Origin: Apostichopus japonicus
Lineage: Eukaryota > Echinodermata > Holothuroidea > Aspidochirotida > Stichopodidae
Direction: 5' to 3'
DNA length: 64,000 nucleotides
NCBI RefSeq assembly: GCF_037975245.1
Contig: NC_092583.1
Span: 8,889,764 to 8,953,763, forward strand
Shown: positions 1-64,000 of the stretch, one piece after another
Numbering within the stretch: position 1 is the stretch's first letter
Layout: each line of letters opens with the position of its first letter
Notes under the pieces: generated by a model
Told to the model about the DNA's origin: nothing
Databases searched by the model: none
The model's input: only the letters and a program-made list of their open reading frames with translations
Made by a program: the position numbers and the translations under genes

Positions 1-531
1 GTAAAGTACTTCAAACCAAGAAAGATAATCCAATTTAGATGTTCAGAAGTGTAATTATTCCACACTGCATGTTTCATTCAATGTCAAAGTCTTGCATTGC
101 AGTCAATTATTTGCATAAGTCTCTAACTTATCTGATATACTCATAAGTGTGATTTGGGATATGTTCAGACAAGATTGGTAAAATTTGGGAATTTCCTTTC
201 CTTTCCTTTTGAAATTGATAATTTAATATCTTTGATAGATTGGAGGTTCATTGAATGGGCTTGACTTTGTTGAATTGCTCAGAAACAGGGCCAAAATCTC
301 AAATCAAGGAAAGTGAAAGATTTGCAGTGTCTGAGTGTCACCTCTAATAACATGCTAAAGTTGGACACAAATTTGAGCTCACTAAATTTGGTGCAAGTTT
401 TTACAATATTTTCCTGGAAAATGTACAGCATAAATAATTAAAATTCATTGAACTGTGTTTATTAACATAACCAAATCTCTTGGGTTGAAGACAATCTTTA
501 ATAATGTTTGCATCTTATATGTTTGTTTCAG
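1..531. other. Intron of the ZU5/DED gene, duplicated at 61.3-61.65 kb
   Basis: No coding exon seen. Most of it matches 61280-61650 closely (for example the segment around 170-470), so it is the intron before the coiled-coil exon in the other gene copy. It ends in a TTTGTTTCAG acceptor at 522-531. Confidence 0.7.
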
Positions 532-965
532 ATTCAAAGTTGACCAAAACAGTACTAAAAGATCAACCAAAGGCATTAGAAGAAAATAGGCAGGAACTCT
601 ATCACAAACTAACTGAAGCAGAAGATGAAAAAAAAACAGCTCACTGAAAGGCTAAAGACAACAGAGGAGGAAAGACAGCAATTGAAAGATACATTGAAGA
701 CAACAGAGGAGGAAAGACAACAGCTGACTGGAAGGCTTAAGACAATAGATGAGGAAAGACAACAATTCAAAGATGCACTGAAGGCAGCAGAGGAGGGAAG
801 ACAACAGCTGTCTGAAAAACTAAAGACAACAGAGGAGGAAAGACAACAATTCGAAGATGCATTGAGGGAAACAGACAAAGACTTCAGAAATACATTGAAT
901 ACAGCTGAGAACAAACTGAAAACATTGAAGGATGAGAAGGAAGAATTACTTCAGCAGCAGAATTG
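532..965 (+). CDS. Coiled-coil exon 1 with frame disturbance
   Basis: Follows the acceptor at 530-531 and ends before GTTAGA at 966. Its length is 434 nt (2+144 codons), phase-compatible with the next exon. It encodes heptad-like repeats built on 'TEEERQQL' and 'LKTTEEERQQ', a charged coiled coil. Against the 281-nt paralogous exon at 61651-61931 it has about 51 extra codons of repeat. Starting in the expected frame, it meets TGA at 645-647 because an A-run (628-636) has one base more than the paralogue. The repeat then continues in the +1 frame until one base is missing just before the donor, which restores phase. This is either two compensating indels (a damaged exon) or a sequencing error in the A-run plus a natural difference at the donor. 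Confidence 0.65.
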
Positions 966-3900
966 GTTAGACGTCACATAACATGTGATTATAGATATCC
1001 GATGACCAAGTTACCTGATTGGGTCATGAGAAATGTATTTACTAGAACAAGATTACCATTCTGTTTGATCTAGTGATGTAACAGTGAATTTTTAATTTAA
1101 CATTCCAAACACAACATGTATTTTCAGATATTAGGAAATGTTTATGATGTCCAACAGTAGAGGTCCAATAAGAACATGTTAACAGCTCTTTGTCTCAAGA
1201 ATTTTATACAAGCATGATATTTAGTTCATGTGATGTACATTAACTATACACATGTTTATAGAGGTCGAAGGTGGTTTGAGATTAAACGAGGTTCATTTTT
1301 CTAAGACAGTTGTTTGGCCACCATCCTGGAAGTTCCTTTTGGAAGTTAGGTCACAGAGCTCTGCATTAATTTACTTTGAACATGTGATTTCTCTGAGGCA
1401 CCTGTAGTAAATGTTCAGTAGTTCCATCCTCAAGTAAAAGATCAAAATATTATCAGTTCAGCCTGCCTGAAAATAAATGTGAAGAAATTTGTCAACTTGG
1501 AGAATATGTTCCCTTCAGACATGAAAACTTCAATGCTAGTATAAATATTAATATGTGGCAAGTAATCACAAGGAGGTGCGTCCTTCTTGTCTCATTCACT
1601 GTGTTGTTTGCATAACAGGAGCTGGAGGAGGCTAAATCAAGTCTGAGAGCTACAAAAGATGAACTTGTAAAGTCTCAACTGGAATATGCCAAAGAATACA
1701 TGGCCTTACAAGAGGTCTTGAGACAGACTAGGGAAGCCTTGAATCAGCAAGAATTGGTAAAGCTCCTTTCATACTTTATCGGGTGACGGTTTAGAAAGAT
1801 CTGTAGGGCAATGCAATCATGCAGCTTCCGTGACCTGGAAAGGCGATGATGCGTATCCAGAACGGGATGATACGGGTCCAGTATGGGTAACTACGACGTT
1901 GTTATGGGTTGATATGGATGTTACAGATAGATTCCGGGGTCTATCCCGTATATGTACGGACAACTTACGGGTTCTAATACGGCTTTCAACGGGCTGTTAC
2001 GTCTCAATGACGGGTTATTGCCAAGCCTTCACAACATGTTCCAACCCGTAGTAAGTTTTATCAGCCGTAGTGCATACGTACCAATACTTGGCGTGATCCG
2101 TTCCATATGTACCAATACGTACCTTTATCAGCACCAACTGATCACGTGATCACGGCTTACTAGGTCCACTCCATAGGGTTGCTACATATCGTCAACGGGT
2201 TGTCTACGAGTTGCTATGGTTCCTCTACAGGGTTTTCTATCCATGATTTAGACTCATAGTTTTTTAAACAAGTTAAATACTTGTCCACGTATCCGAATGC
2301 CGCTACGGATTTGTACGGGTTGCCACATATAGCTACGGAACATCCCGGTTCATGGCAGATCAGATAACGGATAGTGCCGGATGTACCGATTAGGCAAGAC
2401 CGGGTGCGCGATCTGGGAAAGTAGGAAATGTGCTGTTAAAGTATGATTAAGTTTAGTAAGTGATTTATTACTATATAACTATTCTATGTGTAAATGTAGC
2501 CAGTATACCATCAGTAGAAAAGAAGTTAGGATCATATTGTGACTAAACTATTAATGTGTTACATTTATGATAAAATATTCCACTGTTGAAGTTCTTACAA
2601 GGTGACAACATATTCTTGAGCCTTACAGAGATAGTTCCATGAGTTGAAAAAAAGTTTAAATTCATGCTCCATTTGATTACATGTTGTGTGAAGTGAGTAT
2701 GGGTACATTCACCTATGCTAAAATCAGTTGGTTATATCAGATGAAGTCATAATTTGTGTAACTTGACAGATACCTGACAGAAAGGAAAACAGGTTCTTTT
2801 TGGTTACTTGCCATAGGCAGGCAAGCAACCTATGCCGTCAAGTTTTGCGTGTGTATGGTGTGGGTGCTTGAACAGACACACCGATCATGGAACTGATGTT
2901 TGAACACACACCTAGAAGGGGGGGGGGGAAGGGACGGTGGATGTACGTGTGGGTGTTTGTGTGTTTTCGCACAATTTCGTGTACGTCGAAGGTTCATTTA
3001 AGGTCACCAGGGGTCAAAACTTGAAATTCTTGTAACACAATTTCTCAAAAACTTATTTAACTTAGTTAACTTTGTTGGCTCTCATATTTTGCATGTGGCT
3101 TCTCTATAATAAGGTCAAAGGTCAGCTTATATGCAGTATGAACTTCACCCAGGGTAAGCTTGCAAACTACTCATGTGCTGCATATGTAATGTATTTAAAG
3201 GCAAGTATCCGCTGGGAGTAAGATAACTTTTCTATGTAATTTATTTGTAGACTTCATCTGCATCTGTGACGGCGGAAGAAACCCTACTTGAAGAATGTGA
3301 GTCTCCAGACGTATCGCAGGAATCAACTTTGGCAGGTAGGATCACAATGAAAAGATAATTTACTGCTGCTCAATGTAAATATTAATGCAGGCAGTAAAAT
3401 GTTTCCTTATATCAGTCTGTTTTTACTTAAATAGTCCGACCTGCAGATCTTCAAAGCTGTCAGGAGAGATGTAGGAAGACCGACAGAGGGGCTGGGGGTG
3501 GGGGTGGGGTCCTTGAGTCGATTTAATTAGTGTACATGCATTTTTATACTGGCAATCATGTTGAGATATTGAAATTCAAATGAAGTGTGGACAGTTTTAA
3601 ATATATCAAGGGGTATCACAAGTTAAAGTATTTTGAAAGGGATCAATTAATTTTTGGCATGAAAGGCCAATTGTGGACTTGGTATTGGGATGATTGTACA
3701 AGATGTGTAGTCTTCCTCATTAATCTTTTCTGGTTTTGGTGGATCTTTTTTCTCACCTGAGATCATTAAAGCAATACACTGGTACTAATTTACTACTTAA
3801 AGTTCTCCTTACTCTACCTTGTATTGATAAGTGTTATGAAGATGGAAACAATTGTACCTATGTGTCAAAGTTCACCTGGGTTTAATCATCAAACTGCTAT

Positions 3901-4507
3901 GAAACTTTAAATGTTGCACTACTCCTCTGGTAGTCATGTGATCATTATCTATACCAACAAAATGAAACATCCAGGTATCTGTTGTATATCTGAAACAATT
4001 TTTGCACAATTAAAGTAAGGTCATTTGTAAGTCGATCATAGACATATAAGGGAAGGCTAGACCATTTTAATATGTCAATTATGGGATGTTTAAAAATACA
4101 CATAACAACCAGGGAGGGTCATATGATGTGCTCCATGGTAAGACTTGTAACTTCTATCATCTTTATTGTATTAATGTAGACCTACAACTAATGCCATCAC
4201 TAGATAACTGCCACGGTCCTGAGAAAAAAAAAATAGCGAAACAAGAATTTTAGCTAAGTGATGCACGTATCAATGTTAACTGCAATTTGTCAATTGCTAA
4301 GTTGCTAGTTCCTTCAAGAAGATCAAACTGCAGATGAGACACATTCAGCATATCAGGACTGTATGTGTACAGTGTACATTGACTTAAGTAGCAGACGACA
4401 GGTTTCACTTTTCCTCAGCAACACACGTCTTATTGCATTACATGACTCACAAGCACAGATCAAGTACTTTCTGACACAAAGTGAATTGGATTTCAACGAT
4501 ATCCAGC

Positions 4508-4595
<88 letters not shown>

Positions 4596-7500
4596 AACAC
4601 CTGCAATGTAATTATTGTGAATATTGAAGGAAATAAAAGCCTTACCTAATTCATCATTATTATGTTCCTGCTTTTCTGTCATCAAGTGAGGTAGATCACA
4701 CCCTCCTTAAAGCGGAAGAGTATATTTATTACTTTGAAATCAATGTTCATCTTAAGAGGTGACAGTTAAAGTTGCTATGGTAACACAGATGCTTGTTGTG
4801 TAGATGAGCAGGTACATCATTTGAACTTCAACAAGGAATTAAATTTATTCATATTCACATTGATTATATCTTCTTCTGCTATTGAACTGATTTTAAAGAA
4901 ATTTTTGTTGTTGTTAAAGATTAATGAGATACAAAGCAATCTAATAATCAAATGAATAATTGGAAACTGTGATATCATGCATTATTTAATAATCAGTGTC
5001 ATCAATTGGTTTGTTGTGCTGGGTGTGATTTTTAACTATTATGTATTTTTACTTTTATTTACATTTCAGCTGATTACGGCAGATTAATGGTCAATGTTGC
5101 TGACAATCTCACTCTAGACAGCACTCTGAAATTAGCAACTCTGTTTGGTCTACCACCAGCAGAAACTGATATGCTACGCCGGGTTTCTCTCATAGAGACA
5201 CCAGGAATCACTCTGATTAACTTCATGAAAACACGAAACATCATCAACATGTGCGATGTCACTAACCTACAAAAGGGTTTGGTTTATTTTCAACTAAACC
5301 AATCAAATGAATACCTTTTAGCTACATATCAGTCTAAAGTTGACCCCTTTCTGTTTGAAGAAAACCAATCACCAGCATTGCTTGACTGGCCAGGTAAGAA
5401 CAAATGTAAGTAAGCAATCAGAATACATTAAGCAAAACTAGTATAGTACAGGAAAAACTGTTAGAAATGTGTGTGAGTCAGGGTAATAAGTACAGAAGCA
5501 ATTTGCTTCTTGTGGAGGTCAAAGGTCATTTGGGGTCACCAGGGGTCCAATTGTGAGAACCTTGTAAACACGATATCTCAAGAAGGGAAGCTTGGGCGGA
5601 TCTCATATTTAGATTGTAGAAGTACCACATTGTGTAGCAGTAGCATCTTGATTTTTGGTGGAGATCAAAGGTCATTTGGGGGACAACAGGTCATATCGTG
5701 AGAGCCTTCTAAACATGATACAGTTTTGCAAAAGGAAACCTTGGACAGATCTCATATTTGGTTTTTAGATGTACCATATCAAATTTAAGGAATCTATTAT
5801 TGCTTTTGGACAATGTCAAAGGTCATTTGAAGTCAACAAATGCCAAGCATTTAGTTCACTCACCTCTTACCTGTCTGTTTACACTAACACATATTCTTAA
5901 ATATAATATTACAATGGAAGCTTGGACAGATCGCATGTTTTGGTATGTCACTGTACCACATTGAGAACAAGAAGCCTAATGCTGTGGGCAGAGGTCAATG
6001 GTCATTTGAGTTCACCAGGGTCAAATTGTGAAAACCATGCTTTACACAATATTTCAACAAGGACAGATGTCATATTTAGTATGTTGATGTATCTATCACA
6101 TTAAGTACAAGAAGCCTGTTGTTCAGGTCAATGGTCATTTCAGGACAGCCTATGTCATTGTGAATTTAATGTTTGTCACATCACACTGCTTTTCAATGTA
6201 TTACTAAGATCAAGTAAGTTGTAGACCCTCACTATACATTATGTCAGATTAATGAAGAAAACTGTTCATGTTACATCATCGAAACTACACTGCATTTTTG
6301 TATTCTGGTTTTCTATATCAAAGCTCCAACTGCTGGTGATTGTGTTTCTATTATTCTATTTTTAGTTGAAAATGTCAAATTTGTCCCCGATGATGGATCA
6401 ACTCCACCACAAGCTTCTGATGAAAGAGAGGAAGATTATGACAATAGTAAGGAGAGTTTGATGGAGAGAACAGAGACAAAAGAACTACCAAAACAAAAAA
6501 AAAATTCAAAAATACTTGAAATGAGGCAACATCACTCGTACATTGAACATGGAATAAAGTGTGACGGTGGAACCATTAGCGTCATGGGGGTACATCTGAC
6601 TATTCCCGAAGACGCTTTATCCGGTGAAGGTGTAATTTCTGTTAAAGTGATTTATGATCCTGACATACACCTCCTTGGAAGTGCTCGTAGAGGCAGAATG
6701 ACACCCCTGATAAAAGTAGAGCCAGAAGGACTCGCCCTCAACAAGCCAGCTCAGCTGACTATTCCTCACTCGGCCATTATCCCTGAGCCAGATCGACATG
6801 ATGTTATTATCTTCACTGGTCTGAAAGATGAAGAAAATTTACAAGAAGGTAAATATGGTGACCAAAGAGCACTTTAAATGCATTTGATGAAGTTACCAGG
6901 AGAAGTAAAATAAGTTAAATACTCAGAATCAGCATAGTAAAATATATCTTACTTAATAATCTCTTGATATTTACTGTATTTAGGATTATTAAGTAATATG
7001 TTTTGTATAATATTACTTACCATAGGTGAAATAACTTGGACTGAAGAGAAATCTGTTGAATGGAAGCTAGACCCGGAGAAGATCAGTCTTGATATTAACA
7101 TCCTGAGCTACGTCTTTGTTAATTTAGTCAGCCAAGAAACGGAACAGAAGCATATATTCCGTATTGTTCCATTTATTGACGGGATACTTGATGCCAAAGA
7201 TGATGTCTTAATAACTGTTTGTTTCTGTAAGGACAGTGATAAAGATTACAAGGTGAGGATAATCTCCTGTTACCATGGTGATATCTGTAGCAGTGTGAGG
7301 TAAATTCTGCGTTGTGCTGTGATCTTTAAGTCGGATACTGGGAAACTTGCTTTCTTTCATGATTTGTATCATGAATTTTATTATGGTTTACTCGCAAATT
7401 ATGAAGTGATTAGTTAGGGGTGCATTTCTGTGACATATTTATTGATTCATAACAGCACAAAAAAAGAAAACACTGTTTCATTTGGAAAACAAACAGTAAA

Positions 7501-10500
7501 TACAGAAAACAAAGATTAAGTGGATCTGATAGAAATAAGCATATAATTGGAAATTTTATTCATTTAAGAGAACAGAAACTGATGTTACTTGTTGTAGTAG
7601 TATTGATGAAGAATAGTGAAGCACAACAAATTGTATAGTTGACTCTGCTTTTTTTTCATTTACTTCTCCATGTTCTTATGTTTTAGTTGCTGTTAGAGGA
7701 CCATCAGTCCAAACTTATTCTAGGAAACTATACAACATTTCAAGTTACCCGGACATTTAATGAGGGCAGAGATTCTTCTTCACACATTGAGCTGATCACG
7801 TCATCGCCCGGTGATAGTTACTATCTGATAAAGGAAGAATCAACAAAGGTTTGTACTCACCAATGCTACTAAAATTTGTCTCCTAACATTACATGTAAGA
7901 CTTGTAGTTAAGGATTGGTTACCTAAATTGGATCAAATTTTGTAGTGGTTAATTGTTGGCCCTACAGCTACCTATTTGTGGTTAAAAATGCCCAGCAGAG
8001 ACTAGAATCTATGCAAAACCTCTGGTGTACAGTGCTGTTTAGCAGAATCTTGTGAGAATTTGGATGATGAATGGGGTTGTCTTTAATCAATTCCTTGTTC
8101 TGAGGTAGTGTTCAGATGATGTGGCAAACTCTCAGTTGCTTAAGTGGGATGTTGATTAGGTAGCTATTCTATGAGCAGGCATGAGTGAGACAAACATACC
8201 TGCCAATCAATTCTCTGAACACTCATCGCAAACAGAAGGATTGATGTAAGCCGTCATACATATACAATCACAGGAACATCCATGGTTGGACTATATTTCC
8301 GAAGGGTTTCTATCCCATGGTATAAAATAAAGCTGAATGTTGTTATGGAATTCTGTAGTACAATAGAATGTGTAACCATCACCATGCTGTCGATGAAATC
8401 TAAGGATTTTTTGCATGGCCGCATGTCTTGGGGGTTCCTGACCAGTTTTTCCATAATTCTTCTATACGTATGTGGTATTGTTTCTTTGAATCGAATCAAG
8501 CATTCTCATCCTCAGTGCATTGATTTTCAATATCCTTCATTTATTAGTATGTAAGCATTGATCACCTCTGTGCTGCCAGTAGAGTCTCTCATCAGTTCAG
8601 ACTTAAAAGAAACAACGATGGAGACACTGACATGGTTGATGTGAAGTTAATAGTATCACAACATGAAAAGAACCAGACAGCCCTTATCCTCCAGTCAAAG
8701 GTAAGTTATGTCTGCTGATTGTCTTCCAGCTGTTTGTGTTCTCATATGACTCTTCATTACATAATATACAGTGGCATATTCTCTCTTCTGATCATTTCTT
8801 TGCTTAGTAATGTCCTGCCTGTTGGAAGTATTGCAACTGTTTTCAGGCTGTCTGCTTAATGTCAGCACTGTTACTGAATTCTAGTTATTCGTTGGCATGT
8901 TCTCTCATGGATCCTTTCCTTAGTAATATTCATGGTAGATGCATGCCGATTGAATTGAATATATTAGTCTGTTTTTCAAGTATTATCTTTTTGTCAGTCA
9001 CGCCAGTGATCATGGTGTAGCTCAGTATCTTACTTGATACCATTTTCCAACTATCTCTAACGCATTTGTGTTGCTTTGTAATATATGTGTAACTCAAAAT
9101 GCAGTGAAATGCTGAACCAAATGTACATATCATCTGTGCTTTATTCTATGCATAGGTCAACAGTTATTGGGAACTTTGTTTTGTGTGTATCTTAGGTACC
9201 AATTAAATACTCCATACGTGGTAGGTATATGTTGTCATTAACATTCCTTTTCTTGGAGTTTTACATTTATTATGTTTGTTCCATGTCTGTTTCAGCTCAA
9301 TTATTCTACATTTCATTCCTACGTTAAACCTATTCACATGGTGTGATAGATAGTCTGCACTACTGTATATTAAGCATTCATACATTTAAAGGTTTCATTA
9401 GTCATAATTTTTGGTTTTTCTTCAGGTGAAAAACATTCTTTTATCTCCAGAAAGCCGTAAAATTCTTTTTAGAGAACTACATCCAGGTGAGTTTTTAAGT
9501 GGAAGTTGAACAAATGGTAGGACTAGTTTAAAAAGACCACCCTGACCTGAATCTAAGTGAAGAAATTATGAATGCTCATTATCCTAGACATACACAAGGT
9601 AAGTATGTATTAGTGGAGATGAAAAAGTAAGAACGCATACAGAACATAGACCCAAATGATTGTCTAAGTAGAGGTAAAACTGTAACAGCATTTGGTTTTA
9701 GAAGTAGACACACCTGATTGTCACTTATAACAACAAAGGATATTGTGAAATATTTAATCAAAAACTACTTTGTAGCTCAAGCCAACTTTTGAAAGTGAAA
9801 CTGTATACAAGACTAGAATTAATGCACAAGACGAGGGCTAAAAGTTGAAAAGTCGCACGCAAGTTGTGGACAGTATACTTAACCAATTTATTGTTTGCAC
9901 GCATCAGAGGGTGACTTGCATACCAACGTTCTCCATGCATGTTTCATGCTTTTTGTAGGCCCGTTGTATACTTGTCCAAATTGTTCAAACCTGGCACACA
10001 TTTAGCCTGTAATTCATGCACTCTTAGTTATACATGCGAACCTAGTATTTTCTCCTTTGAATGTGATGTGGGTGTTGTTGTCATCACTTTCAGACTTACA
10101 CAAGTATGACAAGTTGAGAGGAGACATTGCAAAGCTTCTGGATCAACAACATTGTAAACAGCTAGGCACATTCTTTGGGCTCAAGCCAGCAGAAAAAGAA
10201 ACAATTCAGGAAGCAGCAGAATCTGGAGAGATACTGATGAAAATATTGGATGAAAGAGAGCTCATCATGCCAGACAGAATGATCAGACTGTATGAAGGAT
10301 TGAAAGCTATTAACTTTAATAAGGTGGCAAGACTGGTGCTGGAGTACATTGATACGTCACATGAGAAGAATGGAAAGGAATACGAAGGAGAGAAAGATTA
10401 TAAGAAAATGGTTTGTGCTTTGTAAAAACTTGTTAAGACTTAACACTTTAAGCGTGAAGCAAAACAAATGTCACTTTGCATAAAATCAAGTTCTTAGAAG

Positions 10501-13500
10501 GTCAGAAGGCCTAGTACACTCTGTACTTTCTAATATGCAAAGTATTCTTTTTGCTGTCATGCAATTCTGTCTAAAAATTCATGCTTTCACTCATTGTGAT
10601 AGTTTCTGTTTACCTAAAGTTACGTTAGTAGATATCAAATGCACAGGAAGTATGTGTAGACATTTACTTAGCCAAATCAAATGCAGTAATTAGTTTCCTA
10701 TCTTCATGACAGAATGATAAAAAAATGATTTAAAAACAATTTGTATTATTTCAACATTTATGTCAGGTAAAAGTTCCAGAGAAACAGGTAGTCATTTCAA
10801 AAAGGGAACCACAATTATCAGTAAATTTCAAAATGTTGATAGAAGAGGGATACAAGAGACTGGATGTCCAAAGAGCCTTGAAATTGTCTCATGGAAAGCT
10901 GGACTTGGGAAGACGGATATTGCTGCTTGCTAAGGGAGAGCATGGTAATGTACCCATATAATCAGCTACATGGGTATTTCTTATTTATGTCTTCCTGATT
11001 AAATCAACCTCAATCTTATTTGACATTCTAGGACCACATTTCATGCCATTTGGCTGTTTCAGTTATCATGGTAGAAATGGATTTTGTTATTTATTTTTGT
11101 AGGAATATTACGCACAAAATAGTTGCAAAATAGAAATATAATCTAGATGCTGTAAATCAACCTAATTATTGTTACCGTAAATGAAAAATTCTCTTCTACA
11201 TCAATTTCCTTGAATCACATCAAACATGTCTAATGTTCACTCTTCCACATTAAAGTATATGTTGATTCTTCATTATTGTTTATCTACAATAACCAATAGA
11301 AACAGTTTTGTGTTGAAGAGCCAATTTTCATAAAGTGAACTGAAACAGTATATGCAATTAATTAATTTTTTAAATGAAAGTGGCAAAATACTTTCCTTTC
11401 ACATGAAATATATAACTTTTCTCCTCCAGAGAGACTTCCTTTGTTCCCTGGGTCAAATCTATATAAAGAACAATACTTTGATCAGCATGGAGGAGAGGTG
11501 GTTATCGCAGGTGTCATTCTGCGTGTTCCAGCTGGGGCACTACACACTGGAAGGATTGTTAGTCTGTGGGTTTCTACTGAACCTGCCATTAAAGGACCTT
11601 TATCAAACAAGAGTCTGAGGTTGACCCCCTTCGTGAAATTTGGTCCAGAAAGCCTTACCTTTCACAAGCCTGTCACCTTGATTATTCCACACTGTGCTTT
11701 TACTACAACAAACCAGATGGGTATTAATGTGTACTCTGGTGTCTTACAAAAAGGTCTGTTTCATTATTTTGTCTTGTGTTGTGTTGTGTTTTTCTACTCC
11801 AGTGAGCTTGATATAAAGTTACTAACATTTGTCTCATTAACAGAAGTATGTATATGAGCTTGTGTGTACCATCTCTTGACATGATAGTTGAAAGTGCATA
11901 ATTGTGTTATTTGACACTGGGAGTGTGGTGCCATATTAAATGAATACAAATCCATGCTTATCTGTTGAGGTAAAATTCTAAAACATTTGTAAGCACAATT
12001 AATGATTCAACAAAGGTTATGTGAACATATATGTACTATTCGGATCCACTAGGGTATGTGAAACAAATTTAAAGTGTTTTGCTCTGGTTAATGGGTCATT
12101 TGAGGTTAATATGTGTCAAAGCCTGAAAACATTCAAAACCTTCATAACTGCTAAAGTAAAGCAAGAAGGACAGTCACATTGATATGTGAAGCCATCTAAG
12201 TACACAAACACAATATAGGAACAAAAATCACTAGACATCTGGTTCTGTGTAATGTAAACGTCAATATCTCAAGAAGGAGGTAAGGTTGAGACAAATATTT
12301 CCCATTTCAAGGAACCTTTTAGTTGTACCTTGAGAGCAAACATTTCAAATGTTGCACATTTTCGGGAGAAATAAGCAACATTTCCAAAGGGAAATAATAT
12401 CCCTAAAGCTATGTTAAACTTGAGGGTTTCATCCAGTGACCTTGCATCCATACATAGAGCTAGAAACATGATATCGTACTATTTCGATGTTCTGTATGCA
12501 CTGCTGCATTTCCTACCACCAGATTGTCCCTTTAAAGTCATATATGATATAGGTTAGGATTGGTGTTCTACCTTTCATCATCTTATAAACACTTACTAGC
12601 AAACTGTTTTTGAATTTCAGATAAATCTGTCAAATGGAGCTTAGAAAGGAAACACCTCAGCTGTTCTATGAATAGTCAGCACCTTGCAGTTGAAGCTCAG
12701 AAACCCTGTCTCATTGGTCTTCATGTCCCTTTCGTACCTAAGATGAGGAAGCGTGTTTGTGTTTTACCGATTGCAAACAGAGTTTCTGATCCAGGGGATC
12801 AATTGACAATCCATCTTTGGTTTCATAATGATGATACACTGGAGCATGAAGTTAGTAACAGCTTTGTCATTCGAGTGGTATTGCTAATTTTCTCATGGAT
12901 TCCAGTTGTCTGCCTTTCTGTATGACACATGGTTCATGGTTCATACACAGAATAGCGATGGAAATGATTAAATTCTAGTTTGATACCCTACAAGCTCAAA
13001 TCTCTCCGACAATCAAATTGTGATGATACAGTTAAGGGAATGGTCAAGTGAGATAAGCTTTTTAAGGCTCTCTGTGGTCATTAATGGTTGAAAACTATAA
13101 CCTTACAGTGCTCAAAAACATAATGATAAAATGTCCGAGAACAAAACTGAGTGCTCAATAGTTTATTGTTGGTGGTCATTGACAACTGACAACAAACTTG
13201 TGATTACAGACACGTTTGTAAACACACCTTGACCAGGTGTTCAAGATTAGACAGCGAAGATTTATAGTTCAGAACAAAGGCTGTTAGACTATTAATGATC
13301 TTTGATAATGCATCCTATCAGACATTCCATTATATTCGATATTTATAGCATCTCCTTTATGTTTCGAAGAATGACCACGTGGGCCATTTTCGGGGAGCAG
13401 TTGTTTTTGCTTCTTGGTCGTACATAGGACAACTAAGCAGTGTGTGCAATGTTGTTAATATTCAAATTTACATTAATAATAATATAATATTAAATTGTTT

Positions 13501-15971
13501 CTTTTTTTCATGTTAATAGAGTCTTATCCATGAAGAAATCTACCAGCAAAAGGGAACCATAATTCATGATCCTCTATCTTTTCAACTCAAATCTATGACT
13601 TCAACTTTACATCTTAGCACTAACTCCAGTACATCACAGTCTAATCCACATCCTAGAAAAGTGGTTAGTAATACTTGTAAAATATTCTTATTTATGTGTC
13701 GGCAAAATGCAAAGAATGCATCTAATTCCTGTTCCACAGGTAATTTGCATTTGTTGGAATTATAGTTCTATGCATATGTTGAGTGGTATGTATATGGTGT
13801 AAGCATATGTTGTTATACAAATAAACATCATGAATTTTAAAACTGTTTCCTTCTATCATCCCTATGATATGCAATGGATGAAAGGTCCCGGCTGCAGTTG
13901 TCTATACAGTTGATTTCATTATGGACTAGTCCTTCATTCCATCCTCATTGACTGTCCATGTATTAATTATATAAGTACTTTTTAATGTGTGTAACTGTTA
14001 TGGTCTCTTACTTGTCTTGCATGTTGTTGATAATACGAATAATCATTCTGTTCAAAGCTTATATGAGCTGAATAGAATATTAAGTTGATAGTTTATAGTC
14101 TTGTCTCAAGGCCAAAGCCTGGACAAATAAATTTACAACATCCATCAATCTCAATATGCCTCATTCCATTAGTTGGTCTTAAAGTACTTCAGTTCACCAT
14201 ATATGTTCCCACTGGGGGACATGTGTGCGGTCAAAGTTAAGCACACAACTATATTTACAAGTTACTTTGCATTTTCCAATGTATACACCTGGATAAAGAC
14301 TGGCAATTGAGGTTAATTCCTTACTCAATGCCAGATCGTTACTATCCAGTCGACCAGTATTGAGACCTGCATTCTTTAAATTGCAAGCCTGGTGCCCTAA
14401 TAAGTTTACCATCGTGCTCAAGGCTCTCAAAAGTTAAATTAAATAATAATTAATCATCTCTGTATTTTTCTCTCTTTAAGGATATTGCTATGGAAACCCT
14501 ATGGGTAAACAACAGACACAAGGTAGAATTCCATCTTCAGAATGAAGGGATCAAAGATACTGTCAATCTGGAAATAGAAGCAAGATATGGGATGTCCATG
14601 AAGAGTCTATTCCAGCTGGATATTCAGTTGCAGGTAACTTAATTTTGGTTTAAATTAACACACAGAAAAATTTAATACAATGAGTTTAACATTTTACTTT
14701 GGGATTTATCTCATCTACTGAGACTCCTTTTATACTTATTTATTTTTGTGTCTTTACCATTATTATATTCTCTAATTAAGTCATGTTTCCATTTTATTGA
14801 AATTTATACTTTTTTTGCCTAAATTAATGAAGTGATTTCCATAATAATGGTTTGAAATATCATGTGACAATTTTACACAAAGCAAAAATCCATATGACAA
14901 GCCGTCTTCATATCACAAATATAATACATACGAAATATCCTAAACAGTAAATACTAATTAGCATATCTTAACATTATCGCTTAAACCACTTTTTGATACA
15001 AACTGTCAATTTCAAGAGGTGCACAAACTAATTTTCTAAGAGAATCATCAAGCTTTTCCTCTTCATTTCCTCTTCACAGATTGACAAATTACTATATATT
15101 GACCAAATCACATCTCCATTCCAGCTCATCCTACCTGAATGTGAGTAATTAATTACGATATTTAAAAAGCACGTACTTAACTGTATGCTATATGTTAAGT
15201 GTTGATGTCTGCTTTACAATCCTTTCATGTGAGATTTATACATGTAATCTTACTTTTCATAAATCATTATTTACATACTGCCTATAATTCCTTACATATG
15301 AGATGTATACAACTAATCCTACTTTGCATTGAGGAGTCCTGGTGCAGTTGCCATGTCATAACTATCATCTATTTGCAATATTTGATATTAAGAAAACATC
15401 AGTTTTGACACCAAAGCAAAACACTTAAAGACTTGATATGTATATATACTATATTGAAGTCTCACTGCAGTAAAAATTAAAAATTCATGAAATTCAACAA
15501 CCTGTTTCAAAATATACATTTGTCTATTTTGTCAGTGTGTGTAAGAAACACATCACTGCTGTCTCACAATTCTGAATATTGTTTGCACGAAACAGGTTCT
15601 GCTGATTTTACTGTATGTAGAGTAATATATATTTAATATTAACAATTTCCTTTTCTTTCAACCTCACAGCCATCATCAACTCTTTTGATCAGCTAAAGCA
15701 GAACTTATCAGAACACCTTGATGTAGACCAATCTACCCTGCTGGCAAATATTTTCAAACTTCCTGAGGAAGGAATCTCTGATATCAAGAAGCACAAAACG
15801 CCAGGAATTTTTTTGTTAGAGAAGCTGACCAAAAAATCACTGATATCTCCCACAAACATCACAAAATTGGAAAATGCCCTAACAGAACAAGGCAATGAAG
15901 AATGTGCAAAACTTGTCAGAAAATTCAGAAGTAGAAATCCTGTAGTTCAAGCAACAATGTGCCCAGAATAA
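532..15971 (+). CDS. Large multi-exon coiled-coil / DED-like / ZU5 / UPA-like gene (3' part; 17 exons)
   Basis: Exons assigned from GT/AG borders and phase: 532-965, 1619-1756, 3251-3335, 5070-5393, 6366-6848, 7026-7252, 7687-7848, 8596-8700, 9426-9486, 10094-10410, 10767-10944, 11430-11753, 12621-12850, 13520-13663, 14481-14633, 15080-15140, 15670-15971. Every junction keeps phase; after the 2-nt partial codon the sum is 1,242 codons including the TAA stop. Domain order in window residues: coiled coil 1-190, linker to 218, DED-like 219-326, ZU5 about 370-485, UPA-like 488-672, DED-like 673-777, UBA-like 778-836, ZU5 837-944, UPA-like 945-1141, DED-like 1142-1241. The 5' end lies outside the window; from the copy at 60.7 kb it should be a DED-like exon. 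Known families suggest a cytoplasmic death/immune scaffold; the role is inferred. A frame disturbance in the first exon could make this copy defective. No transcript was seen, so exon borders are predictions. Confidence 0.75.
1619..1756 (+). CDS. Coiled-coil exon 2
   Basis: 46 codons, phase 0 to 0, acceptor CATAACAG and donor TTG|GTAAAG. It encodes a charged helix starting ELEEAKSSLRATKDELVKSQ, a continuation of the coiled coil. The paralogous exon 63020-63157 has the same length and is nearly identical. Confidence 0.8.
1774..2421. mobile_element. Non-autonomous DNA transposon, TA target site (copy 1)
   Basis: 648 bp bounded by TA at 1772-1773 and 2422-2423. The right end reads GATCTGGGAAAG; the left starts CTTTATCGGG, and the copy at 63175 starts CTTTCCCAGATCGGG, which gives the intact terminal inverted repeat. 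The interior is unusually rich in ACGGGT/ACCCGT words compared with the AT-rich flanks. No transposase is visible. The same element sits in the same intron of the downstream gene copy. TA duplication would fit a Tc1/mariner-like mobiliser, but that is inference. Confidence 0.65.
3251..3335 (+). CDS. Linker exon
   Basis: 85 nt, acceptor TTATTTGTAG, donor GCAG|GTAGGA, phase 0 to 1. It encodes an acidic, Ser/Thr-rich linker (TSSASVTAEETLLEEC and following) between the coiled coil and the first DED-like exon in this window. No domain recognised. Called from splice sites, open frame and matching phases on both sides. Confidence 0.55.
3336..5069. other. Intron; TA microsatellite at 4509-4592
   Basis: No exon or gene recognised. 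It contains a G-rich tract near 3490, a TA dinucleotide run and an ordinary AT-rich background. The microsatellite explains the Tyr/Ile-repeat open frames on both strands around 4360-4690. Confidence 0.6.
4509..4592. repeat. (TA)n microsatellite
   Basis: About 84 bp of nearly pure alternating TA with one interruption (TACATA), inside the intron. Confidence 0.95.
5070..5393 (+). CDS. DED-like exon (first in window)
   Basis: 324 nt, acceptor ACATTTCAG, donor CCAG|GTAAGA, phase 1 to 1. The pattern matches the other DED-like exons of this gene: helix, 'LFGLPPAETDML', 'PGITLINFMKTRNII', then 'NLQKGLVYF'. The C-terminal half resembles the death-effector helices in which 'LL..L...GLI....L..L...L' is typical. 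A death domain or another death-fold class is possible. Likely a homotypic protein-interaction module; the role is inferred from the family. Confidence 0.65.
5516..6150 (+). repeat. Intronic tandem repeat with AGGTCA half sites
   Basis: About five diverged units of 140-175 bp, each carrying a form of 'GGTCAAAGGTCATTTGGGG' and 'CACGATATCTCAAGAAGG'. Related units lie at 58.6-59.6 kb, with single fragments near 2995 and 62233. The unit at 5516-5528 reads AGGTCA-A-AGGTCA, a perfect DR1 arrangement of nuclear-receptor half sites. Confidence 0.75.
6366..6848 (+). CDS. ZU5 domain exon 1
   Basis: 483 nt, acceptor TTTTTAG, donor GAAG|GTAAAT, phase 1 to 1. An acidic linker is followed by a ZU5 core: 'GGTISVMGVHLTIPEDAL', 'TPLIKVEPEGLALNKPAQL' and 'IPHSAIIPE'. 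The GG..S..G..L.IP..AL start and the 'P.G..L.KP..L.IPH' segment are the family hallmarks seen in ankyrin, UNC5, ZO-1 and PIDD. ZU5 folds usually bind partner domains and, with UPA, control death-domain exposure. The following exons encode the UPA-like partner. Confidence 0.85.
7026..7252 (+). CDS. UPA-like exon a (module 1)
   Basis: 227 nt, acceptor CCATAG, donor AAG|GTGAGG, phase 1 to 0. It encodes 'TWTEEKSVEWKLDPEKISLD' and then 'FVNLVSQETEQKHIFRIVPF', resembling the start of UPA domains that follow ZU5 in UNC5/PIDD/ankyrin. The paralogous exon 12621-12850 has the same phase and nearly the same length. Confidence 0.7.
7687..7848 (+). CDS. UPA-like exon b (module 1)
   Basis: 54 codons, phase 0 to 0, acceptor TTTTAG, donor AAAG|GTTTGT. 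Beta-rich sequence (for example 'KLILGNYTTFQVTRTF'). Structural equivalent of exon 13520-13663. Confidence 0.6.
8596..8700 (+). CDS. UPA-like exon c (module 1)
   Basis: 35 codons, phase 0 to 0, acceptor CTCTCATCAG chosen because it is the only AG that keeps phase 0 in the open frame; donor AAAG|GTAAGT is strong. It encodes 'NNDGDTDMVDVKLIVSQHEK'. Equivalent of 14481-14633. Confidence 0.55.
9426..9486 (+). CDS. UPA-like exon d (module 1)
   Basis: 61 nt, phase 0 to 1, acceptor TTCTTCAG, donor CCAG|GTGAGT. It encodes 'VKNILLSPESRKILFRELHP'. Exon 15080-15140 has exactly the same length and phase. Confidence 0.65.
10094..10410 (+). CDS. DED-like exon (second in window)
   Basis: 317 nt, acceptor CACTTTCAG, donor AAATG|GTTTGT, phase 1 to 0. 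It encodes 'DKLRGDIAKLLDQQHCKQLG', 'FFGLKPAEKETI', 'ILMKILDERELIMPDRMIRL' and a charged tail. Same pattern as the exons at 5070 and 15670; the ILMKILDEREL segment is the best DED-like match in the gene. The Lys/Glu-rich tail leads into the UBA-like exon. Confidence 0.7.
10767..10944 (+). CDS. UBA-like exon
   Basis: 178 nt, acceptor TATGTCAG, donor CATG|GTAATG, phase 0 to 1. 'MLIEEGYKRLDVQRALKLSH' followed by 'GKLDLGRRIL' matches the UBA three-helix signature (L..EGY...D..RAL..S..K...A..IL), most like the CBL-type UBA. UBA folds usually bind ubiquitin or dimerise. Module 1 has no equivalent exon, so it was gained in module 2 or lost from module 1. No search was possible. Confidence 0.55.
11430..11753 (+). 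CDS. ZU5 domain exon 2
   Basis: 324 nt, acceptor CTCCTCCAG, donor AAAAG|GTCTGT, phase 1 to 1. It encodes 'FDQHGGEVVIAGVILRVPAG', 'LRLTPFVKFGPESLTFHKPV' and 'LIIPHCAFTT', the same ZU5 hallmarks as exon 6366-6848 but without the acidic N-terminal linker. Confidence 0.85.
12621..12850 (+). CDS. UPA-like exon a (module 2)
   Basis: 230 nt, acceptor GAATTTCAG, donor GAA|GTTAGT, phase 1 to 0. It encodes 'KSVKWSLERKHLSCSM' and 'PCLIGLHVPFVPKMRKRVCV', matching module 1 in position, phase and the 'K.V.W.L' opening. Confidence 0.65.
13520..13663 (+). CDS. UPA-like exon b (module 2)
   Basis: 48 codons, phase 0 to 0, acceptor GTTAATAG, donor GTG|GTTAGT. It encodes 'PLSFQLKSMTSTLHLSTNSS', beta-type then Ser/Thr-rich. 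Confidence 0.55.
14481..14633 (+). CDS. UPA-like exon c (module 2)
   Basis: 51 codons, phase 0 to 0, acceptor TCTCTTTAAG, donor CAG|GTAACT. It encodes 'TLWVNNRHKVEFHLQNEGIK' and a second strand-rich part. Confidence 0.6.
15080..15140 (+). CDS. UPA-like exon d (module 2)
   Basis: 61 nt, phase 0 to 1, acceptor CTTCACAG, donor GAAT|GTGAGT. It encodes 'IDKLLYIDQITSPFQLILPE'. Same length and phase as 9426-9486. Confidence 0.65.
15670..15971 (+). CDS. Terminal DED-like exon with stop
   Basis: 302 nt, acceptor CCTCACAG, phase 1, TAA at 15969-15971. It encodes 'LKQNLSEHLDVDQSTLLANI', 'FKLPEEGISDI', 'TPGIFLLEKLTKKSLI', 'NITKLENALTEQGNEECAKL'. The closing helix pair is a good DED-like match. This ends the protein. 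Confidence 0.75.
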
Positions 15972-16203
15972 TGACTGAAAACATGTTGTGGGTTATTGTA
16001 AGCAAATAATGATGAATATGAACATCATATCACCAGTGGAGCTGTACCCAGGAATTTATTCACTTGAGAGGGGGTGCGGAAGTCTGTGAGGCATTTTGTA
16101 CACAAACTGTTATTTACAATCAGAGCTTATAAGCACAGGACTATAAGTGAAATTACATCTGTAGGAGTTACATGAAATTTTCTCCTCTTTGTATAATATG
16201 ATC

Positions 16204-16205
<2 letters not shown>

Positions 16206-16274
<69 letters not shown>
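16206..16274. repeat. (TA)n microsatellite
   Basis: Pure TA run inside the predicted 3' UTR. Confidence 0.95.
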
Positions 16275-16275
<1 letters not shown>

Positions 16276-16910
16276 TCTATGTGACTACGTCCATATTGGT
16301 ATACTTGCCTTTAATAGGCAAACAATAACAAGTATCATATGCAACCATTTCAGTATGTGTGTGCGTGTAAGATGCCGTACTTTGTCAACATAATATCTCA
16401 ACCACATTATTAATGTTGACAATCCTGATACTATTGATGTATAGCTTCCCTATTGTGATTACAATGTTGTGAATGTTGTGGTGGCTCTCAAAGGTCATAT
16501 AAGTTCCAAATATGGCAAAATGTGAAATCGTTCTATATCAGAATAATAGTAACTTCGACAGAGTTTTAATATGGAAGGTCCATTGTTTGACACACTTGGA
16601 CTGATGTGTCAGTTTGTACATCAACCTGTTACTTAAAGATGATGTTTGACAATTCCCATCAAGATTGGCTACTTCTGAAAGGTATATTCGGTGGATCAAA
16701 CAATTCTAAGATAATTACTACTTCCTTTGGTCAAACCACATCCGAATAGCCTATCTTTGTGGAAAGATATGAATTTGTTAAATATGATCCTAGTAAGTTG
16801 TGAATGCATCTGGAATTAACAGAATGAATGTCATGATGGTAATTGAGCTGAATGTGTTCTGTTCTTCATAGTATCTATATCATGTATGTATAGAAGTATA
16901 AACAATCTTC

Positions 16911-16916
16911 AATAAA
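16911..16916 (+). terminator. Candidate polyadenylation signal
   Basis: AATAAA, the first canonical hexamer after the stop codon at 15971. A second lies near 17590. Confidence 0.45.
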
Positions 16917-16971
16917 AGCTGAGAGCTGATGAACTATCTGGCTTTCAAAGAAATGTACATATTAACATTAT

Positions 16972-18210
16972 TTTATTGACAATACATAAACAAACTCAGT
17001 AATCATTGATTATGAATGTATAGAGTTGGTATTACCTCTAAGTTTAAGGGTGATGGGAGGGGGACTATGCCATTACCAAATGTATCTCTGGATAAAGTGG
17101 AAGTAACAGATTCAAAATACATTACAACAGGACTCTCAATACTCATTTAAGTACAGAGATCAAATGGTTCTCATGAAGACCTTGATTATAGGTTTTACTT
17201 TGGCATACCTATTCGTTCATGACCCTTTTTTAAAAAAACCACAACCCTTCCATACGTATATACCTTTGTTGAACAGATTTTTTTGGGGGGCATTCCTATA
17301 GAAACTCGGGCAAACATTAACTCCTACACATGTATCAAGTAACTCTTCTATTCATTTAGTACTAGTTCTCTTGATGTGACCCAGCAAGTGGGATCTCAAC
17401 CTGTTAACGACAACTTTTACTCTCCTTTCAACGCGATATCTTATGTGCTTTGGTGATTTAAAAGTTTTTTTTTTTAAGAATGAATATTGATATTTATAAC
17501 TTTTTCATCCTTGACTTGTCGATATTTGGATAGTTTGGGATATATTTGACCACAGGCAGAACATGTATATAGAAACTGTATATAGAGAATAAAATTAATC
17601 TTCGCATTTTGCTGTTTTGTGATTATTTTTATGTGAACCGCACGGCCGTAGCCTGTGTGTAAGGGAGGGGGGTGGGGGCAAGAGGCAGCTGTTCCCCTGT
17701 GATGTCCACTTCCTTAATTAAAAAAAAGCCTACGATACACCCTTTACAATATCGTTCATTAGCTTTGCAAAAATCACACTTCCCTTGTTTTCATTTTCCG
17801 ATGTTTTCGTTGAGTTTTACACATGAATAATACTTATAAGTGTCGAGATGGGGTGGGCATTTCTTGACATCTGCATTGTATCATTAATTACTTTGAAGGA
17901 AAACAGTGTGGTGGTACAGCCAGGCCCGGGCAAATGGGTCTGCCACCCCCCTCCCCTCTTGCAGACTCCTGCTCCCACCCATCAGTGCCAATATTATGGG
18001 AAGACAATTTCACAAGTGACAAAATACACGATATTTGCAAAATCATTCACATCGACTTTGAATTCGAACAATCAGGAAATGACGTAATGACATAACGTAA
18101 GAGCAAGTACTACTTGAAGATGTACATGAAAGTAACTAACTGGTACGTACTTCAGTGAGGTGGGAGGGGGGGTGCATGAGGCATTGTGGCGTATACATTT
18201 TAACATGACC
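16972..18210. other. Intergenic, no gene recognised
   Basis: AT-rich with G-rich tracts near 17665 and 18165. The region 18040-18110 resembles 18715-18780 (shared 'AATCAGGAA.TGACGT' type sequence), suggesting an old dispersed repeat. Confidence 0.5.
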
Positions 18211-18553
18211 CAGTGGCGTAGGAAGGTACTTTTGAGGGGGGGGGGCTGAAGACTGACGGCCGGCCTGGGGGAGGGGTCTAAGGGAAGGGGGTGTCCCCCT
18301 CCCCTTTGGATTTTTTTGCATTTCCAGGTGGCCTCAGATGCAATTTGGTGCAATATAGCACACTTCAACACCCACTCCATTTTGTAAACTTGTATTTTCA
18401 CATGGCCTTAGATGCAATTTGGTGCTCCAAATGAGATATTTTGCTCATTTGGAAATGAAAAAGGGGTTTTCTGACTTGCGAACCGGGGGGGGGGGGCGGA
18501 ATGATACTTCCGCCCCCCACATTTTTCACTGCCCCCCGGTTACAACGCCCTTG
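18211..18553. mobile_element. Small hAT-like element with 8-bp TSD
   Basis: 343 bp flanked by perfect 8-bp direct repeats ACATGACC at 18203-18210 and 18554-18561. The ends are CAGTGGCGTAGG and (complement) CAAGGGCGTTGT, weakly inverted. The interior contains G/C homopolymer tracts. A diverged inverted copy lies at 49370-49704. 8-bp duplications and CA..GGCG ends fit hAT-type non-autonomous elements. No transposase. Confidence 0.75.
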
Positions 18554-18801
18554 ACATGACCCCATTTAGATGGTTATAAGTTATTTGTGTACTATTGGTT
18601 AAATTTATACAAGTGTCCGCTCAGTCGAACAAATAAAGGATCGATTTGGTTCACCAGATACCTCTGAGAACACCACGCCCGCCGTGGCGCCGTTACAACG
18701 CCATTCACGACGACATCATCGTTGGATCCGAACACTCAGGAAGTGACGTCACATGAAGTAAGAGCAATTACTCCTTTAAGTCCTATGGGAATGCATCTTA
18801 A

Positions 18802-18937
<136 letters not shown>

Positions 18938-18982
18938 TTTCTTCCTTTCTTGAACTTCTTGATATCTTGAACTTTCTTGAAC

Positions 18983-19141
<159 letters not shown>

Positions 19142-20554
19142 TGTGACGGTTAAAATGACACGTATAGGGTTATTTCCACTGGTCATAGACTAATTAGCAT
19201 AATATGCAAGGTGTTTGTAGCGTATTCAAGAGTAAATGCCAAACGTATTGTTAGGGAGCGAGGCGCGCTAAATAAAACAAAAAGTCTCTTACAAAGGAGG
19301 AATATTTGAAACACATGCCCCTAATTGCAAGCATTGCTTCCAGGTGGAATGAGCAAATGAAATAGAACACGAGGTTTAGAAACTTCACTTCACTCTGAGC
19401 ATCTAGGCAGAGTAGACGGCGGTTTTAGGCGTAAGCAAATAGGGCGTCGATCACAGTATAGTATATATGTCGTGGAGACAGGCCTAGGGTATATATTACC
19501 GGGAGAGGCTATAATTTTGTCTGGGTAGACGGTATACTTGTGTATTGATATTTGTTTGAGAGTACCCTTCACCGACCAAATGGAGAAACCTGCCCCATGC
19601 CGTGACTCAGAGGCTGTCTAAATCATTTCACGTAAGTGGGAATTTGTTTTAAGTGATTGACTAAGGAACATATGTTAATATATATTAATTTGGTAGTTTG
19701 TAGCTAATATTAAATGTCCTAATATTAGAAGTGTGTTTATAAGTAGTGTAGTATGGCTCAATGGTAAATGGGAATAACTCATATATGGAGTGAATTATAC
19801 TTAAAACTATAGTATATGACTGAGGGTTAATTTGAAATGCATTGTTTGAATATTAATTGCCGGAGAGACAAATCCGTTTTCGATTTGAAGGGTTGGGAAT
19901 TCGCTATATGATAATAATGTTAATTTCAGGGATAGTCCACTTTTATGACTGTATAACGATAATGTTGTCCTATTTAGAGCGGCTAGGGGGATTGAGTACA
20001 TGATGTAAACTATTCATTTTACTGACAAGAGGAAACATCATTGTATCAATTTTATTACAGTGTACCATTTCCTGGGAGACGAAACTCAGTGCTCCGTTTT
20101 GTTGTTAGGATACTGGGAACGTTAAGTCAGAGCCTGTTTAATTTAGAGAGGAGCCACGAGACGGAAGATCCGTGCGTATAGCAGCCAACGTTGAGGCCCT
20201 CCCTCCGTCTGTATATTGGGCGATAACATCATATATGGTTATACGCAAGAAAGCATTATTTAAAAGAGATATCGACTAACGACAGATTAGTTAATAAGAG
20301 AATTGTCGTGGAGAAAAAACCCGACTTCGTTAGTTAAAAGAAACATTTTCTGTTGAGTAAAAGAAGGGCACCAGTAAACGTTAAGATTTTGTTATGTAAA
20401 AGACAGTTAATCTAGCAAAGCAGCTTATGTGAATTGTAGTGTACAATAATAAATTTTCGTTATTTATAAGCATACTGTTACATTTCATCTTTTTTTTTTC
20501 ATAAGAGTTAAAAGAACCCGAGTGGGAATTTATTATTTGAATTTCCCACGTCAC

Positions 20555-20555
<1 letters not shown>
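19142..20555 (+). mobile_element. Probable solo LTR of an LTR retrotransposon
   Basis: 1,414 bp that starts TGTGACG and ends CGTCACA, a perfect 7-bp inverted terminal pair of the TG...CA type. Both flanks are TA microsatellite, with TATAT on each side (low information). An AATAAA-like signal lies near 20447, followed by a T-rich stretch, as expected near the R/U5 border when read on the plus strand. No gag/pol open frame inside. Best explained as the remnant of LTR-LTR recombination; superfamily not assignable. Confidence 0.7.

Positions 20556-20643
<88 letters not shown>
20556..20643. repeat. (TA)n microsatellite
   Basis: Continuation of the TA array after the solo LTR, with regular TACATA interruptions. 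Confidence 0.9.
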
Positions 20644-20647
<4 letters not shown>

Positions 20648-21377
20648 CGGCCTCGTCCGTATCAAACAACTTGGCATATTTACTGTATATGGCATACTAG
20701 AATCCGCGTCTCTGGAGTAAAAGTTACATTTCAGAACAGTTTCAATTTGAAGTCGAGAATAATTTAACACTCCTCAGACTCCTCGCTTCTCTTTTTGTCT
20801 GTTTAAGATGTATAGGAGTCATCAGATATTTGACTTCTCACTGAAAGTGAAGCATTACTGTATTTTTTTTTTGCCGTATAAGGAATATTTTGATTAGGTG
20901 AATAGTAAGGCTGCATATAAATTGGGATATTCCCGTCTGATTCTCCAATGGTTCTTTCTACATCCCTTATATCTCCTTAGAATCATTATTTCCTGTCTTT
21001 AAGTCATAATGAACATCAAAATCTTGCTTGAATTCTTGTTTAATCCAACTGTTACGGTTCCTTATCTATATTACGAAGACAAAAACTAAGTGCCATCGTA
21101 GAAATACGGCAAAGCAGTGTCACGAAACGAACGGCCAGATCAAACGAATACGCGTGCGTATAAGTGCAAGTTGGCTCCATCATTAAGTGTTCATTCATAC
21201 TTAGTAAAGATTCCTAAATCCTATTGGTCCATTCAGGTCAGCTGACCGTGGTTAATACTGTGAGTAACGCACGGTAAAATAACGGGGCATCACTTTAATA
21301 AATCTTTGGTTATATGTAACCAAAAATGTTTTGTTTTATGATTTTTCCCCCACACAAATGGTAGTGTATGAATGAAC
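20644..21377. other. Intergenic, no gene recognised
   Basis: No exon supported. Near 21255 it contains 'TGTGAGTAACGCACGGT', a single arm fragment of the foldback element that follows. Confidence 0.4.
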
Positions 21378-21546
21378 GGGGTTAATCAACCGTCTAGCGT
21401 GCGTTACTCACATGATTAATGCACTCCGGGTATTACTGCTATCGCTGGATGCACTCGGGCTCCGCCCTCGTGCATCGCTTGCATTATCCCCCGACGATCG
21501 TGTATTAATCCTGTGAGTAACGCACGCTAGACCGTTGATTAACCCC
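21378..21546. mobile_element. Nested palindrome (foldback/MITE-like)
   Basis: Left arm 21378-21420 and right arm 21504-21546 are near-perfect inverted copies ('GGGGTTAATCAAC' ... 'GTTGATTAACCCC', with 'GCGTGCGTTACTCACA' inside). The loop holds a second hairpin, GATGCACTCGGGC / GCCCTCGTGCATC, around 21448-21476. Fragments of the arm sequence occur near 21255. No coding capacity. Confidence 0.75.
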
Positions 21547-21799
21547 TTATTTACGAACGCGATGCAAGAAATAAAACTTGCGTACACAGGCGCGCGCGTG
21601 TACTCGCTTCACTTTGTTGTGTGCAAGACGTAAGAGTTATCAATCTAGCGCTTTTGGCGTTACGCAAATTCTTTGGGTTGTACATGATACCGTCGCTCCA
21701 TCCCAACCACTGATTAGGCTTTGCTACTTAAGGCATGTTATATGATGCCTTTAGTGCGTTCGAGCGCGCAAAAGTCAACGCTTTCTTCACGCAGGTTTA

Positions 21800-21963
21800 C
21801 TGACGTCACATAGGCATAAAACTAAGAGTATTGTATACCTTGACAACGGTATCCTTCAGTTCAATTTGCCTAGCATCACGAACACATAGTACTTGCTTTA
21901 CCTAGCGAATACAGCGATTTATTTCCAGAAACTGGAACCCACTGCTTCAAATTCATATTTCTG
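21800..21963 (+). promoter_or_regulatory. Possible 5' exon of the kinase gene
   Basis: A strong donor (TTTCTG|GTGAGT at 21963/21964) follows about 150 bp of less AT-rich sequence, upstream of the kinase start codon exon (acceptor at 23223). It could be the non-coding first exon, with a TATA-like CATAAAA near 21813. Inference only. Confidence 0.25.
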
Positions 21964-23223
21964 GTGAGTATACGTTCTCTTTAAATCAGTTTGATTAGCG
22001 TTTGCTTACAGAAAATAATAATATTTACTGTATTTGCAACGCATTGCTGCATTACATGCAGCTATAGTTTGGTGTAATGAATATTCCTTATAGTTATAAT
22101 TCTGAGCTTGCTATTCATTAAATTTGATATGGACACCCAGGGGCATAGCTAGACTTCATTCTTTCGGGTGTGGGGAGGGGGGGGGGTAAAAAATTTCCAG
22201 GGGCAGGCAGAACCTAATTCCTGGGAAAAATATTTATAAATAGTTTTTTTTTTGGGGGGGTGGGGTTTTCATCCCCACGCCTTGTGAATGGGTAAATGAT
22301 ATGAAACCAACTACATAAACGTCAGCACTTCGGGATAATGAGTTCATTGTTTCTTGAAGATGGTACTATATAGTCATTACCTGGTCGACGGTATATGCGG
22401 TATATTTCAACTCATTAATAAAACCATACATAGAAAATAGACATTTAGCCCTATGTCATAATTATATCATTGCAATATTGAATGATACAATTATTTAAAC
22501 AGTCCTTAGAAATCGTTAGTTTTATTACATTAATCTCCCTTCGAACAACATTATGTAGTTACAAATACTAGTATATCTAAAGAAAATATCCTGTAATAAT
22601 TTAATGGCAAGTTTACCCACACTACATCTTAGCCAAGTTAAGCTTATCCTAGCGTACATAGGTATACGCTTAGAAGGCCTATAGGCCTACATCAGCTCGA
22701 GGGTAACGTAACATGGCCTTGCATAGAAAAGCCAACAATCCGGACAAGTTTAACCTCTAGTTGTGGCATAACCATGTATTACCCACAAGTCGGTCTAACA
22801 TAGCACAGAATAGTATAGCATATCATAGCATCGTAATTTCAGTTCAGCTATATTAAACCTAACCTAGCATAGCATAACAGCTAACAATATGTTTACTTTG
22901 CATAACCTAACAACAACTTTGTCATTACTGGCCTTGTCTTTCCCGAGGTCTTGACTAGCTATCGCATATCGAAGAAAATGTAAGACTCAAATAGCCATCC
23001 TCATGACGTAAGGACTAAGATGTGGAATGTCCTCCATTCGACGCCTCAAATGCGACCCCTCACGAAATCAGTCTTCTGTTGCAAAGCAACAACCCATACT
23101 TTGTTTAGATTTTTGGTTCTCATGAAATACACACATGAAACACTCGCAATGTATATACAAGCTATCTATATATTTATATAACACACTTTTATGGTTGTAA
23201 ACTGTTTTTTTTTTAAATTTCAG
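21964..23223. other. Likely intron; degenerate repeats
   Basis: It contains a G-rich dispersed repeat starting near 22138 (CAGGGGCATAGCTAGAC, then poly-G at about 22180 and 22250) and short 'TAGCATA' words around 22800-22880. No exon supported. Confidence 0.4.
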
Positions 23224-23232
23224 TTGGTAACA

Positions 23233-23291
23233 ATGTTATCCAGACATATGAACGAATTCCAACACCACCAAACCCAACCGGCTCTTCATAG
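23233..23291 (+). CDS. Kinase gene exon 1 with start codon
   Basis: ATG at 23233, 59 nt, donor ATAG|GTAAAT, phase 2, joining 24217 exactly. Acceptor CAG ends at 23223, so a 5' UTR exon should lie upstream. The 19 residues are His/Gln-rich. Confidence 0.5.
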
Positions 23292-26200
23292 GTAAATGGA
23301 GTTAATTTATGTATATTTAGCATTAATGGTATGCACATGAGAACATTGTTAACTGTATCTTATTTTGATTTTTTTTGTATATTATATCGAATGTTTACTG
23401 TATATGACATCGACTGTTTACTGTATATGATATCAAATGTTGACTCTATATTATACTGATTGTTTGCTATATATTATTTAATCTGTTTCATATATATTAT
23501 ACTGATTGTTTACTGTATATTATACGGGTTGATTACTATGTATTGTATCGACTGTTTATATATATATTATATTGATTGTTTACTGTATATTAAATTCATT
23601 GTTTACTGTATATTAGATTAAAGTCTGTATGAAAATTGGCTGTGGAATGGAATATCCTTTTCTGATGCGTAACTCGTCCAGCCAATTTTATATCATTAAT
23701 TTAAAACTGATTTCCGTAAGCAAAGGCGAAATTCGCATACGTTGGAATATTCGGTACTTGAATAATTATTTATCCGTTACCCGTTCATTGCAAGAAATAT
23801 TTTGTAGTGGTATCGAGGAGCCTTGTGTCGTTAGCTTAGTAAACTTAATGGGAATTGGTAGATGTTACATAACGTTAGCAATGAAACGTATGCCAGTATG
23901 GTTGAAGAATTTACATACTAGGCTACTCTAATGATCAGTATCCTTATGGAATTATTCCCCGCTGGTTGCAACTTTGACCCTACATGTGAGCAGGATGACA
24001 ATTTTACATCGGTGACTCCGAGCAAAAAAGTCACAAAACATACTCAACACGTGACATGGAGCTGCAACCCCTACCCCCAAATACACAACACACTTATTAT
24101 ATATGTATATTTAATTACAAAGAATGTGATTTTATCAAAACGAAAAAAGAAATTGCTGATAGTTTCTACATTTTGACATGGTTAATTAAGACGATTCTAT
24201 ATATTTCATTTTATAGACGCTCGGTTTGGAAGAAGGTCGTTTCGACCTTGAACTGCTGTGGCCATTCTCGATCTAATACTTACGAAGTTCCGGACCAGTA
24301 TGAACCAAGACCTTCATCAGTTTCCATAACTTCATCTCATGGATCGAGAAACAACTCACAGCAGAGAGTTGGTCATGTGACCGACAGGCAAGGGAAAAGA
24401 TCTTCACCCTTGACAACGGAAAGCTTTCAACCTAATTACGGCATTACCAAACCAAAGTCGCCGCTAAACGCAACACCAAAGGTTCAACGGAAGGTAAAAA
24501 CATCTTCCAGCTCAAGAAAGCGTCAGACCTCTCCAAAGAACAGAGAGGTCACTCTTATCCAGCCCACCAACACCCTGGTAAATAAAGGGCGCCCTCCTCT
24601 TACCAACCAATCAGGGACGACCAAACTTAGATGCCAGTCACGTGGTATCGATCTGAAAGATGTTTCGACCATCATCAAATATGCAAAGTCGATCAGCTTT
24701 CATACTTTACAGTCTCTTTCACCAGACGGTCAAGAATCTTTGAATGAAACAATTAAACGGCAGAAATCCTTCATCAAGTCTTTTTTAAGGTGTCAAGCAA
24801 AGACTCCATGCCACGCCGTCGGGCTTGACCAGGAGTTTGATCAACGCCATTTACAAATACTGCCCTCTTCATGCCGTCAGGCAGTTCGATCACCGGCATT
24901 ACCTCAGGCGTTAGCTCTCCAGCCTCAATCATCCTGTTTAAGACTTCAAGATCAGGAAAACAATGTAAACTTCAATTGTTCAAAAGATGTGACCCTAGCA
25001 CACGCTACCGCCTTACCAAAACCTCGTGACGTCAGCCATATTCCACTAGCAATTGACCTAGTCAATGTACGCAACGCACAGAATAACGGGAGCATCAATC
25101 ACATCATCCAAACACCCATTAAACCACATTCATCAACCAGAGCCAGAAGCCATAGTGAGCAACCTTTGAAGCTAACACCTCTTCCTGCACCGAGAGAGTT
25201 AGTCCCAGGCCAAGAGCCAAAGCTAGCGATTAACAAACAAGATGGCGATGCCTCACGAGTGGATGGGTTGGTAGCAGGCTCAAGGAGCGAAGTGGAACTA
25301 GACGGGTATGCAGCCAAAACACATAAAGTCCTGATACGAAATGTCAACATTGCCCGATATCCATCAGTATCAAGAAATGAGTTACCCTCGGAGAAAGCGC
25401 CTTTGATACATCCAAATGTCAACTGGTCACAGCCACGAAAGGTATTCAGGCTCACAGATATTAATTGTAGAAATTTCGATGAATTATGTTGCAAAAAAAC
25501 ACCCAAAAATAAATAAATCTAGGAACAACAAGAGGAAAAACAAACGATAAGAAATGAAACAATAGACATAATGACTTTCAGACGTGGATTTCGTCGATTA
25601 TTTTCACATCGAATGAAAATTGATTAAAAATTTACATTGTAACACCAATAGATTATACTAAACAATTGCAAATGTTTAAACTGAACAGTAGTCCGTATTA
25701 GCTTCATGATTAGTCCATTAAATTTATTTTAATTCAACCCATTTCATAATAGTAGCTTTACGTTAGTTCACAATTTGAGTCTTCCACTTTCATTATCGGT
25801 CATCTGTAATTATCTGTAGATCTTTTAATTATATCTGGACAACTTGTTTGTCGATTATTCCTCCAGGTTGCTATTACCAAACCTGTCCCATTTAACACCG
25901 ATGCAACGGCTGAACCAATTGAGGCAACGGCTGAACCAGTCACGGCAACGACTGAACCAGATGAGGGAACGGCTGAACCAGACGAGGCAACGGCTAAATC
26001 AGTCAAACCAACGACTGAACAAGTCAAAGCAACGGCTGAACTACTCAAAGTAACGGCTGAACAACTTGTTTGTCGATTATGCCTCCAGTTTGCTATTACC
26101 AAACCTGCCCCAATTAAGACCGAAACAACGACTGAACCAGTTGAGGCAACGGTGGCTAAACCAATCAAAGCAACAGCTGAACCAGTCATAGCAACGGCCG

Positions 26201-28338
26201 AACCAGACGAGGCAACGGCTGATCCAGTCGAGGCAACGGCTGAACTAGTCAAAGCAATCGCTGAACCTTTCAAGGCGAAGGCTGAACTAGTGAAAGAAAC
26301 AGCTGAACCAGTCAAAGAAACTGTCAAGCCAATCAAAACAACGGCTGAACAAGTTAATGCAAAGTCTAAACCAGTCCAAGCAATGACTGAACTAGTCTTG
26401 ACCAAGCATACGCTAACTCCAGACAAGAATGTTGTTGTGAGGTGAGCAAAATGTTCTGAAAAATCTAGCTAAATGTTTGTAAGGATTTTCAAACTTACTT
26501 TTTGTTACTTGCCAAGTCAGCATTAACTTTCTCCGTTGTCTTAGTAAGGGTGTGGGGAGGGGTGGGTGGGGTTCTGCAATGGTGACAAATAATTAAAAAG
26601 CAATAAATAATGTTCTGCTTTACTTTATTTCACTCATCTCATTTTTTTCTAATTCTATTTCATCTGGTATACTTGATCTTGATGAGAAAGTAGAACACCT
26701 TCATAAACGTTGCATATAACAGCTTCTAATAATCTATTTTCATTCATTAGGAAAACAACAGCAGCAAAGCTACAGCATTTATTTCCAGAATGTGAGTTGC
26801 TATTGCAAAGTGATCTTCAGCATATTTTACATCCGACCACCAACAAACCGATAACTCTTGGCAAAGGAGCGTTTGGAGTAGTAAGGCTAATGAAAAACAT
26901 CAAAACTGGAAGGCTTTGTGCTGTGAAAACCTTTCAAAATCATCTTATGAATGCGAAAATATTCAAGGTTAGCAAAGCGAAAAAATTTAGTTGACCAAAC
27001 TTGATCTCATACGGTACGTCAGAGTTTTGTGGCGTGTTTTCTCTGACGTCACGATTATGACTTCAGTTTACGGCTTTATGGCTTTATTAATTAATTAATT
27101 AATTTTGTATATCAAATTGACAAAATATTATGGCATCGAAACTATCATGTCTTTGGTAACCAAGAAGGTGTAGGAAATCTTATCTTTGTAATAATTGTTC
27201 GTTATTACATATATAATCTGAAATGATATGTACTGCAAACGAATATCAAGAAAATCACTCATTTAAAAAAAAATAGTATTAGAAATAAATTATTCAATAT
27301 ACCAATAAACATTCAGTTTAATTGTGATGTGTCTGTTAATACTTGTAACAAAGATAATTTATAACAATAATTTTTGAAATGAATAAGATTTACGATCTCG
27401 GTAGGTTTAGTTTTTAAAATAAACCATACCATTCCACCTTTTCATAAGGGCCCACATTACTTTCTGAATGTTCAATTCTCATTTTTCCGCTGCAGGACAT
27501 CTCCATCAGTTATCGTAAATTGATAAATATGCATATTTAATAATTTGTGCGTTCCTTACAAATGCTAACAAAGTTCGAAAGCCAGTTTAGAAAAAATAAA
27601 TAAAATATGAAACGAATATCAAAGATTATTTTTGTCCGTATCTTCATCTTTTCTTTACTCACTGTGTAATAACTGATTCTCTTTTCCTTTGGACAGGACG
27701 CAAAGGTGGAGGTTCAGATGTTAACTAAACTACGCGGTTTGAAGTGCGTCCCAGAACTGTTCGGTATTGTTCCAGCAGAGGGGAACACCGGGGTTCCTTC
27801 TGTCGTTCAAGAATTTATCGGTGACCAAGACACTCTAATGACATGTACTATTAAAACCGCTATTCGCAAGAAGATCTTTTCTGCTGATATTATCGTTCGT
27901 GTTGCTCTGAGCATCGTTAAAGCCCTCATAGATGTTCAATCACGAGGAATTTTTCACTGTGACCTTAAACCTGACAATATAATGCTGATGCCTGAGCTTC
28001 AAGGAGGGCAAGATCCTCATATCAAAATCATCGATTTTGGAAGAGCAGTAAGCACGGCTAATAAACCAAAATACGAACATCTCACACCAGAGAGGCAAGG
28101 TGAGGTCCTCCAAAGGTCCGCCCACATCGCCCCGGAAGTAGTCCTAGGGTTATTGCCATACAGTGAAAATTCAGAAATGTATTCATTAGGTAAGATCTTC
28201 ATTAGAATGGCCGGAGACCGATCTAAATATTTGAAAAAGATTGGCAAAATGTGCATGCATGACGATTTTCGTCAGAGACCAACGATGAAGAAACTCAAGG
28301 AGGAACTGACGTCATATATAGGGAGGAAGCAATGCTAG
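23233..28338 (+). CDS. Protein kinase with repeat-rich N-terminus (5 exons)
   Basis: Exons 23233-23291, 24217-25441, 25867-26441, 26751-26967 and 27697-28338; all junction phases agree (2, 0, 2, 0), giving 905 aa plus TAG. Residues 20-428 are Ser/Arg/Lys-rich and probably disordered; 429-619 are a heptapeptide repeat built on 'ATAEPVK'. The kinase domain starts near 655: Gly loop LGKGAFGVV (656-664), Lys679 in CAVK, Glu697 as the likely helix-C Glu, HCDLKPDN at 779-786 (Cys where HRD has Arg), DFG at 805-807, APE at 837-839, and DDFRQRPT near the end. All catalytic residues needed for phosphotransfer are present, so activity is plausible. HCD instead of HRD suggests little dependence on activation-loop phosphorylation. 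The domain is Ser/Thr-type by its LKPDN motif; closest family unknown. A broken paralogue lies at 33.9-36.1 kb. Confidence 0.75.
23292..24216. other. Kinase gene intron 1
   Basis: It holds the 23-bp minisatellite. A 100-codon open frame at 23629-23931 has no splice support or recognisable domain and is not called. Confidence 0.5.
23391..23625. repeat. 23-bp minisatellite
   Basis: About ten consecutive units of roughly 23 bp around TGTTTACTGTATATTATA, diverging towards both ends; unit starts at 23392, 23415 and 23438. It lies in intron 1 of the kinase gene. Confidence 0.85.
24217..25441 (+). CDS. Kinase gene exon 2: disordered basic region
   Basis: 1,225 nt, acceptor TTTTATAG, donor proposed at AAG|GTATTC because it gives phase 0 to the repeat exon; the donor is weak and the frame stays open to 25516. 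Rich in Ser, Pro, Arg, Lys and Gln, with no fold recognised. The segment 'DVTLAHATALPKPRDVSHIP' is clearly related to the broken copy at 34020. Confidence 0.65.
25867..26441 (+). CDS. Kinase gene exon 3: ATAEPVK heptapeptide repeats
   Basis: 575 nt, acceptor CCTCCAG, donor GTGAG|GTGAGC, phase 0 to 2. The whole exon is open in one frame and consists of about twenty-five 21-nt units coding for variants of A-T-A-E-P-V-K. The middle (about 26045-26100) repeats the sequence that precedes and contains the exon's own acceptor, so an internal duplication copied the splice site into the coding region. A shorter version of the exon is at 34655-34815. Low complexity; probably a flexible linker. Confidence 0.7.
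26751..26967 (+). CDS. Kinase gene exon 4: N-lobe
   Basis: 217 nt, acceptor TTCATTAG, donor CAAG|GTTAGC, phase 2 to 0. It carries the glycine loop and catalytic lysine. A paralogous exon is at 35880-36108. Confidence 0.85.
26968..27696. other. Kinase gene intron 4
   Basis: AT-rich, with a short (TTAA)n run near 27088. No other feature seen. Confidence 0.6.
27697..28338 (+). CDS. Kinase gene exon 5: catalytic lobe and stop
   Basis: 642 nt, acceptor TTGGACAG, TAG at 28336-28338. HCDLKPDN, IDFGRA, IAPEVV and RQRPT are readable in order, all with kinase-typical spacing. Confidence 0.9.
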   Translation, partial: DAKVEVQMLTKLRGLKCVPELFGIVPAEGNTGVPSVVQEFIGDQDTLMTCTIKTAIRKKIFSADIIVRVALSIVKALIDVQSRGIFHCDLKPDNIMLMPELQGGQDPHIKIIDFGRAVSTANKPKYEHLTPERQGEVLQRSAHIAPEVVLGLLPYSENSEMYSLGKIFIRMAGDRSKYLKKIGKMCMHDDFRQRPTMKKLKEELTSYIGRKQC

Positions 28339-28388
28339 ACAATGACGTCACATGGATGGCATCCGGCCGAGAAACTTTATGAAAACTA

Positions 28389-28692
28389 AATAAACAATGA
28401 TTATCGTTAGAGGATTTTGCCTTGTGACGTAATGTTTCACAGAGTTCCGCCGTGTGAAATCAACTTTTACACACAAAATTCTCGAGTAACGCTGATATAC
28501 GACATAGCGCCCTCGATTAGTTCCAGCAACTTCGAGAAAAACGCGACACATGAGGGATTCTTTGGAGTCCATTTACGTAACGTCCATATTGTTTAGTTAA
28601 TGTCCTGTCAATTGTGTTCTTCAAAGTATTATTTTTTTTACTATATTAAAGAATGCATCTATACGCTGAGCAATATTTCTCTTTCAAATAAA
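28389..28692 (+). terminator. Candidate polyadenylation signals of the kinase gene
   Basis: AATAAA at 28389-28394 and again at 28687-28692, 51 and 349 bases after the stop. Confidence 0.45.
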
Positions 28693-28699
28693 AACCTTT

Positions 28700-29545
28700 C
28701 CAAACAAAACTTAATGCCTTAGCCCACGTAACAACATGATACGATAACAATGAATATAAAACAATGTTTGACAATGCCTTAAGAAATTTTAAACTGAAAT
28801 AAATTAAAATAATTAAAAATAAATCTAAAACTATTATCTATGATCTTCCATTTATTGTATTTTAAATATTAAAGCCATATTTAAAAATTGACCCCAAACG
28901 TAGCTCCGTTATCATCACTTAACCCCGCCCCCATCCCACCCTCACCTCACCATGGCACTACCATTGGCTAGTGTGCTGCTAAAATACGAACTCACATATG
29001 GGTTTGACACGGTGACCACATCGAATGAAATAGAATAGCAATGATGTGCGGCTAGCAATGCGGAAGAAACTTTGGCCTTAGGTTCATTGTGCGTACTCAA
29101 ATTTATTGTTACGAAAATGATTACTATTTTTTTGTGTAACTCTTCTTAAAAAATTCTGACTACGGCGTAGTAAACAGAATAGCCAAAATACCAAAAATAA
29201 CGAAAGCCAGAATGTGATTAGACAAACATACGACCTGTTTTCATTGTGCACTATACTATAGAGGGGATTTTTTAGTGACGGAGGTTTGACGGCTTAATAC
29301 AAAAATGAACAGAAAACTATCTGCATTTTTAGATCAAAACACACACAACAATGGGCTCAACAGAGATCTCTCTTTTAGGAGTATATATGCTAAGCTAAAT
29401 ACCAATAAGGTCTAGTTTCTTCCATTTCATTACTGCAACTGAAGAAGAGCCGTGTTGATGCTCGAAATATTTTGTAACCGATTTAACGTTCTAAGTAATA
29501 AAGTTGGAAATGAAAGTATTATTTTTTCCATTTTTTCTTGTGGAT
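28700..29545. other. Intergenic, nothing recognised
   Basis: AT-rich sequence without splice-supported frames or clear repeats. Confidence 0.5.
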
Positions 29546-29582
29546 ACATATATATATACACACACACACACATATATATATA

Positions 29583-29656
<74 letters not shown>

Positions 29657-29671
29657 TATATAGATATATAT
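29546..29671. repeat. (TA)n/(CA)n microsatellite
   Basis: TA run with a short CA block at 29558-29571. It explains the Tyr/Ile-repeat frames on both strands. Confidence 0.95.
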
Positions 29672-29702
29672 TTACAAACATACACACGTACACACATACA
29701 TA

Positions 29703-30330
29703 TGGTAAGAGTGAGACAGGTGGGACAGATAAGACGGATGAGATAGATGGTAAGAGTGAGACAGATAAGAAGGATGAGATAGATGGTAAGAGTGAGACAG
29801 GTGAGACAGATAAGACGGATGAGATAGATGAGATAGGTGCTAAGATTGAAATAGAAAAGACGGATGAGATAGATGGTAAGACTGAGACAGATAAAACGGA
29901 TGAGATAGATGGTAAGAGTGAGACAGGTGAGACAGATAAGACGGATGAGATAGATGGTAAGAGTGAGACAGGTGAGACAGATAAGACGGATGAGATAGAT
30001 GGTAAGAGTGAGACAAGTAAGACGGATGAGATAGATGGTAAGAGTGAGACAGGTGAGACAGATAAGACGGATGAGATAGATGGTAAGACTTAGACAGATA
30101 AGAGGGATGAAATAGATGGTAAGACTGAGACTGATAAGAGGGATGAGATAGATGGTGCGATTGAGGCAGGCGAGACAAATATGAGGGATAAGATGGAGGA
30201 GAAAGATGAAGGACAGAAATGGACAGATGAGATAGATCGGAGAGACTGCAGAAAAGAATGAGATAAAGAAAATTATGAGAGAGATGAGAAGGAAAAGTCA
30301 GATGGGAGAGATGAATCCGGAAGAGACTTT
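29703..30330. repeat. Minisatellite, 45-bp and shorter units
   Basis: Tandem GATAAGACGGATGAGATAGA / GGTAAGAGTGAGACAGGTGA blocks; the full unit is 45 bp and shorter ones lack 9-15 bp. Indels are mostly multiples of three, so both strands have long open frames: Ser/His/Leu-rich on minus, [15 protein letters not shown] on plus, the latter broken by TAG near 30091. No start or splice context, so I treat it as a minisatellite. Confidence 0.85.
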
Positions 30331-32160
30331 TAAGACTAATGAATGGGTTTTTACCTAGAAATAAATAAGACGTCAAATGGTGTATTATGAGGTATATTTG
30401 TAATCTATAGGTTAGGTTTATAATTAGCTCTATACGTAAGGTTGTGCTGATAAACACTCTTGTTCTTTGTGTGTGGTTGAAAAGATGGCGCACTAATTAT
30501 TCCCGGCTGAATGAACCCCCCCCCCCCTTTCTCTCTTTCTCTACTCCACACACTTACGCAGATTTCTGTGTTTGTAACACAGTTTATCGTCAAACGTTGT
30601 TTTCGTTGAGGTGTTTAAACAAGCAACAAGATTTTTTATTTTCTTTAATTTAAATTAATCACATGCACTCACAAAAGATTCAGACATCTATCTTTATTCA
30701 TAACAGATTTATTTAAGAGATTATCTGCCAAGGCTGGCTGCTGGAATCTATGAATAATGGCATAAAGTAAACATAGAAACGCAAGATATTAGACAATGTA
30801 TCATTAATCTTTGCCTCTTTACAACATGAACTGCTTTTTTGTATAGATGTAATGTTTGTAATTTTCCCATTGTCACTTATAAGATAAATATCTTGAAACG
30901 TGTCTTACTAATGATCGGTTATCGATCGTGTAATTGTTGTAAGGTTTCCAAGGTAAATATTTAAGAATTTTAAAAACACAGAACAATATGTAAGTATAGG
31001 GATGACAAATTTGTTTTATCTCGGATTTTGAATAAAACGCAATTAAAATTAATGTGGCTGTTTTGAAAACTAAGTCGGGTTAACTAACATAACTTGTAAA
31101 GAATGAAACAGTATTATAACAACGAAGAAACTCTTTGCTGGGTCGCCATTTTTACAACGTTCTTTTAAATGAATCATTTCATATTGGTATAAGAATATCT
31201 TGTTCTTTATCCCATATTTGTTACCGGCCAGCCTATGTAGGCCGGAACAAAAACCCCTCCCTATATGTCTCCCTCTTCGTCAGGCCTGCTAACTATAAGT
31301 TAATAGCTTACAAGCCGTTTAAGCCATTCATTGCAACATGCTGTATTCCATGACTAAACACATTTTAACTGCAAGTGAGGGCGAACTATAACAAAAGAGA
31401 ACATTTCTCTAATAAAAAAAATCTCAAAATAGACTTAACCTTGTTACTCAAAATTCTCTCAGCACGTAAACCTAAACTCCTGCAATTTTATCATTAACAC
31501 GACACACGGAATAAAGCAAACTACATGGGAAGTTTTTGTTTTTATAACCGAATGTTTGGCAGAGCAAAGATTGTTGTGTTAAGGACAAATGATTAAGATG
31601 ATTTTATAAGATTAATACGTACCGTATTTCTATTAAGCTTTTTGACCCCTTCCGAGTGGGTTAAAATACTGCCCACTTTCACCCACTGACCTAACATCAT
31701 GTTCAAACTGTGAACAGTTGTTGAAATAATTTTAAAATGCCTCCAATAGGTCGACGCTACTTTGCAGAGACCAGCCAACACCCGCCTTCAAATTCGACAC
31801 TCGATTCAACTCGGAATAAAATTGAAACTATAATGCGTGGATGTGATGGTGGTATATTGATGATATTACCCCTATCTCAGTACGCGAATTATATTTCAGT
31901 CATACAGCGACTTGAATCGAGGGTTGAATATATAAATCTTTTAAAATTCGATGAGTATGACGTACAGCACACTGGTGCGTAAAAGTGATACAAATCCAAC
32001 GTAGCCTGATTATGACGTGGCGTTGTGTATAATGAGAGATACTGTAAACTGTACTTTAAGGAAAATATAGTAATACAATTAAAACAAAGTGATGGAAATT
32101 TATCATTCGCAAAACCAAACTATCACAAGACAATTATTATGTAGTTAGTTCAGTTTAGTT
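30331..32160. other. Intergenic, no gene recognised
   Basis: It contains a C-run near 30520. An 81-codon frame at 31737-31982 could be a remnant of the 5' part of the kinase paralogue (a 'YANYIS' stretch loosely recalls 'YAKSIS' in the intact gene), but this is too weak to call. Confidence 0.4.
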
Positions 32161-32162
32161 TA

Positions 32163-33960
32163 GTAGAAAAAAGGATCAGGAGGGACACTTAAGTCCCCAT
32201 CAAGGACCCTATAGAGAGAGAAAAAAAAATGAACACACAGACACTCAGACCCGATTACAATGCTTAAAGTGCTTGTCCAAAGCATTCTTAAACCCATTCA
32301 CACTACTTGCAAGTACAACTTTCTCAGGCAAACCATTCCACTCATTCACAACCCTATTAGAAAAAAAATTATGCCGAATATTAATCCTACTATGCGACTT
32401 TTGGAGTTTAAGACAATGATCTCTAGTACAACTACTGTTAGCAAACAAGAAAAAGTCGGTAAAGGATAAATTGTCGAAACCATTCACAATCTTGAAAACC
32501 TGGATCAAGTCCCCACGTAACCTCCTAAGCTCCAGTGTGGTGAGATTCAACAGTTGTAACCGCCTATAATAAGGAACCCTCTTTAAGGAACTAATCATCC
32601 TAGTAGCCCTCCTCTGGACCTTTTCAAGTACTTCCGTATCCTTAGCAAAGTAAGGGTTTCAAGCCTGCACAGCATACTCCAGATGAGGCCTAACCAACTG
32701 CTTATAAAGCCTAACTACGATGTCCTCTTTCAGAAAACTGAAGTTCCTCTTGATCATACCTAAAACCCTATTACCTCTTTTAGCAGCTTCAAGACAATGT
32801 TTAGAAGGTTGCAGAGATGAGTCAATGTAGATACCTAGGTCTCTTTCAACAGAGACCTCCTGTAACTCCACACCATTAAGATTGTATGTAAACTTTTGGT
32901 TACTACTACCAATATGCATTACCTCACATTTATCAATATTAAAAAGCATTTGCCACCCCTGAGACCAGGAAAAAATCTTATCCAAATCCGCTTGAAATTT
33001 CTCAGAATCGCTTTTGGAAGAGACCTCAGAATACAATTTGGTGTCATCAGCAAACTTCTTAGCTTTACACCAAATATCTCCGTCATGTCATTTATATAGG
33101 CAACAAACAACAAGGGACCTACCCTTGTGGAACCCCACTAGTAACGTTCTGCCAAGAAGAAGCACAGCCTTTAATTACCACCCTCTGTTCCCTATTACCA
33201 AGCCAATTCCCGATCCAAGACAGTAAATTCCCTATGACACCCATGCTCTTCAGCCTAAGTAAAAGACGCTGGTGGGGAACTTTATCAAAGGCATTCTGGA
33301 AATCCAGGAACACGACATCTACAGACCTCTGCCTATTTAGTGAACTTGCTACATCTTCCATAAACTCAAGGATATTAGTGAGACAAGACCTTTTTTGACA
33401 AAAGCCATGTTGAGACTCTCTGGTCAAAGACTGACTGCTGAAGTGACAGACCATAGACCTTTTAACAATAGACTCCATGACCTTACAAACTACACTAGTG
33501 AGACTAACGGGTCTATAATTACAGGGCTTAGACTTATCACCCTTCTTGAAAATTGGGGTAATATTAACACATCTCCAGTCCCTAGGAACATAACCTTCAT
33601 CCATAAATTTACTAAAAACCAACGAGAGTGGAACGCAGAAATGGTGTGCAAAAGTCTTCAACAAATACGGATGGATTGCATCCGGTCCAGAAGCTTTAGA
33701 AACATTTAGACGAAGCAGCTCCTTTAAGACAACCTCATTCGAAAATAAGACCGTATCCAGTTAAAGCCTATCACTGCCCCCCTGAAAATCTGGAATACTA
33801 CTCGTATCTTCCCTTGTGAAAACCGACACAAAATAGTTGTTCAAAAGATCTGCAAGATCCTGACTATCAGTTACTATATTATCAGCCTGTGGTGCCCTAA
33901 GAGAAACAATTGCATCTTTTACTTTCTGCTTTGACCTGACATAAGAAAAGAAAGTTCTTC
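32163..33960 (-). mobile_element. Defective CR1-type non-LTR retrotransposon (5' truncated)
   Basis: Minus-strand reverse transcriptase: 'SKASGPDAIHP', 'NYRPVSLTSVVCKVMES', 'VDVVFLDFQNAFDKVPHQRL', 'SGVPQG', the catalytic 'FADDTKL' (about 33025-33055), then the CR1 C-terminal part ('RDLGIYIDSSLQPSKH', 'KQLVRPHLEYAVQA'). Damage: frame breaks after SGVPQG and before FADDTKL, and a Trp-to-stop change (TGA) after YAVQA. The 3' end near 32163 has short repeats (AAACTAAACTGAACT on the minus strand), as in CR1/L2 tails. The endonuclease half is absent. It lies inside the degraded kinase paralogue. Confidence 0.85.
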
Positions 33961-34278
33961 AGGCTTGTCTTATACAAATCAAGCGAATATAACATATACA
34001 CCCGATGTGGCCTTACAAGGACAAATTAAACCACCGGAGTCTTGTGACGTCACACATATTTCATTTGCACTTAGTCATTGCAAGATACCCGATGTACGAA
34101 ATAGCAGAAGCAACAAACGATTTGTCCAAAGAGTAATTAAACCAAATCCGTGCCCCAGAAAAAATCCCAACATCTCATTTGTTGCCAGGAGGGTTAACTG
34201 TCCCAAATCAGGAACCAAACCCAACCATTATCAGTCATAACAATTTAAGTTACCGTTTACAAGAATTCGTGGTTGGGG

Positions 34279-34307
34279 CAGGGAGCTGCTACTCTAGCAG
34301 CTCCCTG
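34279..34307. repeat. Perfect 13-bp hairpin
   Basis: CAGGGAGCTGCTA (34279-34291), loop CTC, TAGCAGCTCCCTG (34295-34307), flanked on both sides by GGTTGGGG. It lies in the broken exon-2 copy and is absent from the intact paralogue. Confidence 0.85.
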
Positions 34308-34654
34308 GTTGGGGTTATCAAAGAGATGAATCTAGATGGTAGTTCAATGAGACCACCCACAGTCCCTACACAGCCGCCCCCAAATGTATCCAGGGTCAAA
34401 GGTGGTGATGGTAGAATCGTGCGATCGTCTGTGAATTTGGTTGGACGTAAAGCAGTTAGGCAAGGCGTAGCCAAAGGCGAAGCTTTCCGAGGGTTAACGC
34501 TACAAAATGCAGTCACAACCACTCATGGACCAAGGAGACGGACGGACGGACAAAGTGATGTACATACTTCATATAAAATCTAATCCGGGACAGATTATCA
34601 GACTAAGGCTAATCGAAACGGACAATCGTTTGTAGATATTGTTTATTCCTGCAG

Positions 34655-34815
34655 ATTACTACTGCCAAATCCGTCCACAATAATCACCATGTAAAGATTG
34701 AACCACTCAAAGCAACGATTAAACCACAAAAAGCAACGGCTGAAGCAATCAAAGCAACGGCTGAACCAGTCACGATCAAGTCTACGCAGACTCAGGAAAA
34801 GAAAATTGTTGTAAG
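34655..34815 (+). pseudogene. Short heptapeptide-repeat exon of the kinase paralogue
   Basis: 161 nt, acceptor TCCTGCAG, donor GTAAG|GTGAGA, phase 0 to 2 as in exon 25867-26441. Only three recognisable 'KATAE' units, so the intact gene's repeat has expanded or this one has contracted. Confidence 0.7.
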
Positions 34816-35879
34816 GTGAGACTAAGTTTGTTTGTTTCCGCCAGTTGAAAAATGAATTAAATGAATTTCTTTGATTTACAATGGGATTAAAATCTGTCCA
34901 GAATAATCCAAACTGTCGACAGATATTATGAACATGCAGGTTACTCAATAGTCACGTGGATTACGATGACAAATAATAACGAATTGGAAAAGGGAAAGCA
35001 TGAGCGAACGATTGTATATGGACAAATTTACATTGATTGAATTGTCACATGAACAAAATGACCAGCATTCCAACTGACGAAGTTGAATATGAAACATCTT
35101 GAGTGACGATCTATATCGAATATTTTTCTATAGACCTGACGTATGGAACGCGAAATGGGACAGAATGTGGGAAGTTATACTAAGCTAAATGCTTCTGTAC
35201 TTTCTGACGAGTTAGACGATGAAGCAGAAGTGGGGGGGGGGGGGGTGTTAGATCTGAGCGGGGAGGATTTATATGGTAGAGATCAATATTTCTCATTGAT
35301 TCTAAGGGCAGAGGCGGAGGAAGAAGTTTAATTTGGGTACGTTGAGAATGAGCACTGGGACATTGAGACATGCTAACTGATTCGATGGGACAGACACAAA
35401 CTCAACTCAATACGGCTCGACAAAATGGGTCCTTGATGCATTTTTCAACCAAACGGAAATTAAATTATAATTTTTACTCTCGCGATAAAGAGCACTTTTA
35501 AATAATATGTTTTCAAATTTCTCATCAAAGAGGCACTCTTTTTTATAAAAAGAGTACACCTTTTTAATTACGCGAAATTATATTTTTGGCCATTAACACA
35601 ATGGAAAAAATTAAAATTTATGTAAAGGGAACCCTCTGAGGTTTTTCGAAAGATAGGTCCCTAACCCAGAGTGATGTCAACCAGCGAAGGAAAAGCAATG
35701 ATGAATTGAACGCATAGTTTCGTGAAAAGATTCATATTCAATTAATTGGAGAACTTTGTGTGATGTTTGTACTCCGGGACGAGAAATAACACTCATATGT
35801 TAATATATACTAAAAATTAGAATTATGGTCGAGTTTTAATAACAGTCTCTTCATGTTTCCTTATTTTTTTTCAATTTAG

Positions 35880-36108
35880 GAAAACAACCGCTGTAAAGAA
35901 AACGCCAAAGCTACAACGTTTATTTCCAGAATGTGAGTTGTTATTGCAGAGTGATCTTCAGCATGGTTTACATCCAACCACTAACAAACCGATTACCCTT
36001 GGCAGAGGAGCGCATGGAGTAGTAACACTAATGAAAAGCATGAAAACTGGAAAGTTGTACGCGGTCAAAACCTTTCAAAATCATCTTAGGAATGCAAAAA
36101 TATTCAAG
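35880..36108 (+). pseudogene. Kinase N-lobe exon of the paralogue
   Basis: 229 nt, acceptor TCAATTTAG, donor CAAG|GTTAGC. Gly loop LGRGAHGVV and 'YAVKTFQNHL' preserved; four codons longer than its partner. No C-lobe exon found within the following 2 kb. Confidence 0.8.
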
Positions 36109-36480
36109 GTTAGCAAACCGCCATTAATTAAAAATTATAGATATGACGTACGCTTTAAATAAGAACGGTTTATGTCAATCAATAAACTAGTCAATGAACG
36201 ACTAATCCAAATATGGAAAAGATAACATAATTACATTTGTTTTGTCCAAGTTAGATAATAAGTTGTATAGCAGTTTGTAACTCAAAATCTTGGTTGATAA
36301 TAAGAACATCAACGTTGACCTTATACGTTCTCATAAGACTTAGTGAATCACAACTTCGTAACAATATAAATATATATATATATTGTCAGATTTAAAGCGC
36401 CAGGGGTGCACTCTGTACAATCATAACACTTGGGTAATACGCCCTTCATGACAGTTATTCAAAGCCAATTTATACGCTTT
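36109..36480. other. No gene recognised
   Basis: AT-rich, with a short TA run near 36365. Position of the missing catalytic exon of the kinase paralogue. Confidence 0.5.
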
Positions 36481-36620
36481 AACACACCAGTAGAATCACT
36501 GTGGTCGAGTGGTACGGACTTCGGTTCGTGACACGAAGATCCGGGGTTCGATTCCTACCTTCGCCTGATGAGTCCCAAAAGGACGAAACCGGTCGTGAAG
36601 TGGAATTTTTCTGGTGTGTT
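36481..36620 (+). mobile_element. Retrozyme/SINE-like unit: tRNA-like head plus hammerhead ribozyme
   Basis: 140-bp unit closed by a perfect inverted repeat, AACACACCAG (36481-36490) with CTGGTGTGTT (36611-36620). Inside are a pol III A box TGGTCGAGTGG (36502-36512) and a B box GGTTCGATTCC (36545-36555), both matching the tRNA consensus, followed by a complete hammerhead motif. A TA microsatellite begins at 36638. Pol III promoter plus ribozyme resembles the small ribozyme-bearing retroelements (retrozymes) of animals, but the closing inverted repeat and single copy are unusual. Confidence 0.75.
36559..36600 (+). ncRNA. Minimal type I hammerhead self-cleaving ribozyme
   Basis: Stem I CTTCGC (36559-36564) with GTGAAG (36595-36600), one G-U pair. 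Core CTGATGA (36565-36571). Stem II GTCC (36572-36575) with GGAC (36581-36584), loop CAAAA. Core GAA (36585-36587). Stem III is the self-complementary ACCGGT (36588-36593). C36594 gives the classic GUC cleavage triplet. All conserved core bases are present. A stem III this short and palindromic is typical of animal type I hammerheads that work best as dimers. Predicted cut between 36594 and 36595. Confidence 0.88.
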
Positions 36621-36637
36621 ATTCTTTATTGAATTAC

Positions 36638-36679
<42 letters not shown>
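36638..36679. repeat. (TA)n microsatellite
   Basis: TA run just after the hammerhead unit. Confidence 0.9.
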
Positions 36680-36734
36680 ATTACATTGAAATAGTAGTGA
36701 GTTGGAAATCCAGAACAGTGAAAAAACTTCCAGC

Positions 36735-36775
36735 CTCCACCGGGATTTGAACCCGTGCCATTCATTATTCTACAT
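36735..36775 (-). repeat. tRNA-like B-box fragment
   Basis: On the minus strand, GGGTTCAAATCCC in the context CACGGGTTCAAATCCCGGTG, a good T-arm. No A box or acceptor stem upstream, so this is a truncated tRNA-derived fragment, not a tRNA gene. Confidence 0.5.
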
Positions 36776-38181
36776 TGTCTTAAATTTCTGAAGGGGGAGG
36801 AGACACCCGTCCCCTCAACCCCCTCTCAGGCGATTGTTTGGCGTTTGCGTTCATCTCAAATCTGCGGATCACCCAACCCCCCCCCCCCCCAAATGTCAAA
36901 AAGAAATCTACGTCACTTTTAACCTTGGTCGCGATGCGTTCATTTCTACACGCGCAGCGTGGAAATGGTCTTGTTATAGATACAGGATGGGGAAACTTCG
37001 TTGTGAACTTTCCATAAACGGTGCCATGTGTATATGGTATTATGTTAGACAGGCTGCATTGGAACAGCAATGTGAAGGCAATAAACGTGTAGCCATATAG
37101 ACTAAGTATCATCAGCGTTACCCAACTATTTAAATATTTACTTTAAGTGAGAACAATAACGAAATTTTAACACAAAAACAGTTTTATTAGAATACAAAAT
37201 CAAATTCTTGGTGACATACATAGACTGTTTGACTTGAAGTGTTAGAATAAACAACCAGCTCGAGCTAAAAGGAAACTGTGGCTAGTCCAAGGTGCTACAT
37301 AACGTCAGTGTTGTCTACGAACTTTTAAAGTTAAACATTTAAGCAGTAGACTATATATATATATTTAAGGTTTTTCCTAAAAACCGGTATACTCTTGAAC
37401 AGGGCTTACCATGTTAATTTTATTTAGATGCTGGAATAGTGTTCCAATGCGAATGGAAATTAAGGTTGATCCATATAAGAACGTAGCTCATACAGGAAAT
37501 TCAGCATCCTTCGCATGTATGAGCACTGACACACACGATTAACCATATTTTGAACATATTTTCATCCACCTTACTTACTCCCGTCTGATTCCCTCAACCC
37601 CACTCCCTCCCCACCTATCCAAATAGTCCAATATACTGACTTATTTTGTCAGGTTTCTATTTTGAATAATATCGGGAAAATCGTAGAGTTTTCAATATAC
37701 CGCTATTATAGAGAAGACTATATGACCGTTTACCATACAAATCGGCCGCAATTAAATTAAAGACGCTATAACTGTATTTGCCATTTCCAGACTTATGTTG
37801 AACTGGTTAGAGAGACAAATTATAGTGGCACACTTACTCAATGTAAGTTAAATTGAGGGAGAGGGGGGGGGGTATCTCAGGTTATGTGATTATCTCGATG
37901 GTCTGTAGACTGTAGGGTCTGCGTCTTGTAGACAGGCAGATCCCCTGTATTGATTTTACGACCCCCCCCCCTGCTCCCTCCTCTCTTTTCAGTTTTTGGA
38001 ATTCGATGTATTTATTAAGTACGTCATAACATTCAAAATTACACTCAAATTGGATCAATAAACAAAAATGAAAATCTCACCGAACTGCTTTAAGTTCAAT
38101 ATTGACTCAACTATCACGCGATATGGTTATATCTAAAAGGTCAAGGGTTAGTGGGCGTAATTTATTATTTGATTCATTTGC
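36776..38181. other. Intergenic, no gene recognised
   Basis: G/C homopolymer tracts near 36878, 37862 and 37963. No splice-supported frame. Confidence 0.45.
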
Positions 38182-38189
38182 TATATATA
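38182..38189 (+). promoter_or_regulatory. Candidate TATA box of the beta-propeller gene
   Basis: TATATATA in CTATATATACC, about 320 bases before a good donor at 38510/38511 (CATT|GTAAGT), which would end a non-coding first exon starting near 38215. Confidence 0.35.
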
Positions 38190-38987
38190 CCATTTCAGAT
38201 CAAGCCTGTCCTCTTTCACTATAGCATTCAACTCTCTTTCGTGCTCCACACTTCAGCGTTTATTACCTAATATTCAGTTGAGAATTTGTTTCATTCTCTG
38301 ATCAAAGTCATAGCATTTCGTTGTCTTTTAAGTGATCTAAAAGGGCATTCTGTTTGAAATATGTGCTATCACTTCACGCTTTCTTGACGTGCCAGCGACT
38401 CAACATAAAAAACAAAACGAATTATATCAAGAACAAGTTTATATTCAGGACCTTTCGAATAATATTAGCTGTACCTCATCTGCACCTGTCCAACACAGGC
38501 GTCTGTCATTGTAAGTAATATTAAACAGTTATTGAATTTTATAACTAGCACCCCAGTGTAGGGAAGTATAGCTAAATTGTACAACATACCTGTTTTGGAT
38601 AAAAATATAAATTTCTTTAAAGAAAATCTCCACTGTTGACCATCGTATATATGAATTTATAATTTTCGTGCAATTTCAAACATTTTCTCATGATTTCGCC
38701 GTCTTTTTCGCAATCCAACCATGAACCAAATATAACTGTAACGTAAACTTCTTTATTGATCACAGACAGTGTGATTTTAGAATCGGGGATGACCAAAACC
38801 ATCATTTCATCCATTATATTAAATTCAATGTTGCTCGTTAATCATCAAAACAGACCACAGGATTCACCCAACATAAGTCTTCGTTTCTTTCCCGATGATC
38901 TCTGTAAGTATTGCGATATTCCTCGATAAGAATTATTTTAGAAAGTCGTATTTGTTTCTTAAGAATTTTTCTAATTTTTATCCGCAG

Positions 38988-39062
38988 ATCAGGACTCCCT
39001 CTGTATAAATATTATTGTCGTAGAACTACTTGACCAGATATCAAAATGGCCAGCGCAAAACC
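38988..39062 (+). CDS. Start-codon exon of the beta-propeller gene
   Basis: Acceptor TTATCCGCAG; ATG at 39046; 17 coding nt (MASAK plus two bases); donor CC|GTAAGT, phase 2, matching the phase-2 exon at 46073. Confidence 0.45.
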
Positions 39063-42000
39063 GTAAGTATTATTATTATTATTAACAAAAAATAACATAT
39101 GATCGAGATGTGTTTATACTTGGCAATAATACATGGCAATATAAAAAAGTATAAATTATGTGTTTACTTTACATTGTCCTATATATTGGCAATGTTGTAT
39201 ACTGAAAATAAACCGGGCTTCTAACTCCTGAAATGCGGGAAAAGGTTTAGTTTTGAAGGGTAGCAGGACATCAAGGTGTTGCATTGAGGAGGTAAAGCAC
39301 AAAGCCAACTCAAATCGCCGATAAAATGGACCCTCTCTGCATTTTGTACCACAACAATAATTTTAATACGACAACGATACAGCACATTCCGATTGATTAC
39401 TTTAATTTATCAGCACAATGGCACTTCCTGTTTTCACTTTTCCTAAATGTCTCAAAAAAAATCTCTCTTTTTAAAAAATACAAAATGAAAAAGTACGGTA
39501 CTTGTTCAAAGTGGGTACATCTAATCTATGAAACGGAGCATTTTTTAATGTCTTTGTTACAAACGTTGCCCATCGGATCCCCCCGCATCGTGTCAATCGC
39601 CCCTGGATTAAACACAAATGTTTAATGTCAAAGCTTAGCCTGGTAGACATAGAGGATGACTTTAGGTGCATAATTAAAGTCGATATGTTGTAGACCTTTA
39701 AACACATATGTTATCAGCCCATGTTGGATGTACCTTTATATAAATGAGGTTCATCCCTTTGAAAGTACTTGACCGTATTTAGCCTTATACAAAGACCATT
39801 AGGTTAGTTTCTCATTTATAACACAAAACTCACCGTAAAGACGTTTATGGCCTCAAATGCCAAATTAAGATTCATTGCAAATTTTTCGATGTCACCCAAT
39901 GGTGCTTTGTTGCTTTTGTGGAGATAAAGTACATGTTCTGGTGGATTTGATAGAATTTTAAACAATGGATTAACAATGGATTTAGGATTGCACTGAGGCG
40001 CTCACGTCATCGATCTCTGGACCCTTAAGTGATCATTCCAAAGTTTTAACATATTTTGAAGGTAAATATTTTGGAAACCTGTGTAACTATACACTGAAAA
40101 CTTAAATTGGTTCACCGACTAACAAAACGTTAGTCCATCTGGTGCCTCTCCCGACTAACATAGCCTTAGTCAGTTGCTATACCGACTAATTTATTCCTTA
40201 GTCTGTTGGATTTCTTAGTCGGTCATCTTAGTCCGTCAGCTTAGTCGATCAACAATTTTTAGTCGGTAAATGTTTATTAGTCAGTTACATTAGTTGGTGA
40301 CATTAGTCGGTCTTTACCGACTAATTTATATGAGCCACCGACTAGTTTATAGCAGGTTTTACATTAGTCAGGATGGTGCCTCTCCCGACTAACCTTTCTT
40401 AGTCGGTATCAACTGACTAGTTGCACTGACTAGATTCACTGAAAGAATTAAACCCGACTAGTTTCACTGACTAGTATCACTGAAAGAAAAGAGAGCAGAA
40501 GAAACACAAATAATGTGTACGTTGGCAGTATTTATTTCTGATAAAACTTCTGATGTCTACAAAAGGCTGACTTTCGACAGATAGAGAAGAAATCACTGTA
40601 AATAAAATCTGAAAATCTGATTTTTTTTCCAACAAAGTTAAGACAAGTTAATGGATCAAACATGAATCGCAAAAGTATAGCACTGCACAATAATGCAAAG
40701 TTGAGTCTTGGGCAAGGGTTCCTCATGACTTTCGTTTTAAAGTGGTACCCCAAATCGACACCAGTTAAGTCTTCACGAACAAAGAGTGTTTCTCTTAACT
40801 ACAAATGGCCTCCCACTTGTCTTCAGGAAGCCAAAATCTGCACCATTATTGACCTGTGAACAGAAAATATGATATACGTGTAAGCACAGATACAGATATA
40901 GCACATGATAACTCACATTATCATAAACATACATTTACATTAAAATTTTATAACATATTGGGAGGTATACATTTAAATCTAGGTCCCTCAAATTATAAGC
41001 CAGGAATAGCAGCTTTACCAAATTATTATAAGCTTTGCACAGCATAACACCAAGTTATTTCTCAAAGCTTAATAATTATGTTAATCATGTTAATAATGAT
41101 CCCAATAGACCGGGATCCCAGAGGGTTTGGTTAGCTGGGAAGGTAACCAATTGCCTTGTACATCACAATGTTCACAGTGCATTCCTGTATATGAAACCAG
41201 ACGACTGGCAAACCGACTGTGGTGGGTGTGGCTGGGAGAGCAATTTTAAAGTCACCTGATAGCTAACCTAGATCAGTTTTCATGGTAACACATCAAAGTA
41301 AGTACAATATGTCAGGTATGGCCCCAAGAGCAACAAATGGCTATTGCCAGTAATTATTGGTGGTGGGGTACCCCTGCCAGTGATCTATAATTGACCCCTC
41401 AAGGCTGACCTAGGACAGCTCATGAGGTAACCACTTGAAACCTACTGGAAAATGTTGGTTAGGGCTTCAGATACAACTGATGGGCATTGCCAGTAATTTT
41501 TATTGGTGGGGTACCCCTGCCAGTAGACCCCCAAAATGCCCATTCCCCATTGACCTAGATGAGCTCATGATGTAACCAGTTGAAAACTACTGGAAAATGG
41601 TATCACTTCATATGTAAGGGATGGGAATTTCCAGTAACTTATATTGGGGGGGGGGTACCCCTGCCAGTAGACCCCCAAAATGGCCATTCCCTCATTGACT
41701 TAGGTCAGCTCATGAGATAACCAGTTGAAAAATTACTGGAAAATGATAGGTATCACTTCATATGTAAGGGATGGGCATTTCCAGTCATTTACATTGGTGG
41801 GGTAACCCTGTCAGTAGACCCCCAAAATGCCCATCCCCCACTGACCTAGATTAGCTCATGAGGTAACCAGTTGAAAACTACTGTAAAATGATTGGCAGGA
41901 CTCTATATATATGTAAGGGATGGGCATTTCCAGTAATTTATATTAGTGGGGTACCCCTGTTAGTAGACCCCCAAAAAGCCCCCCCCCCCTCATTGATCTA

Positions 42001-45000
42001 GGTCAGCTCATGATTTAACCAGTTGAATACTACTGGAAAATTTTTGACAGGATTCTATATGTACGGGATGGGCGGACTCTGGCAGTGGTGGCCCACCAAT
42101 ATAAAATACTGGAAATGCCCATCCTTACATATGAAGTGATACCTATCATTTTCCTGTAGGTTTCAACTGGTCAAATCATGAGCTCACCTAGGTCAATGAG
42201 GGGATGGGCATATTGGGGGTCTACTAGCAGGGGTACCCCACCAATAAAAATTACTGGCAATGCCCATCCCTTGTATCTGAAGTCCTAACCAACATTTTCC
42301 AGTAGGTTTCAAGTGGTTACCTCATGAGCTGACCTAGGTCAGCCGTGAGGGGTCAATTATAGATCACTGGCAGGGGTACCCCACCACCAATAATTACTGG
42401 CAATGGCCATTTGTTGCTCTTGGGGCCACACCTGACACATTGTTCTTACTTTGATGTGGTTACCATGAAAGCTGCTCTAGGTTAGCTATTAGGTGACTTT
42501 AAAATTGCTCTTCCAGCCACATCCACCACAGTCGGTTTGCCAGTCATCAGGTTTCATATACAGGAATGCATTGTGAACATTGTGATGTACCAGGCAATTG
42601 GTTACCTTCCCAGCTAACCAAACCCTCTGGACTCCCGCTCTACAGATCAGTGAAAATTTGACCAAACTTATGAAGCTTGCACGTAAATGATATACTAGAC
42701 TGGTTTTTTTTTAAAACAGGTTATGAAAAGTATCTTAAATATCATTAAACAGTTGGGTACAATAGTTAAACTCACTCTTCCATCTTTTTTCTCTATGGTA
42801 CTTGTTCCTTTGCTTTTTGGACTCTTGGATAAACTCTTTTGTTCTGCGAAGGGTACCAATATATCATCTTAAAACATGTCTTTAAGCCATATATAACACA
42901 GTTCTCCTCTTCTGTTGTTGCCTCCACACTGGTGTCGTACATCACAGGAAAGCTCACCCTTGACTTAGATATTTGGCTTTTCAATTCCTGCTGGAAGAAA
43001 GAAACAGCAAAGTATTCATCATTTGAAAAAAAAAATAATAAAGTTGTCACCACAAAGTTATGTGAGATTTGCTTCCACTATAGTCTCAAAAAACAATCCC
43101 AAAGTTTGAAGCAGACTGTATAAAGCTGAAAATTTGAACGAGAGTGTCATCACCATTGCAACCAGAATCAAATGCCCAGAATACAGAGATAATAAAACAT
43201 GGGCTAAATCTTTGTTTGTTTTTATGATCTTTAAAAATATAAAATTTTAGAAACAGAAATGCACTGAGCCAACTTATTTAAAGGCCTAATCGTTTTTAGT
43301 TGTTATTTTGCTTGCTCACATAACAAGCCTGTTTAGACCTAGGCTAGAGGAGAATCAGTACTTTGTTACACTAAGTTTGTCTTCGGTCGTTTTGATATAG
43401 TCTTACTAGTAGTACTAAAGTATATAATGGACCGGCGAAGACTAGAGAATACCCAGAGTTTTAGCAACTGCGTTAAACTGTATCATCTGATCTATTATTT
43501 ACGCCAATGAGTTTCATTCAATCTAGGATCAAAAAGAGAAAACTAATTAATCTTAACCTTTAAACTTTGCTTCTAAACAGATATGCTTGAATTACAAATA
43601 AATGTCAAAAAAACATCATAATCTAAGAATCGATGCATATACATATACATAAACAGAATAATTTGAATTCGCGCAAGTGAACCCTGCACTACATTGGACA
43701 GAAAAAAAAAACGTGCAATTAGACCAAACTAAACATACTAAATTTTCCGTTAGTTCTACATAAAATATCAATACAAATACAACAACTTACTCTTTTGGCA
43801 GTATACTAAAAGCACATGTTATAATAACTTCAGACTATCAAGCTTTCCTGAGAAAAAACGGTTAATACTTCTTACAGTAAGCAAGTCGACCGTGAAGGAA
43901 TGTCGCAATTGTTTCCTGGGCGTGACCGGAAATTAAATACTAAAAAATGATAAATGAAAAGGTTAAATAGAACTGAAGCGTGCATCCTGACTGCTCGCAA
44001 CATATAATACCGTTGACTAGCCAACATAATTTGTTCAGCCTACTGTGACTGTACGTTTGAAGGTCTAGCCTTGCTTATTCAATATCACAAAGCCTACCCA
44101 TTTAGATTCACATGGGAAATTACAGGAAATCTTTACCAAATGAGTGTAGACTTCAAATAAACTATTGAGCCTTATAGTTCCAGCATTTGTTTGGGAATAA
44201 ATAAGAAGATTATATGCCACTGTTCAATCTAGCCCAATACACACATAACACATTGTTAATTGGTGTTTAGGATGCACACTTTAGTGTTGAGAATGCACTG
44301 CAGTACCCAGTAGAAGCCTATAGGCTACTCACTGTCATTGCACTTGTGTATTGCGAAACGCCAACGTGACAACGGTAGCGTTACACTAACCATAATACAG
44401 TACTAGTGCCAGTGGCCTAACAATTAACTTTAATTTTACCTTCAAATTAAAGGAATAACAGGTAGGCCGATGATGCAGTTAATACCTCCATTCTTCTAAA
44501 GACCTTCTTGGGTGATTTACGGTTGAAAGTTGCTTAGAGTGATCGTATGAAACTATGCCAAGCCCAGCAAGCTGCCGTTGCCTCTCGGTTTCCAAATTGA
44601 AGTGAATCGAATTGGGTTAAAATACATTAGTCTGTCGACACCGACTAAGCTACGATTATGGCGTAAATCGGGTGTCCGTATCGTTCTTAGTCCATGGGTT
44701 AAAATACATTAGTCCGTCGCCACCGACTAAGCTGCGATTATATTTTCCTTAGTCAGTGTAAACTAACTAAGAAGCAGCGATGAAACGAAGATTTTTGCTA
44801 GTCCGTGTGCATTGACTAACGTTACAGACTAATTTAACGTTAGTCCGTGGCAATATTGACTAGTTTATTTTTTCAGTGTAGAAACATAATTACTAGAAGT
44901 GAAACTTGTCCTTTGTTTTTTGTTGGACTATAATACGTCAAAAACTCAAGACTAAACTTCTGTCTGAAGTCCCCCCCCCCCCCCGGGAAAAATTTAGACC

Positions 45001-46940
45001 AAGTTTGCTTTCTTTAATAGCGCCACCAATCATCATTAGCGGAGCCTTTTGACAGTTAGCTTTTTGGAATAGCGCCATCATTTACAACTTGTGACAGTGT
45101 GTCTCTTTCTCTCAGTTGTTGGCGCTAAATGCGAATGAATTAAAATGTACTGCATGCATGTGGTCAACACACAGGAAAAGTTGAATCAGAACGTTACATC
45201 AGTACACGCGTATGATAACGATGAATATTGAAGATAAATAAGTCGTGTTCAAGCAAACAAAATATAGCCAATGCAATTTCTTCAATTTTACTGAAAATTC
45301 CTATTAACAAGGACTAGTCGGTGTTGCTATATGTGAGAGAAATTTTGTTTCATAAACACACAGTAATTATGTCAAATGTTTTGCTAGTGATAAGATATTT
45401 TAATAGGAAAGTATTTTATTCGGTCGATTTTCCAATTTCTAGCACTTTTAACTCCATTCGCCATATATACATTAATGCGGAAATGTAATTTCTTCACGTG
45501 TTATGCAAGAAAAGGGTTCTTAATTAATGGGAAAACGCTATAATTGCTAGAAGATTTCGACAAGTATTTTCCTGCAGGTTTTTACTCTCCAAATTGTTCT
45601 CAGATATTTTTAAAGAACACACAAGATGACTGAATGTCCAAGTGAGGAAAATTTCTTCGAAGGTTGTAATAAAATCAGTTTAAGAATTTTGACCAAAGGT
45701 GACCATATTTGAATATCTAGCATATTCGGGGCCAATACAGCATAACTTTAAGTCATGGATCTAGAGTTAGGCCAGTATCCTAATTATTAGGCCTTGAACG
45801 TCTCATTTCTTATATCTTCGAGATTACCATGTCGAATAGTTTGCTCTGGACATTAAGTGCTATTGTGGGTAACGACTTTGTAGTTCCATGCATAAATCAA
45901 CAACTTTTAAAGAATTTAGCGCCGTTTGTAGGACCTAGCTGTATAGCTACTTCGCAGGCTGAGAGCTGTTCATCAACATTTCCTTCGATCTAAAAATCAA
46001 CTCTAAATTCTTCGTCACCATGGATACAACCTTCCAACCCTGACCTAACTTTTCACTTTTTGCCTTCCACAGACACAGAGTGCATACAACTATACCACGA
46101 TTCACCGTACGAAATGATTATAAAGTGTGGTCCATGGACGTGCTAGATACAGGCCGTTTGGCTGTCGCTGGATATAACACCACGACAAAATGTAGCTTTA
46201 TTGATCTGTTTATGTTACAATTAGATCCTGATTCTCGAAAAAACCCGTTATTATTGAGGTCAGATCCCTATTTTTCTGAGGAATTTACCGAGTTTGGTTC
46301 ATCATGGCGGTCTGTTTGTTTACTGGATGATCGTCTGTTTTTAACGCGTTGTATGAATACGATAGCATTGTACGATAGTAGTAATGGCGGTCTGGTCAAT
46401 CATGGGAAGTTTAACGGTGACGCCTCGTGTATGACAACCAGAGATGGGTTGGTCTATGTCGGTTTGTTTAGATCCAAAGAGGTGATTGTCTTAGATGCGA
46501 GAAAATTGATAATAAAGAAGACAATCACCTTTAAAGGATTAATAGATAGAGAAGGGCCCTGGGATATAACAGTTAGTAATAATAAACTGTTTATCTGTAC
46601 AGGCTATATGAGAGCTTTCATGTGCAATAGTGAGGGAGAAATAGAACAGGAATATACAAACACACAGTATAGCGATGCACTGAGTATAACAGTCAGTGAA
46701 GAGAAAGGATTAATATTTATATTATGGGCTGATGTTGGTGGTGAGGGTAGACAAGTTGTTGTTTACTCTTCATCTTGGGGTCATTCTTTCATCTCCGGGG
46801 GTCATTCTTCCATCTCTGGGGGTCATATCTTGGCTTGTTTTAAAGTTCCTGGTTATTCCTTGAGAATCAGGATCAATAATAACATAAACAGATTGTTTTT
46901 GGTTACCAAGTTAACTGGAGAAGTATATGAATATCACACA
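39046..46940 (+). CDS. Beta-propeller-like protein gene (5' part)
   Basis: Exons 39046-39062 and 46073-46940 join in phase to give 295 residues. The large exon (acceptor CCTTCCACAG, donor CACA|GTAAGT, phase 0) has propeller-blade-like repeats: 'DYKVWSMDVLDTGRLAVAGY', 'SWRSVCLLDDRLFLTRCMNT', 'CMTTRDGLVYVGLFRSKEVI', 'PWDITVSNNKLFICTGYMRA' and 'ALSITVSEEKGLIFILWADV', each one or two strands ending in a hydrophobic run. WD/NHL/YWTD-type blades are possible; no family signature is decisive and there is no RING or B-box in view. No later exon was recognised, so the 3' part was missed or is interrupted by the repeats beyond 47 kb. The 7-kb intron holds a large transposon. Confidence 0.5.
40092..44878. 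mobile_element. CACTG-ended DNA transposon (EnSpm/CACTA-like), non-autonomous
   Basis: 4,787 bp starting CACTGAAAA and ending TTTTTTCAGTG, flanked by TA on both sides (40090-40091, 44879-44880). Subterminal regions carry many GACTAA/TTAGTC words in both orientations, about twenty at 40115-40475 and about ten at 44625-44865. Short CACTR ends with repeated subterminal motifs are characteristic of EnSpm/CACTA. No transposase was recognised; short open frames around 42793-43123 have no known domain. It lies in an intron of the beta-propeller gene. Confidence 0.7.
41109..42639. repeat. 1.5-kb inverted repeat with internal tandem units
   Basis: The left end ('CCAGAGGGTTTGGTTAGCTG' near 41118) and right end ('CAGCTAACCAAACCCTCTGG' near 42611) are inverted copies. 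The arms contain ~145-bp units ('GGGGTACCCCTGCCAGTAGA', 'GACCTAGGTCAGCTCATGAG', 'TACTGGAAAATG'), five to six on the left and about three inverted on the right; the turning point is near 42070-42090. It lies in the middle of the CACTG element. Confidence 0.85.
46073..46940 (+). CDS. Beta-propeller exon
   Basis: 868 nt, open throughout, with strong splice sites at both ends. Near its C-terminus it has a short 'SFISGGHSSISGGHI' duplication. Codon use and length make chance unlikely. Confidence 0.75.
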
Positions 46941-47249
46941 GTAAGTATTAATACAGGATATATAGGCCTATGGTAAAAATTGGGACTATTTTTAACTTTT
47001 ATTAAAGCAATCCTTTGATTGAAGCTCAACAAATTGGGTATCATTCTATGCAAACAAGCCTGAGGAGAAGACACTCTTACATGTTTTGAGATCTACTTTG
47101 CAAATTTTAAAGAAAAATAAAGACATTTTTTCTTGGGCTTTGCTGATTCTGGTAAGGTTTTCATGAAGGTTTTTCGTACTGTCAATGTAAAAGTAAAATT
47201 GGTATTCCTTATTTTCTTAGTCTTCATTACTTCAAATATAGACAAAATT
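46941..47249. other. Intron or downstream, nothing recognised
   Basis: AT-rich; leads into the tandem array. Confidence 0.4.
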
Positions 47250-47907
47250 GTTACTGGTGAATGCGGAATTTTTATTAAGAACACAAATATTACTTGTTTT
47301 CAAAGAGGGAGATCCAAATTGTGGAAAAGTGAGTGCAAAATTTTATGAAAAATTTAGACCATTGGATTCTTGTTGCACTTTGCAAGATTAGAGCAACACA
47401 CAAAATTTCGAAAATATTTTTTCTTACTTTCTGAGCTTATAAGCTGCTAATTATTACAAATTTGGTATCAGTGAATGCGGAATTTTATTTAGAACACAAC
47501 TAATACTTGTTTATCAAGAGGGAGATCAAAATGGTGGAAAAGTGAGTGCAAACTTTTATAAAGAAATTTAGGCCATTGGATGCTTGTTGCCCTTTGCAAT
47601 AATTTAGCAACACACAAAATTAGGAAAATAGTTTTTCTTATTTTCTGAGCTTACAAGCTGCTTAATATTTACAAATTTGGTATCGGTGAATGCGGAATTT
47701 TATTGAGAACACAACTATTGCTTGTTTGTTAAGAGGGAGATCAAAATGGTGGAAAAGTTATTGCAATTTTCTTTTATAAAGAAATTTAGGCCATTGGATG
47801 CTTCTTACACTTTGTAATATTAGAGCTAAACACACAATTTGGCAACTATTTGTTCTTAGTTTCTGAGCTTACAAGCTGCTAACTTTTACAAATTTGGCAT
47901 TAGTGAA
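47250..47907. repeat. ~210-bp tandem array, left part
   Basis: Units starting GTGAATGCGGAATTTTATT at 47257, 47471, 47696 and (cut) 47903, with 'GGGAGATCAAAATGGTGG' and 'TTTCTGAGCTTACAAGCTGC' inside each. The array resumes at 57141. Confidence 0.85.
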
Positions 47908-48137
47908 CAGGGCTGTAAAAAATGTTTTTTTTCCCGGCAAGGAAGGTATCAATTCCCTCGAACCATATTGCTGTGAAACAGCCATTGTACCACCCAGCGG
48001 AGCAGGGGGTTTGTGAGGGGGGATGTGCCCCCCTCGCAAGGTACAGATTTTTGAAAAATAAGGATGTAATTGGTGCCATTTGGTGCACCTTTTTGGCGAT
48101 TTAAAACAACTTGCGATCATCGAAGACCAGTGCTAAT

Positions 48138-48865
48138 CAGGGGCGGATGCAGGATTTGTGACAGGGGGGGGGGGTCTGACTGGTCCAGCCGCGCCTGAAC
48201 GTATAAGACTATCTAAGCGGAGCGCCACCATCGGTTGGCGAGGAGCGTACCAGAAATTTTTGGCTTTACAAACCCCCCAGATTGCCAGAAACGGCACTTC
48301 CCGAGTACTCTAAGCTGCATGTACCTAGCCTGAAAATATGGATCTTATGTCTCCAATTTCTCAATTGATGAGAAAAAAACAATCTATGAAATATGGTAAT
48401 ACAAATCAGATGAGTGAGATGATACAAAAATCATAATGCCTTTAGCCCCCAGTCCCCCTACCGTTCCGTCACCACTGTTTGATGCAGGGCCGGATCCAGG
48501 ATTCTGGAAGGGTGAGGGGTTTGGCCTCCAGTCATCCTAGGGTCTAAGGGGAGTGGGTTTCCCTCTATCCTTTGTAAAATTCTTGGATATTTAAGTACAA
48601 CAGGGAACCCCCTTCAATTTAGACATGCAAAGCACCTACACACCTACTCACTCGAAATGTATCTGCATCAGTACGAGTTAGCTAGTTTTATTGATGATCT
48701 CTCTTCATGGTAGATTGGAGATAACAAATGCCGTGGATGTTTAATTTAATTTTTTTTTCTCTCTCTCTTTTTCTCTCTCTTTTTTTCTCTTTTTTTTCTC
48801 CCTTTTTTTTTGGCCAAGAGCAGGGGGGTCCAGACCCCCTGGACCCCCCTCTGGATCCGCGCCTG
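48138..48865. mobile_element. DNA transposon, CAGGGGCGGAT ends
   Basis: 728 bp. Left CAGGGGCGGATGCAG, right (complement) CAGGCGCGGATCCAG. CTAAT flanks both sides (48133-48137 and 48866-48870). It contains a second GGCCGGATCCAGGATT start near 48490 and a segment near 48205-48300 shared, inverted, with 55500-55600. A pyrimidine tract (48751-48812) lies near the right end. Confidence 0.6.
48751..48812. repeat. Polypyrimidine tract
   Basis: About 60 bp of T and CT repeats. Confidence 0.9.
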
Positions 48866-49369
48866 CTAATTTGAACTTAAAAAGCTAATAAATATAATTT
48901 TTAAAACAAACTATTTTAGTGTGTCAGTTTCTCGAGTTACTACCTTGACAAAACTCAAAGTAGTCTCATCTCACGTAATCAAACCAGTCTGATAATAATT
49001 TATTATAAATCTATACCCCGGCTGTCACATTGTACCACATCAATTATAATTATGTAATGTAAACAAACATCGTAAAGTTACATGAGATGCAAGTGAGCCA
49101 CTGATCGCTACACATCAGTGGGAGCTGGAGCGAGCACGTGTAGTTTAGCAATCGAGTGCGCGATGGATGCTATGAGTTTTTACGCACAGTGTGCCGCATG
49201 GCTCGGAGCAGAGAGATAGATGGGATATGGTTCACGATAAAAATAAAAACAAATGAAATAAAAATCCTTTAGAAAGGACGCCCAGTAAGCCTTTATTATT
49301 ATTCGCGATAAATTTATACTCAATACACAACGTATTCACTTAACTGTATGGAGAAAAAACTGTGAAAAT
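48866..49369. other. Repeat-derived spacer, no gene
   Basis: No recognisable feature apart from an ATCTCACG word near 48968 also found at 49705; see rejected items. Confidence 0.4.
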
Positions 49370-49704
49370 CAGCCCCCCCCTCCCCCAGTGAAAAATGTGG
49401 AGGGGCGGAAGTATCATTCCGCCCCCCCCCGCTTCGCAAGTCAGAAAACCCCTTTTCATTTCCAAATGAGAAAAAAAATCCCATTTGGAGCACCAAATTG
49501 CATCTAAGGCCTGGTGAAAATACAAAATTAAGTTTACAAAATGGAGTGGGTGTTGAAGTGTGCTATATTGCACCAATTTGCATCTGAGGCTACCTGGAAA
49601 TGCAAAAAAATTCCAAAAAGGGGGACACCCCCTCCCCTTAGACCCCTCCCCGGGCCGGCCATTAGTCTTCAGCCCCCACTCAAAAGTACCTTCCCACGCC
49701 ACTG
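49370..49704 (-). mobile_element. Second copy of the CAGTGGCG hAT-like element
   Basis: Inverted copy of 18211-18553: shared 'GGCGGAAGTATCATTCCGCC', 'TTTGGAGCACCAAATTGCAT' and 'AAAATGGAGTGGGTGTTGAA', ending in CACGCCACTG at 49704. The other end is truncated and no TSD was found. Confidence 0.75.
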
Positions 49705-49989
49705 ATCTCACGTAACTACAAACACACAACTAATTGTATTTTGCGAAGTTAACGTTTTCTACAAGAACTTGGAAACAATATTTAGCATTTAGTTAATCAT
49801 GCCAAGTGGCCTAAAACATAAGTTATTACAAGGTTTACTTACCGGTGTGAAGGTAAATACTTATTCCACGTTCCTCGTTCGACATTCGCAAATGAGTAAC
49901 TGCTACCTATTCAGTTACGTATTCGACAATGGTATCGACGTAACACCTCTGGCATGACGAAAGCTTTCTTACAAGATGTTCAACATTTG

Positions 49990-52900
49990 GTCGTGGTAAG
50001 AGGTTTATCTATGGGTCATATACTCTAATGAATATTTAGAAGGGTACCATAATGCATCTTTTCCGGTCCGAATAGTTCTTGACCAACTAAAATGACCACT
50101 ACTTCAGCAGTTTCTAAATTAATGTAACGGGACCTGAAAAAAATCACTCTAGGCCCTAATCAAGACTAGCACGCCTTGGACCACCTAACCAATGGGTCAT
50201 AGGAATTCTTAACAAATTGTAGAAGGATACCATAATGCGTCTTGCCCGGTCCAAAGCGTGCTTGACCAATTAAAATGACCACTAAATCAACAATTTTTTA
50301 AAATAAATGTAACAGGAACTGAAATAAAAACATTTGGGCCCTAATCAAAACCAGCACGCCTTGGACCACTCAACCAATGGGTCGTATGAACTCTAAAGTC
50401 ATTGTAGAAGGGTACCATAATGCGTCTTGCCCGGTCCAAAGAGTGCTTGACCAATTTAAATGACCACTAAATCATTACTTTTTTTCATGAGTGTAACGGG
50501 ACCACGAGAAAGCTTTGGGCCCTAATCCATGCAGCACGCCTTGGATCACCAAACCGATGGTTAACATGAATTTCAAGGACATTGTAGAAGGGTACCATAA
50601 TGCGTCGTGCCCGGTCCAAAGAGTGCTTGACCAATTAAACTGACCACGAAATCATCACTACGTTAATGTATGTAAATGGACCTGCAAAAATCTTTAGGCC
50701 CCAGTCAAGACCAGAACGCCTTGGACCAGCTAACCAATAGGCCATAGGAAGTCCAAGGACATTGTAGAAGGGTACCATATTGTGCCTTTCCCGGTCCAAA
50801 GAGTGCTTGACCAATTAAAATGACCACTAAATTATTACTTCTTCTATGACTGAAACGGGACCACGAGAAAGCTTTGGGCCCTAATCCATGCAGCACGCCT
50901 TGGACCACCCAACCAATGGGTCATGTGAACGCTAATGACATTGTAGAGGGGTCCCATAATGCGCCTTGCCCGGTCCAAAGAGTGCTTGACCAATTAAACA
51001 GACCACTAAATCATCACTGCGTTAATGTATGTAAATGGTCTTGCAAAAACATTTAGGCCCCAGTCAAAACCAGCACGACTTAGACCACCCAATCATTGGG
51101 TCATAGGAAGTCCAAGGACATTGTAGAAGGGTACCATAATGCGTCTTGCCCGGTCCAAAGAGTGCTTGACCAATTAAACTGACCACGAAATCATCACTAC
51201 GTTAATGTATGTAAATGGACCTGCAAAAATCTTTAGGCCCCAGTCAAGACCAGAACGCCTTGGACCAGCTAACCAATAGGCCATAGGAAGTCCAAGGACA
51301 TTGTAGAAGGGTACCATATTGTGTCTTTCCCGGTCCAAAGAGTGCTTGACCAATTAAAATGACCACTAAATTATTACTTCTTCTATGACTGAAACGGGAC
51401 CACGAGAAAGCTTTGGGCCCTAATCCATGCAGCACGCCTTGGACCATCCAACCAATGGGTCATATGAGCGCTAGTGACAATGTAGAAGGGATCCATAATG
51501 CGCCTTGCCCTGTCCAAAGGATGCTTGACCAATTAAACTGACCACTTAATCATCACTACCTTAATGTATGTAAATGGACCTGCAAAAATCTTTAGGCCCC
51601 AGTCAAGACCAGCACGCCTTGGACCACCTAACCAATGGTTCATAGGAAATCCAAGGACATTGTAGAAGGGTACCATAATGCGTCTTGCCCGGGCCAAAGA
51701 GTGCTTGACCAAATTAAATGACCACTAAATAATTACTTCTTCAATGACTGAAATGGGACCACGAAAAAGCTTTGGGACCTCATCCATGCAGCACGCCTTG
51801 GACCACCCAACCAATGGGTCCTATGAACGCTCATGACAATGTAGAAAGGTTCCATAATGCGTCGTGCCCGGGCCAAAGAGTGCTTGACCAATTAAAATGA
51901 CCATTAAATCATTACTTTTTTAATGAGTGAAACGGGACCACGAAAAAGCTTTTGGGCCTGATCCATGCAGCACGCCTTGGATCACCAAACCAATGGTTAA
52001 CTTGAACTCTAAGGACATTGTAGAAGAGTACCATAATGCGTCGTGTACGGTCCAAAGAGTGCTTGACCAATTAAAATGACCATTAAATCATTACTTCTTG
52101 AATGAGTGAAACGGGACCACGAAAAAGCTTTGGGCCCTAATCCATGCAGCACGCCTTGCACCACCTAACCAATGGGTAACATTAACTCTAAGGACATTAT
52201 GGAAGAGTACCATAATGCGTCTTGCCCGGTCCAAAGAGTGCTTAAACAATTAAAATTACCACTAAATCATTACTTCTTCAATTAGTGTAACGGGACCACG
52301 AAAAAGCTTTGGACCCTAATCCATGCAGCATGCCTTGGACCACCTAACTAATCGGTAACATTAACTATTAGGACATTGTAGATGAGAACCATAATGCGTC
52401 TTGCCCGGTCCAAAGAGTGCTTGACCAATTTAAATCACCTTTAAATCATTACTTCTTTAATCAGTGAAACGGGACCACGAAAAAGCTTTGGGCCCTAATC
52501 CATGCAGCACGCCTTGGATCACCAAACCGATAATTAACATGAACTCTAAGGACATTAAAGAAGAGTACCATAATGCGTCTTGCCCGGTCCAAAGAGTGCG
52601 TGACCAATTTAAATGACCACTAAATCATTACTTCTTCAATGAGTGTAACGGGACCACGAAAAAGCATTTGGCCCTAATCCATGCAGCACGCCTTGGATCA
52701 CCAAACCGATGGTTAACATGAACTCTAAGGACATTGTAGAAGAGTACCATAATGCGTCTTGCCCGGTCCAAAGAGTGCGTGACCAATTTAAATGACCACT
52801 AAATCCTTACTTCTTCAATGAGTGTAACGGGACCACGAAAAAGCATTTGGCCCTAATCCATGCAGCACGCCTTGGATCACCAAACCGATGGTTAACATGA

Positions 52901-53270
52901 ACTCTAAGGACATTGTAGAAGGATACCATGATGCGTCTTGCCCGGTCCAAAGAGTGCTTGACCAATTAAAATGTCCACTATATCAACAATTTTTAAAATA
53001 AATGTAACAGGAACTGAAATAAAACATTTGGGCCCTAATCAAAACCAGCACGCCTTGGACCACCCAACCAATAGGTCATAAGAAGTCAAAGGACATTGTA
53101 GAAGGGTACCATAATGCGTCTTGCCCGGTCCAAAGAGTGCTTGACCAACTTAAATGACCACTTAATAATTACTTCTTCAATTAGTGTAACGGGACCACGA
53201 AAATAATCACTTTAGGCACTTATCAAGGCTAGCACGCCTTGGACCACCCAACCATTGGGTCATATGAATT
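49990..53270. repeat. ~180-bp satellite, 18 units, inside the MULE
   Basis: Each unit carries 'GGTACCATAATGCGTCTTGC', 'CCGGTCCAAAGAGTGCTTGA' and 'GCAGCACGCCTTGGA'. The AGTGCTTGACC box recurs at about 50094, 50265, 50444, 50622, 50801, 50980, 51159, 51339 and onwards to 53140, a step of 178-180 bp. Blocks 50581-51119 and 51120-51658 are near-identical three-unit repeats; units around 52560 and 52740 are also near-identical neighbours. Confidence 0.95.
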
Positions 53271-53784
53271 CTTATTCATGGCCGCATGTCGGGACTTAGC
53301 TAAGGTCTGATGATTGGGGGGGGGGGTGTAGTGGCTGAAATTCCAACTGGATGGGTTTTGGAGCCGGAAAATTCCGACTGCTGCCTTGTACCCCCCCCCC
53401 CCTCCCCCAGCACTACTCGTCAACGATACGGTCATTGTCAGTCAGACACCCTATCTTTCGCGACTGCTTTTTTGTTCCGAACTTTTTTTCGGTACTGTTG
53501 TACCCCTTGCCCTCACTTCACAAACTTATAATCACTCTGGTTAAGCGAGTAAGCAACTGAGTATAAGTTATCTGCTTGATAGGCTACATAGACTACTAAC
53601 TACAAAAGCTAACAAAGAGGAAAACAACAAACTTTCAACAAGTTATATTCGACGACATAGTGAAATTACCCCAAAATGCAGTGCTTTATCCTAGCACGCT
53701 TAATATTATTTTCTTGGGGGGGGGGGGGAGGGGGTGAGACTATTTATCACTCACATGAAAAAGGATTTGGAATTTGGAGCATTT

Positions 53785-54095
53785 GGAATGAAATGAACAA
53801 TTAAAAATTTTGGAGAAAAACGGTTGAGTTGACGAGATAAGTTGTCTATTATACATATTGCCCAAAAAATATTTCAATTGCTCAGTTGGAATGAAGTGAA
53901 CAATTGAACATTTTGCCAAAAAATGTCCATTTGACGAGATAAGGTAAGTTGTCAATTAAACATTTTGCAGAAAATTTTTTAGTTGCTCAGATGGAATGAA
54001 GTGAACATTTGAACATTTTGCAGCAAAACGTCCAATACACGAGATATGATAAGTTGTCAAATAAACATTTTTCAGAAAGTTGTTCAATTGCTCAG
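53785..54095. repeat. ~104-bp tandem repeat, three units
   Basis: Units begin GGAATGAAGTGAACA at about 53785, 53888 and 53993, with 'ACATTTTGCAGAAAA' and 'CGAGATAAG' inside. Confidence 0.8.
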
Positions 54096-54455
54096 TTAAA
54101 GCAACTGAGCAATCTAACATTTTTCTGTTTTTTGATAAGATTTTATCTTGTACTCTAAACAATTTACTAAAAAATTTCACCTTATAGGGCAAAGTGTTTC
54201 TTATGTTGATGGCATTTTTAAGCTTCCGTAGATTAGCATTGAGCGTTTTAATTGTATACCATGTACGGTATTTCTATTAGGCATTTTTTTTACAGTATTC
54301 AAAATCATACGAAGTTTTGTATGGTGGAGTATAAGGATCACGAGATACAATTTCTCAATTTGACAAGGAAAACGTGGTAAATATGACTGATTAAAGGTCA
54401 ATTTTGACCGAAAGTTTTAGGTCACTCACAAATTTCAAGAATATATGAATATTAG

Positions 54456-54514
54456 AGTGCGACAGTCGGAAAAATTAGAGTGCGACAGTAGGGAATTCCG
54501 ACTGTCGCACTCAA
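54456..54514. repeat. Hairpin with repeated arm
   Basis: GAGTGCGACAGTCGGA near 54456, a second GAGTGCGACAGT near 54478, and the inverted TCCGACTGTCGCACTC near 54498. Confidence 0.8.
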
Positions 54515-54807
54515 ATTTTCCAACTATCGTCAGTTTTACCAAGATTGGGGGGGGGGGAACACCCCCTACACCCCCTCTAGCGACGTCCCTGGCCGCATGT
54601 CTATATATGGCCAAATTCTGTAGGAAAGCTTTTACAATTTTAGAACGTTACCTCTAAATAACTTCCGAATTCATTGATATGTCAGCATATATAACACTTT
54701 AACTTGCGCAAATCATTTACGAAATTTCAGGCCTAATCAAAGAGGAAAATTGCAATGTGGGAGTTATTTGGACACAGTGGCATAAAGCGACAGCATCTTA
54801 CCAGGGC

Positions 54808-55653
54808 CATGGGCGGCGATCCTGGGGGGGGGGGGAAGGGGGATATATCCCCCCATGAAAATGGGTGGAGGGGATGTAACACACCATATCCCCCCACCAA
54901 ATGCCAGGGAATAAGAATATTTTCATGCCTTTATATGCATCATCGTGAATGTACGGCTCTTTTTTAGCTTCATTTCTCGCCTACCATAAACGCAGTGCGA
55001 TATTTTCAAATAAACCGTCTTTATAAAGCAAGAATAGTTGACTGTAGGCTTCATTGGCCCTATAACAACAAAATGTATTATTGCGCCCACCGTATTGATA
55101 TCGTACATATATGCACCCTCATAGTATTCATATAGGCCCTATAGTAGGCCTACACACGTACATGTATGTTCCCTCGAACAGCTGAGAATCTCATGTTACC
55201 AGGGTAATGCTTAATACACGTTTTACCTGGATGCCCTAGCAATCGGTACCTAGGAATGTAACTATGTGTAATTGTGTATTGCATGTGTATAGGCCTATAA
55301 TAGCCTGCATGAGGCCATTTTCTTCATGGAATAATAGAAAAGAGCTCTCTAACATTCTAACGTAGTGCCTGAAACAAGATTGACAGGGGCAATTTTCCCA
55401 AAATAACACCCGATATTAAAAAAAAAGAAGTATTTTGGATCCTGATTATAAGATATTTCGGACATGATATCCCTATAATTGGGTATATGCCGCTTGGAAA
55501 CCTCGGGAAGTGCCGTTTCCGGCCATCTAGAGGGTTTGTAAATCCCAAAATTTTCTTGTACGCTTCGCGCCAACCCATGGTGGCGCTACGCTTAGATAGT
55601 CAACAAGGTCATATCCCCCCCCCCCCACTCTGAAGTACGGATCGCCGCCCATG
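54808..55653. mobile_element. hAT-like element nested in the MULE (0.85 kb)
   Basis: Perfect 15-bp TIRs CATGGGCGGCGATCC / GGATCGCCGCCCATG and perfect 8-bp TSD ACCAGGGC at 54800-54807 and 55654-55661. 846 bp with G and C homopolymers just inside the ends. The part near 55490-55600 is an inverted relative of 48205-48300. No transposase. Confidence 0.85.
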
Positions 55654-55677
55654 ACCAGGGCTAAAGCAAGGCTGTAA

Positions 55678-55770
55678 TAGGCTTGTAGCAGGTTGGTAGC
55701 AGGCTTGTTGCGGGCTTGTGGTTATTGTGGCAGGCTTGTGGCAGGTTTGTGGCAGGCTTGTAGCAGGCAT
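55678..55770. repeat. Short tandem repeat GGCAGGCTTGT
   Basis: About eight diverged 10-12-bp units of (G)GCAGGCTTGTG. Confidence 0.8.
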
Positions 55771-56774
55771 GCACTGTCATCAAAGCTCAACTGAAGCTTA
55801 TAACCGGACAAACAATCAAAGTAATGAACAATCCCCTAGGCCTACCATGCATTAATGGCACATGCAGTAACGTTCAAACAAGGAACGAAGAAAATTGTGA
55901 CTATTTCCCATTTTCCAGAAAACTTCTAGGAAACATCCTGAATGAATCGCATGACACTCATTAAAGAAGTAATAATTTAGTGGTCATTTAAATTGGTCAA
56001 GTACTCTTTGGACCGCGCAAGACGCATTATGGTACTCTTCTACAATGTCCTTAGAGTTCATGTTAATCATCGGTTTGGTGATCCAAGGCGTGCTGCGTGG
56101 ATTAGGGCCCAAAGCTTTTTCATGGTCCCGTTACACTCATTAAAGCAGTAATGATTTAGTGGTCATTTAAATTGGTCAAGCACTCTTTGGACCGGGCAAG
56201 ACGCATTATGGTACCCTTCTACAATGTCTTTAGAGTTCCGATGATTCATTAGTTGGGTGGTCCAAGGCGTTCTAGTCGTGATTAGGGCCTAAAGTGATTT
56301 TTTTCAGGTCCCGTTACATTAATTTAAGAACTGATGAAGTAGTGGTCAGTTTAGTTGGTGAAGAACTATTTGGACCGGACAAGATGCATTATGGTACCAT
56401 TGTTAATAGTCATTAGAGTATATGACCCATAGATAAACCTCTTACCACGACCAAATGTTGAACATTTTGTAAGAAAGCTTTTGTCATGCCAGAGGTGTTA
56501 CGTCGATACCATCGTAGAATACGTAACTGAATAGGTAGCAGTTTCTCATTCGCGAATGTCGAACGAGGAACGGGGAATAAGTATTTACCTTCACACCGGT
56601 GGTTTACTTTCATAATAAAGATGGCCATAGCTATGGGGGCCTTGATATCGTGATATGCATGTATGGTATTGGCTGTGCCTCGTGTACTACATAAAACGTT
56701 CCTTGGAAACGTGCCAAAAAAAAGTTTAACCAACAGGTGTTAGACAGGGGAAGCGCTCACAGTTGTTTGGCAAG

Positions 56775-56798
56775 GTACCTGGGAAAATTCCCAGGTAC
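56775..56798. repeat. 11-bp hairpin
   Basis: GTACCTGGGAA, loop AA, TTCCCAGGTAC; between the MULE and the resumed ~210-bp array. Confidence 0.8.
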
Positions 56799-57140
56799 TG
56801 CACGAACACCGGCGGGAAATCTGCAGTGTGTTCGCGGGAAATTGAACAAGGTTTTCCAACATTGGCTTGAGAGATTCAGCGGGCTTGCGGCGGCGATGCC
56901 TTTGAGTGTATTAAATAATTATGATGCTATTTTGGGATGTTTCAAGTGAGAAATAAAGACACCCAGACACTAATAAATGTTTCTGGTTTTTTATTATCAT
57001 CTTTTTTTCAATTTTATTTTCTCTTTGGCTCTTTCTCTAACCTTGTTTTTTTTTTTTGCTGCGTGTGAGATTTCACTCGAGTTATCAAGATTTCCCGGCA
57101 AGGGGCTTCCCGTTTACCGACCTTTTACAGGCCTGTTAAA

Positions 57141-57560
57141 TAGTGAATGCGAAATTTTATTAAGAACACAAATATACTTGCTTATTAAAAGAGAGATCAA
57201 AATGGTGGAAAAGTGAGTGCAAAATTGTTTTAAAACTTCAGGCCATTGGATGCTTATTGCACTTTGCAATAATAGACAACAACCAAAATTTGGCAAATAA
57301 TTTTTCTTATTTTCTGAGCTTTACAAGCTGCTAACTTTTACAAATTTGGTATAAGTGAATGCGGAATTTCTCTTTAAAACACAACTAAAACTTGTTTGTT
57401 CAGAGAGAGATCAAAATGGTGGAAAAGTAAATGCAAAATAGTTTTTAAAAATTTAGGCCACTGGATGCTTCTTGCACTTTGCAATATTGGAGCAACACCC
57501 AAAATTTGGAAAGGATTTTTTCTTATTTTCTGAGCTTACAAGCTGTCAAAATTTGGTATT
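57141..57560. repeat. ~210-bp tandem array, right part
   Basis: Units start at 57143, 57355 and 57562 with the same GTGAATGC...GGGAGATCAAAATGGTGG structure as 47250-47907, same orientation. Confidence 0.85.
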
Positions 57561-58545
57561 AGTGAATGCAAAATAGTCTCAATAGTGCGATAAGTGCATT
57601 TTGTTTGGCAATAATGTCTATATAATGAAAATCTAGGCCAACAATTCTATGAAAAGTGATTCGAGATGAATGTTGCATGGCATACAGCTCAGACAAAAAA
57701 GTGTTTGTTCCTTTATCAATAATTTTGGCTGTCAAATATACAAATGTGACATAAATAAATGTAAAATATTGTTAAGAACACCAGAGGTGCAATTTTCCAT
57801 GATATGAGAAAAATTTCAAGAAAAAGGAAGGGCAATATTTTTATCTTAATTGAGGCCATGGTGATTAGCTTGGCACCAGTGCACATGTATAGCAAATACT
57901 GTAGTGATGAGACCTTGATTTGATGACAGTATTAAAGTCTTAATGAAATGGTTTTACACAAGCTTGCTTCTATTTTTGGATGTAGGGTGGTTTATTTAGG
58001 TGCAAATTAGTCAAACTTGGCAAAAAAGAAGGGAAAATTTGATTATTTTCACATTGTCAACAGAGTAAAGACTGCAATATTCACAAAGCCATTGAAATAA
58101 TTTTTCATTACTTCTGAGGAGAAAAAGTTGAAGCTAAGTACAGGCTTTACTTTAATAGAGATTCCATCGATTCAGTTGGCAGTCTTATGTCAGTTCTATT
58201 TTAAGTAGTTCATTTCAGTGGTAAAATGTCACATTATTCCTGTCAATTTTGTGACAGTAAAGATTATAGATATCCTTTTGTGTAAGTATTGATACACAAT
58301 ATCCTGCTCAATCGTCTAAATATGAATTACATTAATTAACTACATAGTGAAGACCGCCATTTATTAGCTGTCACCAAGCAGACAGTGTAATGTATGCAAT
58401 TGCTATGCACATGGATTAAACATAATCATCGCTACCCATGGCATGAGAAAGCATTTATACCACATGTCAACCAGTGTAAGAACAATGGTCTGCCTGTTAA
58501 AGGCCTTTTTGGTTTTGATGATAATCGTAACATTTGAATTTATGA
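57561..58545. other. Intergenic, nothing recognised
   Basis: AT-rich; a last diverged satellite unit fades out after about 57600. Confidence 0.5.
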
Positions 58546-58612
58546 TGGCGTATGTGTGCGTGTGCGTGCGTGTGTGTGCGTGCGTGCGTGCGTGTGTGTG
58601 TGTGTGTGTGAC
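58546..58612. repeat. (TG)n/(TGCG)n microsatellite
   Basis: GTGTGCGTGCG followed by (TG)n. It encodes the Val/Cys and His/Thr repeats of the overlapping frames. Confidence 0.95.
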
Positions 58613-58639
58613 TGAGTGCGTTTGTGACGCCCAGCTAGT

Positions 58640-59560
58640 AAACACGATATCTCAAGAAGGGAAGATTAGACCAATTTCATACTTAATGTGTAGATGTACC
58701 ACATTGAGTACAATAAGCCTATCGTGGGGAATCATGGGGAGACCTCATATTTGGTGTGTAGGAGTATATACTGTACCACATTTAGTACAAGAAGCCTATT
58801 GTTCCTTGTTGAAGTCAAAGGTCATTTGGACTCACCGGTGGTCAAATTGTGAAAACCTTGGAAACACGATACCTTAAATGGGAAGCATGGGCAGACTTCA
58901 TATTTGGTGTGTAGGAGTATCTCAGACTGTAAAAGAAGCCTATTTTTGGTGGAGTCAAAGGTCATTTGGGGTCACCAAGGGTAAATTGTGAAAACCTTGT
59001 AAACACGATATCTCAAGGAAGGAATCATGGGGAGACCTCATATTTGGTGTGTAGGAGTACCACCGTCATACTGTAAAAGAAGCCTATTTTCGGTGGAGGG
59101 CAAAGATCATTTGGGGTTACCAGGGGTCAAATTGTCAAAACATTGTAAACACGATCTCAATACTGGAAGCTTGGGCCGACCTCTAATTTAGTGTGTAGAA
59201 ATACCACATTGAGTTAAAGAAGCCTTTTGCTTTTGGTGGAGGTCAAAGGTCATTTGGGGTCACCAGGGGTAAATTGTGAACACCTTGTAAACACGATATC
59301 TCAAGGAGGGAATCATGGGGAGACCTCATATTTGGTGTGTAGGAGTACCACATACTGTAAAAGAAGCCTATTTTCGGTGGAGGGCAAAGGTCAATTGGGG
59401 TCACCAGGGGTCAATTGTGAAATCATTGTAATCACAATATCTCAATACTGGAAGCTTGGGCCGACTTCTTTTTTAGTGTGTAGAAATACCACATTGAGTT
59501 AAAGAAGCCTCTTGTTTTTGGTGGAGGTCAAAGGTCAATTGGGGTCATCAGAGTTTGAAA
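58640..59560 (+). repeat. ~143-bp tandem array with DR1 half sites
   Basis: Six units with 'AAAGGTCATTTGG' boxes at about 58818, 58960, 59105, 59243, 59388 and 59527. At 59240-59252 and 59525-59537 they read AGGTCA-A-AGGTCA. Each also carries 'GGTCACCAGGGGTCAAATTG' and 'AAACACGATATCTCAA'. Same family as 5516-6150. Confidence 0.85.
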
Positions 59561-60692
59561 CGTGAAACCCTTGCAAACATGTACACCCTAACTATACATT
59601 ACGTCACATTCACAAAGAAAATTGCTCATGAAACATCATCGAAACCACAAAGAACTTTTGCATTTTGTTTAAACATGTAATCAGGCCAGACCTTTTACTA
59701 GTAAATTATGTCTAACAGGATTAATAAACCCAGGAAACTTAGTTTAGAGTTATAGTTGATAAGTTCGCATAGTTTTCAATAATTAAATGTTTCATATGCA
59801 TTCTTTTTCATGAAGCTGTGTAAAACTCATAGTGCAGTAGCTGCACATAAAATTTAGTGTATACACCAATCTTAAAAGAAGTCTTTACAGTGCACATGGA
59901 CTTTGATTATTCAGGCATTTGAGCTGCAGCACATGTGGTTCAGCTGTGCATCTTACAAGCATTCACCATACTTTCCAGCCTATAGTGCTTCTAAGTTACT
60001 GTAGTAGTGTATTGATTCAGTCCTGTCTGATTTACCATATCTAATGCAAGATTGTAGGATTAAATAAATGAATCTGTAAGTAAAAACCTGTGTAAAATAC
60101 AGCACTGCCTCAATGGTTGACATAGTATTTAATATGTTAACTCATGAAAAACAACACTGTTAATAATTAAGGAGAATGTAAGAGGTAAGAATGGGGTAGG
60201 GAGAGGGTGATTTGTGTGTGTTTTAATGTTACTGACCACCTACATTGTACAGAGTTGAAGACATTTTAAGTAGTTTACGTCCATGATCACATTCCCACAC
60301 AATCATGGGTCATAATGTAGTGTTTACTGGTTAAAGTTGGAGAATAATGTTTAGCTCAATAAACTTTCATTTTAGGTTGGTGGCGCCATGAATAAATCTA
60401 CAACAATCTGACTGATACAACTTCATGTATTGAAGGATGTTCCTGTACAGCATAAAAATCAATCCATCCAATTGTCAGCTTTTAATACTTTTAATTTATT
60501 CTGAAATAAATATATTCCATTGTAGTTGAAGGAACTCAGATAAACCACAGTCACATAATCAACACCTTCATCATAATAAAATCTTCTATGAATATGTGTT
60601 GCTGTCTCAATGCCTCAAATTTCTACTTCTATTTTGTTTTATGGTCTGCTATATGTATTTGATTTAATATTGTGTCTTCCTTTTTGTTATAG
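59561..60692. other. Upstream of the second ZU5/DED gene copy
   Basis: No exon recognised. The DED exon has an acceptor, so a 5' exon should lie somewhere upstream. Confidence 0.4.
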
Positions 60693-63157
60693 AGTGACAT
60701 CATGACTTTTCAGAACCTCCTGATGTGCTCAGAGTCATTGGTTGAGAAAAAAAGCTGTAAGAAGCTACTTGACTACTTTGAAGTTCCAGCTAAGAAATCA
60801 AAGGGCTTTATAAAGAGTGATACACCCTTTTCATCTCTTGTCCACTATCTGAAAGAGGCAGGGAAGGTTTCTGTTGATGACATCAACTATTTAATGAGAG
60901 CATGCTCTGACAAAGGACTGAGTAAATTGATGGTAGTTTTGACCCTCTACCAACAAGCTCAAGGTATGTTTATATCAGAGAGCTTGAAAGTTAAATATGC
61001 TATGAACTGAAAAAAAATTCAAATGCATTGCCAACACATATAATAGATGCAATTTTAGGTAATATATCATTGTATTAACTTATCTTTATTAACCCATTGT
61101 TGATAAGAAAAAGACCCTCCATCAACACCATTTGATACAAATAATGTGGTAAATAAGTTGGGGAAAAATCTAATAACAGCAATTGCCTGTAAAATACTTA
61201 AAACCCAGAAAGAGAAACCAATGTAGATGTCAAGGTCTTACATAACAGTCAAATCTTTGGATAGGTATGTAACTTATAATAGGATATACTCAAAAGTTTA
61301 TGTTCAGACAAGATTGGTAAAATTTGGGAATTTCCTTTCCTTTTGAAATTGATAACTCAATATCTTTGATAGATTGGAGGTTCATTGAAGGGTCTTAACT
61401 TTGGTAAATTGCTCAGAAGTAGGGCCAAAATCAAAACCAAGTCAATTTGCAGTGCCACCTCTAATAACATGCTAAAGTTGGACACAAATTTGAGCTCACT
61501 AAATTTGGTGCAAGTTTGTCACAATATTTTCCGGAAAGGTTGTACAGCATAAATAATTAACATACATTGAACTGTGTATATTAACATAACCAAATCTCTT
61601 GGGTTGAAGAAAATCTTTAACCATGTTTGCATCTTATATGTTTGTTTCAGATTCAAAGTTTACCAAAACAGTACTAAAAGATCAACTAAAGGCATTAGAA
61701 GACAAAAGACAGTTACTCTCTCACAAACTAACTGAATCAGAAAATGAAAAACAACAGCTCACTGACAGACTAAAGATAACAGAGGAGGAAAGACAACAGC
61801 TGTCTGAAAGACTAAAGACAACAGAGGAGGAAAGACAACAATATACATCGACGGCAACAGAGGAGGAAAGACAACAATTCAAAGATACATTGAAGGCAAC
61901 AGTGGAGGGAAGACTTCAGCAGCAGAAAGAGGTTAGATTTCACATATCATGTGATTATAGATATCTGATGACCACGGTACCTAATTTGGGTCATGAGAAA
62001 TTTATTTACTATCAACAAGATGACCTCTCTGTTTGATCTAGTGGTGTAACAGTGAGTTTGTAGTTTACCATTCCAAACACAACATGTTTTTTTTCAGAAA
62101 TTAGGGAATGTTTATGATGTCAACATTAGAGGTCTAATGATAAACATATTTACAGCTCTTTGTCTCAAGGATTTTTGTGCAAGCGTGATATTTAGTTAAT
62201 ATGATGTAAATTTTAGTATTTACATATTAATAGAGGTCAAAGGTCATTGAGGGTTAAGCAAGGTCAATCAATGTATGTAAAGGTAAGACAATCAAGAAGT
62301 GGAAATTTAAAAAAAGATCCTTCTAGGCGTAAAACTTTCACATCACAAGTAAAAGATCTCTATTGTATTTAAATCTTTAAGTTCTTCACCTAGTATACAG
62401 GTCTCTCTTGATTCACACAGGTAAAAATATTTAATTTCTTTATATCAGTGACAGATCTTTCAGAGGGATGCAATGTATGGTGGAATGTTTTGTTTATATG
62501 GAAGTTCTCTACTAAACTGAAGTTATACCACATTGTCCCAATTGTTAAAGTTCACTAGCAAAACTATGTATGTGCTATTGCACAATATGTAGTAGATTAA
62601 ATCATATTATGGGACTCATTGACCATCAAAACATAAAATTAATCAAACAAATTTATATAATTGAACGTCTGTCCTTCAATGTGATAGGGCTACATTCATT
62701 TTACAAAGACAGTTGTTCGGCCACCATTCCTGGAAGTTTCTTTTGGAAGTTAGGTCACAGATCTCTGCATTAATTTACTTTGAACATGTGATTTCTCTGA
62801 GGCAGGTAGTAAATGTGCAGTAGTCACATCCTCAGGTAAAGATCAAAATATTATCAGTTCAGCCTGCCTGAAAATAATGTGAAGGAATTTGTCAACTTGG
62901 AGAATATGTTCCCTTTAGACCTGAGATACTTCAATGCTAGTATACATTTTAATATGTGGCAAGTAATCACTGGGAGGTGCATCCCTCTTGTCTCATTCAC
63001 TGTGCTATTTACATTACAGGAGCTGGAAGAGGCTAAATCAAGTCTGAGAGCTACAAAAGATGAACTTGTGAAGTCTCAACTGGAATATGCCACAGAATCC
63101 ATGGCCTTACAAGAGGTCTTGAAGCAGACTAGGGAAGCCTTGAATCAGCAAGAATTG
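60693..63157 (+). CDS. Second copy of the DED-like / coiled-coil gene (5' part, 3 exons)
   Basis: Exon 60693-60963 (ATG at 60702, donor CAAG|GTATGT, phase 1), exon 61651-61931 (phase 1 to 0) and exon 63020-63157 (phase 0 to 0) join in frame: 227 codons, open, continuing past the window. Residues 1-87 are DED-like ('ESLVEKKSCKKLLDYFEVPA', 'FSSLVHYLKEAGKVSVDDIN', 'LSKLMVVLTLY'); 88-227 are a coiled coil of 'TEEERQQL' heptads and 'ELEEAKSSLRATKDELVKSQ'. Nearly identical to the exons at 532 and 1619. Unlike the first copy, its coiled-coil frame is intact. By analogy the ZU5/UPA part should follow outside the window. Confidence 0.75.
60702..60963 (+). CDS. Amino-terminal DED-like exon
   Basis: ATG at 60702 is the first in-frame Met after the acceptor at 60692. 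87 residues with the same helix pattern as the DED-like exons of the first gene; probably the protein's first domain. Confidence 0.7.
61651..61931 (+). CDS. Coiled-coil exon of the second copy
   Basis: 281 nt, acceptor TTTGTTTCAG, donor AAAGAG|GTTAGA. Six heptad-like repeats, fully open; the undamaged reference for exon 532-965. Confidence 0.8.
63020..63157 (+). CDS. Second coiled-coil exon of the second copy
   Basis: 46 codons, acceptor ACATTACAG, donor TTG|GTAATG; same length and phase as 1619-1756. Confidence 0.8.
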
Positions 63158-63174
63158 GTAATGCCCCTTTCATA

Positions 63175-63794
63175 CTTTCCCAGATCGGGCAACGATTTGG
63201 AACAATCCGTAGTGCAAAGCGATGATGCGCATCCAGAACGGGTTGTTACGGGTTGATATGGGTCCAGTATGGGTTACTACGGCGTTGTTACAGGTTGATA
63301 AGGATTGTTACAGATAGATTCCCGGGTCTATCCCGTATATGTACGTATAACTTACGGGTTCCAATATTGTTTTCTACGGGCTGTTACATATCAATGACGG
63401 GTTTAATATTACCAACCCTTCACAACATGTTCAAACCCGTAGCAAGTTGTATCAAGCCGTAGTGTATACGTGCCAATACTTGGCACGATCTGTTTCTATA
63501 TGTAACAACAGATCACATGATCACACCTTACATGGTCCACTACATAGGGTTGCTACATAGCGTCTACTGGTTGTCTACTGGTTCTACGGGTCCTCCTACA
63601 GTGTTTTTGATCCTTGGTTAGACTCGAAAGTGTTTAAACAATTTCAATACTTTTCCACGTATCTGAAGGCCGCTACAGATCGGTACGGGTTGCCACAGAT
63701 AGCTACGGAACATCCCGGTTCATGGTAGATCAGACCCATGGATCATGTGCCGGATGTACCGATCAGGCAAGACCGGGCGTGTGATCTGGTAAAG
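63175..63794. mobile_element. Non-autonomous DNA transposon (copy 2)
   Basis: Same element as 1774-2421 in the same intron position, starting CTTTCCCAGATC and ending GATCTGGTAAAG. TA precedes it; the right flank is TG, probably a mutated TA. Confidence 0.65.
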
Positions 63795-64000
63795 TGTAAA
63801 ATGTGCTTTAAAAGTATGATTAAGTTTAGTAAGTGAATTATTACTATAGAATCGTGTGTATGTGCACCAGTTTACCATCAGTAGAAAAGAAGTTTATGAA
63901 GTTTGGAAAATATTGTGACTAGACTATACTAATGTGTTGAATTTATGATAAAATATTCCACAGTTGAAGGTATTACAAGGTGACAACATAATCTTGAGCT
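63795..64000. other. Intron continuing beyond the window
   Basis: Matches 2422-2640 in the first gene copy; no exon. Confidence 0.6.

Follow-up and report, generated by a model that had tools for sequence, protein, structure and literature searches.

A 64,000-nucleotide stretch of the Apostichopus japonicus genome (C23:8889764-8953763; hereafter the window) carries a partial copy of what is probably a non-autonomous animal retrozyme mobilised by Penelope-like elements (PLEs), in which a head with A and B boxes is fused to a type I hammerhead ribozyme of minimal form. The monomer is 341 nt long, and the copy (36382..36644, plus strand) aligns to it by BLAST over 264 nt: it starts at monomer position 128, crosses the cleavage junction (341/1) and stops at position 50, with 94% identity to the natural monomer of locus L024. 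As it is shorter than one unit and has a single cleavage site, it would not be expected to yield a circle on its own. The initial annotation had taken a segment of 140 bp (36481..36620) for the whole element and suggested that it was a minimal retroelement monomer. A hammerhead retroelement that could yield circular RNA is indeed present, but its monomer measures 341 bp and is circularly permuted.

A type I hammerhead with a minimal stem III

The ribozyme was recognised by the Rfam type I model RF00163 at 36559..36600 on the plus strand (38.8 bits against a cut-off of 34; E 2.8e-6 in a scan of the whole window), within the segment for which the initial annotation had described it, and this was the sole Rfam match in the window to reach the cut-off of its family; the HH9 model gave 40 bits, below its cut-off of 52. 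In the RF00163 alignment the predicted self-cleavage junction falls at 36594..36595, as had also been proposed, with the GUC triplet ending at 36594. As in animal non-LTR retrozymes, type I hammerheads over the Rfam cut-off were found both in the window and elsewhere in the genome.

Stem III consists of the motif ACCGGU (36588..36593, plus strand), that is, 2 bp closed by a 2-nt loop. This motif is palindromic, so two ribozymes could form a common stem III of 6 bp. In the dimeric hammerheads of newts and the axolotl a very short stem III favours cleavage as a dimer; the sea-cucumber stem is similarly short, although the phylum differs and it is from ACCGGU alone that we infer dimer activity here. 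A need for dimers has been described for animal retrozyme hammerheads (PMC7229834, in part; this mark denotes papers cited from extracts of their text). Taken together with PMC7761336 (in part), the palindrome suggests that ribozymes of the type found in the window could be used as dimers.

The monomer belongs to a dispersed and recently mobile family

The length of the monomer was given by the spacing of the two cleavage sites in L024, and the DNA search returned neighbouring tandem matches exactly 341 bp apart at C10:13500948/13501289 and C14:10469409/10469750; in L038 the two cleavage sites are 327 bp apart. Searching the 671.6-Mb assembly (35 contigs) with RF00163 gave at least 59 matches, at least 50 of them over the cut-off (74 of 66307 candidates scored), and the DNA search gave at least 48 (40 of 1189 candidates scored). 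The absence of other genomic copies had been named at the outset among the grounds for abandoning the idea of a retroelement; there are many, some of them in tandem. All of the RF00163 places analysed (58 of 59, C12:20798786 being left out) belong to one family, whose homology passes both limits of the 140-bp segment and shows circular permutation. In this sampling each copy was reached by its hammerhead or by sequence flanking it. Among the DNA matches, the first 40, including the window's own, showed 97-100% identity over 176-180 nt, and the copy at C17:9062140 was identical to that in the window over 180 nt, which argues that the family has moved recently. With dispersed and tandem units of 341 nt and a GC content of 41% (L024 unit), it falls within the range of animal non-LTR retrozymes (170-400 nt, GC under 50%). 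A monomer of this size would not accommodate the reverse transcriptase (RT) and GIY-YIG frame of a PLE, and the family is read as non-autonomous.

Some of the loci, few in number, are truncated or of greater age, and L102 has a complex 5' part. L042 and L043 represent an older branch; they are diverged (∼77% identity), span one whole unit in permuted form (276->272) and lack (TA)n at their borders. The insertion in the window itself has been duplicated, in that L104 (C23:9141210-9141910), about 215 kb away, is a segmental duplicate of window positions 36100-36800 and shares its flanks. The hammerhead core of L104 is GACA where the window has GAAA, and the insertion therefore predates the duplication.

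The head-to-tail arrangement of some copies would be accounted for by a satellite or tandem repeat that grows by recombination with no RNA step. This explanation deserves hardly any weight, as the copies are spread across many contigs, and a large number of them fall short of a full monomer and abut (TA)n at defined positions.

The inverted repeat lies inside the monomer

The 140-bp segment had been delimited by a 10-bp inverted repeat, the left arm of which (AACACACCAG, 36481-36490, plus strand) pairs with the right arm (CTGGTGTGTT, 36611-36620, plus strand). The repeat is real, the right arm being the exact complement of the left, but it sits within the 341-nt monomer and does not mark its ends. 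If it did, the element might be read as a DNA transposon or MITE flanked by TA, and the exact arms and the TA adjoining the repeat would suit that reading. It was rejected because homology extends past both arms in many copies; in addition, 5' ends vary and some copies are tandem or 5' truncated, and we regard its probability as practically nil.

Arms of 10 bp separated by a 100-130-nt loop occurred 22 times in the real, repeat-rich window, against a mean of 3.7 per shuffled window (30 shuffles, arms of pure A/T left out), and the inverted repeat alone is no more than chance predicts for the sequence of the window. Folded as a circle, the L024 unit reached -95.6 kcal/mol compared with -79.7 +- 5.3 for 60 dinucleotide shuffles (z -3.0), and in this predicted fold the arms pair and prolong stem I of the hammerhead into a rod. 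Among 26 aligned copies the arms were mostly retained, the outermost pair was a C-T mismatch in 12, and no pair had changes on both sides that would amount to covariation. The stem is therefore plausible and has been kept by descent, its pairing being predicted rather than proven. In a circular RNA the repeat would lengthen stem I and so help to keep the circle in a rod-like fold.

A and B boxes precede the ribozyme

An A box (TGGTCGAGTGG, 36502-36512) and a B box (GGTTCGATTCC, 36545-36555), both on the plus strand, lie ahead of the ribozyme at pol III spacing, as in tRNA-derived SINEs, and are present as the initial annotation had described them. The combined A..B pattern occurred once in the window, on the plus strand only, and never in 200 dinucleotide shuffles searched on both strands, in which the B box on its own was found nine times. 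It was recognisable at 36 of 65 hammerhead places, a count in which 5' truncated places are included. In predicted folds the 3' part of the B box also serves stem I of the hammerhead, as its outer 5' strand. The description of the head as tRNA-like holds for the boxes, but not for recognition by tRNA models: ARAGORN reported no tRNA anywhere in the window, and the tRNA covariance model RF00005 did not match the head, whether in the window (searched to E 1) or among 16 copies (searched to E 0.5), where its three hits lay elsewhere in L001 and L028, off the head.

The boxes may drive pol III transcription of the retrozyme, with a possible start region at TAGAATCAC (36491..36499, plus strand); six copies (L003, L014, L031, L034, L048 and L057, judged by eye) start at monomer position 228-238, at or just before this sequence. 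A possible terminator, a T5 run, is found at 36606..36610 on the plus strand, 12 nt past the cut, and 57 of the 65 hammerhead places have a run of T4 or longer in the 22 nt that follow the cut. Such a run would usually halt ordinary pol III transcripts 12-16 nt past the cut, before both of the reverse-transcription start sites proposed below, so that production of the template would call for read-through or another polymerase. Of the steps considered here, pol III transcription from these boxes is the weakest and least certain.

Copies end in (TA)n at two sites

In the window the copy is bordered by (TA)n on its 5' side (36370..36383, from the sequence) and runs on its 3' side into a (TA)n microsatellite (36638..36679, TRF). 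To define the 3' ends across the family, the distance from the cut to the first (TA)5+ run was scored for 53 hammerhead places, comprising the matches to the hammerhead-core pattern in L001-L057 and the window; loci lacking the pattern add nothing to this number. Loci included twice (L006, L007, L058) and segmental duplicates recognised by eye from common flanks (L017, L018, L033, L043, L053) had been dropped, and the places are still partly dependent, since three in L035 have common flanks and L024, L028 and L052 each give more than one unit. The run began 36-52 nt past the cut in 22 places and 73-92 nt past it in 16, whereas only one place fell between these classes (53-72 nt). With three places under 36 nt, three at 93-260 nt and eight with no (TA)5+ within 260 nt, 15 of the 53 lie outside both classes. 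Runs of (TA)5+ make up 1.0% of the bases of the window. The window copy uses the short site, TTACTATATAT (36634..36644, plus strand), which the two-site pattern of the 53 places leads us to propose as a start of reverse transcription.

An AT-rich target and two alternative 3' ends 30-40 nt apart, the longer adding an optional tail, are what would be looked for in the cargo of a PLE, and the retrozyme has both. In the anole PLE, reverse transcription begins at two adjacent internal sites, one of which lies 85-92 nt past the hammerhead cut (our arithmetic, 111-118 minus 26) and the other about 50 nt past it, as judged from a tail of 30-40 nt; AT-rich DNA is preferred by the enzyme, which extends each of the two strands (PMC11167929). 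In rotifer PLEs one of the two inverted pLTRs may or may not carry the tail, and a preference for simple AT-rich targets is reported (PMC3846280, in part).

PLEs of the same genome end in the same way

A search of the genome for the GIY-YIG family gave 37 matches, of which 30 were taken as loci, and 12 longer regions were added. Frames with both RVT_1 and GIY-YIG were present in L089, L090 and L091, and GIY-YIG in L092. Of the 30 loci, 22 carry the motif ..CCCGAAAC(A/G)T(C/T), at 28 places in all, and the 12 regions yielded no more. It mostly reads AAAGGGTTTATACCCGAAACGTC^GTG, a sequence that we read as the probable 3' half of a decayed hammerhead. This half was all that could be recognised in the PLE family examined; a script pattern for the complete hammerhead found none on either strand of the 30 loci and 12 regions. 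When the ends were counted on both strands by the (TA)5+ criterion used for the retrozyme, with duplicates in genome coordinates removed, the run started 36-52 nt past the motif in 12 of the 28 places, 53-72 nt in one and 73-92 nt in 13; the two places with no (TA)5+ include one (L072) that continues within a tandem copy. A second PLE family (L090, L092) ends in (TA)n too, and in L107 the retrozyme adjoins, by eye, the (TA)n end of a PLE of this second type.

The tails of the retrozyme and of the PLE, compared for one pair, were not significantly similar (519 of 2000 shuffles reached the score in local and 240 of 2000 in global alignment), and thus the family examined may not be the helper. 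A separate observation is that the 3' region of a C20 PLE of another family (L060/L092) contains CTTGCCTATAAAG, 13/13 identical to retrozyme positions 96-108, with an E of 2.7-3.4 that could be due to chance.

These ends bear on the suggestion that the family is an ordinary tRNA-derived SINE with a (TA)n tail, moved by a LINE through target-primed reverse transcription at the 3' end, with the hammerhead as a passenger. The A and B boxes, the 5' truncated copies and the LINE-type RT frames in the window (32659-33760) would all be in keeping with it. It does not readily explain why a circularly permuted monomer should have two internal 3' ends separated by about 37 nt, why there are tandem copies, or why the long tail of the fold-backs sits on one arm (see below), and the PLEs of this genome show the same end pattern, the ends compared being those of the retrozyme and of the PLEs, not of LINEs. 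We consider this origin improbable, and retain mobilisation by PLEs as the better account.

Head-to-head fold-backs often pair a short with a long end

Copies joined head to head were found in 18 of 57 non-redundant retrozyme loci. In ten of these both outer ends lie at the two sites (nine identified by script and L103 added separately after its minus arm had been split by BLAST), and in eight of the ten a short end is paired with a long one: L019, L028, L039, L044, L052, L101, L105, and L103, which has long with short. This is the arrangement looked for in PLE cargo, copies inverted head to head of which one arm carries the tail. The two exceptions are L015, short/short with no (TA)n, and L107, long/long. 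One arm ends elsewhere than at the two sites in seven further fold-backs, and L030, with ends at 45 and 58, is near short/short and has no (TA)n. Fold-backs of the PLEs, paired by eye, were short/long in seven of seven cases (L066, L068, L069, L070, L084, L086 and the C13 cluster of L089), or in six when L070 is left out, since it resembles L069 and is likely to be its duplicate.

Tandem units and the possibility of a circular template

The anatomy described above can be arranged into a scheme of mobilisation. Tandem copies would be transcribed, and the hammerheads would cut the transcript into 341-nt units that would close into circles. A PLE protein would then open a (TA)n site and start cDNA inside the RNA, at about 45 or about 80-87 nt past the cut, positions that match the two observed classes of 3' end. 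Both DNA strands would often be extended, giving the head-to-head fold-backs seen in the genome with the longer tail on one arm, and cDNA synthesis on a circle could run for more than one round and so generate the tandem insertions that are observed. We read the 341-base element as a self-cleaving RNA that is probably circular, the predicted circular fold of the L024 unit being in favour of a circle. The fullest form of the scheme, in which a retroelement of circular RNA, equipped with a pol III promoter of its own, hijacks a Penelope-type RT, is copied by rolling circle and is inserted from both strands of (TA)n, in effect as a SINE of a PLE, we offer tentatively, at somewhat short of an even chance.

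A locus that bears on the circle is L103, in which a plus arm is joined to a minus arm about 2.5 units long. Two complete units on the minus arm and one on the plus arm agree at 153/153 positions, and a fourth matches at 144/153 over a stretch that crosses the fold-back junction. Three variants, one present in four units and two in three, occur in no other locus analysed. That variants are common to the units and to both arms suggests rolling-circle reverse transcription; one RNA circle copied more than once would be the simplest source of such identity and private variants, and a fresh clonal array also fits. Elsewhere, the arms of L101 (81-41, and 50 round to 90) together make up about one turn, and L051 (48->50) and L101 are single cases that would fit one full turn; by eye, there was no pile-up of copy lengths at one turn of the circle.

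Tandem copies could instead arise from linear multimeric transcripts of genomic arrays, the PLE machinery copying uncleaved RNA and no circle being formed. Multimeric copies are present in the genome to supply such transcripts, and mutation of the anole PLE hammerhead left insertion unchanged in vitro (PMC11167929). Set against this are the identical units on both arms of L103 with their three private variants, which a just-made clonal array could match. We think it rather unlikely that linear multimers are the template, and continue to favour a circle, with the reservation expressed above.

Relation to known elements

The initial annotation did not recognise the arrangement of a single unit with pairing ends; the union of a tRNA-derived pol III head with a hammerhead has a precedent in Schistosoma Sm-alpha (PMC2770079, in part). 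Animal retrozymes and this union of tRNA and hammerhead are therefore already known; what is new here is the combination of a Penelope signature with A and B boxes within one retrozyme, and the Penelope-type integration signature is a stronger point than the union of promoter and hammerhead. Among the matches listed from the open-licence PMC literature, no title or abstract concerned an echinoderm retrozyme or a retrozyme tied to PLE tails.

The sea-cucumber family resembles animal non-LTR retrozymes in its type I hammerhead, its non-coding unit within 170-400 nt and under 50% GC, its tandem and dispersed copies and a weak stem III like that of dimer-needing forms (PMC7229834, PMC7761336, both in part), but has A and B boxes and an end signature that points to a helper (compare PMC7761336, in part). 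With Sm-alpha and Sj-alpha it has in common a SINE head and a type I hammerhead; in Schistosoma the representative is 335 bp long, its head is tRNA-related and Sm-alpha-like copies are predicted as tRNA-Gln genes or pseudogenes, whereas the sea-cucumber head is unmatched by the tRNA model, and the extracts of those descriptions mention neither a two-site (TA)n tail nor fold-backs (PMC2770079, PMC8490949, both in part). The features held in common with PLEs are the hammerhead, two internal RT start sites 30-40 nt apart, AT-rich targets, and copies in tandem or head to head, one arm of the latter bearing the tail (PMC11167929; PMC3846280, in part); unlike them, the retrozyme lacks any frame for an RT or endonuclease, and the similarity of its tail to that of the PLE compared was not significant.

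Animal retrozymes seem to be without promoters, and their helper could not be deduced, according to PMC7761336 (in part), which leaves as questions the promoter of transcription and the autonomous element that moves them; LINEs or PLEs have been named as possible helpers (PMC11722881, in part). For the mover, the anatomy of the insertions offers a candidate answer that is directly testable, and for the promoter the A and B boxes are a candidate only. The family would also offer natural insertions in which the use of circular templates and two-strand priming by PLEs could be read from DNA.

Surroundings of the copy in the window

Upstream of the copy is a putative kinase-like exon (35880..36108, plus strand; translation GRGAHGVV...YAVKTF), and the copy probably lies in the intron that follows it, on the same strand. 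A near copy of part of this exon is found at 26859-26979 and a further protein kinase exon at 27673-28338, which suggests a tandem cluster of kinase genes. The LINE-type RT fragments lie about 3 kb upstream of the copy on the minus strand, with one match to RVT_1 and a second under the cut-off. A different tRNA-like repeat, with a B box of the GGTTCAAATCCCGG type, adjoins the copy at 36690-36770 on the minus strand, and similar sequence, by eye, flanks L025 and L034. A 179-bp tandem repeat occupies 50011-53272 with 18 copies, and a second block of about 2.5 copies (55954-56398) has, by eye, the reverse complement of this repeat as its unit.
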